Source: Sulfuricella sp.
Lineage (GTDB): Bacteria; Pseudomonadota; Gammaproteobacteria; Burkholderiales; Sulfuricellaceae
Length of the DNA: 64,000 nt
Assembly: GCA_028714315.1 (NCBI GenBank)
Contig: JAQTMN010000002.1
Span: 1 to 64,000, forward strand
Direction of reading: 5' to 3'
The stretch's first letter is position 1; each line of letters starts with the position of its first letter. Below the pieces are notes generated by a model. It worked only from the letters and a program-made list of their open reading frames with translations. It was not told where the DNA came from and did no database searches. A program made the position numbers and the translations under genes. Shown here piece after piece: positions 1-64,000 of this stretch.

Positions 1-553
1 CCTCGGCGGGGATGCTTTCGCGCGTGGCCCAGGGATGCTGCGGCGGCACGATCACCTGGAACGGCTCGTCGTAAAGCGCCCGTGTCTGGATGCCGGGAAT
101 ATCGAAAGGCAGGGCGATGATGGCGGCATCCACCGTGCCGTATTTCAGGTAATCGGCCTGCAGGGCCGTCATGTTCTCCTCGATGTAGAGGGACATTTCC
201 GGCACCGTCCGGCGCATCGAGGCGATCAATTCCGGCAGCAGGTAGGGGCCGATGGTGTGAATCACCCCGAGCCGGAACTCGCCGCTCAGCGGGTTCCTTC
301 CGGTCTGCGCCACCATCTCCACTTTTCGCGTTTCCTCCAACACCCGGCGCGCCTGCGCGACCACCTGGTGGCCCAAGTCGGTCAGCGCGATATGGCTCTT
401 GGCGCGGTCGATCAGCGTGACCTCAAGTTCGAGTTCCAGGTTCTGCAAGGCGATGCTCAAGGTCGGCTGGCTGACGTGGCAGCGCTCGGCCGCCCGGCTG
501 ACGGAGCCCTCGTCGGCGAAGGCGACCAGGTAGCGTAAGGCGGAAAGTTTCAT
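1..553 (-). CDS. LysR-type transcriptional regulator, OxyR-like (3' end outside window)
   Basis: Minus-strand reading MKLSALRYLVAFADEGSVSRAAERCHVSQPTLSIALQNLE.. is a typical LysR wHTH; divergent from a cytochrome c peroxidase. Confidence 0.8.
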   Translation of the reverse strand, partial: MKLSALRYLVAFADEGSVSRAAERCHVSQPTLSIALQNLELELEVTLIDRAKSHIALTDLGHQVVAQARRVLEETRKVEMVAQTGRNPLSGEFRLGVIHTIGPYLLPELIASMRRTVPEMSLYIEENMTALQADYLKYGTVDAAIIALPFDIPGIQTRALYDEPFQVIVPPQHPWATRESIPAE

Positions 554-732
554 GGTGTTGTCCCGTACGTTCCGCGGCGTGACGGAAATATCCGCCATAG
601 CCGCAAGCTATACCGCGTATTAAAATAAATCATATTAAAATCATTGACTTGCAACATTGCAGGATACTACCATACAAACAAACAAGATAACACCATCCTA
701 AAAGCTTTTTTCACTGACGAAGGAGAAGCACC

Positions 733-1743
733 ATGTCGAACCATCGCATCCTTACGCTAACCTTTGCCGTGGCGGCCGCCGTAACCGCCACCGGCCCGGC
801 CCAAGGCGCCATCGGCAACGAACCGATCCAGCCCGTCGCCGCCGCCAAGACCGGGAATCCGGCCCTGGCCGAGCTCGGCAAGAAACTCTATTTCGATACC
901 CGCCTGTCCAAGTCCGGTTTCATCTCCTGCAACTCCTGCCACAACCTTTCCATGGGTGGCACCGACAATCTCAAGACCTCGATAGGGCACAACTGGAACA
1001 AGGGACCGATCAACGCGCCCACCGTCCTCAATTCGAGCATGAATGTGGCCCAGTTCTGGGATGGCCGGGCCAAGGATCTGAAGGCGCAGGCCGGCGGGCC
1101 GATCGCCAACCCCGGCGAGATGGCCTCGACGCACGAACTGGCGGTCGATGTGTTGCAGTCGATTCCGGGATACGTCAGCGAATTCAAGACCGTGTTCGGC
1201 TCCGACAAGGTGACGATCGACGAAGTGACCAAGGCCATTGCCGCCTTCGAGGAAACCCTGGTGACGCCAAATTCCCGTTTCGACAAATGGCTGAGGGGAG
1301 ACAAGAAGGCCCTCAACGCCAGCGAGACTGCCGGCTACCGGCTGTTCAAGGACAGCGGCTGCGTGGCGTGCCACAACGGCCCGGCCGTAGGCGGCAATTC
1401 CTTCCAGAAAATGGGCGTGGTCGCACCCTACAAATCGTCCAGTCCGGCCGAAGGACGGGTGGCGGTCACCGGCAAGGATGCCGACCGCTTCAACTTCAAG
1501 GTGCCGACGTTGCGCAATGTGGAATTGACCTATCCCTATTTCCACGACGGCGAGGCGGCCACCCTCAGGGACGCGGTGGATACCATGGGGCGCCTGCAAT
1601 TGGGCAAAAAATTCACGGATGGCGAAAATGCCCAGATCGTCGCCTTCCTGAAGACCCTGACCGGCGATCAGCCGTCGTTCAAGCTGCCGCTCCTGCCACC
1701 GTCTTCGGACACGACGCCGCATCCGCAGCCGTTCGGGAAATAA
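733..1743 (+). CDS. Di-heme cytochrome c peroxidase (CcpA/MauG family)
   Basis: Signal peptide, two CxxCH motifs (CNSCH, CVACH), family motifs LGKKLYFDTRLS, FWDGRAKDLKAQ, VPTLRNVELTYPYFHDG. Confidence 0.93.
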   Translation: MSNHRILTLTFAVAAAVTATGPAQGAIGNEPIQPVAAAKTGNPALAELGKKLYFDTRLSKSGFISCNSCHNLSMGGTDNLKTSIGHNWNKGPINAPTVLNSSMNVAQFWDGRAKDLKAQAGGPIANPGEMASTHELAVDVLQSIPGYVSEFKTVFGSDKVTIDEVTKAIAAFEETLVTPNSRFDKWLRGDKKALNASETAGYRLFKDSGCVACHNGPAVGGNSFQKMGVVAPYKSSSPAEGRVAVTGKDADRFNFKVPTLRNVELTYPYFHDGEAATLRDAVDTMGRLQLGKKFTDGENAQIVAFLKTLTGDQPSFKLPLLPPSSDTTPHPQPFGK

Positions 1744-1834
1744 CAACCCAGAGGGCCCTGTGGGTGCGAATTTATTCGCACCCACGGAACCACCCCGACG
1801 CGTTCCGATTTCCTGGACAAAACCCATAGGGTGG

Positions 1835-2890
1835 TCATGCCCGAGCTTCCTTCGTCGGCGCGGGAGGATGCCGAAACTCGCGTGCATGAATCTCCGCCAG
1901 GCGCAGATATTCCATCGCCAGCCCGGACCACTTCACCCGATTACGTTCCTCGCAATCCTTGAGATGCCAGGCGGTGATTTTCGCCCGCAGGGCCGCGCGA
2001 TAACTTTCGTAGAAATGGATCAGCCTTTCCGGCGGATTGTCCCCGGTGGATTCGCGATAGACCTCGAAAAATGTTTGCCCCACCGCCGGCGCGCCCAAGC
2101 GCTCGCATTCCATGGCAAGAAAGGCCAGTTCGTCGGCACAGTCCAGGATGCGGAATTCGCGCTTGAACTCCAGACAATCGATGACCACCGGCTCCGGCCC
2201 GAGGCAGATGTGCTCGGGGCGAAGATCGCCGTGGGCCTCGATAACTCTTCCATCTCGCACGCGTTGATCAAACAGCGGAAAATCTTCCTTCAGAAACGCA
2301 AGCTGCGCCGAGACGATGGTGCGGACCAACCGTTGCGGCAGCTGATAGGCGGGATCAGCAAGTTCACGCAAATTGGCATTCACGTTTTGTTCGAACCGCT
2401 CCCGGTATGCCGGCCCGTTCGATTCCACCGGCGGCGATGCCCGGTAGAATCCGGCCAGCATCGCGGCGGCCCGCCGCACATCGGCGGTTTCGACGGTTCC
2501 CTGCCTGATCGCCTGGTCGAGCATCCGGTCCGACGGCAAACGGCGCATGCGAACCAGCCAGTCCACCGCCTCGCCCTCGCCGCCCAGAGACAGCGCGCCC
2601 GCGGAGTCCACGGCAAGCGGCAGGATTCCCTCGTAAATATTCGGGGCAAGACGGGAGTTCAGCGCGACTTCTTCCTCCGCATCCCGGCGCCGGGCCTCGA
2701 CCGTAGTGAAATCGAGAAAGTCGTACCGCGCCGGCTTCTTCAGCTTGTAGGCATGGGCGTCGGTCAGGAACACCCAGGATATGTGGGTCTCGACCGCTTC
2801 GACCTGGCGGGGCCGATCCGGGTACACTTCCGGCCGCCGCAGGAACTGAAGTTTTCGATCGAGCGTGATATCGGTGCCGGCGTGCGCCAC
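1835..2890 (-). CDS. Aminoglycoside phosphotransferase-like kinase-fold protein (COG2187-like)
   Basis: HGDLRPEHICLG Brenner-type motif and VIDCLEF; HAYKLKKPARYDFLDFTT. Confidence 0.7.
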   Translation of the reverse strand: MAHAGTDITLDRKLQFLRRPEVYPDRPRQVEAVETHISWVFLTDAHAYKLKKPARYDFLDFTTVEARRRDAEEEVALNSRLAPNIYEGILPLAVDSAGALSLGGEGEAVDWLVRMRRLPSDRMLDQAIRQGTVETADVRRAAAMLAGFYRASPPVESNGPAYRERFEQNVNANLRELADPAYQLPQRLVRTIVSAQLAFLKEDFPLFDQRVRDGRVIEAHGDLRPEHICLGPEPVVIDCLEFKREFRILDCADELAFLAMECERLGAPAVGQTFFEVYRESTGDNPPERLIHFYESYRAALRAKITAWHLKDCEERNRVKWSGLAMEYLRLAEIHAREFRHPPAPTKEARA

Positions 2891-3082
2891 TGCGTGCCCC
2901 TGGTGTAAACGTAAAACTCGCGAAGCGAGACCTCGTCCCCCTCGCCCGCATACGATTCCGCATGGACTTCAGCCCATAGCGGATCGGAGTCCTTTAGGGC
3001 TTGCGGGAGAGGGTTAGGGGAGAGGGGAACGGTCATGGCGAATCGCTGTTTCATGATTCGGGGCGGCGATTCGCCATGACCG

Positions 3083-3559
3083 TTAACTCCTCTTCTCAAT
3101 AAAGCACACCGCCTGGGCGGCGATCCCCTCGCCGCGCCCGGTGTAGCCCAATTTTTCGGTGGTGGTGGCCTTGACGTTGACGCAATCCGCCGCCACATCC
3201 AGATCGGCCGCGATATGGGTCACCATTTGCGGGATATGTGGCGCCATTTTCGGCGCCTGGGCGATGATGGTGGCATCCAGGTTGGCGACGCGATAGCCCT
3301 TGTCCTGCAGCAGGCGTGCCACCTCGCGCAGCAGCCGGCGGCTGTCGATGCCCTGGTAGCGCGGATCGGTGTCGGGAAAGTGGCGGCCGATGTCGCCCAG
3401 GGCCGCCGCGCCGAGCAGCGCGTCGCAGATGGCATGAAGCAGCACGTCGGCGTCGGAATGCCCGAGCAGGCCGCGTTCGTAGGGAATTTCCACGCCGCCG
3501 ACGATCAGCTTGCGGCCTTCCACCAATTGATGAACATCGAAACCTTGTCCGACTCTCAT
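3083..3559 (-). CDS. ispF: 2-C-methyl-D-erythritol 2,4-cyclodiphosphate synthase
   Basis: [71 protein letters not shown]. Confidence 0.96.
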
Positions 3560-3632
3560 GATTGATTTTCCTCCCGGATGGTTGTTCACCGCCGCGTTGC
3601 GGGCCGCTTCGGTCGGCCGAATGAATTCGGCC

Positions 3633-4319
3633 CTACAGGCGGCCCACGATCATTTCCGCGAGTTTGATGTCCTGCGGATAGGTGACCTTGAAATTGGTGA
3701 TGTCGCCGGCGACCAGTTTGACCTGAAATCCCAGCTTTTCCACGGCCTGCGCCTCGTCGGTCACCGCGCCGTCCAGCAGCGACAGCGCGCGCTGCAACAG
3801 GCTGAAGCGGAACATCTGCGGCGTCTGCGCCTGCCATAGTCCGTCCCTCGGTTCGGTGCGCAGCACGCGATGGTCCGCGTCGGCGCGCTTCAATGTGTCG
3901 GCCACCGGCACCGCCAGCAGCCCGCCGAAGGGGTCCGCGCCGATCCCGGCGATCAGGCGGTCGAGCAGTTCGCCGCTCAGGCCGGGGCGGGCCGCATCGT
4001 GCACCAGCACCCAGTCCTCGAAGCCGATCTCGCCCTGGATCGCCGCCAGGCCGTTCTTCACCGATTCGAAGCGTTCCGCACCGCCGCAATAGAGCGGCAC
4101 GAGCTTGTCGGAGAAAGCGCTCCAGTCGAACGATTGCCAGAGCAGGTCGTCCGGCGCCAGCACCACGTAAACGCGGGCGATCCCCGAATGCGCGCACAGT
4201 GCGGCGATGGCATAGTGAATCAGGGGCCGGCCAAGCACGGACAGATATTGCTTGGGCATTTCGCCGCCCATGCGCGAACCGGAACCGGCGGCGGGAATCA
4301 AAGCATAGTAATTTGGCAT
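3633..4319 (-). CDS. ispD: 2-C-methyl-D-erythritol 4-phosphate cytidylyltransferase
   Basis: [42 protein letters not shown]; adjacent to ispF. Confidence 0.95.
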
Positions 4320-4331
4320 TATTTTTCCAAC

Positions 4332-4409
4332 AGAGTTATTGTCAGTTGTGCGGCGGAGCCGCCCGTTTCTACTGATAACTGTCAACTGACAACTGACAAC
4401 TGACAACTA
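4332..4409. repeat. cagttgtcagttgtcagt repeat family immediately upstream of the MEMO gene
   Basis: gttattgtcagttg ... caactgacaactgacaactgacaact, inverted and tandem heptamers. Confidence 0.7.
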
Positions 4410-4421
4410 AAAGGAGATTCC

Positions 4422-5237
4422 ATGAAGCGAATACGCCCCGCCGCCGTCGCCGGTTCTTTCTACACCGGCCAGGCCGAACCGCTAGCCGAGGAAATCGCCT
4501 CCCTGCTGGCGGGCGTAGCGCAGCGCCTGGAAAAGCCGGGCATCCTGCCCAAGGCGGTTATTGTACCCCATGCCGGCTATATTTATTCCGGGCCGGTCGC
4601 CGCCGGCGCCTACGCGCTGCTGCGGCAGGGGCGGGACGTTTACCGCCGCGTCGTGCTGCTCGGCCCGGTGCACCGGGTGCCGGTGCGCGGGCTTGCCCTG
4701 CCCGATGCGGAAGGCTTCGCCACGCCGCTCGGCGTGGTGCCGCTCGATCTCGAAGCGATGGCCGGCCTCGCCGAACTGCCGCAGGTCGTGCGCTTCGACC
4801 AGGCCCATGCCTGGGAGCATTCGCTGGAAGTGCAGCTGCCCTTCCTGCAGACCGTGCTCAACGACTTCAAGCTGGTGCCGCTGGCGGTGGGCGACGCCAC
4901 GCCGCAGGAGGTGGCGGAAGTGCTGGAACGCCTGTGGGGCGGGAGGGAAACGCTGATCGTGATCAGCTCCGACTTGTCCCATTTCCTGCCGTACCGCGAA
5001 GCGCAGCGCACCGACGGCGCCACAGCGCAGGCGATCCTCGCCCTGCGGGGGCCGCTCGATCACCAGCAGGCCTGCGGCGGCACGCCGGTCAACGGCCTGC
5101 TGGTGGCTGCCCGGAATCATCGCCTCCAGCCGCTCCTGCTCGACCTGCGCAATTCCGGCGACACCGCCGGGGACAAGAGCCGTGTCGTCGGCTACGCCGC
5201 CTTCGCCTTTACCGAGGAACCGACCTATGACCACTGA
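4422..5237 (+). CDS. amrB: AmmeMemoRadiSam system protein B (MEMO1 family)
   Basis: RPAAVAGSFYTG, VPHAGYIYSGPVAAGAY, SSDLSHFLPY, DGATAQAI; followed by AMMECR1 and radical SAM genes. Confidence 0.92.
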   Translation: MKRIRPAAVAGSFYTGQAEPLAEEIASLLAGVAQRLEKPGILPKAVIVPHAGYIYSGPVAAGAYALLRQGRDVYRRVVLLGPVHRVPVRGLALPDAEGFATPLGVVPLDLEAMAGLAELPQVVRFDQAHAWEHSLEVQLPFLQTVLNDFKLVPLAVGDATPQEVAEVLERLWGGRETLIVISSDLSHFLPYREAQRTDGATAQAILALRGPLDHQQACGGTPVNGLLVAARNHRLQPLLLDLRNSGDTAGDKSRVVGYAAFAFTEEPTYDH

Positions 5238-5775
5238 ACGAGGGAAAATCCTGCTACCGATCGCCCGTTCCGCCATCTCGCAGGCGCTGGGCCGGCCCAC
5301 CCCGGCGGACGAACAGGCGCCATGGCTCGGGGAACCCGGCGCGTGTTTCGTCACTCTGACCCAGAACGGCGATCTGCGCGGCTGCATCGGTAGCCTGGAA
5401 GCATGCCGCCCGCTGCTCGAAGACATCAAGGCCAACGCCGTTGCGGCGGCTTTCCGCGATCCGCGCTTTGCGCCGTTGACGCTGGCGGAGCTGGAATATA
5501 CCGAGGTCGAGGTTTCCCTGCTGTCGCCGATGCAGCCGATGCGCTTCAGCGGCGAGAGCGACGCGCTCGCCCAACTGCGTCCGGGCATCGATGGCGTGTT
5601 GCTCGAATACGGCCGCTACCGCGGCACTTTTTTGCCGCAGGTATGGGAACAACTGCCGGAATGCGGCCTGTTCATGGCCCACCTCAAGCGCAAGGCCGGG
5701 CTGCCGGCGGATTTCTGGGCCGAGGGGGTCAAATTGTCTCGTTATACGGTGAAGAAATGGAAGGAGAGCTCGTAG
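5227..5775 (+). CDS. amrA: AmmeMemoRadiSam system protein A (AMMECR1 domain)
   Basis: GACFVTLTQNGDLRGCIGSLEACRPL, DPRFAPLTLAELEYTEVEVSLLSP; start overlaps end of MEMO gene. Confidence 0.92.
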   Translation: MTTERGKILLPIARSAISQALGRPTPADEQAPWLGEPGACFVTLTQNGDLRGCIGSLEACRPLLEDIKANAVAAAFRDPRFAPLTLAELEYTEVEVSLLSPMQPMRFSGESDALAQLRPGIDGVLLEYGRYRGTFLPQVWEQLPECGLFMAHLKRKAGLPADFWAEGVKLSRYTVKKWKESS

Positions 5776-5855
5776 CTTGTAGCGAGTGGCAGGTAGCTAT
5801 TTTGTGCGGCTTCGCCGCGTGTTTTGCTACCAGCTACCAGCTACAAGCTACCAGC
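5774..5855. repeat. gtagctggtagcttgtagc inverted repeat family
   Basis: agcttgtagc..gcaggtagc / gctaccagctaccagctacaagctaccagct; related copy at 62600-62652. Confidence 0.7.
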
Positions 5856-5861
5856 TAAAAC

Positions 5862-6947
<1,086 letters not shown>

Positions 6948-7102
6948 GGCTCTATCGTTAACGTGCAGGATGCGCGTGTGGGTCAGGCTTCAGCCTGACT
7001 GTACGGCCGCGCCCTAAAGGGCACAAGAGCCGTACCCACAACAGATGCTGTTTCATGATTCGGGCGGCGATTCGCCATGACCGTTAGATAAGGAGTCACG
7101 CC

Positions 7103-7753
7103 ATGAAACCTTCAGAATCCCCGAAACTGGTCAACATCCCGGCCGACGGCGTCAGCCTGGAAGGCATGCTGGACCTGCCGGACAATGCGTCAGGCGTCGT
7201 CCTGTTCGCCCATGGCAGCGGCAGCAGCCGCCTCAGCCCGCGCAACAACTACGTCGCCGGCGTGCTGCGCGGCGCCGGCCTGGGCACGCTGCTGATCGAC
7301 CTGTTGACGCGGTCGGAAGACACCGACTATGCCACCCGCTTCGACATCCCGCTGCTGACCGGACGCCTGCTGGCCACGACCCGCTGGCTGAAGAGCCTGG
7401 AACGGATGCAATCCCTCGCCATCGGCTACTTCGGCGCCAGCACCGGCGCGGCGGCAGCCTTGCAGGCGGCGGCGGAAGACGGCGAAATCGCGGCCATCGT
7501 TTCCCGCGGCGGACGCCCCGACCTGGCGGGAGACGATGCGTTGCGCCAAGTCACGGCGCCCACCCTGTTGATCGTGGGCGGCGCCGACAGCGTGGTGATC
7601 GAGCTCAACCACTCAGCGTACGAACAGCTGAAATGCGAGAAAAAACTGGTGATCGTTCCAGGCGCCAGCCACCTGTTCGAGGAACCGGGCGCGCTGGAAC
7701 AAGTAGCGGCCCATGCCGCAAGCTGGTTCGGCCAATACCTGGCGATACGCTGA
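7103..7753 (+). CDS. Alpha/beta hydrolase (dienelactone hydrolase-like)
   Basis: VLFAHGSGSSRLSPRN, IGYFGASTGAAAAL, LLIVGGADSVV, VPGASHLFEEPG. Confidence 0.85.
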   Translation: MKPSESPKLVNIPADGVSLEGMLDLPDNASGVVLFAHGSGSSRLSPRNNYVAGVLRGAGLGTLLIDLLTRSEDTDYATRFDIPLLTGRLLATTRWLKSLERMQSLAIGYFGASTGAAAALQAAAEDGEIAAIVSRGGRPDLAGDDALRQVTAPTLLIVGGADSVVIELNHSAYEQLKCEKKLVIVPGASHLFEEPGALEQVAAHAASWFGQYLAIR

Positions 7754-7760
7754 TTTATCC

Positions 7761-7892
7761 GTAGGTGCGAATTCATTCGCACAAAGTGCAAGCGCTGTGG
7801 GTACGGCTTGAGCCGTACATGTCAGGCTCAAGCCTGACCCACACCTCGAACGATGCCGATACGGTGGATGTGCGAATGAATTCGCACCTACA
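7761..7892. repeat. Nested hairpin repeat between convergent genes (possible bidirectional terminator)
   Basis: Outer gtaggtgcgaattcattcgcac / gtgcgaatgaattcgcacctac enclosing gtgggtacggcttgagccgtac-atgtcaggctcaagcctgaccca. Confidence 0.8.
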
Positions 7893-8520
7893 TTGCCTTC
7901 CCGCTCAGAATCGCGATCACCTCACTGTCCTCCACCTGCGGGAAGTCCACGTAGAACTGGCCGACCGCCTGGAACCAAGCCGGCGTTTCCAGGCAGATCA
8001 CCTCGTCGGCATGGCGCGCCACCGTTTCCAGCGTATCCGGCGGCGACACCGGCACGGCGCAGATCAGCTTCCCGGGGTTTTTCGCACGCAAGGCATGCAG
8101 CGCCGAGATCATGGTCGAGCCCGTCGCCAAACCGTCGTCGATGACGATCACGATGCGCCCGGCCGGATCGATCGGCGGCCGCACCGGGGTATATTCGGCG
8201 CGGCGGCGGCGCATGGTTTCCATTTGCGCCTCTTTTTCGGTTTCCAGGTACTCGGGCGTGGCGCCGGCTCGTGCCGCGTAGTCCGCGATGTACGTCCAGC
8301 CGCTTTCGTCCACCGAACCGACGGCGAATTCCGGGCTGGACGGCGCGCGCAGTTTTCTCACCAACACCACGTCCACTTCGCCGCCCAGCGCATCGGCAAC
8401 GATCCTCGCCATCGGCACGGCGCCGCGCGGAATCGCCAATACCAGCGGATTTTTACCCTTGTATTCGGCAAGACGCTCCGCCAGGCGGAGAGCGGCTTCG
8501 TTGCGGTCGCGAAATGGCAT
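7888..8520 (-). CDS. Phosphoribosyltransferase family protein
   Basis: PRPP-binding motif IVIVIDDGLATGSTM; LAIPRGAVPMARIVA. Confidence 0.88.
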   Translation of the reverse strand: MPFRDRNEAALRLAERLAEYKGKNPLVLAIPRGAVPMARIVADALGGEVDVVLVRKLRAPSSPEFAVGSVDESGWTYIADYAARAGATPEYLETEKEAQMETMRRRRAEYTPVRPPIDPAGRIVIVIDDGLATGSTMISALHALRAKNPGKLICAVPVSPPDTLETVARHADEVICLETPAWFQAVGQFYVDFPQVEDSEVIAILSGKAM

Positions 8521-8623
8521 TTTTGGCCCCTCAATCCCAATTAAATTTTAGTCATTGCCTCAAGGGTTTTCTTGACGTTGCGGCAACAATCATTAAAATG
8601 CCTGAATCCCTCCATAAGTAAAA

Positions 8624-9157
8624 ATGATGCATCTCCACAAGATTTCACTTTACGGCGGACTTTTATTGCTTGCCGGCATGGCCTGGGCTGACGACAACGT
8701 TGCGCCCGCGCCGGAAATGCCGCGCCAGGGCGTGCTGTCGAGCTCGATCGGCAAGGCGCAGGACACGCTGGTTTATGCGCTGAGCCTGGTGGGAGTCAAC
8801 TACAAGTTCGGCGGCAGTTCGCCGGAGACCGGCCTGGATTGCAGCGGCTTCGTCAGCCATGTGTTCAACCAGGCGGCCGGCCTGGTTCTGCCGCACAATG
8901 CCCGCGCCATCAGCATGTTCGGCCAGAAAATCGCGATTTCGGAATTGCAGCCCGGCGACCTGGTGTTCTTCAACACCATGCGCCATACCTATTCCCACGT
9001 CGGCATCTATCTCGGCGACAACAAATTCGTCCACGCCTCGGTCACCGGGCGCGGTGTCGAAGTGGTCAACATGAACGAGAGCTATTGGGTCAAGAGGTTC
9101 AACGGCGCACGCCGGATGGTCACGTCCCACCTGCCTTTTGCAGCTTCGAACGAATAA
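8624..9157 (+). CDS. NlpC/P60 family cell-wall peptidase (C40)
   Basis: Signal peptide, catalytic LDCSGFVSHVF, GDLVFFNTMRHTYSHVGIYLGDNKFVHA. Confidence 0.92.
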   Translation: MMHLHKISLYGGLLLLAGMAWADDNVAPAPEMPRQGVLSSSIGKAQDTLVYALSLVGVNYKFGGSSPETGLDCSGFVSHVFNQAAGLVLPHNARAISMFGQKIAISELQPGDLVFFNTMRHTYSHVGIYLGDNKFVHASVTGRGVEVVNMNESYWVKRFNGARRMVTSHLPFAASNE

Positions 9158-10010
9158 GCGGCAGCGCGGCTAGCGCCGCCTTTTCCCCTTCCATGATGGC
9201 CAGATGCTTCTGGTCGAACTCGGCGGCGCCGATCATACCCGTCTGCGGGCGGATCACCACGTCCGCCTCGGCCAGTTCGTAGCGCCCGATCGTCTGCCCC
9301 ATGATGCTGAACGTTTGCAGCACGATGTCAATGCTGTCGTTCAACCGGTTGATTTTCGGCTTGGCCGAAATGTCCACGGCGATCACGACGTCCGCTCCCA
9401 TGGCGCGCGCCGCCCTGACCGGCACCGGACTGACCAGCCCGCCGTCCACATACTCCCTGCCGCTGATCGTGACCGGCTGAAACACGCCGGGAACGCTGCT
9501 CGACGCGCGCACCGCCATGCCGACGTTGCCGCGGCGGAACGCCATCGCCTCGCCGCTCTGCAAATCGGTGGCGACGGCGGCAAACGGCTTGTTCAGCTTC
9601 TCGATGGCGCGGTTCTGCAGCGCCTTGTTGATGAAATTCTGCAGCATTTCGCCCTTGATGAATCCCCGGTCGGGCAAGGCCCAGTCGCCGACGCTGTCCT
9701 GCTCCAGCTGCATGGCGATTTTCTGCAACGCGAATCCGCCGTAGCCGCCGGCGTACAACGCCCCGACCACGCTGCCGGCGCTGGTACCCACCACGATGTC
9801 CGGCACAATGCGGTGCGCCTCCAGGGTCTTGATCACGCCGATATGGGCAAACCCGCGCGCCGCACCGCCGCCCAGCACCAGGGCGACTTTCGGTGGTTTT
9901 GGCGCGGGCTGGACCTGGGGAACGGGCACGCTCGTAGCCACCGGCGCCGTGGTGCAGCCGGAAAGAAAGAACAGTGCCGAAACGAGCGACACGGCGAATC
10001 GGGTAAACAT
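9120..10010 (-). CDS. Patatin-like phospholipase family lipoprotein
   Basis: Lipobox-like LSGC; VALVLGGGAARGFAHIGVI, GTSAGSVVGA, DGGLVSPVPV. Confidence 0.92.
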   Translation of the reverse strand: MFTRFAVSLVSALFFLSGCTTAPVATSVPVPQVQPAPKPPKVALVLGGGAARGFAHIGVIKTLEAHRIVPDIVVGTSAGSVVGALYAGGYGGFALQKIAMQLEQDSVGDWALPDRGFIKGEMLQNFINKALQNRAIEKLNKPFAAVATDLQSGEAMAFRRGNVGMAVRASSSVPGVFQPVTISGREYVDGGLVSPVPVRAARAMGADVVIAVDISAKPKINRLNDSIDIVLQTFSIMGQTIGRYELAEADVVIRPQTGMIGAAEFDQKHLAIMEGEKAALAALPLIRSKLQKAGGT

Positions 10011-10100
10011 AGATGGAGGGAGTCCGGAATCGAAGCCGCGATTGTAACGGATACGGCAGCGACGGGCATCACGGTGCTTGTTATGACCGTGAAAACCGTT

Positions 10101-10216
10101 TGCCGCAAAAAGGCGCAAAAAGCACAAAGCCGTGAGGACGAGGAGTGAGGATCGAAAGCCTGATTAGCCCCTCATTGCTCTTTTTGTGCTTTTTGCGCCT
10201 TTTCGCGGCCAATTTG
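10101..10216. repeat. Inverted repeat, aaaaggcgcaaaaagcacaaa family, downstream of the bacterioferritin genes
   Basis: aaaaaggcgcaaaaagcacaaagc ... ctttttgtgctttttgcgccttttcgcggcc. Confidence 0.75.
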
Positions 10217-10239
10217 TCTTTTGCGGCCTGCCAGGTCAA

Positions 10240-10719
10240 TCAGGAACCGCCCGGCTCCATCTGCGATTGCAGGTAATTCTCCAGGCCGACCTTGCCGACC
10301 AGTTCGATCTGGGTTTCCAGGTAGTCGATATGCTCTTCGGTATCCTCCATCAGGTCGTCGAGCAGTTCGCGGCTGACGTAATCGCCGCACGATTCGCAAT
10401 AGGCCACCGCTTCCTTGAGCAGGGCATGGTCTTCCATTTCCAGCCGGAGGTCGCAGTCGAGCATTTCCGGCACGTTCTCGCCGATCAGGAGCTTGAGCAG
10501 GTCCTGCAGGTTGGGCAGTCCTTCCAGGAACAGGATGCGCTCGATCAGGCGGTCGGCGTGCTTCATTTCCTCGATGGATTCGTGGTACTCGTGGTCGCCC
10601 AGCTTGCTCAGGCCCCAGTTCTTGTACATCCGCGCATGCAGGAAATACTGGTTGATCGCGGTCAGCTCGTAGACCAGGGCCTTGTTCAGGTAAGCCAGAA
10701 CTTTGGTATCGCCTTTCAT
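10240..10719 (-). CDS. bfr: Bacterioferritin, Met52 (heme-ligand) type
   Basis: [54 protein letters not shown]. Confidence 0.95.
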
Positions 10720-10740
10720 TTTTTTGTCCTTTCGGGAAAA

Positions 10741-11226
10741 TCAGCTGGGAGAGCCGCTGCCCATCTGAGACTGGATATAGTTCTCCAGGCTGACCAGCTT
10801 GATCAGGCCCAGCTGCTGTTCCAGCCAGTGGGCATGATCTTCTTCGGTATCGTCGAGCATCTGCTCCAAGAGTTCCCGCGTGACGTAATCCTGCTGTGTT
10901 TCGCATTGCGCGATCACCGCCCGCAGTGCGTTCACCACCCCCATTTCCAGGGCGAGGTCGTTTTCCAGCATTTGGGGAACGTTGGCGCCGACCGTCAGGG
11001 GCGCCCGGCTCGCCAGGTCCGGTGTGCCCTCCAGGAACAGGATGCGGACGATCAGCTGGCGGGCGTGCTCCCGCTCGTCGTCCATCTCGTGGCGCACCCG
11101 GTCGTGGAGGCGGGAAAGGCCCCAGTTGCGGTACATTTCGGAGTGGATGAAATACTGGTCGTGGGCGGTCAGCTCTCCCGCCAACAGCTTGTTCAGCAAC
11201 GGCAAAATCCCCTGATCGCCTTTCAT
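10741..11226 (-). CDS. bfr: Bacterioferritin paralogue lacking Met52
   Basis: MKGDQGILPLLNKLLAGELTAHDQYFIHSEMYRNWGLSRL..DDEREHARQLIVRILFLEG. Confidence 0.93.
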   Translation of the reverse strand: MKGDQGILPLLNKLLAGELTAHDQYFIHSEMYRNWGLSRLHDRVRHEMDDEREHARQLIVRILFLEGTPDLASRAPLTVGANVPQMLENDLALEMGVVNALRAVIAQCETQQDYVTRELLEQMLDDTEEDHAHWLEQQLGLIKLVSLENYIQSQMGSGSPS

Positions 11227-11342
11227 TGCAGCCTCCCTGGTGATTAACAATAACCGTCGCAGTCAAACGGTGTCTGACTGGCAGTTCCTATTTCATCTTA
11301 GGCAACAGGCTGGCTTATAGCAAAGGCCGGGAGATGCCGCCA

Positions 11343-11549
11343 TCAAAGCGCGGCGGCCAATTCGGCCCGGCCGCTGTTCGCACATCCCGCGAGACTTTCC
11401 TGCAATATCTTGTGAGCGCATTTCGCGCACTTGCCGCACTGCGACGCGACGCCGAGGTTCGCGCACAAATCGCGCATGCTGCACGCCCCGGCGCTCGCCG
11501 CTTCCCGTATCTGCCCGTCGGTCACGCCCTGGCACAAACATACGTACAT
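11343..11549 (-). CDS. bfd: Bacterioferritin-associated ferredoxin (BFD-like [2Fe-2S])
   Basis: MYVCLCQGVTDGQIREAASAGACSMRDLCANLGVASQCGKCAKCAHKIL; downstream of two bfr genes. Confidence 0.92.
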   Translation of the reverse strand: MYVCLCQGVTDGQIREAASAGACSMRDLCANLGVASQCGKCAKCAHKILQESLAGCANSGRAELAAAL

Positions 11550-11586
11550 GCTGTTTCCTTTCATAAAAATTGCGCGCTGTTTCAAG

Positions 11587-11605
11587 AATGAGATCAACAC
11601 TCATT
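11587..11605. promoter_or_regulatory. Putative Fur-type operator
   Basis: AATGAGatcaacaCTCATT, perfect 6-bp inverted arms, between divergent bfd and ftrA-like genes. Confidence 0.5.
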
Positions 11606-11745
11606 TCTGTTGACAGCCGATCATGGCAACTATAATATTGCGAACAGTTCTCATTTGCAAGATGACTCAAATAAAAATTTCGGTCTCTGCAAAAGAATGC
11701 ATCGCAACCGTTTCGACCATTAAAAACAGTGAAAGGAAACAACAA

Positions 11746-12297
11746 ATGTCCCGTTCCAAACATACGCTGACCACGCTTCTCGTTCCCGGTCTGCTGCTGC
11801 TCTCCGGCGCCGCCGCCGCCGTGGAATACCCGATCGGCACGCCGCAGCAAAAAAACGGCATGGAGCTGGCCGCGGTCTACCTGCAACCGGTCACCATGGA
11901 ACCCGACGGCATGATGCGCAAGGCCGAAGAATCCGACGTGCACATGGAGGCGGACATCCATGCCCTGGCCAACAACCCGAACGGTTTCGACGAAGGCGCC
12001 TGGATCCCCTACCTGTCCATCAAGTACGAAGTCACCAAGCAGGGCAGCAGCGACAAAATCGCGGGCGATTTCATGCCGATGGTGGCCAACGATGGCCCGC
12101 ACTATGGCGACAACATCAAGCTCAAGGGACCCGGCAAGTACACGGTCAAATACAAGATTTCCCCACCGGGCTCCGATCCGCACAGCCATTTCGGCCGCCA
12201 CACCGACCGCCTGACCGGCGTGCGCCCCTGGTTCAAGCCGTTCGAGGTGGAATATGAATTCACCTACGTCGGCATCGGCAAAAAGGGTGGGTACTAA
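11746..12297 (+). CDS. Periplasmic iron-uptake protein, P19/Tp34 family (FtrA-like)
   Basis: Signal peptide; EYPIGTPQQKNGMELAAVYLQPVTMEPDG; MEADIHAL; SHFGRHTDRLTGV; operon context with cupredoxin, FTR1 and polyferredoxin genes. Confidence 0.88.
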   Translation: MSRSKHTLTTLLVPGLLLLSGAAAAVEYPIGTPQQKNGMELAAVYLQPVTMEPDGMMRKAEESDVHMEADIHALANNPNGFDEGAWIPYLSIKYEVTKQGSSDKIAGDFMPMVANDGPHYGDNIKLKGPGKYTVKYKISPPGSDPHSHFGRHTDRLTGVRPWFKPFEVEYEFTYVGIGKKGGY

Positions 12298-12299
12298 GC

Positions 12300-13856
12300 A
12301 TGAAGAAGACGCCGATGAAACCCTTGGCCCTGGCCGCCGCGCTCCTGTTTGCCGCGGCACCGGCCTGCGCCGCCCCGTCCGAGGCGGAACTGGTGAAGCT
12401 GATCCAGAAGCTCAACCAGCGCCTCGACAATCTTGAAAAACGCAACGCCGAGCTGGAAAGCAAGGTGCAAGCCGCGGGCACGACAGCCAAGGCGCCTGCC
12501 GAGCTCGAAAAGCGCGTGCAGTCGCTGGAACTGGCCCAAGAACAGATCAGCAAGGGCCTGGAGAGCGACCAGATCAGCCAGTACGAGCCGGATATCACCG
12601 CGCGCCTCAAGGCGGTGGAAAACGATGCCCTCGACATGAAAAAGGCCGCCAAGAAGATCGACGCGCTGGACGGCCTAACGGCCGGAGCGAGCCTCACCAC
12701 CGTGGCGCAGCGCCCCTACGGCCTGCCGGCAGGTACCGCGAATAACAACAGCCAGCTCAACTACCGCGCCGACATCACCGCCGAACTGCCGCTGGAGCCA
12801 GTCGGCGACATCGATCACAAGATCTTCGCCCATTTCCGCATCGGCCAGGGCTTGGGCCTGAACACACCGTTCGCCAGCCTGGGCGCCTTCGCCAGCGCGC
12901 CCAACGCGGTGGCGTTCCGCGCCAGCGGCGCCCCCCCCGACGATTCCACGGCGATCCTGGGCCAGGCCTGGTACCAAGCCGCCATCCCGCTGCCGTCCGG
13001 CGGCTATAAACCGCAGTCCCACGAAACCCTGGAACTCACCTTCGGCAAGATGGACATCTTCGGCTTCTTCGATCAGAACGCGGCAGCCGGGGACGAGTCC
13101 GTCCAGTTCCTCAATTCCGCTTTCGTGCACAACCCGCTGCTGGACGCGGGCGGACAGGTCGGCGTGGACGCCAACGGGTTCCAGCCGGGCTTCGTGGCCT
13201 CCTACTACAATTATGCGGACAAGCCGCAAACCTGGCGCCTGTCCCTCGGCGTGTTCGGCACCGGCCAGGGCGCCAATTACCAGCGCTTCTTCTCTTCGCC
13301 GCTGGTCATGGCCCAGGCCGAGACCTCGCTCAAGTTCGACGGCCTCACCGGCAATTACCGCGCCTATGCCTGGCATCAGGGCCAGGGCGCCGAACTCGGC
13401 GGCACCCTCGCCGCCCAGCGCGGCTGGGGCGTCTCCGCCGACCAGCGGGTGGGCGACGGGGTGACCCTGTTCGGGCGCTACGGCCAGATGACCAAAGGCA
13501 GCGTGCCCTTCGACCGGACGCTCACCCTGGGTGCCGAGCTCAACGGCTCTTACTGGGGCCGGGGCGGCGACGCGATCGGCCTGGCCGGCGGCTGGCTGCG
13601 GTCGAGCAGCGATTACCGCGCAGCCGGCGGCACCCTGGATCTGCTGGGCGACGACGACGGCACCCCGGCTACTGCGGGCGACAACGTCGCCTTCACGCCG
13701 GACGGCGCAGAGCGGGTGGCGGAAATCTACTACCGCTACAGCATCACCAAGCAGTTCGAAATCTCGCCCGACTTCCAGTACATCTCGCGCATGGGCGCCA
13801 ACCCCGGCGCCGGCAGCGTCAAGGTATTGGGCTTGCGGGCGCAGCTGGCGTATTGA
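12300..13856 (+). CDS. Outer-membrane porin-like protein with N-terminal coiled coil
   Basis: Signal peptide, heptad-rich N-terminus, beta-barrel-like sequence ending in aromatic-rich strand GLRAQLAY. Confidence 0.75.
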   Translation: MKKTPMKPLALAAALLFAAAPACAAPSEAELVKLIQKLNQRLDNLEKRNAELESKVQAAGTTAKAPAELEKRVQSLELAQEQISKGLESDQISQYEPDITARLKAVENDALDMKKAAKKIDALDGLTAGASLTTVAQRPYGLPAGTANNNSQLNYRADITAELPLEPVGDIDHKIFAHFRIGQGLGLNTPFASLGAFASAPNAVAFRASGAPPDDSTAILGQAWYQAAIPLPSGGYKPQSHETLELTFGKMDIFGFFDQNAAAGDESVQFLNSAFVHNPLLDAGGQVGVDANGFQPGFVASYYNYADKPQTWRLSLGVFGTGQGANYQRFFSSPLVMAQAETSLKFDGLTGNYRAYAWHQGQGAELGGTLAAQRGWGVSADQRVGDGVTLFGRYGQMTKGSVPFDRTLTLGAELNGSYWGRGGDAIGLAGGWLRSSSDYRAAGGTLDLLGDDDGTPATAGDNVAFTPDGAERVAEIYYRYSITKQFEISPDFQYISRMGANPGAGSVKVLGLRAQLAY

Positions 13857-13884
13857 TCGAAACACATCATCGCTTCGGTATCCT

Positions 13885-13911
13885 GCCGCCCTTCATGGGC
13901 GGCTTTTTTTT
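13885..13911 (+). terminator. Rho-independent terminator after porin gene
   Basis: GCCGCCC-ttcat-GGGCGGC followed by T8. Confidence 0.85.
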
Positions 13912-13945
13912 GGGTCGGGGCACGGGTGCCCTACCTACGATTTTA

Positions 13946-13970
13946 TTGATAATAATTCGCATTCATGATA
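13946..13970. promoter_or_regulatory. Putative Fur box upstream of the cupredoxin-FTR1-polyferredoxin operon
   Basis: TTGATAATAATTCGCATTCATGATA resembles the Fur consensus, about 40 nt upstream of the start codon. Confidence 0.6.
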
Positions 13971-14007
13971 AATTCCCAAGCGTGTCCTTTCTGAAAAAGT
14001 GCAAAAC

Positions 14008-14373
14008 ATGAAAATATTCGTCTGGCTTGGCAACAGCGCCGCGCGGATCGCCCCGATTCCGCTGTTGGCGCTTGGCATGCTGCTTCCCTTTCCCGCCGGT
14101 GCGGAGGATTTGATCACGTTTCAGCTGACCGTGAAAAACGGCTATTTCCACCCTGAAACCATCGAGGTTCCCAGCGGCAGGAAATTCAAGATTGTCGTCA
14201 AGAACGAGGGCTCCGGCCCCGAGGAATTCGAAAGCATCGAGCTGCGCAAGGAAACCGTGCTCGCCCCCGGCGTCACTCGCGCCGTGGTGTTCGCGCCGAT
14301 GAAGCCCGGCACTTACAAGTTCTTCGGCGAGTTTCACCCGAACACCGCCAAGGGCCAGATCGTCGTCAAGTAG
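14008..14373 (+). CDS. Cupredoxin-domain periplasmic protein (FtrB-like)
   Basis: Signal peptide; FQLTVKNGYFHPETIEVPSGRKFKIVVKNEGSGPEEFESIELRKE. Confidence 0.88.
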   Translation: MKIFVWLGNSAARIAPIPLLALGMLLPFPAGAEDLITFQLTVKNGYFHPETIEVPSGRKFKIVVKNEGSGPEEFESIELRKETVLAPGVTRAVVFAPMKPGTYKFFGEFHPNTAKGQIVVK

Positions 14374-14383
14374 GAGAAAAATA

Positions 14384-15196
14384 GTGGGCAATACGCTGTT
14401 CATCGTCTGGCGCGAAAGCGTCGAGGGTATCCTGGTGGTGGGCATTCTCTACGCCTGGCTCAAGGCTCATCCCGAAGGCGCGCGCGGCATGCGCTACCTG
14501 TGGGGCGGCGTGGCCGGCGGCTTGGCGCTGGCGGGGCTGCTCGGGCTCGCCATGATGGGGGTTTACAGCAGCCTGGACGGCGAAGCGCTGGATTACTTTC
14601 AGCTCGGCATGATGCTGGTTGCCGCCGCGCTGATCACCCAGATGGTGTTCTGGATGCGCAAGCACGGCCGCGGCCTGAAGAAAGAACTCGAGAGCGGCCT
14701 GGAACGCGCGGCGGGCGACGCCAGCTGGACCGGGGTGGCGGTCATCGCCGCGCTCGCGGTCGGGCGCGAGGGCGCGGAAACCGTGATTTTCCTTTGGGGC
14801 ACCGGGATCGAGCAGCACGGCATGGCGTTCGCCCAATTCCTCGGCGCCGCCGCGCTGGGCTTCGCCCTCGCCCTCGTCACCTTCTGGCTGCTGGCGAACG
14901 GCGGGCGCTATATCTCGTGGAAGAATTTTTTCCGCATCAGCGAAACCCTGCTGCTGCTGCTCGCCGCCGGGATGCTGGTGGGCGGGGTGGAACGGATGAT
15001 CGGCTACGGCTGGCTGCCGGCGCTGGCCGACCCGGTGTGGGACAGCTCCTTCCTGCTCGACGACAGCGCCTCGGTCGGCAATCTGCTCGCCACCCTCACC
15101 GGCTACCGCGCCCACCCGGCGCTGACGCTGGTGCTGGTGTACGGCGCCTATTGGGCGCTGGTGCTGGGGTGGGCGAGGAAAGGCAAAAGCTTGTAG
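14384..15196 (+). CDS. FTR1-family iron permease (FtrC-like)
   Basis: Two FTR1 motifs (VWRESVEGILVVGIL and GREGAETVIFLWG); multiple TM segments. Confidence 0.92.
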   Translation: MGNTLFIVWRESVEGILVVGILYAWLKAHPEGARGMRYLWGGVAGGLALAGLLGLAMMGVYSSLDGEALDYFQLGMMLVAAALITQMVFWMRKHGRGLKKELESGLERAAGDASWTGVAVIAALAVGREGAETVIFLWGTGIEQHGMAFAQFLGAAALGFALALVTFWLLANGGRYISWKNFFRISETLLLLLAAGMLVGGVERMIGYGWLPALADPVWDSSFLLDDSASVGNLLATLTGYRAHPALTLVLVYGAYWALVLGWARKGKSL

Positions 15197-15244
15197 GTGC
15201 GAATTCATTTGCACATCCGGTTGGCCGAATAAATTCGGCCCTAC
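15193..15244. repeat. Dispersed hairpin repeat (gtaggtgcgaattcatt / ggccgaataaattcggccctac families)
   Basis: Self-complementary; related copies near 1760, 3608, 7761, 7869 and 53190. Confidence 0.7.
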
Positions 15245-15297
15245 ACCATCGACGTTTGTCCGCGTTCGGCGGTTAATCCGGAATTGAATTTACGATC

Positions 15298-16707
15298 ATG
15301 AAAATGGAACAACCGATAATTTTCCACCCCATGCTGCAGCGTCCGGCCACGGCCTTGCAGCGCGTCGGCGACGCCATGCGGCGCCATCGCCGGACCATCG
15401 TCGGCATCCAGTGGGCGGTGGTGGCGTTCTACCTGGCGCTGGTCACGGTGCCGGCGTTCCTGCCCTTGCCGGGGACCGGTTCCAGCGTGCTGAACAATCT
15501 CACCCTGCTCGCCCAGTTCATGTTCTGGGGCATCTGGTGGCCGTTCGTGATCATTTCCACTCTCACCCTGGGCCGGGTGTGGTGCGGCGTGTTCTGCCCG
15601 GAAGGCTCGCTCACCGAACTCGCCAGCCGCCACGGCCTGGGCCGCCCAGTGCCGCGCTGGCTGAAGTGGGGCGGCTGGCCGTTCGCCGCTTTCGTCATCA
15701 CCACCGTCTACGGCCAGCTGGTCAGCGTGTACGAATACCCCAAGGCGGTGCTGCTGGTGCTGGGCGGCTCCACCGTCGCCGCCGTCGCGGTCGGCTTCGT
15801 TTACGGCAAGGGCAAGCGCGTCTGGTGCCGCCACCTGTGCCCGGTTTCCGGCGTGTTCGCCCTCCTCTCCCGCCTCGCCCCGCTGCATTTCCGGGTCGAT
15901 CGCGAAAAATGGGACGTCGCTGCGCATTCCCACCTGGTGCCGGTGGACTGCGCTCCGCTGCTCGATATGCGGCGCATGAAAGGCGGCTCGCAATGCCACA
16001 TGTGCGGCCGTTGCAGCGGGCACCGCGAAGCGGTTGCGCTCACCTCGCGCCTGCCCGGCTCGGAGGTCGTCAACCTGAAACCCGCCGAAGCGGGCGCGTG
16101 GGAAGCGCGCCTCTTGGTGTTCGGCATCATCGGCACGGCGGTGGGCGCGTTCCAGTGGTCGTCCTCGCCCTGGTTCGTGGCGATCAAGACCGGTGTCGCC
16201 GAATGGCTGATCGACCACGATTCCTTCGCCCTGCTGCAGGACAACGCGCCGTGGTGGCTGCTCACCCATTACCCCGAAGCCAACGATGTGTTCACCTGGC
16301 TCGACGGCCTCGGCGTGGTCGCCTACATCGGCGCCATGGCCCTGGCGCTCGGCGGCTGGATCACCCTCTGGCTGCGCCTCGCCGGCGCCGCGCTGCCGGG
16401 CGGCGCCAAACAGAACGCGCGCTGGCTCGCCTACGCGCTGATCCCGATGGGCGGCCTGGGCGTGTTCCTCGGCCTGTCCTCGCTCACCGTCACCCTGCTC
16501 AAGGCGGAAGGCATCGTCATGCCCTGGCTGCCCGAAGTGCGCGGCGTGCTGCTGGGCCTGGCCGCGCTGTGGAGCATGGCGCTAGCCGCCGGCATGCTGC
16601 GCCGCCTGTCCTGTTCCCTGCCGCGCCGGCTGTTCGCCGCCCTGGCCGTGGCGGCCGGCGTGGCCGGCGTGATCGCGCCGTGGCTGTTCCTGTTTTATGT
16701 TTGGTAA
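15298..16707 (+). CDS. 4Fe-4S polyferredoxin membrane protein (FtrD / NapH-like)
   Basis: CGVFCPEGSLTE, CRHLCPVSGVFALLSR, CHMCGRCSGHREAV; multiple TM segments. Confidence 0.87.
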   Translation: MKMEQPIIFHPMLQRPATALQRVGDAMRRHRRTIVGIQWAVVAFYLALVTVPAFLPLPGTGSSVLNNLTLLAQFMFWGIWWPFVIISTLTLGRVWCGVFCPEGSLTELASRHGLGRPVPRWLKWGGWPFAAFVITTVYGQLVSVYEYPKAVLLVLGGSTVAAVAVGFVYGKGKRVWCRHLCPVSGVFALLSRLAPLHFRVDREKWDVAAHSHLVPVDCAPLLDMRRMKGGSQCHMCGRCSGHREAVALTSRLPGSEVVNLKPAEAGAWEARLLVFGIIGTAVGAFQWSSSPWFVAIKTGVAEWLIDHDSFALLQDNAPWWLLTHYPEANDVFTWLDGLGVVAYIGAMALALGGWITLWLRLAGAALPGGAKQNARWLAYALIPMGGLGVFLGLSSLTVTLLKAEGIVMPWLPEVRGVLLGLAALWSMALAAGMLRRLSCSLPRRLFAALAVAAGVAGVIAPWLFLFYVW

Positions 16708-16738
16708 GACGGAAGAAACGGCAGCCGCAACATGAATC

Positions 16739-16888
16739 TAAAAACCTCATTTGAACCACGGGGAACAAGGGGCGCACGGGGAACAACGTGGGATTGAATT
16801 TAACCTTCGTCACCCAATAGGTGAATGAACAAAACACGCAACAAATTGATTTTATCCCCGTGTTCCCCGTGAGCCCCATGGTTATAGG
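16739..16888 (+). repeat. Dispersed ~150-bp inverted-repeat element, copy A
   Basis: aaaacctcatttgaaccacggggaacaagg ... ccccgtgttccccgtgagccccatggtta with central cacccaataggtga. Confidence 0.85.
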
Positions 16889-17001
16889 ATGAATCAACAC
16901 CCCTGAAATCCCCGGATTAAACCCTCGCCAGCCAGGTAGCCGCCGAACGTTCCAGCGCACCCAGCCAGCCGAAAAATATTTCTTTTTTGGAGACTGGATG
17001 C

Positions 17002-19182
17002 ATGAAAGTTTTACGCAAGCGGACCCTGGCCGCGCTGATCGCGGCGATCTGCCAGCAAACCGGCGCCTTGGCGGCGACCGAACAAACCCTCCCCGATGTC
17101 ATCGCCACCACCCAGCGCGACGCTCTCGACGAGCGCAAGGACGCCAACGCGCAAAAAATCGTTTATGACCGGAAGGAGTTGGAACGCTACAACGAAATGA
17201 CCGTCGGTGACGTTTTGCGCAAGCTCCCCGGCGTCGTGTTCGGCGGCGGGCCGGGCGAAACCAAGGACGTGAGCCTGCGGGGGCTGGACAAGGGCTACAC
17301 CCAGGTGCTCATCAACGGCGGGCGCACTCTCGGCGGCGGGGCCGAACGGGCGATGGAAATGGACGTGCTGCCGGCGGACCTAATCGAGCGCATCGAGATC
17401 ATCCGCAATCCGACAGCCGACCAGAGCGTGGACGGCATCGGCGGCACCATCAACATCGTGCTGCGGGAAATTCCCGCGCGTGCCGGCGGCTCGTTCCGCG
17501 CTGGGATCAACCAGATCGAAGGGGTTGCCAGACCCCAGCTGTCCGCCAATTACAGCAACGGCGCCGGGGATTTTTCCTATCTGCTCAACGGATCGGCGGT
17601 GGAATCCTCCCAGGTGCAGGCCAAGCACAAGGACAACCAGGGGTTTACCGCCGGCGGCGCCCGCAGCAAGTGGGAACTGGAGGATGAAAACAAGCAGACC
17701 GGCGTTCGCGAACTGAGCTTCGCGCCGCGCCTGCGCTGGAACCTCGGCGGGGGCGATACGCTCTTGCTGGAGCCGCTGCTGCTGAAACAGGAACAGCACA
17801 CCGATACGCGCAACGACAAGTCCAAGTACGCCACCCCGGCCACCGGCACGGGCCTGGCGGGCAACGGCTTCACCACCACATCGGAAGACAAGGAAAAGGA
17901 AGTCTACCGCCTGCAGGGCGAATGGCTGCGGCACTTGCCGCTGGGCGAGCTACAAGTCCGCTTGTCGGCCCAGCAAGCCACTGAGAGCAAGGATCAACTC
18001 CAGCAGGAATACAGCGCCGCCAATGCGCTGACCAAGACCACCATCGCGCCGGGCAGCAAGGAGGACCGGGAAAGCGCCCTGGCCGCCAAGTGGTCCGCTG
18101 CCCTCGGCGGCCACCTGCTGGGGGTGGGGGCGGAGACCTCCTGGCGCGACCGGGAGGATTCCAAGACCACGACCGAGAACGGCAAAGCCAAGGCATCCAG
18201 CCTCGGCGACAAATTCAACATCTCGGAGAAGCGGCTCGTGCTCTGGGTTCAGGACGAATGGCACCTGAATCCGGAGCACGTCCTGACCCCTGGCCTGCAC
18301 CGCGAGGAGATCACCACCCAGTCCGTCGATGGCGCCGGGGCGGAGCGCGACGGCACCATCCAGTTCCTTGCCCCGAGCCTGCACTATCTGTGGCAGGTCA
18401 CCCCGGCCACCAACTTCCGGGCGAGCGTGGCGAAGTCGGTGCGCCCTCCCAAGTTCGACGACCTGAGCAACGTGGTGATCGCCGCCACCGGCGCCAACTC
18501 CAGCACCAACGCGGACAAGAGCGGCAATGCCGATCTCCGGCCGGAGTCCGCCATCGGCTACGAAATCGGGGTGGAACATTTCCTGCCCAACCGGGCCGGC
18601 CTGGTCGCGGTCAACCTGTTCCAGCGCGACATCGAGGACATGGTGCAGAAAACCACCACGCTGGAGAGCAACGGCCGCTGGGTGGAGCGTCCCTACAATG
18701 CCGGCGATGGCCGCATCTGGGGCGTGGAAATGGATTTCAGGGTCGCCATGGATACATTCGGCGCGCCGGGGCTGACGCTCCTCGGCAATCATTCCCTGCT
18801 GCACTCCAGCATCACCAACGCCAACGGCGTCACCGCCAAGGTCAAGAACCAGCCCGGCTACGTCTCCAACCTGGGCTTCGACTACGACCTCCGTTCATGG
18901 GGCATCACCTTCGGCGCGAACTACAACGTCCGCGGGGAACTGCTGCAGGAGGATAGCGCCACCAAGCACCAGACGGAAGCCACCACCGAGCGGCTGGATG
19001 TTTTCGTCGCCAAGCGGCTCGACCGGAATTTCACCCTCCGACTGTCCGCCAGCAACGCCCTGGACGGCGCCAAGGACAAGGAAACCCTGGAGTATTACAG
19101 CCCCGGCGCCCTCAAGACGGCGACACGGGAATACACCAAATCGGCTCCGGTCTACTACCTGACCCTGGAAGGAAAATGGTGA
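17002..19182 (+). CDS. TonB-dependent outer-membrane receptor
   Basis: Plug domain GDVLRKLPGVVFGGGPGETKDVSLRGLDKGYTQVLINGGR, IERIEIIRNPTADQSVDGIGGTINIVLR; C-terminal VYYLTLEGKW. Confidence 0.94.
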   Translation: MKVLRKRTLAALIAAICQQTGALAATEQTLPDVIATTQRDALDERKDANAQKIVYDRKELERYNEMTVGDVLRKLPGVVFGGGPGETKDVSLRGLDKGYTQVLINGGRTLGGGAERAMEMDVLPADLIERIEIIRNPTADQSVDGIGGTINIVLREIPARAGGSFRAGINQIEGVARPQLSANYSNGAGDFSYLLNGSAVESSQVQAKHKDNQGFTAGGARSKWELEDENKQTGVRELSFAPRLRWNLGGGDTLLLEPLLLKQEQHTDTRNDKSKYATPATGTGLAGNGFTTTSEDKEKEVYRLQGEWLRHLPLGELQVRLSAQQATESKDQLQQEYSAANALTKTTIAPGSKEDRESALAAKWSAALGGHLLGVGAETSWRDREDSKTTTENGKAKASSLGDKFNISEKRLVLWVQDEWHLNPEHVLTPGLHREEITTQSVDGAGAERDGTIQFLAPSLHYLWQVTPATNFRASVAKSVRPPKFDDLSNVVIAATGANSSTNADKSGNADLRPESAIGYEIGVEHFLPNRAGLVAVNLFQRDIEDMVQKTTTLESNGRWVERPYNAGDGRIWGVEMDFRVAMDTFGAPGLTLLGNHSLLHSSITNANGVTAKVKNQPGYVSNLGFDYDLRSWGITFGANYNVRGELLQEDSATKHQTEATTERLDVFVAKRLDRNFTLRLSASNALDGAKDKETLEYYSPGALKTATREYTKSAPVYYLTLEGKW

Positions 19183-20726
19183 TGGGAACCCCGCCGGCGG
19201 ACGGCGATTACCTGACCGACCTCGAATACACCGGCCACTTCTACCCGTTCCTGGCGCCGGCGCGGCTGGCCTACGCCGCCGCCATCAACGGCCATCGGGC
19301 GCCGTCGCTGGAGCGCTTCACCTGGTGCGAGCTGGGCTGCGGCAAAGGCATCACCGCGCTGCTCCTGGCCGCGCTCCATCCCGGCGGCGAATTCATCGCC
19401 TGCGACCTCAACCCGCACCATATCGAATACGGCGAATCGCTGCGCCGCGCCGCCGGGGTGGAAAATCTCCGGTTCCACGCCAAAAGCATCGGACAAATGC
19501 TGGACGACGACCTGCCGCCCTGCGACTTCATCGTCATGCATGGGCTGTACAGCTGGGTGCCCGCGCCGGTCAGGGACGAGATCCACGCCTTCCTGCGCCG
19601 GTTCCTCAAGCCCGGCGGGCTGGTCCTGGCGAGCTACAACGCGCTGCCCGGCTGGGCGCCGTTGCAGCCCCTGCGCCAGATGATGCGCACGCTCGCTGCG
19701 GCCCAATCGGGCGATTCGGCGCAAAAAGTCCGCGGCGCGTTCGACCGGCTCAAGCGGCTGGCGGAAGGCGGCGCCGGCTATTTTCGGGACGTGCCGGCGG
19801 CGGCTGCGCACCTGGACGAAATGGCACAGCGGGACGTTCGCTACCTGGCCCATGAATATCTCACGCCTTGCAATACGCCGTTCCACTTCGCCGAAGTGGC
19901 GCAGGCGATGGCCGGGGCGGGCCTCGCATATGCCGGCAGCGCGACGCCCCGGCACAACTACCTCGAGCTGATGGCCCCGCCCGAATTCGACGGCCTGCTG
20001 GCGGCGGCCGGCTCGCGGGTGGAACTCGAAACGCTGCGGGATTTCCTCGTCAACACGCGCTTTCGGCGCGACATTTACATTGCCGCGCCGGCCGCGGACG
20101 GCGCGGCGCCGGACCTGTCGGGGCTTGCCTTCTGCCTGACCGGTGTGCCCGGCCGGCTGCCGCTCAAGGCCGGCGACGAGAGCCCCGTTCTCTTCGACAT
20201 CGAGCCCGAAGCCCAGGCCGTGGCAGCCATTCATGCCCTGCTGGAACGCGGGCCGGCCAGCGCCCTCCAGATCCATCATGCGGCCGGCAAGGCGACGGCA
20301 GAAGAATCGTCGGTCCTGATCCAGAAACTGGTGGTGGCCGGCCATCTCGATCCCTGCCCGCCCGCGGCGCCGGCAGTGGGCTGGCCGCGGGTCAATGCCA
20401 TCCTGGTGGAAACCGCGCTACGGGAACGCCTGCCGAACATCCCCCTTGCCTGCCCTGGCATGGGCAACGCCGTTTACACCGAAACCCTGCATGCCGCCGC
20501 CGTCGAGGCGGCGCTCGCCCATGCCGATCCCGCTACGGCGGCCGAACAGGTCCTAGCCCGGCTGCGGAACCTGGGGCACGCGGTGCAGCGGGCGTCGGCA
20601 TCGGGCGCCTCGGAGGCGGTGGATCAGGGCGAAATCGCGGACTACGTCACGGACCTCTGGCATGTCCTGCGCAATGTCCCCAGCGACGGTGCGCAGCTCA
20701 TGCGTCTGTATGGGTTCATGTCGTGA
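19176..20726 (+). CDS. SAM-dependent methyltransferase with methyltransferase-regulatory domain (PF10119-like)
   Basis: ELGCGKGITALLLAA, FHAKSIGQ, DFIVMHGLYSWVPAPVRDEI; overlaps the end of the TonB receptor gene. Confidence 0.83.
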   Translation: MVMGTPPADGDYLTDLEYTGHFYPFLAPARLAYAAAINGHRAPSLERFTWCELGCGKGITALLLAALHPGGEFIACDLNPHHIEYGESLRRAAGVENLRFHAKSIGQMLDDDLPPCDFIVMHGLYSWVPAPVRDEIHAFLRRFLKPGGLVLASYNALPGWAPLQPLRQMMRTLAAAQSGDSAQKVRGAFDRLKRLAEGGAGYFRDVPAAAAHLDEMAQRDVRYLAHEYLTPCNTPFHFAEVAQAMAGAGLAYAGSATPRHNYLELMAPPEFDGLLAAAGSRVELETLRDFLVNTRFRRDIYIAAPAADGAAPDLSGLAFCLTGVPGRLPLKAGDESPVLFDIEPEAQAVAAIHALLERGPASALQIHHAAGKATAEESSVLIQKLVVAGHLDPCPPAAPAVGWPRVNAILVETALRERLPNIPLACPGMGNAVYTETLHAAAVEAALAHADPATAAEQVLARLRNLGHAVQRASASGASEAVDQGEIADYVTDLWHVLRNVPSDGAQLMRLYGFMS

Positions 20727-20786
20727 ACCTGAAAAAAGCAGTCAACCGTAAAGGAACGCTAATGAATTCCAAAACCCGCGGAAACG

Positions 20787-20842
20787 TAGGAGCGTCCTCC
20801 CGGCCGCGATGCGGTATTCGCGGCCGGGAGGACGCTCCTACA
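20787..20842. repeat. Perfect long inverted repeat (gtaggagcgtcctcccggccgcgaa family)
   Basis: gtaggagcgtcctcccggccgcga..tcgcggccgggaggacgctcctac; related copy at 44506-44562. Confidence 0.85.
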
Positions 20843-20880
20843 TTGCGGCTAATCAGGAATTTTTTCGAAGACGGAAACCC

Positions 20881-21651
20881 ATGAAACTCAATCTCAAAGC
20901 CCGCGACTGGCACAACTGGGTATCGGTCATCCTGGTCGTCCCCATGCTGCTGGTGGGAATGACCGCGCTGTTCCTCGCCCACAAGAAGGCGCTGGGGCTT
21001 GGTGAAATCGACATCACCGGCGCCGCCGGCTGGCTGCCGGGCTATGGCCAGACGCCCGTGAAGCAGCCCAAAGCAGAAGTGCGCGCCAGCCTGGCGCTGC
21101 CCGACGGCAGCCGGTGGATCGGCACCCAGAACGGCCTTTACCGGGTCGCCGATGGCGCTTCGAGCGCGGCCGTTGAGCTGGGACAAACCCAGGTCAATGC
21201 CCTGGTAGCCGCCCCTTGGGGCATCGTCGCGGCGGCCAAAAACGGCGTCTGGGTGCTGGGGCGAGACGGCTGGCGCAAAGCCCGCCCGGGCGAAGCCTGG
21301 AACGCCAGCCTCGAACCCGACGGCGGCGTGGCGGTGGCGATCAAGGACCAGGGACTGGTGGTGAGCCGCAACGGCGCCAAGTGGCAACCCGAGGCCAGCG
21401 TGCGGCAAGCGCTGGCGCACCTGTCCGCGGAAACAAAAGGCGCCGAGCGCGTCACCCTGGGCAGGCTGGTGATGGACCTGCACACCGGCAAGGCGCTCTT
21501 CGGCAAGGCGGCGGAATGGATCTGGATCGACCTGCTCGGCGCGACTTGGGTCTTTCTCGGTTTCACCGGCCTTTATCTGTGGTGGCGCAGCCAGGCCAAA
21601 CGCCGCGATGCGGCGCGGGGACGATTGATGGCGGAGGCGGCCCATGGCTGA
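20881..21651 (+). CDS. PepSY-associated TM domain protein
   Basis: N-terminal DWHNWVSVILVVPMLLVGMTALFLAHKK, C-terminal FTGLYLWWRSQAKRR; between TonB receptor and TonB-ExbBD genes. Confidence 0.75.
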   Translation: MKLNLKARDWHNWVSVILVVPMLLVGMTALFLAHKKALGLGEIDITGAAGWLPGYGQTPVKQPKAEVRASLALPDGSRWIGTQNGLYRVADGASSAAVELGQTQVNALVAAPWGIVAAAKNGVWVLGRDGWRKARPGEAWNASLEPDGGVAVAIKDQGLVVSRNGAKWQPEASVRQALAHLSAETKGAERVTLGRLVMDLHTGKALFGKAAEWIWIDLLGATWVFLGFTGLYLWWRSQAKRRDAARGRLMAEAAHG

Positions 21652-21790
21652 ATTCCTGACTCCATTCCTTGCCGGGCTGTCCGTGTTCGCCCTGCTGGCG
21701 GCCTGCGGCGTGTTCTGCCATGGCCTGTTCGCCCGCGCCCAGATGGCGCGTTTCCGGCGTGCAGCGCCCGATAAAACAGAGTTAACGTGA
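21644..21790 (+). CDS. Small single-TM hypothetical protein (48 aa)
   Basis: MAEFLTPFLAGLSVFALLAACGVFCHGLFARAQMARFRRAAPDKTELT; overlaps preceding gene. Confidence 0.55.
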   Translation: MAEFLTPFLAGLSVFALLAACGVFCHGLFARAQMARFRRAAPDKTELT

Positions 21791-22036
21791 AACTCGCGAA
21801 ACAGGATGCGATCTGTGGGTCGGGCTTTCTCGCCCGTGCGGGCAGCAGCCCTCACCCTAACCCTCTCCCGCCTGCGGGAGAGGGAACGATTGCCCTCTCT
21901 CCCTCTGGGAGAGAGTTGGAGAGAGGGTTGGCTGCCGCTCGCGGCGGGGACACTCCTTGCGGGGGCGGCCTGACTGTATGGCCGAAGCCGTACCCACAAC
22001 GGACGCTGTTTCATGCTTCGGGGACGACGATTCGCC

Positions 22037-22711
22037 ATGACCGCTAACACGCATACGCAAACCTACGCCAACGGGCCGCCTATTTCTCTGGCCGGCTTGC
22101 TGGGCATCGTCGGGCTGCATATCGCCGCGGCCGCCGCGCTGCTATCCACGGACGGCGCCAGACGTCTGCCGCAGACCCCAGCGCTGATGGTGCGCCTCAT
22201 CCAGCCGTCGCCGACGCCGCCGACCACCAGGCAGCCGGCCAAACCGCCGGCTCAGCCGAGAAGACACGAACCCGTTCCCGAGCCGCGGCCGCCAGTGCAA
22301 ACCACCTCGTCCGCCGCCCCCGCCGAGGCGGTCGAGATGCCCGTCGCCAAGGCGGCGCCGTCCGCGCCCGAGCTATCCGCCGCCAGGCCGATGCGGCCCT
22401 CGGCTGCGGAACACCCCGCACCAGCCGTGACGGAGCCCAGTTTTAACGCGGATTACCTGCTCAATCCGGCGCCGGTTTACCCGGCCATGTCGCGGCGTCT
22501 GGGCGAATCGGGGAAAACCCTGCTGCGGGTTTTCGTCGAGCCCGACGGCAGGCCAAGCCAGATCGAGATCAAGGCCGGCAGCGGTTTCGCCCGGCTCGAC
22601 CAGGCGGCGGCGGATGCCGTCCGGCGCTGGAAGTTCGTGCCGGCCCGCCACGGCGACGACGCCATCGGCATGTGGGTGCTGGTTCCCATTGTGTTCAATT
22701 TGAGAGGCTGA
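22037..22711 (+). CDS. tonB: Energy transducer TonB
   Basis: N-terminal TM, Pro-rich spacer, C-terminal YLLNPAPVYPAMSRRLGESGKTLLRVFVEPDGRPSQIEIKAGSGFARLDQAAADAVRRWKFVPAR. Confidence 0.95.
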   Translation: MTANTHTQTYANGPPISLAGLLGIVGLHIAAAAALLSTDGARRLPQTPALMVRLIQPSPTPPTTRQPAKPPAQPRRHEPVPEPRPPVQTTSSAAPAEAVEMPVAKAAPSAPELSAARPMRPSAAEHPAPAVTEPSFNADYLLNPAPVYPAMSRRLGESGKTLLRVFVEPDGRPSQIEIKAGSGFARLDQAAADAVRRWKFVPARHGDDAIGMWVLVPIVFNLRG

Positions 22712-22712
22712 T

Positions 22713-23519
22713 ATGGAACAAACGCTGGGCTTCGCCCATTTCCTGACGCACGCCGACGGCGTGGCCCGCTTCATCCTGGGCGTGATGCTGATCATGTCCG
22801 CCGGCACCTGGTACCTGATCGCCACCAAAGGCGCGCACCTGTTCCGCATGCGCCGGAAAAGCCGGTCCTTCCTCGACGCCTTCTGGGAAGCTTCCAACCT
22901 CGAAGCCGTCGCCGGGCGCATCCGCGAAACCGGCGCCACCGACCCGTTTTCGCACCTGCTGCACCACGGCTTCACCGCCATCGAGCAGCACGGCCGCTGC
23001 AAGAACGGCTGCGAATGCCCGCCCAGCCTGATCGACTCCGGCACGCCGGAGGAATGGCTGAGCCGGGCGCTGAAGCGCGCCATCGAAGAAGACAAGTCCC
23101 AGCTCGAATTCGGCCAGACCTTCCTCGCCACCGTGGCGTCGTCCGCGCCCTTCGTCGGGCTGTTCGGCACGGTCTGGGGCATCTACCACGCGCTGATCGC
23201 CATCGGGACTTCCGGCCAGGGCACGCTGGACAAGGTCGCCGGCCCGGTGGGCGAAGCGCTCGTCATGACCGGCATCGGCCTGGCCGTCGCCATCCCTGCC
23301 GCCATCGGCTACAACACCTTCGCCCGCGCCAACCGCAACACGCTGTCGCGGCTCAATTCTTTCGCCTACGACGTGTTCGTGTTCCTGGCGACCGGCATCA
23401 AGGCCTCGCCGATGCTGACCGACGCCCGCGCCACCAGCGAAAAAGTCATCGCCATGGCGCGGGCGCAGGGCATGGGCAGCGACGTCGCGCCGGTCCATCC
23501 CGGCCTGGCGGTCCGATAA
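22713..23519 (+). CDS. exbB: MotA/TolQ/ExbB proton channel family protein
   Basis: FLATVASSAPFVGLFGTVWGIYHALIAIG, VGEALVMTGIGLAVAIPAAIGYN. Confidence 0.95.
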   Translation: MEQTLGFAHFLTHADGVARFILGVMLIMSAGTWYLIATKGAHLFRMRRKSRSFLDAFWEASNLEAVAGRIRETGATDPFSHLLHHGFTAIEQHGRCKNGCECPPSLIDSGTPEEWLSRALKRAIEEDKSQLEFGQTFLATVASSAPFVGLFGTVWGIYHALIAIGTSGQGTLDKVAGPVGEALVMTGIGLAVAIPAAIGYNTFARANRNTLSRLNSFAYDVFVFLATGIKASPMLTDARATSEKVIAMARAQGMGSDVAPVHPGLAVR

Positions 23520-23530
23520 ATCAATCGCCT

Positions 23531-23577
23531 GTGGGTCAGGCTTCAGCCTGACTGTTCGGCTGAAGCCGTACCCACAA
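23531..23577. repeat. Dispersed double-hairpin repeat (gtgggtcaggcttcagcctgac family)
   Basis: Self-complementary; related copies at 6976-7042, 7795-7843 and 37745-37793. Confidence 0.8.
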
Positions 23578-23621
23578 ACCTTCGCGGTTAGCGAATTGAT
23601 TTTTACATAAAGGAAAAAAAC

Positions 23622-24035
23622 ATGGCCTTCGCAAGCATGGAAAGCAGCGACGACAACGAGCCGCTCGCCGAAATCAACATGGTGCCGCTGATCGACGTGA
23701 TGCTGGTGCTTTTGATCATCTTCATGGTCGCGGCGCCGCTGTTGACCCACGCCGTCAAGGTGGATTTGCCCAAAGCCTCCTCGGCGCCCAACCTGGCCAA
23801 GCCCGACAGCGTGCAACTCGCCATCAACGGCGGCGGCCTGACTTTCTGGAACGGCGAACAAGTCGCGCCCGCGCAATTCGCGGCGCGCCTCGCCGCAGCC
23901 GCCGCCACACAGCCCCAGCCGGAACTTCACATTTCCGCCGCCCGCACCACGCCCTACGAAAAAGTCGCGCAAGTGATGTCCGAAGCGGCCAGGGCTGGAC
24001 TGGTGCGGATCGGATTCGTGACCGATCCGGGTTAA
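23622..24035 (+). CDS. exbD: Biopolymer transporter ExbD
   Basis: PLAEINMVPLIDVMLVLLIIFMVAAPLLTHAVKVDLPKA. Confidence 0.95.
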   Translation: MAFASMESSDDNEPLAEINMVPLIDVMLVLLIIFMVAAPLLTHAVKVDLPKASSAPNLAKPDSVQLAINGGGLTFWNGEQVAPAQFAARLAAAAATQPQPELHISAARTTPYEKVAQVMSEAARAGLVRIGFVTDPG

Positions 24036-24055
24036 CTGCGTTTTATCCTAAAAAA

Positions 24056-24207
24056 AAGTTAACCACGGAGAGCACGGAGGTCACGGAGAAAAACAAGATA
24101 TTGCTAGCGCTTACGTTTCACTCATTGGGTAAGCGCTCGATCTTTCCCGAAAGCTTTGGTTTTACTCCGTGTTCTCCGTGCTCTCCGTGGTTCAAATGAG
24201 TTTATAG
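24056..24207 (-). repeat. Dispersed inverted-repeat element, copy B (reverse orientation, cacggag subtype)
   Basis: gttaaccacggagagcacggaggtcacggag ... ctccgtgttctccgtgctctccgtggttcaaatgag. Confidence 0.85.
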
Positions 24208-24249
24208 GGCTGACTTTTCTCCGTGACTTCCGTAATCGACCGCTTATCG

Positions 24250-24272
24250 CAAATGAGAATGCTTTACATTTG
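24250..24272. promoter_or_regulatory. Putative Fur-type operator
   Basis: CAAATGagaatgctttaCATTTG; perfect 6-bp arms and TGAGAATG core. Confidence 0.45.
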
Positions 24273-24468
24273 CAACGCAGCACGGTAGAATTCGCCCATC
24301 TACTGAATCGCTCCATGGCGATTTCGCCAGCCATCCAGTCTTCGAACCAGACAGCCAGCCGGGATAACGACGGATAAACCGTCCCACTGAGCTGGCAGGA
24401 AAGAAGATCGCTTCCCCTGCCTCGTAAATGCCACACGCCCGCCCCGCGGGCGATAACGAGGAATTCGT

Positions 24469-24870
24469 ATGTCCGAATCCGAAACGACAAGCCGCGGAGC
24501 CGCCGACTGCGGCCCGACCGCCGAATGCGGGCAGACCCAGTGCTCCGGTTTCCGTCGCGCGCCGGAAAAAACCATGCGCAATCAGGATGTGCTCAGCCGC
24601 TTTGTCCGGCTTTACGAAGACGTCTTCGCTCACGACGGCTTCGGCGAAATCCGGGTGGAAGTAAAAATCCTGCGCAAAGGCCAGAAGGAAATCATCATCC
24701 ATTGCGGCAAACAATACCGCTTCGTGGTGGACTCCTCGGATCGCCAGCCGCTGCGCTGGGGAATCTGGCGGGTCGAGGGCAATGCGCCGGACCAAGCGTC
24801 CGGCCCGGAAGCATCGCGAGCCTCGCCTTCGCCGGCAATCCCGAAAAGAATCAACCTGGAAAGAAGTTAG
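24469..24870 (+). CDS. Hypothetical protein with Cys-containing N-terminus
   Basis: MSESETTSRGAADCGPTAECGQTQCSGFRR..LSRFVRLYEDVFAHDGFGEIRVEVKILRKGQKEIIIHCGKQYRFVV. Confidence 0.6.
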   Translation: MSESETTSRGAADCGPTAECGQTQCSGFRRAPEKTMRNQDVLSRFVRLYEDVFAHDGFGEIRVEVKILRKGQKEIIIHCGKQYRFVVDSSDRQPLRWGIWRVEGNAPDQASGPEASRASPSPAIPKRINLERS

Positions 24871-25097
24871 GCGCGCAGCCGGATGGAATGAAATGGAATC
24901 CGGGGAATCCCTGGATTGCGCTGCGCTCCATCCAGGCTACGCGCTTTCAGATAGGGATTTTTGGAATTAACCGCGCCGACGGCGCACAGACCGGGGAGGG
25001 CCCGGCTGGAAGCACTTGCAGCGAAACGGCACCCGATCGGCCTTGGCGGCGACGGGATCGAGCCAAACAACCCTTCAACTTAATTTAGGAACCGATA

Positions 25098-26018
25098 ATG
25101 AATCTGATCAAACTGATGTCCCTTTCCCGCAAAGACCAGAGCGAGCTGGTGGCCTCCATCGACCCGGCGCAAGTCAAGAGCCGCGGTCTCAAGCGCCGCT
25201 TTGAAAAAGTACGCAACAAACAGGGCGGCTTCACGCTGCTCGAACTGCTGGTCGTGGTTGCCATCCTCGCCGCCATCGCCGGTACCGCCACCATCATGCT
25301 GCAGGACACCGACCGCAAGGGCGCGGCAGCGGCCCACGTGGCGATGATGGACGAGCTGTCCAAGGGCATCCAGACCTTCCGCGTGCTCAACGGCGGCAAC
25401 TATCCCAACAACTGGGATTCGCTGATGCAAAACGCCACCAACGTCATGACCGGCGCCACCCCGTCGGCCGTCCTCAACAGCGCCCTGGCGGGCAACCTGA
25501 CTGCGGGCGCCCTGACCGCGGGCGACGTGGCGGCGCTCAGCAATGTCGGCATCACCACCGCCCGCGTCATCGATCCGGCGGCGCAGGGCGGCACCCTGTG
25601 CGACAGCGCCAACATCAAGGGGCTGATCGCCGACAAGACCAACAACGTCACCGCGCAGAACATCTTCCGTCCGGCAACGGCCAACGGCTGCGGCTATGCC
25701 GCCGACGCCACGATGGCCGCCGGCGACGCGGTGATGACCTGGAGCGGCGACAACCAGCGCGTCAATGCCGCGGCCGGGGAAAAACTGGTGGCCTTCGGCG
25801 TCGGCCCGGATTCGTCGCTGTTCAACCCCTCCACCATCGGCGCCCTGTCCAACGTGCCGGTTTACCGCCACGTCGCGAACGACGAGTACAACCGCTTCGT
25901 GGTGTTGTGGAACACCTCCACCGCCGGCGGCCAGGCCACTTTCCAGGCCATTGTCGATGGCGCGGGCGACACCAAGGACGAGGAACTGGGTGAAGTGGAC
26001 AACGTCCGCCGCACTTAA
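25098..26018 (+). CDS. Type II secretion/type IV pilus-like prepilin with a long leader
   Basis: Prepilin motif QGG^FTLLELLVVVAILAAIAGTATIML preceded by a ~44-aa leader. Confidence 0.88.
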   Translation: MNLIKLMSLSRKDQSELVASIDPAQVKSRGLKRRFEKVRNKQGGFTLLELLVVVAILAAIAGTATIMLQDTDRKGAAAAHVAMMDELSKGIQTFRVLNGGNYPNNWDSLMQNATNVMTGATPSAVLNSALAGNLTAGALTAGDVAALSNVGITTARVIDPAAQGGTLCDSANIKGLIADKTNNVTAQNIFRPATANGCGYAADATMAAGDAVMTWSGDNQRVNAAAGEKLVAFGVGPDSSLFNPSTIGALSNVPVYRHVANDEYNRFVVLWNTSTAGGQATFQAIVDGAGDTKDEELGEVDNVRRT

Positions 26019-26117
26019 TCGCGTCACATGAAACCGGGGGCGATTTCGCCTTCCGGTCTTGCACGGGGAAGCCCGGCCATCCCGGCTTCCCCCATTTCCT
26101 ACCGAATTCCATCGCTG

Positions 26118-27005
26118 ATGAAACCATACCAGATCCAGGCAGGCGGACTGCGCGATCACGGCTTCACCCTGGTCGAACTGCTTGTCGTCACCGGCATTCT
26201 CGCCACCCTGGCCTATCTCGCCTGGGGCGGGCAGACCGGCGTGCAGAGCCGCGCCGAGGACCAGATCGCGCGCAGCGAGATCCTGCGCCTGGCCGACGCC
26301 CTGCGCCGCTTCCGCGCGGATACCGGCTATTACCCCGGACAGGGGCCTTTCGCCCTGGCCGCGCCCGGCACCACCGAAACCGGCGGCAACTGCGCGCCGG
26401 TCGGCGGCGTGCTGCGCTCCTGGACGCTGCCGGCCGTGGATGCCGACCGCGACGACTGGTTCGATTCCCCGATCAATCTCGCCCTGCTGTTCGAGCGGCC
26501 CGCGCTGTGCGGCAATCATCCGCAAGCCTATCTGGCGGCGTGGAACCCGGACACCCGCCGCGGCTGGAACGGCCCCTATCTGGACCGCTCCGCCCGCGCC
26601 TGGACCGATCACGGCGCCAATTTCAACCTCGCCGACGGCAGCGGCGACCCGCTGAGCGGAAGCAAGATCGACGACATCCCGGCCTTCGGCGTGGGGCCGG
26701 GGGCCTTCCCCGCCGCCGCAGGCTGGAATCGCTGCACCGACCCGGAAAACCCGGCCAACGCCTGCATGTTGGGGTGGCGCACGGTGAACCGCGGCGAAGC
26801 CGGCTACGACGCCGCCCGCCACGAGCTCACGCTGCACGCCCGGCCTTTCCCGGTGTTCGGCCTCGCCGCCGGCGATGCGCCGCGCGTGACGTACTGGGGC
26901 GCGGACGGACGCTACGGCGGCCGCAACGCCGCCGACCCGTGCCGCCCGAACGGCGGCAATCCGGACGGCGCCGACGATCTGGTCCTGTGCCTGGAAGGAA
27001 ACTGA
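26118..27005 (+). CDS. Prepilin-type protein
   Basis: GLRDHG^FTLVELLVVTGILATLAYLAWGG. Confidence 0.87.
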   Translation: MKPYQIQAGGLRDHGFTLVELLVVTGILATLAYLAWGGQTGVQSRAEDQIARSEILRLADALRRFRADTGYYPGQGPFALAAPGTTETGGNCAPVGGVLRSWTLPAVDADRDDWFDSPINLALLFERPALCGNHPQAYLAAWNPDTRRGWNGPYLDRSARAWTDHGANFNLADGSGDPLSGSKIDDIPAFGVGPGAFPAAAGWNRCTDPENPANACMLGWRTVNRGEAGYDAARHELTLHARPFPVFGLAAGDAPRVTYWGADGRYGGRNAADPCRPNGGNPDGADDLVLCLEGN

Positions 27006-27023
27006 ACATGAACCCGATAAACC

Positions 27024-27184
27024 TAAAAAAAGCAGTTAACCACGGAGAACACGGAGGCCACGGAGAAAAATCAGGACGTTGCGTAGAGCTTGCGTTTCGC
27101 CCATTGGGTGAATGCCGATATTCCTCAAATGCTTTGTTTTACTCCGTGTTCTCCCTGATCTCCGTGGCTCAAATGAGGTTTTCA
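27024..27184 (-). repeat. Dispersed inverted-repeat element, copy C (reverse orientation, cacggag subtype)
   Basis: gcagttaaccacggagaacacggaggccacggag ... ctccgtgttctccctgatctccgtggctcaaatgaggtttt. Confidence 0.85.
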
Positions 27185-27186
27185 GA

Positions 27187-27657
27187 ATGAAAAACCATTT
27201 CATCGCCGCGCTGATGTCGCTGGCCATGCTGTCGCCCGCGGCGCATTCCGAACCCGCCGGCGCCCCCGCCGCCGAAAGCGCGGCGGCCAAATTCAAGCAA
27301 GTCGAACTCGCGCAACTGGTGGCGAATTCGAAAACGGAAACCGCCGGGCAACGCATCATTTTCGCGCCTGTCGCCGTCAAATTCCGCGCCGTGCTGTCCG
27401 ATCTTCCCAAACAGCAGAAAGCCGACTACCTCAAGGCCGCGCTGGCGGCGATGCAGTTTTCCAGCCCGCCGCAGGTCAGGCATCGCATCGGCCTCGATTA
27501 CGGCAGCGAAAAGGCGCTGGCGGCCTACATCGAGGAGTCCGCCGCCGAACGCATGGCAAAAACGCTGAAGCCCGGCGACAGCCGCACCTTCTACGCCTAC
27601 CACGTCTACAACAACAACCGGGGGCCGGCCCTCCTGGTGGTTTCCTTCGGCGACTGA
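27187..27657 (+). CDS. Hypothetical periplasmic protein within the pseudopilus locus
   Basis: Signal peptide MKNHFIAALMSLAMLSPAAHSEP; ends 1-2 nt before the next prepilin gene. Confidence 0.65.
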   Translation: MKNHFIAALMSLAMLSPAAHSEPAGAPAAESAAAKFKQVELAQLVANSKTETAGQRIIFAPVAVKFRAVLSDLPKQQKADYLKAALAAMQFSSPPQVRHRIGLDYGSEKALAAYIEESAAERMAKTLKPGDSRTFYAYHVYNNNRGPALLVVSFGD

Positions 27658-27658
27658 G

Positions 27659-28627
27659 ATGCGCGGATTCACCCTCATCGAACTCCTGGTCGTGGTCGCC
27701 GTGCTGTCCGCCGCCGCCATGCTGGCCTTCGGCGTGACCGCCGAGGATCGCATGCAGATTCGCTACGACGACACCCGCAACCGCATGCAAAGCCTGTATC
27801 GCGCCCTGCTGGGCGGCCTGGAGCCGGCGGCGGGCACCGGCGGCTATGTCGCCGACAACGGCGGGCTGCCCGCCGGCGCGAGCGCCCTGCTGGCGGCGGG
27901 CAGCCTGGCGCCGCGGGCGGCGCAAACACCCCTGTTCGACCCGGACCCGGACGGCACCTGCGCCGGCAACGGCGGCGAAACCGCGCTGCCGGCGGCGGCC
28001 GCCCTGCTCAAGGGGCATCGCGGCAATTATCTGGGCGGACTCGCCTACAACGGCAGCTTCCGCGACGGCTGGGGCAACATCGACGCCGACGCCGCGCTGG
28101 ACGCGCTCAATTTCGGCTGGATCTGGAACACCGGCGTCGCCAACGCGCTCACCCTCGCCAGCCTGGGCGCGGACAACGCGGCCGGCGGCAGCGCCATGGC
28201 CGCCGACCGGGCGCTCACGGTCGCGCCGGGCGACTGGCGCATCCCGCTCGCCGGGCTGAACGTGCGCATCGCCAACCGCACCGGCGCGCCGATTCCCGCC
28301 GACAGCTATGCGGTGAGCCTACTGGCGTTCCGCAACAACGGCACCGGCGGCAGCTACTGGCTGCGCCATTCAAGCGACGCCAACGCCGCCGCCATCGCCG
28401 ACGGCGACAGCGTCGCGCTGCCGTTCGGCGGGCGCTGCTACCCGGGCGGCACCGCCGCCATGCACGGCGCCGTGCCGCAGGGACGGCACGTGCTGGTGCT
28501 GACCCGCAAGGCGGGCGGCTGGGGCGGCAGCGAAGCGCTTCACCCTTCCGCCGCCGATGCCGTTTTCACCCACATCGACCTGATTGGCGGGCTGATCCCG
28601 CCGCTGGTGGAGCTGAGCATCCGATGA
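27659..28627 (+). CDS. Prepilin-type protein with very short leader
   Basis: MRG^FTLIELLVVVAVLSAAAMLAFG. Confidence 0.87.
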   Translation: MRGFTLIELLVVVAVLSAAAMLAFGVTAEDRMQIRYDDTRNRMQSLYRALLGGLEPAAGTGGYVADNGGLPAGASALLAAGSLAPRAAQTPLFDPDPDGTCAGNGGETALPAAAALLKGHRGNYLGGLAYNGSFRDGWGNIDADAALDALNFGWIWNTGVANALTLASLGADNAAGGSAMAADRALTVAPGDWRIPLAGLNVRIANRTGAPIPADSYAVSLLAFRNNGTGGSYWLRHSSDANAAAIADGDSVALPFGGRCYPGGTAAMHGAVPQGRHVLVLTRKAGGWGGSEALHPSAADAVFTHIDLIGGLIPPLVELSIR

Positions 28628-30306
28628 AACGCTGGACCTTCCCCACGCGCAACTCTGCCTCGACCTGGCTGCTGCTGGCCTGGGACATCCCCGGCCTGCG
28701 GGCGGTGGTCGCCGAATGCGGCAGCGGCGGCTTGAAAGTGGTGGGCGAAGCATTTTCCGGCAAGGCGGATTTTTCCGCCGCCGCGCGCGACGTGGCGGCG
28801 GCCTTCGCCGGGCAGGGAATCAAGCTGCCGGCGAAGGCCGCGCTGGCTTCGCGCCTGGTGTCGCCGGTGGTGGCCGAGCTGCCGGTTGCGCCCGGCAAGC
28901 CGCGCCCGGCCGGCCAGATGCGCGAACTGCTGCGCCCCGACCTGGAAACCGCACAGGCCGAATTCAGCAACCTGTGGAATTTCGGCGCGCTGCTGGCGGC
29001 GCGCGGCCACCTGTCCGCCGACGACCGGGCGCGGGTGGGCATGGAAGATGAATTGCGCCGGGAAAACGCGACACCCCTGCGTTTCGGCGAAACCGCCATG
29101 CACCTGGGGCTGATCGGCCGCCCGGCGATGGACGAATGCCTGTATCTGCAGGAACGGCTGCAACTGCTCGACGGCGACCTCGCCATCGCCTGGAACGGGC
29201 ACGCGAGCGACGGCCAGCCGACTTGGCTGGGATGCGCTGCCAACGCCGGCTACTACCAGGCATGGACCAGCGCGCTCGACGAAAACGGGATTCGCCTCGC
29301 CGCCACGCTGCCGCTGGCATGGCTGGCCGGCGACGCGGCGGAAGGCGGGGACGCGGCGCGCGTCAGCCTGGAACTGCACCATGAAGAAGTGGTCGCGGTA
29401 TTGCGCCGCGGCGGCCGGGTGGTTGCCGCGCGCGCCGAAGGCCGCATGGAGCGCCCGCTGCGGGGCGACTGGCTGGCGCGCCTGGCGGGGGACTGGGAAA
29501 CCGGGGGACGCGCGCGCCTGGACTTGCTGTGCCTATACCCGGCGGACGAAGACGCTGCCGCCGCCGTGGTGGACGAACTGGAAACGCTCGCCGGAAGCCC
29601 GGTCACGCTGACCCGCGCCGACGCATGCTGGCAAGGGTTGTGGCGCGGCCTGGCGGACGAAGCGGACGCGCCCTCCCAAAGCGCGCGCCTGCCGCGCCTG
29701 GCCGAGCGCGAAATGCGCGAGCCGCTGCTGGCGAATGCCGATTTCCGCCGCACCCTGGCGGTGGCGGGGGTGCTGGCGCTGCTCGGCGGCATCGAGGCCG
29801 CGCAGCAGGTCGCGGCCATGCGCCTGGAAAAATCCGCCGCCGCCAAACTCAGCCAGGAAAAGAACCGCACCCAGAGCACCCAGCAGCAGCTTCATTTCAA
29901 CGCCGAACTGGAGGCGCTCGCCAAGGATCTGGACAAGACCCGCAGCGAGCTGGCGCCGCTGCTCAACGACCGCCAGCGCCTGAGCTCCATCGCCGCCATG
30001 CGCCGGCATCTGCCCGACCTGATCCAGACCCTGGCGCGCGCCGTGGGCGACGACGCGGTGCTGGAATCCCTGCACAACAGCCGTTCCGCCAACGATGCCA
30101 CCTCGATCAAGGTCACCGCGTGGTCGCCGAGCTATTCCGGCGCGCAGGCCTTCGCCAACCGCATGGCCGAATTCTCCGGCGCCCTGGGCTACGGCGTTTC
30201 GCAGACGGAAATCGTCGCCAGCAAGGGGCGCAGCGACAAGCCCGGCCACACCGTAACGTTCTGGCTGCTGCCGGACCAGGACGAACTGGAGGCGGCGAAA
30301 TCATGA
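28624..30306 (+). CDS. GspL / PilM-PilN-like inner-membrane platform protein
   Basis: Cytoplasmic domain + TM (LAVAGVLALLGGIEAAQQVAAMRLEKSAAAKLSQ) + periplasmic PilN/GspL-like tail; ATGA overlaps; locus context. Confidence 0.65.
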   Translation: MKRWTFPTRNSASTWLLLAWDIPGLRAVVAECGSGGLKVVGEAFSGKADFSAAARDVAAAFAGQGIKLPAKAALASRLVSPVVAELPVAPGKPRPAGQMRELLRPDLETAQAEFSNLWNFGALLAARGHLSADDRARVGMEDELRRENATPLRFGETAMHLGLIGRPAMDECLYLQERLQLLDGDLAIAWNGHASDGQPTWLGCAANAGYYQAWTSALDENGIRLAATLPLAWLAGDAAEGGDAARVSLELHHEEVVAVLRRGGRVVAARAEGRMERPLRGDWLARLAGDWETGGRARLDLLCLYPADEDAAAAVVDELETLAGSPVTLTRADACWQGLWRGLADEADAPSQSARLPRLAEREMREPLLANADFRRTLAVAGVLALLGGIEAAQQVAAMRLEKSAAAKLSQEKNRTQSTQQQLHFNAELEALAKDLDKTRSELAPLLNDRQRLSSIAAMRRHLPDLIQTLARAVGDDAVLESLHNSRSANDATSIKVTAWSPSYSGAQAFANRMAEFSGALGYGVSQTEIVASKGRSDKPGHTVTFWLLPDQDELEAAKS

Positions 30307-31013
30307 CCGCCTTCCCCCGCCGCCGCGCCGCGGCGCTGTACAAAACCTGGCGGGCGCTGCCGGAACGCACGCGCAACGCCCGCGCCGCCGCGCTGGCCGC
30401 CGCGCTGGCCGCGCTGTATTTCGCCCTGCTCTGGCCGGTGGCGCACAAGCGCATCGCCAAGATGGAATACGACCTGGGAAAACAGGCGGTGCGGGAAAAA
30501 TCCGCCTCCAGGCAGGACACCGCCCCGGCAAAACCGCCCGCCAGCCTGGCGGGGAAGAGCGTGGCCGAGGCGAAAAAGGAACTCGAAGCGCTGCATCTCA
30601 AGCTGGAGGAAACCCGCGCCGAAATCGGGCGCCTCGACGCGGCCTTCGTCTCGCTCGACGACACGCTGGCGCTCAATGCCCTGAAAAGCGGCCTGACCAG
30701 CCTGGCGGAGGCGGGCGACATGGAGGTGCAGGCGCTGGAGCACGTCTATTCCAGGCCGGAGGACAAAGACAGCGTGCCGACGCCTCAGCTCATGCGGGAT
30801 GCGGCCGGGAGCAATCCCTTCAAACGGCCGCTCATCGTGTTCCGCGCCCGCGCCAGCTACCGCGGCCTGATGCAGTTCCTCGACGGCCTCGCCGCGCTGC
30901 CCTATATCGCCGCGCCGGTGTGGAGCGACATTACCGTGAAGATGGAGCGCAACCCGGAAACCCAGGCGCCGGCCAAGCAATGGCTGGAAATCGTGATCAA
31001 GCTGGCCGTATGA
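30303..31013 (+). CDS. GspM / PilO-like protein
   Basis: N-terminal TM, coiled coil, PilO-like C-terminus YRGLMQFLDGLAALPYIAAPVWSDITVKMERN; context. Confidence 0.65.
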   Translation: MTAFPRRRAAALYKTWRALPERTRNARAAALAAALAALYFALLWPVAHKRIAKMEYDLGKQAVREKSASRQDTAPAKPPASLAGKSVAEAKKELEALHLKLEETRAEIGRLDAAFVSLDDTLALNALKSGLTSLAEAGDMEVQALEHVYSRPEDKDSVPTPQLMRDAAGSNPFKRPLIVFRARASYRGLMQFLDGLAALPYIAAPVWSDITVKMERNPETQAPAKQWLEIVIKLAV

Positions 31014-31014
31014 C

Positions 31015-31178
31015 ACTAAAAACCTCATTTGAACCATGGGGAACACGGGGCGCACGGGGAACGACGTGGGATTTTTTATTTAATCTTCGTCACCCAATGG
31101 GTGATATGGACAAAACACTCAACAAATTGATTCTACCCCGTGTTCCCCGTGAGCCCCGTGGTTAACTGCGATTTATAG
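31015..31178 (+). repeat. Dispersed inverted-repeat element, copy D
   Basis: aaaacctcatttgaaccatggggaacacggggcgcacgg ... ccccgtgttccccgtgagccccgtggttaactgcgatttatagg, abutting the pilT-like ATG. Confidence 0.88.
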
Positions 31179-31179
31179 G

Positions 31180-32277
31180 ATGACTCCCGACACCTCCCCC
31201 GCGCTGTGCGCGTTCGACCAGTTGCTTGGCGCCATGGTGGGCGCGCATGCCTCCGACCTGCATCTGGCGCCCGGCCGGCCGCCTTGCTGGCGCCTGCACG
31301 GGGACTTGGCGGCGGCGCGCGGCGAACCCTTCAGCCGGGAAGACATGGACAGCCTGCTGTCCGCCCTGCTGGGCGCGGCCAGGCTACGCGACCTCGACGA
31401 AAAGGGCAGCGTTGACCTCGGGCACACCGCCGGCGACAGCGAGCGCTTCCGCATCAACGTGTTCACCGCCCTGGGCCAGCCCGCCCTGGTGGCGCGCCAC
31501 CTGCCCGCGCGCTTTTCCTCGCTGGCCGAACTGCGCCTGCCGGAAAGCCTGCGCGACCTGGCGCGGCTGACGTCGGGCCTGGTGCTGGTCACCGGCGTCA
31601 CCGGCAGCGGCAAGAGCACCACGCTGGCGACGCTGATCAACGAAATCAACGCCAGTTTGCCGGTGCACATCCTGACCATCGAGGATCCGGTCGAATTCGT
31701 GCATGCGCCGAAGAAGGCGCTCATCAGCCACCGCGAGCTGCATACCGACGTGCCGGATTTCGCCGGTGCGGTCAGGGCGTCCCTGCGCGAGGATCCGGAC
31801 GTGATCCTGGTCGGCGAGCTGCGCGACATCGAAACCATGCGGGCCGCGCTGACCGCGGCCGAGACCGGGCACCTGGTGTTCTCCACCCTGCACACGGCGG
31901 ACGCGACCGGCGCGATCGAGCGCTTCGTCGGCGCCTTCCCCGGCCAGGAGCAGGCGGTGGTGCGCCATCGGCTGGCGCTGGTGCTGAAGACCGTCGTCGC
32001 CCAGCAGCTGTTGCCCCGGCTGGAGCAGAAAGGGCGCGTCGCCACAGTGGAAATCCTGCACGCCACGCCCGCCATTGCCAACCTCATCGCTTCCGGCCGC
32101 ACCGCCCAGATCTATTCGGCCATCGAATCCGGCCGCGAGGCGGGGATGCAGACCTTCGACCAGGCGCTGGCCGCCCACGCCCGCGACCGCCTGATTTCGG
32201 CGGAACAAGGCCGCCGCCTGGCGCGCGACCCGATCAACTTCGACCGCCTGCTGCGCGCGGGATGGAGCACGCCATGA
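31180..32277 (+). CDS. PilT-like twitching/retraction ATPase
   Basis: Walker A TGVTGSGKSTTLATLINEIN, ILTIEDPVEFVH, Walker B DVILVGELRD, AIANLIASG resembling the PilT AIRNLIRE motif. Confidence 0.85.
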   Translation: MTPDTSPALCAFDQLLGAMVGAHASDLHLAPGRPPCWRLHGDLAAARGEPFSREDMDSLLSALLGAARLRDLDEKGSVDLGHTAGDSERFRINVFTALGQPALVARHLPARFSSLAELRLPESLRDLARLTSGLVLVTGVTGSGKSTTLATLINEINASLPVHILTIEDPVEFVHAPKKALISHRELHTDVPDFAGAVRASLREDPDVILVGELRDIETMRAALTAAETGHLVFSTLHTADATGAIERFVGAFPGQEQAVVRHRLALVLKTVVAQQLLPRLEQKGRVATVEILHATPAIANLIASGRTAQIYSAIESGREAGMQTFDQALAAHARDRLISAEQGRRLARDPINFDRLLRAGWSTP

Positions 32278-33875
32278 GCGTCAACGAAAATGCGCTGATC
32301 AATGCCGGCATCCAGGCCAGCCTGTTCGACCGCGACCAGCTCAACCGCCTGCGCACGCTGTCGCGGGTGTCGCGCCAGTCGATGCTGGAAGTGCTCTCGC
32401 TCGAACTGGGGCTGCCCCGTGCCGCCTTCTACATGGCGCTGGCCGACGCACACGGCCTGCCCTATGCGCGCCTGGAATCCTGGACGGTCGATGACGCCGC
32501 CCTGGCGCGCCTGCCGGCCAGCCTGCTGAAGCGCCAGCCGATGGTGCCCGCGCGCGACGGCGACGGCGCGCTGTTCCTGGCCCTGAGCGACCCGACCGAC
32601 CAGGTCGCGGTGGAAACGGCGCTGCGCGTGCTGGGCGCGCAAACCCGCCTGGCCGTGGCGGAACCGGCCGCGCTGGCGCCGCTCCTGTCGCGCTTCCTGC
32701 CCGCCTCGGGCCGCGAAGAAAACCAGGACGATCCGGTCGGCATGTTCGACGCCCTGCTGCGCGACGCCCTGCTGCGGCGTGCCTCGGACATCCACATCGA
32801 GAGCGTGCGCGACGGCGTGCGCGTGCGCCTGCGGGTGGACGGGCGGATGCAGGCCTGGGGCGGCGTCCTGCCCAAGGCGCCGGGCGAGGGCATGATTTCG
32901 CGCATCAAGGTGCTGTCCGGCATGGACATCGCGGAATCGCGCGCGCCGCAGGACGGCGGCCTCAACTACCCGGCGCGCGAAGGCGCGGAGCCGGTGGAAA
33001 TGCGCGTCGCCTCGGTGCCGATCAAGTTCGGCGAGCGCCTCACCCTGCGGGTGATGAAAAGCGATCCGGGGCGGCAGACCCTGGATTCGCTCGGCATGTC
33101 CGCCGCGATGATCGCCCGCCTGCGCGGCGTGCTCGACCACCCGCACGGCATCGTGCTGGTCACCGGCCCCACCGGCAGCGGCAAGAGCACCACCCTGTAC
33201 GCGGTGCTGCGCGAACTGGACGCCAACGCGCTCAATATCCTGACGGCCGAAGACCCGGTGGAACAGGTGATTCCCGGCATCAGCCAGGTCCAGGCCGGCG
33301 GCAAGACCAGTTTTGCCGGCGCGCTGCGCAGTTTCCTGCGCCACGACCCGGACGTCATCCTGGTGGGCGAAATCCGCGACCTCGAAACCGCCGACGTGGC
33401 GCTCAAGGCCGCCACCACCGGCCACCTGGTGCTGTCCACCCTGCACACCAACACCGCCGTCGGCGCCATCACCCGGCTGGCCGACATCGGCTGCGAGCGC
33501 TTCCTGATCGGCTCCACCCTGCACGGCATCATCGCCCAGCGCCTGGTGCGCATGCTCTGCCCGCATTGCCGCAAGCCGCGCCCGGCCGGCGAGGAAGAGG
33601 CCCGGCTGCTGGGGCTCGAAGGCCGGGCGGCGGAGATCCACGAACCGGCCGGCTGTCCGCGCTGCCTCGGCACCGGCTACCGCGGCCGGATCGGCCTGTT
33701 CGAGGCGCTGTGGCCGGACGGCGAGCTGGCGGAAAAAGTGGCGTCGGGCGCGGGCGAACGCGAGCTGGCGCGCGCCGCCCGCGATTACTGGCGGCTCGGC
33801 GAGGACGCGCGCGACAAGGTGCTGGGCGGCCTGACCAGCTTGGCCGAAGTGCGGCCCTATCTGCATATTTTCTGA
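32274..33875 (+). CDS. GspE/PilB-family assembly ATPase
   Basis: GPTGSGKSTTLYAVLRELD, DPDVILVGEIRDLETADVALKAATTGHLVLSTLHTN, tetracysteine CPHC..CPRC motif. Confidence 0.95.
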   Translation: MSVNENALINAGIQASLFDRDQLNRLRTLSRVSRQSMLEVLSLELGLPRAAFYMALADAHGLPYARLESWTVDDAALARLPASLLKRQPMVPARDGDGALFLALSDPTDQVAVETALRVLGAQTRLAVAEPAALAPLLSRFLPASGREENQDDPVGMFDALLRDALLRRASDIHIESVRDGVRVRLRVDGRMQAWGGVLPKAPGEGMISRIKVLSGMDIAESRAPQDGGLNYPAREGAEPVEMRVASVPIKFGERLTLRVMKSDPGRQTLDSLGMSAAMIARLRGVLDHPHGIVLVTGPTGSGKSTTLYAVLRELDANALNILTAEDPVEQVIPGISQVQAGGKTSFAGALRSFLRHDPDVILVGEIRDLETADVALKAATTGHLVLSTLHTNTAVGAITRLADIGCERFLIGSTLHGIIAQRLVRMLCPHCRKPRPAGEEEARLLGLEGRAAEIHEPAGCPRCLGTGYRGRIGLFEALWPDGELAEKVASGAGERELARAARDYWRLGEDARDKVLGGLTSLAEVRPYLHIF

Positions 33876-33879
33876 TCCC

Positions 33880-35112
33880 ATGGCGACTTTTTCCTACACC
33901 GGCCTCAATCCCGACGGCAAGGAGCTGCGCGGACGCATCGACGCGGCCGGGCTCGCGCAGGCGCGCGAAGCCCTGCGCGGCCAGGGCATCCGCATCCTGG
34001 ACCTGGGCGAGGGCGACGGCGGCGGTGCCTCGCCCGCCGACCACCTGAGGTCGGTCTGGCGGCTGCTGCGCCTCGGCCTGTCGGTGCGCAACAGCGACAT
34101 GCAGCTGTATTACCGCCAGATGCAGCTGATGCTGCGCGCCGGCCACACCCTGCTCGAAGCGCTGGAAGCGGCCAGCCGCCTGTCGGCCAGGCCGCGCCTG
34201 TCGGCGGTGCTGGACCGCTGTGCCGGGCGCGTGCGCCAGGGCAGCAGCTTTTCCGCCGCGCTGGCGCACGAAGCGTCGGTGTTCCCGCGCATCGCCGTCA
34301 AGCTGTGCGAGGCCGGCGAGGCCAGCGGCGAGCTCGACCAGGTGTTCGAGCGCATGGCCGCGATCACCGAGCGCCGCGCCGACGTGCGCCGCCAGCTGCT
34401 GACCGCGATGACTTATCCCGCCATCGTCACCCTGGCCGCGATCGGCGTCATCTCGTTCCTGGTCGGGTCGGTGGTGCCGCGCTTCGCGGTTTTCCTGCAA
34501 TCGCGCGGCAAAGCCATTCCCTGGGCGGCGAAAACCATGATGGATATCGCCGACTGGCTCGGCAAGTGGGGCTTTACCCTGGTGCTTGGCGCCGCCGCGC
34601 TGGTCGCCGCCTTCGTCCTGCTGCGCCGCGTTCCCGGCCCGCGCCTGGCCATCGACCGCCTGCTGCTGCACGTGCCGGTGCTCGGCGGCGCCATGATGTC
34701 GGCGGCGATGGCGCAGATGGCCTGGACCTTCGGCCTGCTGCTCAAAAGCCGCCTCACCGCGCTGGACGCCCTGCGCACGGTGTGCCAGGTCACCGGCAAC
34801 CGGGCGCTGGCGAACGCCTTCGCCCAGGCCGGGGCGCAGGTGCTCGAAGGCAGGGCGCTGGCGGTGGCGCTGGCGCGCCCGCCGGTGCCGCGCCTGATGC
34901 AGCACATGGTGGCGGTGGGCGAGCGCAGCGGCGAGATGGAAGCCGTCATGGAAGCGCTCGGCAGCCACTACCAGAAGGAGCTGGATGGCCGGGTGAAACT
35001 GCTTTCGTCGATGATCGAACCGGTGCTTACCCTGCTCATCGGCGGCATCGTCGGCTTCGTCTATTACGCCTTTTTCCAGGCCGTGCTGGCCGTCTCCACC
35101 GGGGGCGGCTGA
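33880..35112 (+). CDS. GspF/PilC-family inner-membrane platform protein
   Basis: FSYTGLNPDGKELRGRIDAAG, YYRQMQLMLRAGHTLLEALE, SGEMEAVMEALGSHYQKELDGRVKLLSSMIEPVLTLLIGGIVG. Confidence 0.95.
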   Translation: MATFSYTGLNPDGKELRGRIDAAGLAQAREALRGQGIRILDLGEGDGGGASPADHLRSVWRLLRLGLSVRNSDMQLYYRQMQLMLRAGHTLLEALEAASRLSARPRLSAVLDRCAGRVRQGSSFSAALAHEASVFPRIAVKLCEAGEASGELDQVFERMAAITERRADVRRQLLTAMTYPAIVTLAAIGVISFLVGSVVPRFAVFLQSRGKAIPWAAKTMMDIADWLGKWGFTLVLGAAALVAAFVLLRRVPGPRLAIDRLLLHVPVLGGAMMSAAMAQMAWTFGLLLKSRLTALDALRTVCQVTGNRALANAFAQAGAQVLEGRALAVALARPPVPRLMQHMVAVGERSGEMEAVMEALGSHYQKELDGRVKLLSSMIEPVLTLLIGGIVGFVYYAFFQAVLAVSTGGG

Positions 35113-35120
35113 GGAACCCC

Positions 35121-35717
35121 ATGCAACCCACAACCACCATCAAGCCGCGGTACGCCAGACGGTCCGGGATCCTCGTCCTCTCCGCCGTTTTTTTCATGCT
35201 GTCGGACGGAGCCCGCGCCCAGAATCCGGCCGCCGAACTGGCGGGCGACAAGAGCAAGGAAATGGCGCCCTCCCTGCGGGAAGGCATGGCCACCATCGGG
35301 CGCTATGCGGACGAAGTGAACCGCCGCGTGCGGCAGCCTGCCGCCGCGCCGGCCGCCGCCCCGGCCGCCCCGGCAAAGGCGGACGAACCCGGCCGGGCCA
35401 ACCCGCGCATCGACATCGGGCGCGACCCGTTCGAGGTGTCGGCCCAGCTCAAGGAGGGGCGTAGCGGCGGGCGCTTCATGGGGCTGCCCAAATCCGGCAC
35501 GCTCGACCTGCAGCGGCGCATCCAGGTGAAAGCGCTGCTGCGCACCGCGCAGGGCGGGATTGCCCAGCTCGTCGTCAACAACAAGGATATCGTCACCGTC
35601 ATGGACAAGGAACTGATCGACCTCGGCGACCTGGGCGCGTTCCAGGTCCGGATCAACGCGGAAGGCCTCACCCTGATCGACCCGAGCGCTCCCGGCAAGA
35701 GGGTGGTGCTGCGATGA
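35121..35717 (+). CDS. Periplasmic PilP/GspC-like connector (hypothetical)
   Basis: Signal peptide; RDPFEVSAQL, IQVKALLRTAQGGIAQLVVNNKDIVTVMDKELIDLGDLGAFQVRINAEGLTLI; directly upstream of the secretin gene. Confidence 0.6.
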   Translation: MQPTTTIKPRYARRSGILVLSAVFFMLSDGARAQNPAAELAGDKSKEMAPSLREGMATIGRYADEVNRRVRQPAAAPAAAPAAPAKADEPGRANPRIDIGRDPFEVSAQLKEGRSGGRFMGLPKSGTLDLQRRIQVKALLRTAQGGIAQLVVNNKDIVTVMDKELIDLGDLGAFQVRINAEGLTLIDPSAPGKRVVLR

Positions 35718-37585
35718 GGCCCGCCTGGCGCAGCCTCGTCGCCGCCATCGCAAGCGCGCTTGCGGTCGGCCTGCACGCCCAGGATCTGCCCGCGCCGGAG
35801 CCCGCCGGCGCGGCGGTGATCGGCGACATCCAGCTCACCCAGATTCGCCTCGACGAGGCCGCCCGGCTGATCTCCCAGGTGGGCAGGACCAACGTGGTGG
35901 TGACCGGCAAGGTGGCGGACCAGGTGGCTTCGCTCTACCTGCGCAGCACCACCGTCGAGGACATGGTGCGCAACCTGTGCCGCGCCGCCGGCGTCTGGTT
36001 CCGCTACGATGCCGCCTCGAAAACCTACGTCATCATGAGCGGCCCGGAATACCAGAAGGACCTGGCCATCGTCCGGGACGAAAAGACGCGGGTCTTCACC
36101 CTGCGCCATCACAACGTGGTGGCCACGGCCAATGCCGTCAAGGCGCTGTTCGGCGCGCGGGTCAATCTTTCCCTGCCGGTGGAAGAGACGCCGGCGGCGC
36201 TGGGCAGCCCCGGCAAAACGGCTGCCGGCGGGGCAAACCAGGCGACGCCTTCGGCCGGAGTCCCCGCCAACCCGGCCAACAGCAGCATGACCGGCGGCGC
36301 GACCCTCGACACCGGGCCGGCCGCCCAGCCATCGTCCGCCTTCAACCGGGCGTCGGGCGGCGCCGGCCAGGGCGGCGGCAACTACGATCCGGCCCAGGAT
36401 CTCGGCCGCCTCGGCCAGGACCGGATCGAATCGCAGCTCCGCGCCGATTCCCAGGGGCGCGGCCAGGTGAATATCGCGGATATCCAGGATATGGTGGCGC
36501 GCCAAGGGCCGACCATCTACCTGTCCTACAACAAGCTGAACAACCTGTTGCTGGTGCGCTCCGGGGACGGAACGGCGCTGACCCAGATCGCCGAGCTGAT
36601 CGGGGAAATGGATCGTCCCCCGCGCCAGGTGCTGCTCGAGATGCAGATCCTGGAAGCCTCGCTGGACGACGGTTTCAAGTCGGTTTTCGACATCGGCACC
36701 TCGGGCCGGACGGACGGCTTCACCGGAAACATCAAGGGCATCACCAGCGGCCCGCTGCCGGTCGGGGCGCTGAGCCTGGTCACCCCGGACGGCAGCACGG
36801 TGACGGGATACGGCCGCAACGTCGCCTCCAGCGGCAACTTCGCCGCGGAGCAGGACGCCACCTTCGTCTGGCAGCTGATGAGCGACACCCTGCGCCTGCG
36901 CATCCAGCTCCTCGCCAAGGAGAACAAGCTCAAGACCCTGGCGTCGCCCATGCTGGTGGCGGCCAACAACCAGCCGGCCCGCCTGTTCATCGGCGACGAG
37001 CGGGTGCTGGTCACCGGCGCATCGACCCAGACCATCACCGGCACCACCGGCGCCAGCAACACCAACATCACCGCCGAAACCGAAAGGCGCAACGTCGGCC
37101 AGACGCTTTCCATCCTGCCGCGCATCAACGGCGACCGCTCCGTCAGCCTGACCATCGACCAGGACAGTTCCACCGTCAAGATCGGCGACACCTCCATTCC
37201 CATCGCCACCGCCAGCGGCGAGATCGTGAAGTTCCCCATCGATACCGTGGCCACGGCCAACCTGCAGGTTACCGCCCATGCCTACGACGGCATGACCGTG
37301 GCGGTGGGCGGCATGATCCGCGAAAACCTGGACCGGCAGGAGGCGAAAGTCCCGCTGCTGGGCGACATTCCCGGCCTGGGCATCCTGTTCAAGCGGGACG
37401 TGCGCACGTCCTCGCGATCCCAGATCGTGCTGCTGATCACGCCGCGGGTGCTGGAAAGCCCGGAAGAGTCGAGCCTGCTCGCGGCGCGCAAGACGCGCAG
37501 CTTCAACGAGCTGACGTCGGGCATTCCGGCGGCCGGCATCCTGCCGAAACTGCCCGCGTTCGAACGCACCGCGCCGCAACCCTGA
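35714..37585 (+). CDS. Secretin (GspD/PilQ family)
   Basis: LTQIRLDEAARLISQVGRTNVVVTGKV; C-terminal VAVGGMIRENLDRQEAKVPLLGDIPGLGILFKRDVRTSSRSQIVLLITPRVL. Confidence 0.95.
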   Translation: MRPAWRSLVAAIASALAVGLHAQDLPAPEPAGAAVIGDIQLTQIRLDEAARLISQVGRTNVVVTGKVADQVASLYLRSTTVEDMVRNLCRAAGVWFRYDAASKTYVIMSGPEYQKDLAIVRDEKTRVFTLRHHNVVATANAVKALFGARVNLSLPVEETPAALGSPGKTAAGGANQATPSAGVPANPANSSMTGGATLDTGPAAQPSSAFNRASGGAGQGGGNYDPAQDLGRLGQDRIESQLRADSQGRGQVNIADIQDMVARQGPTIYLSYNKLNNLLLVRSGDGTALTQIAELIGEMDRPPRQVLLEMQILEASLDDGFKSVFDIGTSGRTDGFTGNIKGITSGPLPVGALSLVTPDGSTVTGYGRNVASSGNFAAEQDATFVWQLMSDTLRLRIQLLAKENKLKTLASPMLVAANNQPARLFIGDERVLVTGASTQTITGTTGASNTNITAETERRNVGQTLSILPRINGDRSVSLTIDQDSSTVKIGDTSIPIATASGEIVKFPIDTVATANLQVTAHAYDGMTVAVGGMIRENLDRQEAKVPLLGDIPGLGILFKRDVRTSSRSQIVLLITPRVLESPEESSLLAARKTRSFNELTSGIPAAGILPKLPAFERTAPQP

Positions 37586-37612
37586 ATTTTCGGACAACGG
37601 AAGGAGCCCCGA

Positions 37613-37709
37613 TGAAATTTAACCTTCGTCACCTGATGGGTGACATGGACAAAACACGCAACAAACCCCGTGTTCCCCGTGAGCCCGTGGCTAAGCGTTT
37701 TATTAGGTT
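37613..37709 (+). repeat. Truncated copy (E) of the dispersed inverted-repeat element
   Basis: aaatttaaccttcgtcacctgatgggtgacatggacaaaacacgcaacaaaccccgtgttccccgtgagcccgtgg; left arm missing. Confidence 0.75.
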
Positions 37710-37715
37710 TATCCC

Positions 37716-37833
37716 GGATTGTCCATTAGCCCAGGATGCCCCCTGTGGGTACGGCTTCAGCCGTACATGTCAGGCTAAAGCCTGACCCACAACGACTGCG
37801 AAATCCTGCCAATTCATGGCTAATGGACAATCC
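37716..37833. repeat. Nested inverted repeat enclosing a double hairpin
   Basis: Outer arms ggattgtccattagcc / ggctaatggacaatcc; inner gtacggcttcagccgtac and gtcaggctaaagcctgac. Confidence 0.8.
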
Positions 37834-37865
37834 CTGTTTATTGAATATTGAACGGAGAAATAAAA

Positions 37866-38779
<914 letters not shown>

Positions 38780-38783
<4 letters not shown>

Positions 38784-39709
38784 ACCTCCTCGACGCCCTG
38801 CCGCTGCGCCCGACCGCGAGCGGCATGATCTGGCTGGCGGCGGTGCTGGCGCTGCTTGCGACTGCCATCAACTACGGCAACAACATCGTCTTTGCCCTAG
38901 CCTTCCTGCTGCTCGCGGTCTGGCTGCAATCGGCCTGGGAATGCCGCCGCAACCTGTCCGGCCTAGCCTGGAACTGGCTGCCCGCCAGCCCGGTTTTTTC
39001 CGGCGAGGCAGCGCAGCTGGGCGGGATGGTGGAAAACGCCGGCAGCCGTCCGCGCCGCGCGTTGTCGCTGGCGCGCCGGGGGCAGTCCGGCCTGGCGTGG
39101 GATGCCCCGGCGCGGGGCGAGGCGCGGCTGGAGTTTCCCTGCCGCACGGCGCAGCGGGGAAAGGCGCGGTTCGACGGTTTTTCCCTGTCCACCCGCCATC
39201 CGCTCGGCCTGTGGCAGGCGCGCCGCCGCCTGCCGCCCCCCTCCGTGCTGGTCTACCCCGCGCCGGACGGCGACGCGCCCCTGCCCGCCGGTTCGGCGCA
39301 AAAAGCGCATCGCCGCCAGGAATCCAGCGACTTTCACGGCGTGCGCGCCTATGCGCCGGGCGACCGCCTCGGCCGCATCAACTGGCGCGCCTGGGGCCGC
39401 CGCGAGGAATTGCTGGTGAACGTGTTCGACGGCGGTTCGGGCGGCCAGACGCTGTGGCTGGACGCGAACCTGTGCCACGGCGGCCTGGAGCGGCGCCTGT
39501 CCCAGCTCGCCGCCTGGGTGGTGGCGGCGGAGCGCGGCGGGCAGGAATACGGCCTCGACCTGGACGGCAGCCGCGTGCCGCCGGGCCGCGGCCGCGCCCA
39601 GCGCGAGTCCTGCCTGGCCCTGCTGGCGCTGCATGAGCCCTTGCCCCAAACCTCCCCTAACGAGTCCCCACTTCGCGAGTTTCACGCCAACCCGGAGAAA
39701 AAACCATGA
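38780..39709 (+). CDS. DUF58 domain protein
   Basis: SSDFHGVRAYAPGDRLGRINWRAWGRREELLVNVFDG; ATGA overlap with the moxR-like gene. Confidence 0.9.
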
Positions 39710-40254
39710 GCCATTCCAGTTCCCCACCCCAATCCGCCGCCATCGACCCGGCCGTCGGCCTGCGCTGGCGCAGCGGCGACGCGCTGCGCCGCCTGGCCGG
39801 CGCGTTCGCGATCGGCCTGGGCGCCGCCATGGCGTCCGGGGCGCTGCTGTTCGCCGCCTTGCCGCACGACAACCTGAACCACGTGCTGCTGCTCAGCCAC
39901 CTTGCCTCCGGCATGCTGGCGCTGGCCTTTTTCGCCTTTTTCGTCGTGCTCCACTGGCGGGACTGCAAGGAGCCGCTGCTGCACCTGGTGCATCCCTTCC
40001 GCCTGTATCGGCAGAGGCGCGGCGATCCCCATGCGGCCAAGCGGATGCTGGGCTATGCCCTGATGTGGCCGGTGCTGCTGGTGATGCTGTCGGGCCTGCT
40101 GATTTCCCTGCCGGCCGTCGCCTACCTCGCCGGCTGGCCGCAGACGCTGCCCTATGGCGCGCATGACGCGCTGCAGAAACTTCACCTGTGGCTGACGCCG
40201 ATCCTGCCGCTGGTGCTGGCGCTGCATTTTGCAAACAAGGAGAAATCTCGATGA
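39706..40254 (+). CDS. Multi-TM, histidine-containing membrane protein (cytochrome b-like)
   Basis: About 4 TM segments with in-membrane His (LLLSHLASGMLALAFFAFFVVLHW; LHLWLTPILPLVLALHF); ATGA overlap with the multiheme cytochrome gene. Confidence 0.55.
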   Translation: MSHSSSPPQSAAIDPAVGLRWRSGDALRRLAGAFAIGLGAAMASGALLFAALPHDNLNHVLLLSHLASGMLALAFFAFFVVLHWRDCKEPLLHLVHPFRLYRQRRGDPHAAKRMLGYALMWPVLLVMLSGLLISLPAVAYLAGWPQTLPYGAHDALQKLHLWLTPILPLVLALHFANKEKSR

Positions 40255-41846
40255 AACCGGAACGCCAACCCTTCCGCCCGTGGGGGCGCCTCTTCCTGGG
40301 CGTGCTGCTGACCGTGCTGGCGGCGGCCGGCGCGGCGCTGTGGCTGCACCCTTCGCCGACGCTGGCGGTGGAAGTCAAAAAGGACATGCCGTTTTACGCG
40401 CTGCCGTTCGGCGCCAACCCGTTCGCGCCCGGCGAGCTGAAAACCACCGACAAGGCGCTGGTCAACTGGCGCGGCGTGCCCGGCTCCACTTCCTGCGCCG
40501 AGTGCCACCGCAAGGAGTTCACGGAATGGAACACCTCCATCCACGCCATTTCGGACCGCGACCTGGTCTACGACAGCACGGTGCGCGAGAACACCACGGC
40601 GTCGCACGCGGCCAGGGAACACGGCGACGAGAAAGGCCGCTGGTGCGAGTCCTGCCATAATCCGCTGGGCACCCTGACCGGCGCGGTCACGCCGGTCAGC
40701 AGCGTGCCCGAGCAGGAGGCGCTGGAGGAAGGCGTCACCTGCGTCGTCTGCCATACGGCGACGCACGCCGAGCCGCTGGCGGGCAATGGCGCGTTGACGT
40801 CCAACATCAACGGCGTGGCGCGCCACCTGCATCCGGCAGAGATCATGGCCGCCCCCGCCCGCCATGCGCGCGACATGAACGCGGCGCGGACCAGCCCGCT
40901 GATCGGGTCGAGCGCCCTGTGCGGCGCCTGCCACACCGAAATCCGCCCGACCGCCGTCAACGGGTCCGAGCCGATGAACCTCCAGGACACCTACGACGAA
41001 TGGCGCCGCTCGCCCTACGCCGAAGCCGGCGTCCAGTGCCAGAACTGCCACATGGCGCGCGATCCGGCCGGGTACATCGGCGCCCTCAAGCGCGGCGAAA
41101 AGCCGCCCAAAAACATTTCCCACCGCATCGCGGGCAATAATTACCTGCTCGCCGACTCCAGCCTGCCCGGCGATCTGGCCACCACCCTGCGCGGCGGTCC
41201 GCCGGCGGGGATCAACCGCCTGTTCAGCCCCGCCGACTATGGCAAGGAACTGGGACAGACCCGCGACCAGGTGACCGCCCTGCTCCGTGCGGCCGCCAGC
41301 CTGAAGGCGACCCTGCACCCGGCACAGCGCGGCCAGCTCAGGCTCGAAGTCGCCGTCGGCAACACCGGCGCCGGCCACGCCCTGCCCACCGGGCCGCTCG
41401 ACCAGCGCCACATGTGGCTGGAAATCGAGGTCGAGGACGCGCGCGGCCAGCCGGTTTTCCACAGCGGCCGCTTCGACGCGAAAACCGGCGAAGTCGCCCC
41501 CGATGCGGTGATGTGGGTGAAGCACATCTTCGACACCGAGGGCAAAAAGGACTTGCGCCACATCCTGTTCGACGCCGACCGCCTGGTCTATCCGCGCAAG
41601 CCGATCCTCGCGGGCGAAACCGATCGCGTGGCGTATGCCGTCCGCCTGCCGGAAAAAAGCAGCCCGCCCTACCGCGCGCGCGTCCGGCTGTGGTACCGGC
41701 TGGCGTTCCAGGAAATCCTCACCAATATCGACCGCCAGGACATGGGCAAGACCGAAGGCATCGTCATTCCGCCGGTCCTGATGCAGGAAACCGCGGCGAG
41801 CATCCCGGCGGCGGTGTCCGCCCAACCAGGAGGATCGAAATCATGA
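40251..41846 (+). CDS. Multiheme (five CxxCH) cytochrome c with N-terminal membrane anchor/signal
   Basis: CAECH, CESCH, CVVCH, CGACH, CQNCH; N-terminal hydrophobic segment LFLGVLLTVLAAAGAALWL. Confidence 0.88.
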   Translation: MKPERQPFRPWGRLFLGVLLTVLAAAGAALWLHPSPTLAVEVKKDMPFYALPFGANPFAPGELKTTDKALVNWRGVPGSTSCAECHRKEFTEWNTSIHAISDRDLVYDSTVRENTTASHAAREHGDEKGRWCESCHNPLGTLTGAVTPVSSVPEQEALEEGVTCVVCHTATHAEPLAGNGALTSNINGVARHLHPAEIMAAPARHARDMNAARTSPLIGSSALCGACHTEIRPTAVNGSEPMNLQDTYDEWRRSPYAEAGVQCQNCHMARDPAGYIGALKRGEKPPKNISHRIAGNNYLLADSSLPGDLATTLRGGPPAGINRLFSPADYGKELGQTRDQVTALLRAAASLKATLHPAQRGQLRLEVAVGNTGAGHALPTGPLDQRHMWLEIEVEDARGQPVFHSGRFDAKTGEVAPDAVMWVKHIFDTEGKKDLRHILFDADRLVYPRKPILAGETDRVAYAVRLPEKSSPPYRARVRLWYRLAFQEILTNIDRQDMGKTEGIVIPPVLMQETAASIPAAVSAQPGGSKS

Positions 41847-42226
41847 TGCGGATACGCTGGCGCAATATCAGCCTGATCGAAGCCCTCGCGGTGGCCCTGC
41901 CCCTGGCGGCGGCCGTCGCCACGGCGGCGGGCATCCATCTCCACCGCAGCGATGAGCACACGCTGCGGCTGACCCGTGCGCGCGACGACCTGCGCGCCCT
42001 GAACTCGGCGCTGCTGCAGCGCACGCCCATGCCGGATACCGCGCAGGGGCTGGACGCGCTGGCGAAGAGCGGAATGCTGGAGAGAATTCCCCTCGACCCG
42101 TGGGGACGGCCCTACCGCTATCTCCATCCCGGCACGGTCCGCTCCTACGACCTGTATTCCCTCGGGCCGGACGGGGTGGAAAGCCAGGACGACGTGGTCG
42201 CCTGGAATCTCTACGGGGGACGCTGA
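41843..42226 (+). CDS. GspG-like pseudopilin, atypical prepilin N-terminus
   Basis: RN-ISLIEALAVALPLAAAVATA plus GspG C-terminal signature IPLDPWGRPYRYLHPGTVRSYDLYSLGPDGVESQDDVVAW. Confidence 0.75.
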   Translation: MMRIRWRNISLIEALAVALPLAAAVATAAGIHLHRSDEHTLRLTRARDDLRALNSALLQRTPMPDTAQGLDALAKSGMLERIPLDPWGRPYRYLHPGTVRSYDLYSLGPDGVESQDDVVAWNLYGGR

Positions 42227-42228
42227 TC

Positions 42229-44325
42229 TTGGCCAAATCCCGTTCCCGCTTCGCGCCGGGCAACCCCGCGCCGTGGCTTCCGGCCGGATTGCTGGGCCTG
42301 GCGCTGGCCGTCCACGCCCCGGCGCTACCGCTGCCGGCCTGGCTCGCCCTGACGCCCGCCCTCGCCAGCCGGCTGCTGCCCGCGTCGCGCCTGCTGTCCG
42401 GGGCGCGCCTGGTTCTGCTGGCGCTGGCGGTGGGCCTCGCCGGCCTGGCGTTCGGCTGGCTCGACAGCGCGACGCTGCGTCTGGCCCTGCTGCTGGTGCT
42501 CGCGCTCAAGCTGGCTGAAGCGCGCACGCGGACGGAATTCAACCTGATCGGCGCGGCTGCCGCGGTCGCGGTGGCGATCGGCCTGCTGCAATGGGGCGAG
42601 GGAGCCGGCCTGACACTGGTGCTGCCGGCGGCATGGCTGCTGGCGGCGGGTTTCGCCTGCCGCGACGGAGCGCGTCCGGCCGCCGGCCTGGCGGCGATGA
42701 AGGACGCGCTCCGGGAAGGCGGGCTGCGCCTGCTGCTGGCCCTGCCGCTGGCCGGGGTGCTGTTCGTGTTCTTCCCGCGCATTCCCGGACCGCTGTGGGA
42801 CATCGGCCTGACTTTCGGCCTGCCGCTGCCGGTTTCGATCGAAAAATCCAACCAGGGATTGGGCATTTCCACCCGCCTCAAGCCGGGCCAGACCCAGACC
42901 GGGGCGAGCGACGGCCAGCCGGTGCTGGTCGCCGAGTTTCACGGCTGGGTGCCGCCGACCAGCCAGCTGTACTGGCGCGGCCCGGTGTTTTACGACTTCG
43001 ACGGCGACGCCTGGCAGATGGACGCCGAATATGCCGGCGAGGGGCGCAAGCTGATGCAGCGCGGCTGGCGCAGCGCCGCCGCGTTCGGCGAGCAGCTCCG
43101 CAGCCGGGCGCAGGAAGTGCGCTACCGCGTGCGCCTGACCCCGCACGGCGGCCTGTGGCTATACGGCCTGGACCTGCCCTCCGGCCTGACCAGCGAATCC
43201 TTCATCGGGCCGGACTGGCAGGTCCTCGCCCACCAGCCGGTGGCGCAGGAAATCAGCTACGAGCTGTCCTCCTGGCTGGAGTGGACGGCGCGCGCCGAAA
43301 TCGGCGCGGACACGCGCCGGCGCGCCCTGACGCTGCCGGCAGAGCGCAACCCCCGCCTGCTGGCGCTGGGCCGGGAGCTGGGGAAGGAAGGTTCGGCCGA
43401 CGCCATCGCCCGCGCCGCGCTCGCCGTCCTGGCGCAAGGCGGCTACCGCGTGCGCGACCGCTTTACCCCGCCGCAGGGGAAGGACATGCTCGACGCTTTC
43501 TGGTTCGAACGCAAGGAAGGCAACGCGGAACTGTATGCCGGCGCCTTCGCCGTGCTGATGCGCGCGGCGAACGTGCCGGCGCGCCTGGTCACCGGTTACC
43601 GGGGCGGCAAGCTGATGGCGCTGACCGACTATGTGGTGGTCAAGCGCGGCCATGCCCATGCCTGGGTGGAAATCTGGGATGAAGCCCGCGGCTGGCGGCG
43701 CATCGACCCGGTCGATATGATCGCGCCGCAACGTCTTGCCGACCAGGGCAAACCGGCAAAGCCGGCGCCCGCCCCCACCGCCCGGCGCGCGCCGCAGGAG
43801 CAACCGGGCGAGCACGCCGCGCCCCCGCCCGCCGGCTCGCTCGCGGCGGGTGCGGCGCCGGCCGCAGCGGCGCGCGGCGGCGACTTCCTGCCCGACGTGT
43901 CCGCCTGGCTGGAGCGCTGGGTGTTCCGGCTCGATGGCGAAAAACAGCTGGGCCTGCTGGACGGCAAGGGCGGCGGTTTCGCCTGGGTCTGGCTGCTGCT
44001 TGCCGCCGCGCTCGGCAGCGGGCTGCTGCTGGGCGCTCGCCACGCTCTCGCGCGCTGGCGCGAGCGCCGCCTGATTCCGCCGCCGGAACGCCACTGGCGG
44101 CGCGCCTGCCGGCTGCTGGCCAAACATGGCTTGGCGCCGCGCGCCGGCGAATGCCCCAGCCATTACGCGCAGCGGGTGTCCGCCGCGCGCCCGGCCTGGT
44201 CGCCGGCCATCGCGCAGCTATGTCGGCACTACGCAGAATGGCGCTACGGCCGCGCACCGGAAAGCCGCGCGGCGGATGTGGAAAACGCCGCCCGCCACCT
44301 GGTCAACCGGGTGTTGGCAGATTGA
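42229..44325 (+). CDS. Transglutaminase (TgpA-like, DUF3488) membrane protein, TTG start
   Basis: N-terminal TM cluster, SQLYWRGPVFYDFDGDAW, transglutaminase core ANVPARLVTGYRGG..VVKRGHAHAWVEIWDEARGWRRIDPV. Confidence 0.9.
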   Translation: MAKSRSRFAPGNPAPWLPAGLLGLALAVHAPALPLPAWLALTPALASRLLPASRLLSGARLVLLALAVGLAGLAFGWLDSATLRLALLLVLALKLAEARTRTEFNLIGAAAAVAVAIGLLQWGEGAGLTLVLPAAWLLAAGFACRDGARPAAGLAAMKDALREGGLRLLLALPLAGVLFVFFPRIPGPLWDIGLTFGLPLPVSIEKSNQGLGISTRLKPGQTQTGASDGQPVLVAEFHGWVPPTSQLYWRGPVFYDFDGDAWQMDAEYAGEGRKLMQRGWRSAAAFGEQLRSRAQEVRYRVRLTPHGGLWLYGLDLPSGLTSESFIGPDWQVLAHQPVAQEISYELSSWLEWTARAEIGADTRRRALTLPAERNPRLLALGRELGKEGSADAIARAALAVLAQGGYRVRDRFTPPQGKDMLDAFWFERKEGNAELYAGAFAVLMRAANVPARLVTGYRGGKLMALTDYVVVKRGHAHAWVEIWDEARGWRRIDPVDMIAPQRLADQGKPAKPAPAPTARRAPQEQPGEHAAPPPAGSLAAGAAPAAAARGGDFLPDVSAWLERWVFRLDGEKQLGLLDGKGGGFAWVWLLLAAALGSGLLLGARHALARWRERRLIPPPERHWRRACRLLAKHGLAPRAGECPSHYAQRVSAARPAWSPAIAQLCRHYAEWRYGRAPESRAADVENAARHLVNRVLAD

Positions 44326-44365
44326 TCTGGCCGATCCGAAAAAAGTCAAGGAAGCGCTGATTTAA

Positions 44366-44642
44366 CCTCAAGACCCTATTTGAACCACGGAGATCACGGA
44401 GAAAATGCATGGCGTGTATCCCTTGGATGCTCAATGCTTCCAAAACGCGTCCTGATTAGCCACCAACCTCAGCGGAGGGATGGATCGCGTCGAATATCGC
44501 CACGTAGGAGCGGCCTCCCGGCCGCGATGCCGGTATTCGCGGCCGGGAGGCCGCTCCTGCATGTTCCGCTGTGGCTAATCAGGAAATGCTTTGTTGTGCT
44601 CCGTGTCCTCCGTGATCTCCGTGGTTCGAATAAGGTTTTCTG
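44366..44642. repeat. Dispersed inverted-repeat element, copy F (cacggag subtype), interrupted by another inverted-repeat unit
   Basis: ttgaaccacggagatcacggag ... ctccgtgtcctccgtgatctccgtggttcgaataaggtttt with insertion at 44451-44584. Confidence 0.85.
44451..44584. repeat. Inverted-repeat unit nested in copy F
   Basis: Outer arms tcctgattagccac / gtggctaatcagga; inner gtaggagcggcctcccggccgcga / cgcggccgggaggccgctcctgc. Confidence 0.85.
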
Positions 44643-44745
44643 GTTTATTCGGATTCGGCGCTTTCCCAACCGCACGCGGGGCAGCTCGATTTTTGCCCTT
44701 TGGCGCCCTGGCGCGAAACGTTTCTGTCTTGATTTAGGAATCGAA

Positions 44746-45918
44746 ATGAAATTGCTCTCCCGTTTTATCAGTCCGATCATGTTCCTCCTGATTGCCGGCG
44801 CCGCCATGGCCGCCGATTTCAACCCGGCCATCGACGAAATCCTGCGGCGCGGCGATGCGGCCGCGGCCAGCTACGACCCGTCGAATCGGCTGGCGGCGGC
44901 GACTGAGTTTTCCTCGCTGTATTTCGATGTATTCGAAACTTCCGGCTTGGAGATGGATCTGGGCGTGCGCGATCCGGGCCTGAAAACCAACCTGGAAGTG
45001 CTGTTCGGCGCGCTCAACGCCAAAGCCATGCGCGGCGCGCCCGCCGACGACGTGCGCGCCGGCTGGTCGCGGGTTTCCGCCGCGCTGGGCGAGGCGCGCA
45101 AGCTGTATGGCGGGGAGCGCGTGGAGGGTTTCTGGAGCGTGTTCGTCAAATCCCTGCTCATCCTGCTGCGCGAGGGCGCCGAAGCGATGCTGGTGATCGG
45201 CGCGCTGGCGGCCTACCTGCGCCGCGCCGGGGCGGCCGACCGGGTGTGGGTGCTGTACGCCGGGGCGGGCATCGCCGTGCCGCTGTCCCTGCTCACCGGC
45301 TGGCTGCTGAACCGGAGCATGCGCCTGAACGGCATTTCGGCCGGCATGATCGAGGCCGTCTCCCTGCTGGCCGCCGCCGGCATACTGGTGTACATCAGCT
45401 TCTGGCTGTTCTCGAAACGGGAAGCGCGGCGCTGGCAAGCCTGGGTGGCGGGCCGGATGGAATGCGCGCTGTCCGGCGGATCGTTGCTGGCGCTGGGCGG
45501 CGCGGCGTGCTTGGCGGTGTACCGGGAAGGGGCCGAAACCGTGCTGTTCTACGCCGCACTGGCCGCCTCGGCCCCCGGCCACGAGACGGCGCTGGCATCC
45601 GGCATCGCGATGGCGGCCGTAGCGCTGGCGGCGCTGTATTTCGGCCTGCGCCGGTTCGCCATGCGGATTCCGCTGCGTGCTTTCTTCAGCGCGACCGCCG
45701 CGCTGCTGTATGCCATGGCGGTGATTTTCGCCGGCCAGGCGCTGATCGAACTCCAGGCGACGGGATATCTGCCCAGCCACTACCTGCCGGGCTTCCCCAG
45801 CATCGCCTGGGCCGGCGTGGCGCCGACCTTGCAAGGGCTGGGCACGCAGGGCATGATGCTGATGTTGCCGTCGGCGGTCTGGCTGTGGACGCGCCGCGCC
45901 CGGCCGACGGCGCGATGA
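44746..45918 (+). CDS. FTR1-family iron permease (second copy)
   Basis: Signal peptide + periplasmic domain, motifs LLREGAEAMLVIGAL and VYREGAETVLFYAAL. Confidence 0.9.
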   Translation: MKLLSRFISPIMFLLIAGAAMAADFNPAIDEILRRGDAAAASYDPSNRLAAATEFSSLYFDVFETSGLEMDLGVRDPGLKTNLEVLFGALNAKAMRGAPADDVRAGWSRVSAALGEARKLYGGERVEGFWSVFVKSLLILLREGAEAMLVIGALAAYLRRAGAADRVWVLYAGAGIAVPLSLLTGWLLNRSMRLNGISAGMIEAVSLLAAAGILVYISFWLFSKREARRWQAWVAGRMECALSGGSLLALGGAACLAVYREGAETVLFYAALAASAPGHETALASGIAMAAVALAALYFGLRRFAMRIPLRAFFSATAALLYAMAVIFAGQALIELQATGYLPSHYLPGFPSIAWAGVAPTLQGLGTQGMMLMLPSAVWLWTRRARPTAR

Positions 45919-45977
45919 CGGAAATTGAAAAACAGTCGGTCACGGGGAATACGGAGTTTCAGGGAAAAAACGAAACC

Positions 45978-46322
45978 ATGGACACGCACCAGATCATTCG
46001 GCAATTCGCGCCGCGCGCCGCGATCGCCCACCACATTCCGGGACGGATCCGCATCCGGCTCGACCTCAGCCTGGCCGAAATCTCGCGCCTGCGCGAATTC
46101 GACCCGGAACGCCTGCGCGGCGCGCTGACCACTATCCGCGGCGTGCGCGACGTGCGCATCAACGGGCTGGCGCGTTCCTGCACGGTGGAATACGACGCCG
46201 GCGTGATCCCCTCCGCCGCCTGGGAAGACCTCCTCGCCGACCGCGACACGCCCGCGGCGAAGGTGCTCCTGGATATTCTGCGGGAAAGACATGAGACATT
46301 GCCGCAAAAAACCGCATTTTAA
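45978..46322 (+). CDS. HMA-like small protein with HHIPGRIRIRL motif (FezC-like candidate)
   Basis: AIAHHIPGRIRIRLDLS..LTTIRGVRDVRINGLARSCTVEYDAGVI; HMA-like fold pattern without CxxC. Confidence 0.65.
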   Translation: MDTHQIIRQFAPRAAIAHHIPGRIRIRLDLSLAEISRLREFDPERLRGALTTIRGVRDVRINGLARSCTVEYDAGVIPSAAWEDLLADRDTPAAKVLLDILRERHETLPQKTAF

Positions 46323-46466
46323 CCACGGGGAACACGGGGCACACGGGAGCTGATTTGGGATTTTAAATTTAACCCCATTCACCCAATGCGCGATATGAGA
46401 AAACACACAACACTTTGATTTTACCCCCCGTGTTCCCCGTGAACCCCGTGGTCACCCGCTTTTACA
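46313..46466 (+). repeat. Dispersed inverted-repeat element, copy G
   Basis: ttaaccacggggaacacggggcacacggg ... ccccgtgttccccgtgaaccccgtggt. Confidence 0.85.
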
Positions 46467-46507
46467 AGTTTTCAACTGCCGTTTTTTTACGTGAAAAGGA
46501 GAATGCC

Positions 46508-46948
46508 ATGTTCCCCCTGTTCCCATTCGTTGCCGGCCTCGTCGCCGGCATTTTGGCCACGAGATCGCTGCGCGGCGGGAAGGTGCGCGGCGGCCTGGAA
46601 TCGATCCAGGAAAAGCTGCGCGACGCCACGGTCTCCGGACTGGGCAGCGTCGCAAGCGCGTCGGCCGCCATGAAGCAGCGGCTGGAGCCGGAAGCGAAAG
46701 CGGCGAATGCCGAGCCGGCGGTGGCGGCGCCTGCCGCGAAGAAACCGGCACGCGGCAGACCGCCTGCCGCCGCCACGAGGAAGAAGGCGGCTTCCGTGAA
46801 ACAGCCGCCGGAAGTGAAGGCGCCGGTGCAGGAAGCGGCCAGCGCCGTGGCGCCCGCCGCGAAGAAGCCGCGCGCCAAATCGCCCGCCGCCGCCACGAGG
46901 AAGAAGAAGGCGGCCTCCCCCGATAACACCCCCGGAGGTTTGGCATGA
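46508..46948 (+). CDS. Hypothetical: hydrophobic N-terminus plus Lys/Ala/Pro-rich histone H1-like tail
   Basis: MFPLFPFVAGLVAGILATRSLRGGKV..KKPARGRPPAAATRKKAASVKQPPEV..KKPRAKSPAAATRKKKAAS. Confidence 0.65.
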   Translation: MFPLFPFVAGLVAGILATRSLRGGKVRGGLESIQEKLRDATVSGLGSVASASAAMKQRLEPEAKAANAEPAVAAPAAKKPARGRPPAAATRKKAASVKQPPEVKAPVQEAASAVAPAAKKPRAKSPAAATRKKKAASPDNTPGGLA

Positions 46949-47256
46949 AAAAAAGACGCCCCCGCGCGTCGCGCAAACTCGCCGGCGCCGCCGATTATTT
47001 TGTGCGCGGCTTCGTCGCCACCGGCCTGCTGGCGGCTTTGCAGGACCCGTCGAGCCGCGGCGCCCCCCATGTGCGCGCCGTCCTGCGGCACGCCCTGCAG
47101 GGCGGCGCCGCGCTGGCGGCGGGCGGCATCGCCGCCGACGCGCTGCGCGAAGGCTCGCCGGCGGGCGCGTTGACGGCGGTCGGCGCCGGCGTGGCCGCAC
47201 TGGCGATGATCGCGCATTTTACGCATGAGACCCATGAGCCTAAAAACCTCATTTGA
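46945..47256 (+). CDS. Small hypothetical membrane protein
   Basis: ADYFVRGFVATGLLAALQD, GGAALAAGGIAADALREGSPAGALTAVGAGVAALAMIAHF; ATGA overlap with preceding gene. Confidence 0.6.
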   Translation: MKKRRPRASRKLAGAADYFVRGFVATGLLAALQDPSSRGAPHVRAVLRHALQGGAALAAGGIAADALREGSPAGALTAVGAGVAALAMIAHFTHETHEPKNLI

Positions 47257-47402
47257 ACCACGGGGAACACGGGGCGCACGGGGAACGGCGCGGGATTTTA
47301 AATTTAACCTTCGCCACCCAACGGGTAATATGGGCAAAAACGCGCAACCAATTGGTTTTACCCCGTATTCCCCGTGAGCCCCGTGGTTAACTGCGTTTTA
47401 CA
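47239..47402 (+). repeat. Dispersed inverted-repeat element, copy H
   Basis: aaaacctcatttgaaccacggggaacacggggcgcacgg ... ccccgtgagccccgtggttaactgcgttttaca. Confidence 0.88.
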
Positions 47403-47444
47403 GCATGAGACTTTACCCGGCATTCCACACCAAGGAGAGATGGC

Positions 47445-47759
47445 ATGAGCAAGAAAAAATCCCGCAAGAAATCGAATCGCGCCGAGGCAAAACTCGCCCG
47501 GCAAATGGAAGACACGCCTGCCGGCCTGCTCGGCAATCTGCAGGGCATGCTGGGCTCGCGCCGCCGCCAGCAGTTCATTCTCGGCGCCGTGCTCGGCGCG
47601 GCGGCGGTGTATGTGCTGAGCGACGAAAAACTGCGCGCCAAACTGATCCGCACCGGCGTCGGCCTGTATTCCGGCATCGCCGGCGGCTTCGAGGAAATGA
47701 AGGAGCAAATGGCCGACATCCAGGCCGAAGTCGAGGCCGAAAGACAGAGCGCCGCATGA
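47445..47759 (+). CDS. Small YtxH-like membrane-associated protein
   Basis: MSKKKSRKKSNRAEAKLARQ..FILGAVLGAAAVYVLSDEKLRAKLIRTGVGLYSGIAGGFEEMKEQMADIQAEVE; overlaps P-type ATPase start. Confidence 0.6.
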   Translation: MSKKKSRKKSNRAEAKLARQMEDTPAGLLGNLQGMLGSRRRQQFILGAVLGAAAVYVLSDEKLRAKLIRTGVGLYSGIAGGFEEMKEQMADIQAEVEAERQSAA

Positions 47760-50086
47760 GCGCATCGCCGCTATTCTCCCATCTCGAGCCGGTGCATCGC
47801 CTTGCCGGGCGGACGCGCTTCCGTTTCCGCTGCGAGCGCGGACGCCCGCTCGATGCCAAGCTGGCGGCGCGCGCCGTGGAAAACCTGGCCGGCGTGAATC
47901 GCGTCCGTTTCAATTCCGCCGCATGTTCGCTGGTGGTGGAGCACGACCCCGCGCTGACCGATGCGGAACGCCTGCGGGCGGGCATGCTGGCCCTGGAATC
48001 CGCGCCTGCCGCCGAGGCGCGACACCCGACCGGACGCAGGGAACTGGCGGCGGTCGCAGCCAGCGGCGCCTTGCTGCTGTCCTCGAGCAGCCTGCCTGCC
48101 GCGCTGCAATTGCCCGCCACCCTGGCCGCGGCGGCGCCGATCCTGGGCGAGGCGCTCGACGACCTGCGCCGGGAAGGGATCACCTCCCACGTGCTTGAAG
48201 CCCTGGCGGTGGGCATTTCGGCTGCGCGCGGCGATTTTACCGCCGCCAACACCACCGTCTTCATGCTGGCGCTGGGTGAATATCTGGAGCACAGCATCGC
48301 CCGGCGCTCCGACGATCTGCTGAAAAGCCTGCTGCGTCCGGCCACCGGGCTGGTGTGGGTGGAGCGCGACGGCGTGGAATGCCAGATCGACGCCGGCGAG
48401 GTGGTGGTCGGCGACACGGTCATCGTCGGCGCGGGCGCCACCATCCCGGTGGACGGCACCGTGCTGGGCGGAGAGGCGATGGTCAACGAAGCATCCATGA
48501 CCGGCGAAAGCCTGGCGGTCGGGCGCTCGCGCGGCGACCCCGCGCTGTCCGGCACCGTGGTCGAGGAAGGACGCCTGCGCATCTACGCGGAGCATGTCGG
48601 CCGGCACACGGCGACCGCGCGCATCGCCGATTATGTCGAGCACTCGCTCGCCTCCAAGAGCGCCGCGCAGCTCGATGCCTCCCGCCTCGCCGACCGGCTG
48701 GTGCCCGTCGTCCTCGGGCTGGCCGGCGGCGCCTTCGCCTTGACCGGCGACTGGCGGCGCGCCGCCGCCGTGCTGCAGGCGGATTATTCCTGCTCGCTCA
48801 AGCTGGCCACGCCGGTGGCCTTCAAGTCCGCCATGCACCGCGCCGGCAAGGCCGGCATCCTGGTCAAGGGGGCGGACGTGCTGGAACGGCTCGCCCAGGC
48901 CGACACCTTCGTGTTCGACAAGACCGGCACGCTGACCGCCGGCACCCTGGAAGTCACCGACTCGATCGCCTTCGATCCCGCTTTCGATGCCGACGGCCTG
49001 ATCTGCCTGGCCGCCTCGGTGGAAGAACATTATTTCCACCCGCTCGCGCTGGCCGTGGTCGAAGCCGCAAGAATGCGCTGCGGGCGGCACTTCGACCATA
49101 AGGAGGTCGAATTCATCGCCGCCCACGGGGTGGCCAGCGTCATCGACGGCAAGCGCGTGGTGGTGGGTTCCCGCCATTTCGTCGAAGAGGACGAGGGCAT
49201 TGCCGTCGCGCCGCACCGCAAGCGCATCGACGCGCTCTACCGGCAGGGGCGCACCCTGCTCTATATCGGCTACGGCGGCAGCCTGCTCGGCGTCATCGCC
49301 CTCCGGGACCGGCTGCGCGAAGCCAGCGCCGGCACCATTGCCCGCCTGCGCGAGCTGGGGGTGAAACGCATCCTGATGCTGACCGGCGACCACCACGACC
49401 GCGCCGCTGAGCTGGCGCAGCAACTCGGCCTGGACGGCTTCCACGCCGAGCTGCTGCCCGAGCAGAAGGCGGACATCGTGCGCCGCCTCAGCGGCGAAGG
49501 CGCCCGCATCGCCTTCGTCGGCGACGGCATCAACGACGCGCCGGCGCTGGCGGGCGCCCACGTCGGCATCGCCATGCAAAGAGGCGCGGACATCGCCCGG
49601 CTCACCTCCGACATCGCCCTGCTGGAAGACGACATCGCCCTGATTGCCGATGCCAGGGCGCTGGCGATCGCGACGCTGAAAAAGGTGGACGGCAATTTCC
49701 GCCTGACCGTCGGCATCAACACCGCCATTCTCGCCGCCGCCGCGTCGGGCCGCCTGGCGCCCGCCACCGCCTCCATCCTGCACAACGGCAGCACCATCGC
49801 CATCCTCATCAGGGCTCTGCTCGGCGGCGGCAAGGCGGGAACGCCGCGCCGCCCCGCCGGAGCCCCGCCCGCCGCGCCGCCGACCCCCGCGGCCACCCCC
49901 TCCCGCCATCCCTCGCGGCGCGTGCGCATCAATCGCTACGCCAAGCGCGGAATGCTGGCCACCCTGCCCCTGTCGCTCGCGCTCGCGGCGATGGGAAAAA
50001 AGCGCTGGCACGCCGTCAGCGGCGGCGTGTTTCTCGCCGCCCTCGGCGCGCATCTGGCGGCCCACCGCCGCCACCTGTTGCGGTAG
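47756..50086 (+). CDS. Heavy-metal P1B-type ATPase with SCS (not CPC) membrane motif (FezB-like candidate)
   Basis: FDKTGTLTAGTLEV, MTGES, EEHYFHPLA, GDGINDAPALAGAHVGIAM; metal-path motif YSCSLKLATP; N-terminal HRLAGRTRFRF. Confidence 0.9.
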   Translation: MSASPLFSHLEPVHRLAGRTRFRFRCERGRPLDAKLAARAVENLAGVNRVRFNSAACSLVVEHDPALTDAERLRAGMLALESAPAAEARHPTGRRELAAVAASGALLLSSSSLPAALQLPATLAAAAPILGEALDDLRREGITSHVLEALAVGISAARGDFTAANTTVFMLALGEYLEHSIARRSDDLLKSLLRPATGLVWVERDGVECQIDAGEVVVGDTVIVGAGATIPVDGTVLGGEAMVNEASMTGESLAVGRSRGDPALSGTVVEEGRLRIYAEHVGRHTATARIADYVEHSLASKSAAQLDASRLADRLVPVVLGLAGGAFALTGDWRRAAAVLQADYSCSLKLATPVAFKSAMHRAGKAGILVKGADVLERLAQADTFVFDKTGTLTAGTLEVTDSIAFDPAFDADGLICLAASVEEHYFHPLALAVVEAARMRCGRHFDHKEVEFIAAHGVASVIDGKRVVVGSRHFVEEDEGIAVAPHRKRIDALYRQGRTLLYIGYGGSLLGVIALRDRLREASAGTIARLRELGVKRILMLTGDHHDRAAELAQQLGLDGFHAELLPEQKADIVRRLSGEGARIAFVGDGINDAPALAGAHVGIAMQRGADIARLTSDIALLEDDIALIADARALAIATLKKVDGNFRLTVGINTAILAAAASGRLAPATASILHNGSTIAILIRALLGGGKAGTPRRPAGAPPAAPPTPAATPSRHPSRRVRINRYAKRGMLATLPLSLALAAMGKKRWHAVSGGVFLAALGAHLAAHRRHLLR

Positions 50087-50127
50087 CCGGGCTGGCTCCG
50101 TGGTCTCTTGCGCTCCCGGTGGTTAAC

Positions 50128-50291
50128 CCTAAAAACCTCATTTGAACCACGGGGAACACGGGGCGCACGGGGCGCACGGGGAACGGCACGGGATTTTGAA
50201 TTTGGCCTTGTCACCCAATGGTGATGTGGGCAAAAACACGCAGCAAACTGATTTTTCCCCGTGAGCCCCGTGGTTAGCTGCGTTTTATAGG
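50128..50291 (+). repeat. Dispersed inverted-repeat element, copy I (internal duplication of gcgcacgggg)
   Basis: aaaacctcatttgaaccacggggaacacggggcgcacggggcgcacggggaacgg ... ccccgtgagccccgtggttagctgcgttttata. Confidence 0.85.
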
Positions 50292-50341
50292 TAACCGCTT
50301 TTTTCAGTTTCAATATCGCATTGCAAATTCCGTTGACTTCA

Positions 50342-50364
50342 CTAATGAGAATGATTATCATTAG
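50342..50364. promoter_or_regulatory. Strong putative Fur box
   Basis: CTAATGagaatgattatCATTAG; close to consensus GATAATGATAATCATTATC. Confidence 0.75.
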
Positions 50365-50457
50365 CCAGAAGTCGAATAATTCCAGCCAGCACCGATGACC
50401 TCCGGTCGGACGGTAGCCAGCCATCCCGGTTGACTTGTTAGTTAAGGAGGTTTTCAC

Positions 50458-50787
50458 ATGTCGGAAATGATTAGCGTCAACGACCGTTTCTTCGTCTGCA
50501 AGGCGCACAGACATTCCTTCCAGGAACGGCTCCAGCTTTTTATCGGGCTGATGAACGTGCAGCGCGGGCTGATCGGCCTGCGCGTGATCCCGCCCGGGGG
50601 TCGGAACACCCTGTTCGTGGTGGAAAGCAGCTGGCTGTCGCGCGACCATTTCCAGAGCTGGCTCGCCTCGTCGGCCTTCATCGTCTCCATGGGCGCGCTG
50701 GCGGGCGATGCCGCCGATCCCGTCGTGCGCAAAAAACAAACCGAACTGCTGGCGGCGCGCGACATCCCGCTCCGGCTCGCCGCTTGA
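50458..50787 (+). CDS. Antibiotic biosynthesis monooxygenase-like (ABM) fold protein
   Basis: FQERLQLFIGLMNVQRGLIGLRVIPPGGRNTLFVVESSWLSRDHFQSWLASSAF. Confidence 0.6.
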   Translation: MSEMISVNDRFFVCKAHRHSFQERLQLFIGLMNVQRGLIGLRVIPPGGRNTLFVVESSWLSRDHFQSWLASSAFIVSMGALAGDAADPVVRKKQTELLAARDIPLRLAA

Positions 50788-50802
50788 TTGAGGAGCTACC
50801 CA

Positions 50803-51612
50803 ATGAACGCCATCCTGAAAGAAGAATTCAACGTCCTCGAACATGCCCATCGCCTGGCCCGCCCGACGCCGGCCGCTGCCGCGCTGCACCCGCACGAACT
50901 GCTGGACATCCTGCTGAACCGCCGCTTCGGGGTGGAATACCAGCCGGTGGTGGACACCGTGTCCGGGGAAACCGAGGGGTACGAGGCGCTGGCCCGCTTT
51001 TACCGGGCGAACGGGGAAGCGGTGCCGCCCAACCTGGTATTCGAGATGCTCCACGAAAACCCGCTGCTGCTGTTTCATACCGAATTGGAACTGAAAAAAC
51101 TCCAGATCATGCATGCCCCTAAAACCGAGCTGCTGTTCCTCAACCTCGATCCGGACAGTTTCCACGTCGGCGGCACGCCGGGCGGCAACGTCTTCACCGA
51201 GCTGTTCCGCGGCTCCCGCTGCCCCGGCCAGGAAATCATGATCGAGGTGATCGAGAACCTGCACATCCGCGATGTGGCCCGCGCCAACGCCATGATCACC
51301 GACTTCAAGAACGCGGACATCAAGGTGGCCACCGACGATCTGGGGGTATCCAACGGGCTGGTGTCGTTCGGCAGCTTCTGCGACTCCTCCTTCATCAAGT
51401 TCGACCGCGCCTGGCTGAGGGAACGCGGCAACCGCAAGTTCGCCGTGCTGGAATGGTTCCACGGCATGGCCAAGGCCGCCGGGGCACGCACCGTGCTTGA
51501 GGGCGTGGAAACCCTGGGCGATCTGGCGCTGGCCCACGACATCGGCTTCGACTGCGTGCAGGGCTTCTACTTCCGCGAGCGTTTCGTCAACGAAGCCTGG
51601 GGGCGTCCATGA
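50803..51612 (+). CDS. EAL-domain protein (putative c-di-GMP phosphodiesterase)
   Basis: EGYEALARF, LFLNLDPDSF, IEVIEN, ATDDLGVSNG, IKFDRAWL, LEGVET, VQGFYF. Confidence 0.9.
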   Translation: MNAILKEEFNVLEHAHRLARPTPAAAALHPHELLDILLNRRFGVEYQPVVDTVSGETEGYEALARFYRANGEAVPPNLVFEMLHENPLLLFHTELELKKLQIMHAPKTELLFLNLDPDSFHVGGTPGGNVFTELFRGSRCPGQEIMIEVIENLHIRDVARANAMITDFKNADIKVATDDLGVSNGLVSFGSFCDSSFIKFDRAWLRERGNRKFAVLEWFHGMAKAAGARTVLEGVETLGDLALAHDIGFDCVQGFYFRERFVNEAWGRP

Positions 51613-51719
51613 AAACGCTGATCTGGCTGTGCAGGGGAAGCGGCTGGCAGGTGGCATTCTTTCTGGCGCTGCTCACCCTCGGCTCGGTGCTGCCCTATCT
51701 CGCGCGCGGTTTGCCATGA
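51609..51719 (+). CDS. Single-TM microprotein (36 aa)
   Basis: MKTLIWLCRGSGWQVAFFLALLTLGSVLPYLARGLP; ATGA overlaps at both ends. Confidence 0.55.
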   Translation: MKTLIWLCRGSGWQVAFFLALLTLGSVLPYLARGLP

Positions 51720-51901
51720 AGGGGCCGGAGGATAAAAACCCGCGTCTGCCCTTGCCGGCGAACGACGCCCAATCCGCTCCCCCCCGGCGCATCGATTTGC
51801 GCGAGCTGCTCGGCGAAAGCCGCGAGCTGCGCATCATGCATGACGGCCAGGAATACCGCCTGACCCTGACCAAGCTGGACAAGCTGCTGCTGACCAAGTG
51901 A
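51716..51901 (+). CDS. hemP: Hemin uptake protein HemP family
   Basis: IDLRELLGESRELRIMHDGQEYRLTLTKLDKLLLTK. Confidence 0.88.
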   Translation: MKGPEDKNPRLPLPANDAQSAPPRRIDLRELLGESRELRIMHDGQEYRLTLTKLDKLLLTK

Positions 51902-51911
51902 GGGATGAAGC

Positions 51912-53192
51912 ATGTGCATAGCGAACAAGATAAACGCGAGCGGCGGGTCTTACCAAGCGCCATCCAGCCTGTTCGCCGCCATACCGCCGGCGGCGGCTCA
52001 AACCGCGCCGCGGCGGCGCAAGCTGTGGGAAATCCACACCCGCTACCATTGTCCCATCATCGGCACCTGCCTCACCGTGGACGAGCTGCGCCGGCTGGCG
52101 CGCCGCGCCGATCTGGAGGATTGGGATACCGGTTCGGACTACGAACTGCACAGCGCCGCCGTGGGGCTGGCGCGGGACCGCAACGCGCTATCCGAGCTGG
52201 TGCAGAAGGAAATGGAGCGCAAGTTCGCCGCGCTGGTGCAGCGCTTCGCCCGCGCCAGGTCGGATGACGACATCCTGCCGCTGTGGCGCGCGGCGCTGGC
52301 GCGGGGGGAAATCGCCGCCGCGCTGTGGGCGGTGATGAGCCACGGCCGTGCCAGCGACAAGCTGATGCATGTCGCCTACGAAGAGGTGCACATGATCTCC
52401 CACCAGGTCGGCACGGCAAGCCGCGCCGACCTGCGCAAGCTGGCCCGGCTTGCCGAGGACAATGCCGATCTGGCGGCGCGCCTGTCCCGGCAGCAGGACA
52501 ACTTCGCCCGCCAGCTGGCGGAAAAAGAGGCGCTGATCCACGCCCTGAACGAGCGCCTGGCGGAGGCGCTCGGCACCGAACGGCGCCTGCTCGATGCCGG
52601 CGAGAGCCGGCGGGAAGCCGCCGGAAGCGATGAAACTGCGCGGCAGGCCCAGCGCATCGCCGAGCTGGAACGACGCCTGGAGGCCGAGTCCGCGCGCGCC
52701 GAGCAGGCCGGGAAAAGCGGACTGGAAGCGACGGCGCGCGCCGACCGGCTCGAACGGGTGGCGGCGGACCTGCGGCAAGACCTCGACGCCGCCGAGGAAA
52801 CCCTGGGCGGTCTGTTGATGCCCGCTTCCTGCGGCGGCTGCGACGAAGGGCAGGATGGGCGCTGCGCCGGCCCGGACTTCACCGGACGCTGCGTGCTGTG
52901 CGTGGGCGGGCGCACCGGGCTCGCCGAGCACTACCGCCAGCTGGTCGAGCGCAGCAACGGGCGCTTCGTCCACCACGACGGCGGCCTGGAAGACAGCCGG
53001 AAGCGGCTGCCCGCCATGCTCGCCGCCGCCGACGCGGTGATCTGCCCGGCCGACAACGTCAGCCACGCCGCCTACTACGCGGTCAAGCGCCTGTGCAAAC
53101 AGTACGGCAAGCCCTGCGTGCTGCTCAACAATTCCGGACTTTCCTCCTTCGCGCGCGGACTCGCGGCGCTGGACAGCGAGTCGGACAGGTAG
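51912..53192 (+). CDS. DUF2325 domain protein
   Basis: C-terminal VLCVGGRTGLAEHYRQLVERSNGRFVHHDGGLEDSRKRLPAMLAAADAVICPADNVSHAAYYAVKRLCKQYGKPCVLLNNSGLSSFARGL. Confidence 0.88.
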   Translation: MCIANKINASGGSYQAPSSLFAAIPPAAAQTAPRRRKLWEIHTRYHCPIIGTCLTVDELRRLARRADLEDWDTGSDYELHSAAVGLARDRNALSELVQKEMERKFAALVQRFARARSDDDILPLWRAALARGEIAAALWAVMSHGRASDKLMHVAYEEVHMISHQVGTASRADLRKLARLAEDNADLAARLSRQQDNFARQLAEKEALIHALNERLAEALGTERRLLDAGESRREAAGSDETARQAQRIAELERRLEAESARAEQAGKSGLEATARADRLERVAADLRQDLDAAEETLGGLLMPASCGGCDEGQDGRCAGPDFTGRCVLCVGGRTGLAEHYRQLVERSNGRFVHHDGGLEDSRKRLPAMLAAADAVICPADNVSHAAYYAVKRLCKQYGKPCVLLNNSGLSSFARGLAALDSESDR

Positions 53193-53299
53193 GGCCGAAT
53201 TCATTCGGCCATCGCACCGGCGGCTCGCCATGGGACGATGGCGGCCGCCCTGCCCTATTTGGTAGAATCAGTTCATCCCAACCGCATCCGGAACCCTCC

Positions 53300-53785
53300 A
53301 TGGAACTCAATCTTTTCGCACTCGCCCGCGCCCTCCACGTCATCGGCGTGGTGCTGTGGATCGGCGGGGTGGCGATGGTCACCACCGTGCTGCTGCCCGC
53401 CACCCGCAAGCTGAAATCCGGCGCGGAGCAGGTCGCCTTCTTCGAGAAGATCGAACAGGGCTTCGCCCGGCAGGCGCGCTACACCACCCTGCTCACCGGC
53501 CTGACCGGCTTTTACATGCTGGGAGCGATGCATGCCTGGGCGCGCTATCACCAGGCGCAATACTGGTGGGTGCCCGCCATGACCGCGGTGTGGGCAATTT
53601 TCACGCTGATGCTGTTCGTGCTCGAACCGCTGGTGCTGCACAAGTGGTTCCAGCAAAAGGCGGCGCAGAACCCGGAAAAAACCTTCCGCGTCATCCAGCG
53701 CCTGCACTGGGTCCTGCTCACCTTGAGCCTGGTTACCGTCTTCGGGGCGGTCAGCGGCGCGCACGGCTGGCTCCTGCCGGGCTGA
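53300..53785 (+). CDS. CopD-like multi-TM membrane protein
   Basis: [30 protein letters not shown]; four TM segments. Confidence 0.7.
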
Positions 53786-53786
53786 C

Positions 53787-55955
<2,169 letters not shown>

Positions 55956-55979
55956 GCGCGTTTCAGGCCTTAAATCAAA

Positions 55980-56097
55980 AAACGAATGGCCGCGAAAAGG
56001 CACAAAACGCACAAAAATAGCGTGGAATTTTTTGTGGCTTTTGTGCCTTTTCGCGGCTATCCAGCTTGTTGCGTCTTTTCGCGGCCAAGCGAAGCTA
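55980..56097. repeat. Inverted repeat, ggccgcgaaaaggcacaaaacgcacaaaa family
   Basis: Complementary to ttttgtgccttttcgcggc downstream; related copy at 10101-10216. Confidence 0.7.
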
Positions 56098-56472
56098 ATA
56101 AGTAATGGTCTTCCATTCGTCGTCCATTACCCGCGTGACGAACGTTGCCGCGCCGGCGATGCCGGTGCATTCGGCCACCAGTTGCTCTTTGGTGACGTCG
56201 CAGGGTTCCATCGCGCCGCCGCAGGCGAAGAATTTTACGCCGAGGTCGGCGGCGTCTTTCATGAAGCCGTACACGGTCTTGGTGAGGTTGTCGCTGGGAT
56301 AGATGCTGTCGGCGATGCCTGCGATCAACAGGCGCACCGAGCGGCTGGCGAAATAAATCTCGACATCGACGTCCATCGCGGCGGCCGCGGCGGCCTGGAA
56401 AAACGGCGTGCCGCACACATGGGGATGATCCGGATCGATGGTCAGGAGCATGATTGCGAGTTTGTCGGCCAT
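56095..56472 (-). CDS. DsrE/DsrF-like family protein
   Basis: MADKLAIMLLTIDPDHPHVCGTPFFQAAAAAAMDVDVEIYFASRSVRLL..VKFFACGGAMEPCDVTKEQLVAECTGIAGAATF. Confidence 0.7.
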   Translation of the reverse strand: MADKLAIMLLTIDPDHPHVCGTPFFQAAAAAAMDVDVEIYFASRSVRLLIAGIADSIYPSDNLTKTVYGFMKDAADLGVKFFACGGAMEPCDVTKEQLVAECTGIAGAATFVTRVMDDEWKTITY

Positions 56473-56480
56473 GGCGAAGT

Positions 56481-58796
56481 TTATCGTACCGGGTCGGCCG
56501 TGCGCAAGGCGTCGGGCGCGCCGGACGCCAGCGGCGTCACGATCGCGAACTCGGCGCCGTGCTCGGTATTGCGCACTTCGATGCGGCCGTCCATGTTGGT
56601 TTCGATGATCATTTTCGACATGTACAGGCCGATACCGGTGCCCTTTTCCCGCGTGGTGAAGTAGGGGTCGAAGATTTTGTCCAGTATCTCGTCGGCGATG
56701 CCGCCACCGTTGTCGCGCACCGTCACGTAGCCGTTATCCCGGTCGCGGCCGACCACGATTTCCACCTTGCCGCGGGCGATTTTCCGCTCCAGGATCGCGT
56801 CCTTGGCGTTGCCCAGCAGGTTCATCACCACTTGCGCGTATTCGTTGGGGAAGCCCTGTACCGTGGCGTCCCGCTCCACCCGCAGTTCGATGGTGATATG
56901 GTTGTTGGTGAATCCCGCATCGGCCACCGAGATCGCGTCCCTGACGCTGTCCGCCAGGCTGAACGGGGTCTTCGCCCGATTTGGCGTGAAGAAGTGGCGG
57001 AAATCGTCGATGGTGGCGGACATCTTCTGGATCAGCTGCTGGCCTTTCGCCGCCGACTCGTCCATGTAGGCCCGGTCCAGTTCGTTGTAGGCATGCGCGT
57101 CCTGGATGTTGTCAAGCAGCAGGCTGAGCGCGTTGAGCGGCTGGCGCCACTGGTGCGCGATGTTGCCGATCATCTCTCCCATCGCCGCCAGACGCGACTG
57201 GTGGATCAGCATGTGGTCCTTCTCGCGGTTCTTGGCGGCTTCCGCCCTGACCCGCTGCTCCAGGGTGTCGTTCAGCTGGCGCAGGTCTTCTTCCGCCTGT
57301 CTGAGGCCGGAAACATCCTCCAGGATCCAGATCGAGCCCTTGCTCAGATCGGCCGGGTCGATTGCCTTGCCGCTGAGCAGGCCCCAATACTCGGTGCCAT
57401 CCTTGCGCCGCTGGCGGCACTCGATATGATAATTTTCACCGTGCGCCAGCACCGGGTAGCCTTCCCTGCCGACCTTTGCGAAATCGTCCGGGTCGGCATA
57501 CAGGAACGACGGTTCCTGGCCGGCCAACTCCTCGCGGCTGTAGCCGGTCATCTCCTCGGTTTTGGGGTTGACCCAGACGAACCGGCGCTCCTTGAGCAGC
57601 GCGATGCCGATCACGGTGTTGTCGAGAATGGTTTCGAGCTCGTTCAGGGTTTCGTTGAGCCGCTCCTGGACCCGCTTCAGCTCGGTGATGTCGAGCGAAA
57701 ACCCCAGCAGCAGCGGAAACTCGGCGCCCTCCGGGCGTATCATGGTCTTGCCGGCGAGCATCATCCTGCCCCCGTCCGCGCCGTTCAGGCGCTCTTCGCG
57801 CATGGCGAGGCTGTCCGCGGCGCGCACGGCATCGTCGTCCCGGCGCAGGCGCTCGGCCACCTCGGGCGGAAATGCGTCGTAATCGGTCGTCCCGATCAGG
57901 GACGCCTTGGGCTTGCCGACAGTCCTGGCCGTTTCCTCGTTGACCAGCACAAAGCGGCCGGAACCGTCCTTGAGGAAAATGTTGATCGGCAGGGTATCCA
58001 GAATCAGCGCGGTGAGCGATTGCTGCATGTGGGCCTGCCTCTCGGCGCGCTCGCGTTCGGCGGTGCGGCGCGCGCTGCTGCGCAAGATCAGGCCGATCGC
58101 GCCCATCCCGAACAGCCAGATCGCGCCGTGGGTCAGCCTCATTACCCCGATCGCGCCGCTTTCCGCAGCCAGGTAGGGCGCCAGCGGAACATACACGCCG
58201 ATGCCGCCGCGCACGTCGCCCAGCCGGTAACCTTGCTGCTGGTGGCATTTGAGGCAACCCTGCTCCACCGTCATGGCGCGGATCATGCGCAGGTGGGGCT
58301 TGCCGTCGATGTCGGAGCGCTCCGACACTTCCTTTTCGCCCCGCTCGAACCGGCGCAGGGCAGCCGTTTCCCATGCGTCCGGCGTGTTGATCGGGTTGAG
58401 CGGGCGCAGGCTGGTGATGCGCCCCTTCACCCCAAACCGCTCGGCGTGCTGCTCCTGCACCTGGCGCAGCATGTAGGCCGGGTTCATCAGGGTCAGCCGC
58501 TGGCCGCTGGTGGTTTCCACATCCCGCTCCGGCACCTGGGCAAGGTAGGGGTTGGGCGCGGTTTCCGCGTTCACCGGCACGTACACGCCGCCGTGGCTGG
58601 TGGCCCAGAGGCGGAAAGTCAGGTCCTTGTTCAGGTTGGAAGTGGCCTCGTTTCGCGCCAGCACCATCGATTCCTGCCGCACGTGGAAAATATTCCACGC
58701 CAGGGAGCCGCCGATCAGCAGGCTCCAGGCGATCACGGTCGCCGCCGCCAGGACGTTGGCGACGGGGATGCGGGCGCCGGCGGCGGCCGGGCTCAT
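56481..58796 (-). CDS. PAS sensor histidine kinase with DUF3365/Tll0287-like sensor domain containing CxxCH
   Basis: VEQGCLKCHQQQGYRLGDVRGGIGVYVPLAPY; PAS domains; GNIAHQWRQPLNALSLLLDN; FTTREKGTGIGLYMSKMIIE. Confidence 0.9.
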   Translation of the reverse strand: MSPAAAGARIPVANVLAAATVIAWSLLIGGSLAWNIFHVRQESMVLARNEATSNLNKDLTFRLWATSHGGVYVPVNAETAPNPYLAQVPERDVETTSGQRLTLMNPAYMLRQVQEQHAERFGVKGRITSLRPLNPINTPDAWETAALRRFERGEKEVSERSDIDGKPHLRMIRAMTVEQGCLKCHQQQGYRLGDVRGGIGVYVPLAPYLAAESGAIGVMRLTHGAIWLFGMGAIGLILRSSARRTAERERAERQAHMQQSLTALILDTLPINIFLKDGSGRFVLVNEETARTVGKPKASLIGTTDYDAFPPEVAERLRRDDDAVRAADSLAMREERLNGADGGRMMLAGKTMIRPEGAEFPLLLGFSLDITELKRVQERLNETLNELETILDNTVIGIALLKERRFVWVNPKTEEMTGYSREELAGQEPSFLYADPDDFAKVGREGYPVLAHGENYHIECRQRRKDGTEYWGLLSGKAIDPADLSKGSIWILEDVSGLRQAEEDLRQLNDTLEQRVRAEAAKNREKDHMLIHQSRLAAMGEMIGNIAHQWRQPLNALSLLLDNIQDAHAYNELDRAYMDESAAKGQQLIQKMSATIDDFRHFFTPNRAKTPFSLADSVRDAISVADAGFTNNHITIELRVERDATVQGFPNEYAQVVMNLLGNAKDAILERKIARGKVEIVVGRDRDNGYVTVRDNGGGIADEILDKIFDPYFTTREKGTGIGLYMSKMIIETNMDGRIEVRNTEHGAEFAIVTPLASGAPDALRTADPVR

Positions 58797-60235
58797 GGCC
58801 TGTCGCTATCCGGCGATGGCGCGGCTTTTCCGGCGGCTTCCGCATCCATGCCGGCGTGGTAAAACTGGTAATTGTTGCGCCCCGCCTCCTTGGCCCGGTA
58901 CATCGCCACGTCGGCATGCTTCACCAGGGCATTGGCGTTCCTGCCGTCGTCGGGATAAAAGCTGATGCCGATGCTGGTGCTGACGTTCAGTTCGCGCCCC
59001 TCCAGCCGGAACGGGAGCGAAACCGCATGCAGCAGCTTGCGCGCCACCCGGTCGGCGTCCTCCGCCGCGCCGACTTCCGGCAGCAATATCACGAATTCGT
59101 CGCCGCCCAGGCGCGACACGGTGTCGCCCTGGCGCACGCTTTCGGACAGGCGGACGGCGACTTCCTGCAGCAGCAGATCGCCGACATTGTGCCCCAGCGT
59201 ATCATTGATCACCTTGAACCGGTCGAGGTCGAGGAACATCACGGCGGCCTTGCAGCGGTTGCGCTGCGCCTGGATCAGCGCCTGCCCCAGCCGATCGTTG
59301 AACAGCGTGCGGTTGGGCAAATCGGTGAGCACGTCGTAATGGGCGAGATGGCGCACATGCTCTTCCGCCTGCTTGTGCTCGGTGATGTCGGCAAAAATGG
59401 CGACATAATGGGTGGTCTCACCCTGGTCGTTCCTTACCGCGTTGATGGTCAGCCATTCGGCATAGATCTCGCCATCCTTGCGGCGATTCCAGATTTCCCC
59501 GCTCCACTTCCCGGTTTCCCGCAGGCTGATCCACAAGTCGCGGTAAAAATCGGGCGGATGCTTGCCCGAACTCAGGAGGGCCGGCGTCCGGCCGACCGCT
59601 TCGCTCTCGGCGTAGCCGGTGATCTCGCAAAAAGCCCGGTTGACGGCCAGGATGCGGTTGTCCGCATCGGTGATGAAAATCGCATCGGACGAAGCCTCGA
59701 ACACGCTGGATGCCAGCTGCATCTCCAGGTTGGCCTTGACCTCCCAGGCGCCCTTCTGGATCGCCTGCAGCAACAGGTCGGTCTTGACCGGCTTGATCAC
59801 GTATTTATCGATGCCCAGGTCGATCGCCTTGAGGAAAAAACCCGTTTCGTTGAACGCCGTCGTGACGATGACCGGCACGGACCGGTTCTCGGTTTTGATC
59901 GCCTCGGCCATGCTCAACCCATCCATCACCGGCATCATGATGTCCGTCACCACCACCTCGGGCTTGTGCCGGCGCCAGACCGCCAGCCCCTCCGCGCCGT
60001 CGGCGGCGGTATAGAGCTTGCCGACGCGCCGCCGCAGGAAGCGCGACAGCTGTTCGCGGATATCCGCATCGTCCTCGACGTAAAGCACGGAAATGTTTTT
60101 CAAATCCGAAATTCCCCGGCCGGCAATCGCTTGTTCACTACCCGCGTGCGGTAGCAAACCAGTGTCTTTTTGCGGGCTGGCGGCGGCATCCGCCACGGCC
60201 TCCTCTTGCGGCGATTTATCCATTTGCAGTCCCAT
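58793..60235 (-). CDS. Response regulator - PAS - GGDEF diguanylate cyclase
   Basis: Receiver VVVTDIMMPVMDGLSM, PAS TDADNRILAVNRAFCEITGY, RLGGDEFVILLPE. Confidence 0.93.
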   Translation of the reverse strand: MGLQMDKSPQEEAVADAAASPQKDTGLLPHAGSEQAIAGRGISDLKNISVLYVEDDADIREQLSRFLRRRVGKLYTAADGAEGLAVWRRHKPEVVVTDIMMPVMDGLSMAEAIKTENRSVPVIVTTAFNETGFFLKAIDLGIDKYVIKPVKTDLLLQAIQKGAWEVKANLEMQLASSVFEASSDAIFITDADNRILAVNRAFCEITGYAESEAVGRTPALLSSGKHPPDFYRDLWISLRETGKWSGEIWNRRKDGEIYAEWLTINAVRNDQGETTHYVAIFADITEHKQAEEHVRHLAHYDVLTDLPNRTLFNDRLGQALIQAQRNRCKAAVMFLDLDRFKVINDTLGHNVGDLLLQEVAVRLSESVRQGDTVSRLGGDEFVILLPEVGAAEDADRVARKLLHAVSLPFRLEGRELNVSTSIGISFYPDDGRNANALVKHADVAMYRAKEAGRNNYQFYHAGMDAEAAGKAAPSPDSDRP

Positions 60236-62579
60236 CCATTAAAGGCGTGGCAATCCTGAATTCCACACCTTCGTCGATATTTCGTACTTCCATCCTGCCG
60301 TTCATGCTGGTTTCGATGATCATCTTGGACATGTAAAGCCCGATGCCCGTGCCTTTTTCCCGCGTGGTGAAATAGGGGTCGAAAATCTTCTCCATGATCT
60401 CGTCCGGTATGCCGCCGCCGTTGTCGCGGATGGCGACATAGGCGTAATCGTCGTCCCGGTCGATCGTGACTTCCACTTTGCCGTTTTTCACGCCGCGCTC
60501 CTGGATCGCCTCCTTGGCGTTGCCCAGCACGTTCAGCACGACTTGCGCATACTCGTTGGGGAAGCCCATGACGCTGGCGTCCTGCCCGGCTTTGAGCGCG
60601 ACGGCGATATTGCTGCGTTCGAAGCCGAATTCGACCACCGACAGCGCATCCTTGACCGCCTTAGCCAGGTCGAAGCGCACTTTCGCCCGGTCGGGCTTGA
60701 AGAAATTGCGGAAATCGTCGATGGTGGCGGACATCTTGTCGATCAATTGCCGGCCCTTGCCAACTGACGCCTCCATGTACTCCTGGTCGAGGTCGTTGTA
60801 GGCGTAGGCGTCCTGCATGTTGCCCAGCAGCAGCCCCAGCGCGTTGAGCGGCTGGCGCCACTGGTGCGCGATGTTGCCGATCATCTCGCCCATCGCCGCC
60901 AAGCGCGACTGGCGGATCAGCAGGTGGTCCTTTTCCCGGTTCAGGGCGACTTCCGCCTTCACCCGCTGCTCCAGGGTTTCGTTGAGGCGCTTCAGCATTT
61001 CCTCGACCTGGCGGCGCTCCAGTTCGGCCCCCAGCCATTGCGCCATGAGCTGGATGAATTCCCGGTCGGTGGCGGTAAATGGCCTGGGACTCGGCCTGGC
61101 GCTGGAAAAATTGAGCGTGCCGTAGATACTGCCGGCGACGGCCAGGGGAACGCCGATATAGGCCTCCAGCTTGAAATCCAGGTGACAGGGGTGGGATGCC
61201 CACTCGCTCGCCCCAGCATGCTCGATCATCAGCGGCCCTCCCTGCCGCAGCGTATCCCGGCAATAGGTCTGGCCCAGACCGAACACGTCGCCCTGGGCGA
61301 TGGCACCGGCCGGATCGAGGACATGGGCAACCTCGTAGCGTTCGCCCTCGATATGGGACACGATCCCGATATTCATCGCGAAATCCTTGCATCCGAGCTC
61401 CAGCAGCGCGCGGATCTGGTCCGACAGCTCGGGCTTGCGCACGGAAATCGTTTCGTAAAACCGGTGCAGCCTGGATTCATACTGCTTGCGCTCGGTAATG
61501 TCGTAGAACGCCACCACGCTGCCCGCGACCTCGCCGTTTTTGAGGACTGGCGCCGACACCAGCGACACGTTGAAGACCGGGCCGCCGCGGCGGACGAACA
61601 GGGCGTCCCGCGACCGGTAGGTCTGGCCGGCGAAATTCGCCCGCCGAATCGGGCAGGAATCCGCCGGGTCGCCATCGGCGTGATAATGCAGCAGCGCGTG
61701 GGCGTCCTTGCCGAGAAGCTCCGCCTGCGGCCAGCCGAGCAGGTTTTCCGCCTCCGGGTTGGCGAATGTGACGCGCCCGTCCCGGTCCAGCATGTAGACA
61801 CCTTCGCCCATATTGGCGGCGATGTCGCGCAGCTTGCTCTCGCTTTCCTTGAGGGCTTCCTCACGCTCCCGCTGGAAATCGAGCAATTCCTCGATCCGGT
61901 TGGCCATGTCATTGAAGGCATGCGCAGCGCGGCGCATTTCCGGCGAACCCGCCGGCTTGATCCGCACCGAACGCTCGCCCTGCCCCAGCGCCATACTGGC
62001 GTCATTGAGGGTGCGCAGGGGCTTGAGGCCGCCGCGCAACACCAGCCAGATGCCGACGAAATCCAGCACGATCGCCAGCAGCAGGATCAACAGATACTGA
62101 ACCAGGCGCGACCAGGCCCGATTGATCGACTCCTGCGCCGTGATAACGACCTTGAGCGTGCCGTAATCGTGCCCGCCGACCACCGCCTGCGCCTCCCCGA
62201 CTTGGTCGGCAAGCCCGGTCCAGGCGACAAACCAGGCCGGCGCCAGCGGCTGGGCGCTCACATCCCTGCTCTCCAGCACCGTGCCGGCGGTGTCGCGGTA
62301 GCGAATACGGGCGACATTGGCGCGCTGCACGAAGTTGTCCAGGGTCTGCTGGAGCGTGGAAAAATCCCCGATCACGATGATTTCCGCCAGGGATGGCGGC
62401 AATACCCGCAGTTCGTCCTGCAGTTGCGCGCGCAAATCCTCCTCCGCCTGCCGCGCATCCCAGCGCGCCGCGGTATAAAGCATGACGAACCCGGCAATGA
62501 CCAGCGCGATGCACGCCGTAACCAGCAGGCGCCCTGCAAAAGGAAGTCGGTTCCAGAATTTCGGGATGAGCCCGGTCAT
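60216..62579 (-). CDS. HAMP-PAS-GAF sensor histidine kinase
   Basis: Two TM segments, HAMP, PAS YMLDRDGRVTFANPEAENLLGW, GAF, GNIAHQWRQPLNALGLLLGN, GTGIGLYMSKMIIETS. Confidence 0.92.
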   Translation of the reverse strand: MTGLIPKFWNRLPFAGRLLVTACIALVIAGFVMLYTAARWDARQAEEDLRAQLQDELRVLPPSLAEIIVIGDFSTLQQTLDNFVQRANVARIRYRDTAGTVLESRDVSAQPLAPAWFVAWTGLADQVGEAQAVVGGHDYGTLKVVITAQESINRAWSRLVQYLLILLLAIVLDFVGIWLVLRGGLKPLRTLNDASMALGQGERSVRIKPAGSPEMRRAAHAFNDMANRIEELLDFQREREEALKESESKLRDIAANMGEGVYMLDRDGRVTFANPEAENLLGWPQAELLGKDAHALLHYHADGDPADSCPIRRANFAGQTYRSRDALFVRRGGPVFNVSLVSAPVLKNGEVAGSVVAFYDITERKQYESRLHRFYETISVRKPELSDQIRALLELGCKDFAMNIGIVSHIEGERYEVAHVLDPAGAIAQGDVFGLGQTYCRDTLRQGGPLMIEHAGASEWASHPCHLDFKLEAYIGVPLAVAGSIYGTLNFSSARPSPRPFTATDREFIQLMAQWLGAELERRQVEEMLKRLNETLEQRVKAEVALNREKDHLLIRQSRLAAMGEMIGNIAHQWRQPLNALGLLLGNMQDAYAYNDLDQEYMEASVGKGRQLIDKMSATIDDFRNFFKPDRAKVRFDLAKAVKDALSVVEFGFERSNIAVALKAGQDASVMGFPNEYAQVVLNVLGNAKEAIQERGVKNGKVEVTIDRDDDYAYVAIRDNGGGIPDEIMEKIFDPYFTTREKGTGIGLYMSKMIIETSMNGRMEVRNIDEGVEFRIATPLMDGTANG

Positions 62580-62647
62580 GCTGTTGTCCGTTTTTAGAGC
62601 TGGTAGCTGGTAGCTTGTAGCAAAAGCGGGGCGCTGCCAGCTACAAG

Positions 62648-63493
62648 CTACTCAATATCCTTCACCAGCGTGGTGCGATAAAAATCGAGATAGTTCTGAT
62701 AATCGTTCGGGCCGGCATGCTGGAAGCCGTAGGGAGCCTTCTGCTGGATGACCTTGGCACTGACCGCGAGAATTTTCGCCCCTTCCGCGTCGATCTCCAT
62801 TTCCGCCAGCGCTTCCCGCACCAGCCCGGACACTGTGGCCGGCACCCTGGGATGGACGGAAATCGGCAGGTTGTGGTATGGCGGAGATTCCCAAATCACC
62901 CGGTAGCGCAGGTTCTCCCGCACCGCAAAGTCGCGCATCACCTGGTTGTTGACGCCGGCGGCCACGACCTTGCCGGCCTTGAGCTGCCCCATGATGCCTT
63001 CCTGGTTGCCGCCGAATACGGCGGTGACCTCGATCCCGCGCCGCAGCAAATGATCCATGGGCAAGGCATAGCCGACGAATGCCGCGCGGGAAGGGAACCC
63101 CACCGCCTTGCCCCTGAGATCGGCAACCGATGTTACCGGCGAATCCTCCAGCGTAACGATCTGGCCGGTGATCGACTCGGCGGCGGGGCGAAGGATGACG
63201 CGGTAACCCTGCGCCGACGTGGCCGGCAGGAAAATGGTGTTGGAATAGACGAAATCGTATTCGCCCCTGGCGATGGCAGCATTGGATTCCGGTGCGGTGC
63301 GGGTGATTTTCAGTTGCAGGGTGACGCCGGTCTTGCGCGTGACGTAGTCCAGGATGGGATTCCAGTATTGCGCCGTCAGCACCGCGCTGCGCTGGGACAA
63401 CACCCCCAGCGAATAAACCTTGCCTTCCGCCGCCGCGTCAACCGCACCCAATAGCGCCGCCAGCGCCGCCAATACCCGCCCGATCCGCCCCAT
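62648..63493 (-). CDS. PhnD-like phosphate/phosphonate-type periplasmic binding protein
   Basis: Signal peptide; VYSLGVLSQRSAVLTAQYWNPILDYVTRKTGVTLQLKITRT, LRGKAVGFPSRAAFVGYALPMDHLLRRGIE. Confidence 0.85.
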   Translation of the reverse strand: MGRIGRVLAALAALLGAVDAAAEGKVYSLGVLSQRSAVLTAQYWNPILDYVTRKTGVTLQLKITRTAPESNAAIARGEYDFVYSNTIFLPATSAQGYRVILRPAAESITGQIVTLEDSPVTSVADLRGKAVGFPSRAAFVGYALPMDHLLRRGIEVTAVFGGNQEGIMGQLKAGKVVAAGVNNQVMRDFAVRENLRYRVIWESPPYHNLPISVHPRVPATVSGLVREALAEMEIDAEGAKILAVSAKVIQQKAPYGFQHAGPNDYQNYLDFYRTTLVKDIE

Positions 63494-64000
63494 GGTTTTC
63501 TCCCCTATTTCCGGCTAAGGGTTTTCCCTAACCACCCTGATGGGATTCTCTAATGAAAAGCGGGGAAAGATCAATTGGTTTAAATCAAGATTTGCCAGGA
63601 AATTGGCAGGCGGGCGCAAAGGAGGGACGAATCGGACAGGCCCGGAAACCGAAAACCGAAAACCGGCCGGACATTATCTGCCGCCCGCCAAATCGGCACC
63701 GTTCGCAGGGCGGGCTCTGCGCGCCCTGCGCGCGGAACCTTCGCTGGACCGGCAAGTCCGGGAGCTTGTCGGACTTAAAGAATCGAAGCGCAGAGGGTCA
63801 AGCAGGTAAGCCGCGAAGCGGCTGCTCGAAAAATTCGGCTGGACGAGGACAGATTTTGCCGCTTTTGCGGGTCAATAGTCATTCTATTGGCAAAAAAAAC
63901 GGCGAAATATGGACGGCCAGGGGGATTTGCAGCCGATTTCCTTTAACCCAGATAATCCATTAGGACGCGAGATGATGGCGAGGCGTTTTGCGGCCAGTTT

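Follow-up and report, generated by a model that had tools for sequence, protein, structure and literature searches.

Ferrosomes are small membrane-bound iron stores. The ferrosomes of Rhodopseudomonas palustris CGA009 are made from six fez genes (PMC12016538), and in C. difficile both FezA and FezB are required (PMC12574912). FezC is a DUF4405-like protein with haem b bound when purified, and may modulate the redox state of iron for transport (PMC10979944, PMC11334425). The locus described here occupies positions 44746-50086 of a 64,000-nucleotide stretch (the window) from the draft genome of a Sulfuricella sp. (148 contigs, 85% complete). Like the fez operons of R. palustris CGA009 (RPA2333-2338) and Shewanella putrefaciens, it brings together a P1B ATPase and small membrane and HMA_2 proteins in one operon. 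Likened to these two by gene content, it differs in that the haem half of FezC is fused to FezB, the HMA_2 half being missing, and in that the operon is led by an FTR1 gene. Taken together, the gene set, the gene order, the protein families, the phylogeny and the fusion, all directly observed, make it very probable that this is a ferrosome-type (fez) operon, consisting of genes for FTR1, HMA_2, KAP, TM and YtxH/DUF5132 proteins and a FezB that carries the FezC cytochrome module. The operon type itself is known; what is new here is that FezC is fused to FezB and that FTR1 is coupled to the operon. A fez-type reading had already been put forward in the preliminary description, and it is supported by the clade of the ATPase and by the synteny of the small genes, while ferrosome formation is a prediction from these.

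All six ORFs lie collinear on the + strand, in the places and with the identities first assigned to them (FTR1, an HMA-like protein, a TM protein with a Lys/Ala/Pro-rich tail, a small TM protein, a YtxH-like protein and a P1B ATPase). The FTR1-family permease (44746-45918, 390 aa) is followed by the HMA_2-like protein (45915-46322), the KAP family protein with an N-terminal TM segment and Lys/Ala/Pro-rich tail (46508-46948, profile match 1e-25), the small membrane protein of the TMs family (46945-47256, profile match 3e-31, with no Pfam family above its cut-off), the YtxH/DUF5132-like membrane protein, YTX (47445-47759), and the ATPase, the body of which spans 47756-49840. YTX barely exceeds the DUF5132 cut-off (25.1 bits against 25), and the 14 control genomes gave no DUF5132 match. 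Stop and start codons overlap as ATGA at 45915, 46945 and 47756, and so the FTR1-HMA, KAP-TMs and YTX-ATPase pairs look translationally coupled. The permease, originally described as adjoining the cluster, thus overlaps the first fez gene, and the HMA-like gene, placed at 45978-46322 in that description, keeps its end but probably begins at 45915, with 45978 an internal start. A dispersed repeat of about 134 bp (ACCACGGGGAACACGGGG...) with inverted ends has 35 matches genome-wide. Two copies interrupt the operon between gene pairs, one between the HMA and KAP genes (46323-46452, 77% identity to the reference copy) and one found by the repeat search of the genome at 47258-47391; a third, from the same search, lies downstream of the ATPase (50157-50276).

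When a family-specific fragment was scanned against named genomes, the best 80 loci came from Rhodocyclaceae, Azospirillum, Magnetospirillum, Aeromonas, Thauera, Rubrivivax and others, and none of them from a proven ferrosome former. In most of these 80 loci the HMA_2, KAP, TM and YtxH genes stand beside the ATPase in the same order, and the KAP homologue detected with custom profiles holds the equivalent position in most homologous loci. With these profiles each small partner was found in 80-85 of 85 loci, although the profiles for HMA, FezC and FezB also pick up one another's targets through the HMA_2-like domain that they have in common. A complete set most often runs FezC-HMA-KAP-TMs-YTX-FezB (six genes, e.g. 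in Magnetospirillum and Aeromonas), and a plasmid of Azospirillum brasilense carries six genes annotated as an HMA2 protein, a cation transporter, two hypothetical proteins, a YtxH protein and a P-type ATPase. The small proteins, earlier regarded as new accessory components, are therefore usual parts of the operon type, each recurring beside the ATPase in most of the best 80 loci and on the Azospirillum plasmid. YTX equivalents on plasmids are annotated as YtxH domain proteins. Further fez-type operons or ATPases were seen on plasmids of Azospirillum, Arcobacter, Cereibacter (conjugative) and Vibrio (L129-L132), none annotated as ferrosome genes; the plasmid records thus yielded homologues but not a proven ferrosome system. 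An additional fez-operon protein of about 250 aa without a Pfam match, which is not in the window, occurs at L092:4484-5269 and in 26 of the best 80 loci; an Arcobacter plasmid gene of like size and position is annotated DUF2202. Closer to home, none of 11 same-genus genomes has the ATPase at E<=1e-100; across the order, 7 of 399 genomes, counting the window's own, have it at E<=1e-150. This indicates a patchy distribution that could stem from transfer or from repeated loss.

The C-terminus of the ATPase carries, in frame, a FezC-type haem module that passed unremarked in the preliminary description (about 49916-50083, or 49916-50086 with the end of the gene). It is a two-helix module with the pattern H-x13-H-x3-H, and is 68% identical over 57 residues (E 7e-17) to the FezC of a related locus, L016. 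In L016 and L013 (Rhodocyclaceae/Rhodocyclales MAGs), which have sister ATPases and the same gene order as the window, fezC is a separate gene right after fezB, and in L016 its start coincides with the fezB stop. Similarity of the window to L016 fezB extends to about 49806, and from 49916 it is the final 56 codons of fezC that match; the junction measures about 110 bp against about 320 in L016, and a Pro/Ala-rich linker (49841-49915) takes the place of the ATPase stop codon and of the HMA_2 half of FezC. Most simply, a deletion that removed both of these created the fusion. Joining the genes could do away with the HMA_2 half because FezB has an HMA_2-like N-terminus of its own. HMA_2 and haem modules are separable, as in two more distant genomes (L145 and L146) they are encoded by two consecutive ORFs. 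No such fusion was seen in the other FezB tails of about 90 related loci.

The module resembles FezC/DUF4405 cytochromes in its two-helix form and in two conserved His residues 14 positions apart, but differs from them in being an ATPase C-terminal domain behind a Pro/Ala linker, with no HMA_2 domain of its own. It scores 18.1 bits against DUF4405, below the cut-off of 26.7 just as the FezCs of relatives do (of three scanned, two reach 18.6-18.7 bits); in the same three homologues HMA_2 is matched at 33-40 bits in two and slightly below the cut-off in the third. Among 39 FezCs and the window tail, the first His is present in 40/40 and the second, 14 residues on, in 39/40, counts that are partly by construction, the FezCs having been picked by a loose LH/WH...H pattern. 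Relative to L016 the dN/dS of the module is about 0.34 (0.24/0.69), a rough value from 56 codons, and judged by this ratio the fused module is under purifying selection. The ATPase C-terminus is the sole FezC-type module found in the genome assembly: a query with L016 FezC matched this tail and, weakly, the HMA protein, and no separate fezC. As the genome is a draft, a separate fezC could be missing from it, and in principle an assembly fault could have produced the fusion.

Two rival explanations bear on these features. An operon derived from fez that has lost organelle making, and whose role is now confined to iron export or buffering at the cytoplasmic membrane, would fit the lack of a separate fezC, the double interruption by dispersed repeats and the failure to find the ATPase in any of the 11 same-genus genomes; we consider it unlikely, if still deserving of attention, given that all other parts are intact, that the stop/start overlaps are kept in three gene pairs and that the FezC module appears to be selectively maintained. 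Much less probable is an assembly or frameshift artefact behind the fusion itself. Its occurrence only once among about 90 loci could be read this way, but no stop breaks the frame in linker or module, each of the two fused parts retains high identity to one of the neighbouring genes in the sister lineage, the join sits within a contig of 96 kb, the dN/dS of the module is low, and an exact in-frame join would hardly be produced by error.

The ATPase scores 466 bits against the heavy-metal P-type ATPase model TIGR01525 (cut-off 346). Its body has an N-terminal HMA_2-like domain with GRTRFR, the DKTGT motif and a GSRHFVEEDEG signature, and its AlphaFold model shows eight TM helices. It shares its overall P1B fold and catalytic motifs with CopA, ZntA/CadA and SPC-type P1B ATPases but differs from them in the metal-site motif of TM6, in an N-terminal domain without CxxC, and in phylogeny. 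TM6 reads DYSCSLKLATP, without a CPC or SPC motif, whereas other P1B ATPases of the same and related genomes have CPC or SPC at this place; in the family alignment (pattern DYxCxLKLxTP) C346, K349, T352 and P353 are invariant. A grouping of the ATPase with Cu/Zn/Cd exporters, which by the preliminary description would have refuted the fez reading, is not seen in the tree: in 50 sequences, it and 28 homologues form one 29-member clade (SH-aLRT 99) that leaves out CopA, FixI-type, SPC-type and CadA sequences, including paralogues from its own genome. Its nearest neighbours are L013 and L016, with 72% identity to the latter. An ordinary Cu, Zn/Cd or Co resistance P1B exporter beside unrelated small genes, to which the general P1B matches and the PDB fold matches to CopA and ZntA might point, is thus very improbable in view of the separate clade, the missing CPC/SPC motif and the conserved operon of non-resistance genes.

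The HMA-like protein falls under the Pfam HMA_2 cut-off (21.6 bits against 30), yet shares an H-x3-GRxR motif with the ATPase N-terminus. This similarity, noted at the outset, is real: H18, G22, R23 and R25 are invariant in an alignment of 20 HMA proteins, all of 26 ATPases have R19 and R21, with H14 almost invariant in them, and GRxR is present in 39 of 40 rows of the FezC alignment. HxxxGRxR is a family feature. The AlphaFold model of the HMA protein (pLDDT 86) has the strand and helix order of an HMA domain, similar to that of the ATPase N-terminus, and finds weak HMA-domain fold matches in the PDB (best E 0.02). Confidence in the FezB model is low for the actuator region and for the tail. 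With HMA matches so weak and the tail so poorly modeled, neither model carries weight for the fused module. A sequence search of solved structures with the ATPase returned other P-type ATPases and no FezB.

On the reading as a ferrosome-type operon, FTR1 would import iron through the cytoplasmic membrane and the small membrane proteins would give shape to a membrane compartment, into the lumen of which FezB, as a non-CPC P1B ATPase, would pump Fe(II). The fused haem module may then move electrons across the compartment membrane and so set the redox state of iron as it enters or leaves. The HMA_2-like domains are Arg-rich and have no CxxC, and their ligands may be anionic partners instead of soft metals. 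As Rosetta-stone evidence, the fusion suggests that in relatives with separate genes, too, FezB works together with FezC as a single unit. Whether the fusion is functional, so that the pump would carry its own haem, electron transfer across the ferrosome membrane would be tied mechanically to iron transport and a FezB-FezC complex would be general in ferrosome formers, seems to us evenly balanced on what the sequences offer. A natural fusion of the two suggests that pump and haem module work together, and offers one polypeptide to purify and assay; if it is functional, the HMA_2 half of FezC would be dispensable in this setting. The locus also extends fez-type operons to the Sulfuricella sp. 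lineage and, through the overlap of stop and start codons, links an FTR1 permease to the operon.

This permease matches Pfam FTR1 at 72.5 bits (4.5e-20; cut-off 25.3), and both the FTR1 fold and two REGxE motifs are present (REGAE at residues 142 and 260). Against the EfeU equivalog NF041756 it reaches 102.9 bits, below the 255-bit cut-off, and is therefore an FTR1-family member rather than EfeU proper. It was rejected as the counterpart of the FTR1 in L016, to which it shows only distant kinship (E 0.04). The true counterpart is the FTR1 at 14384 (52%). It belongs to a ferrous iron uptake module of ftr type at 13999-16707, made up of a cupredoxin-like protein, FTR1 (14384-15196) and a Fer4_5 membrane protein (15298-16707), of which FTR1 and Fer4_5 are 52-53% identical to those of L016. 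There the ftr module is directly upstream of fez, while 28 kb separate its relative in the window from the operon. An early count of 4 loci with FTR1 had pooled the two FTR1 subfamilies. FeoA or FeoB lies <=7 kb from fez in 17-19 of the best 80 named loci. No Fur-type site was found near the fez gene starts in the window, and a Fur-box-like site scoring >=14 upstream of fez was present in just 4 of 76 other loci. The only strong Fur-box-like site (15-16/19 matched; 0.6 expected at 13) is at 50341-50365, downstream of fezB and ahead of a run of ABM, EAL, hemP and DUF2325 genes. The DUF2325 protein (51912-53192) has equivalents near fez in 7 of the best 80 loci (L012, L015, L020, L025, L051, L066 and L078), and another is found near the fez operon of the Arcobacter plasmid (L130).
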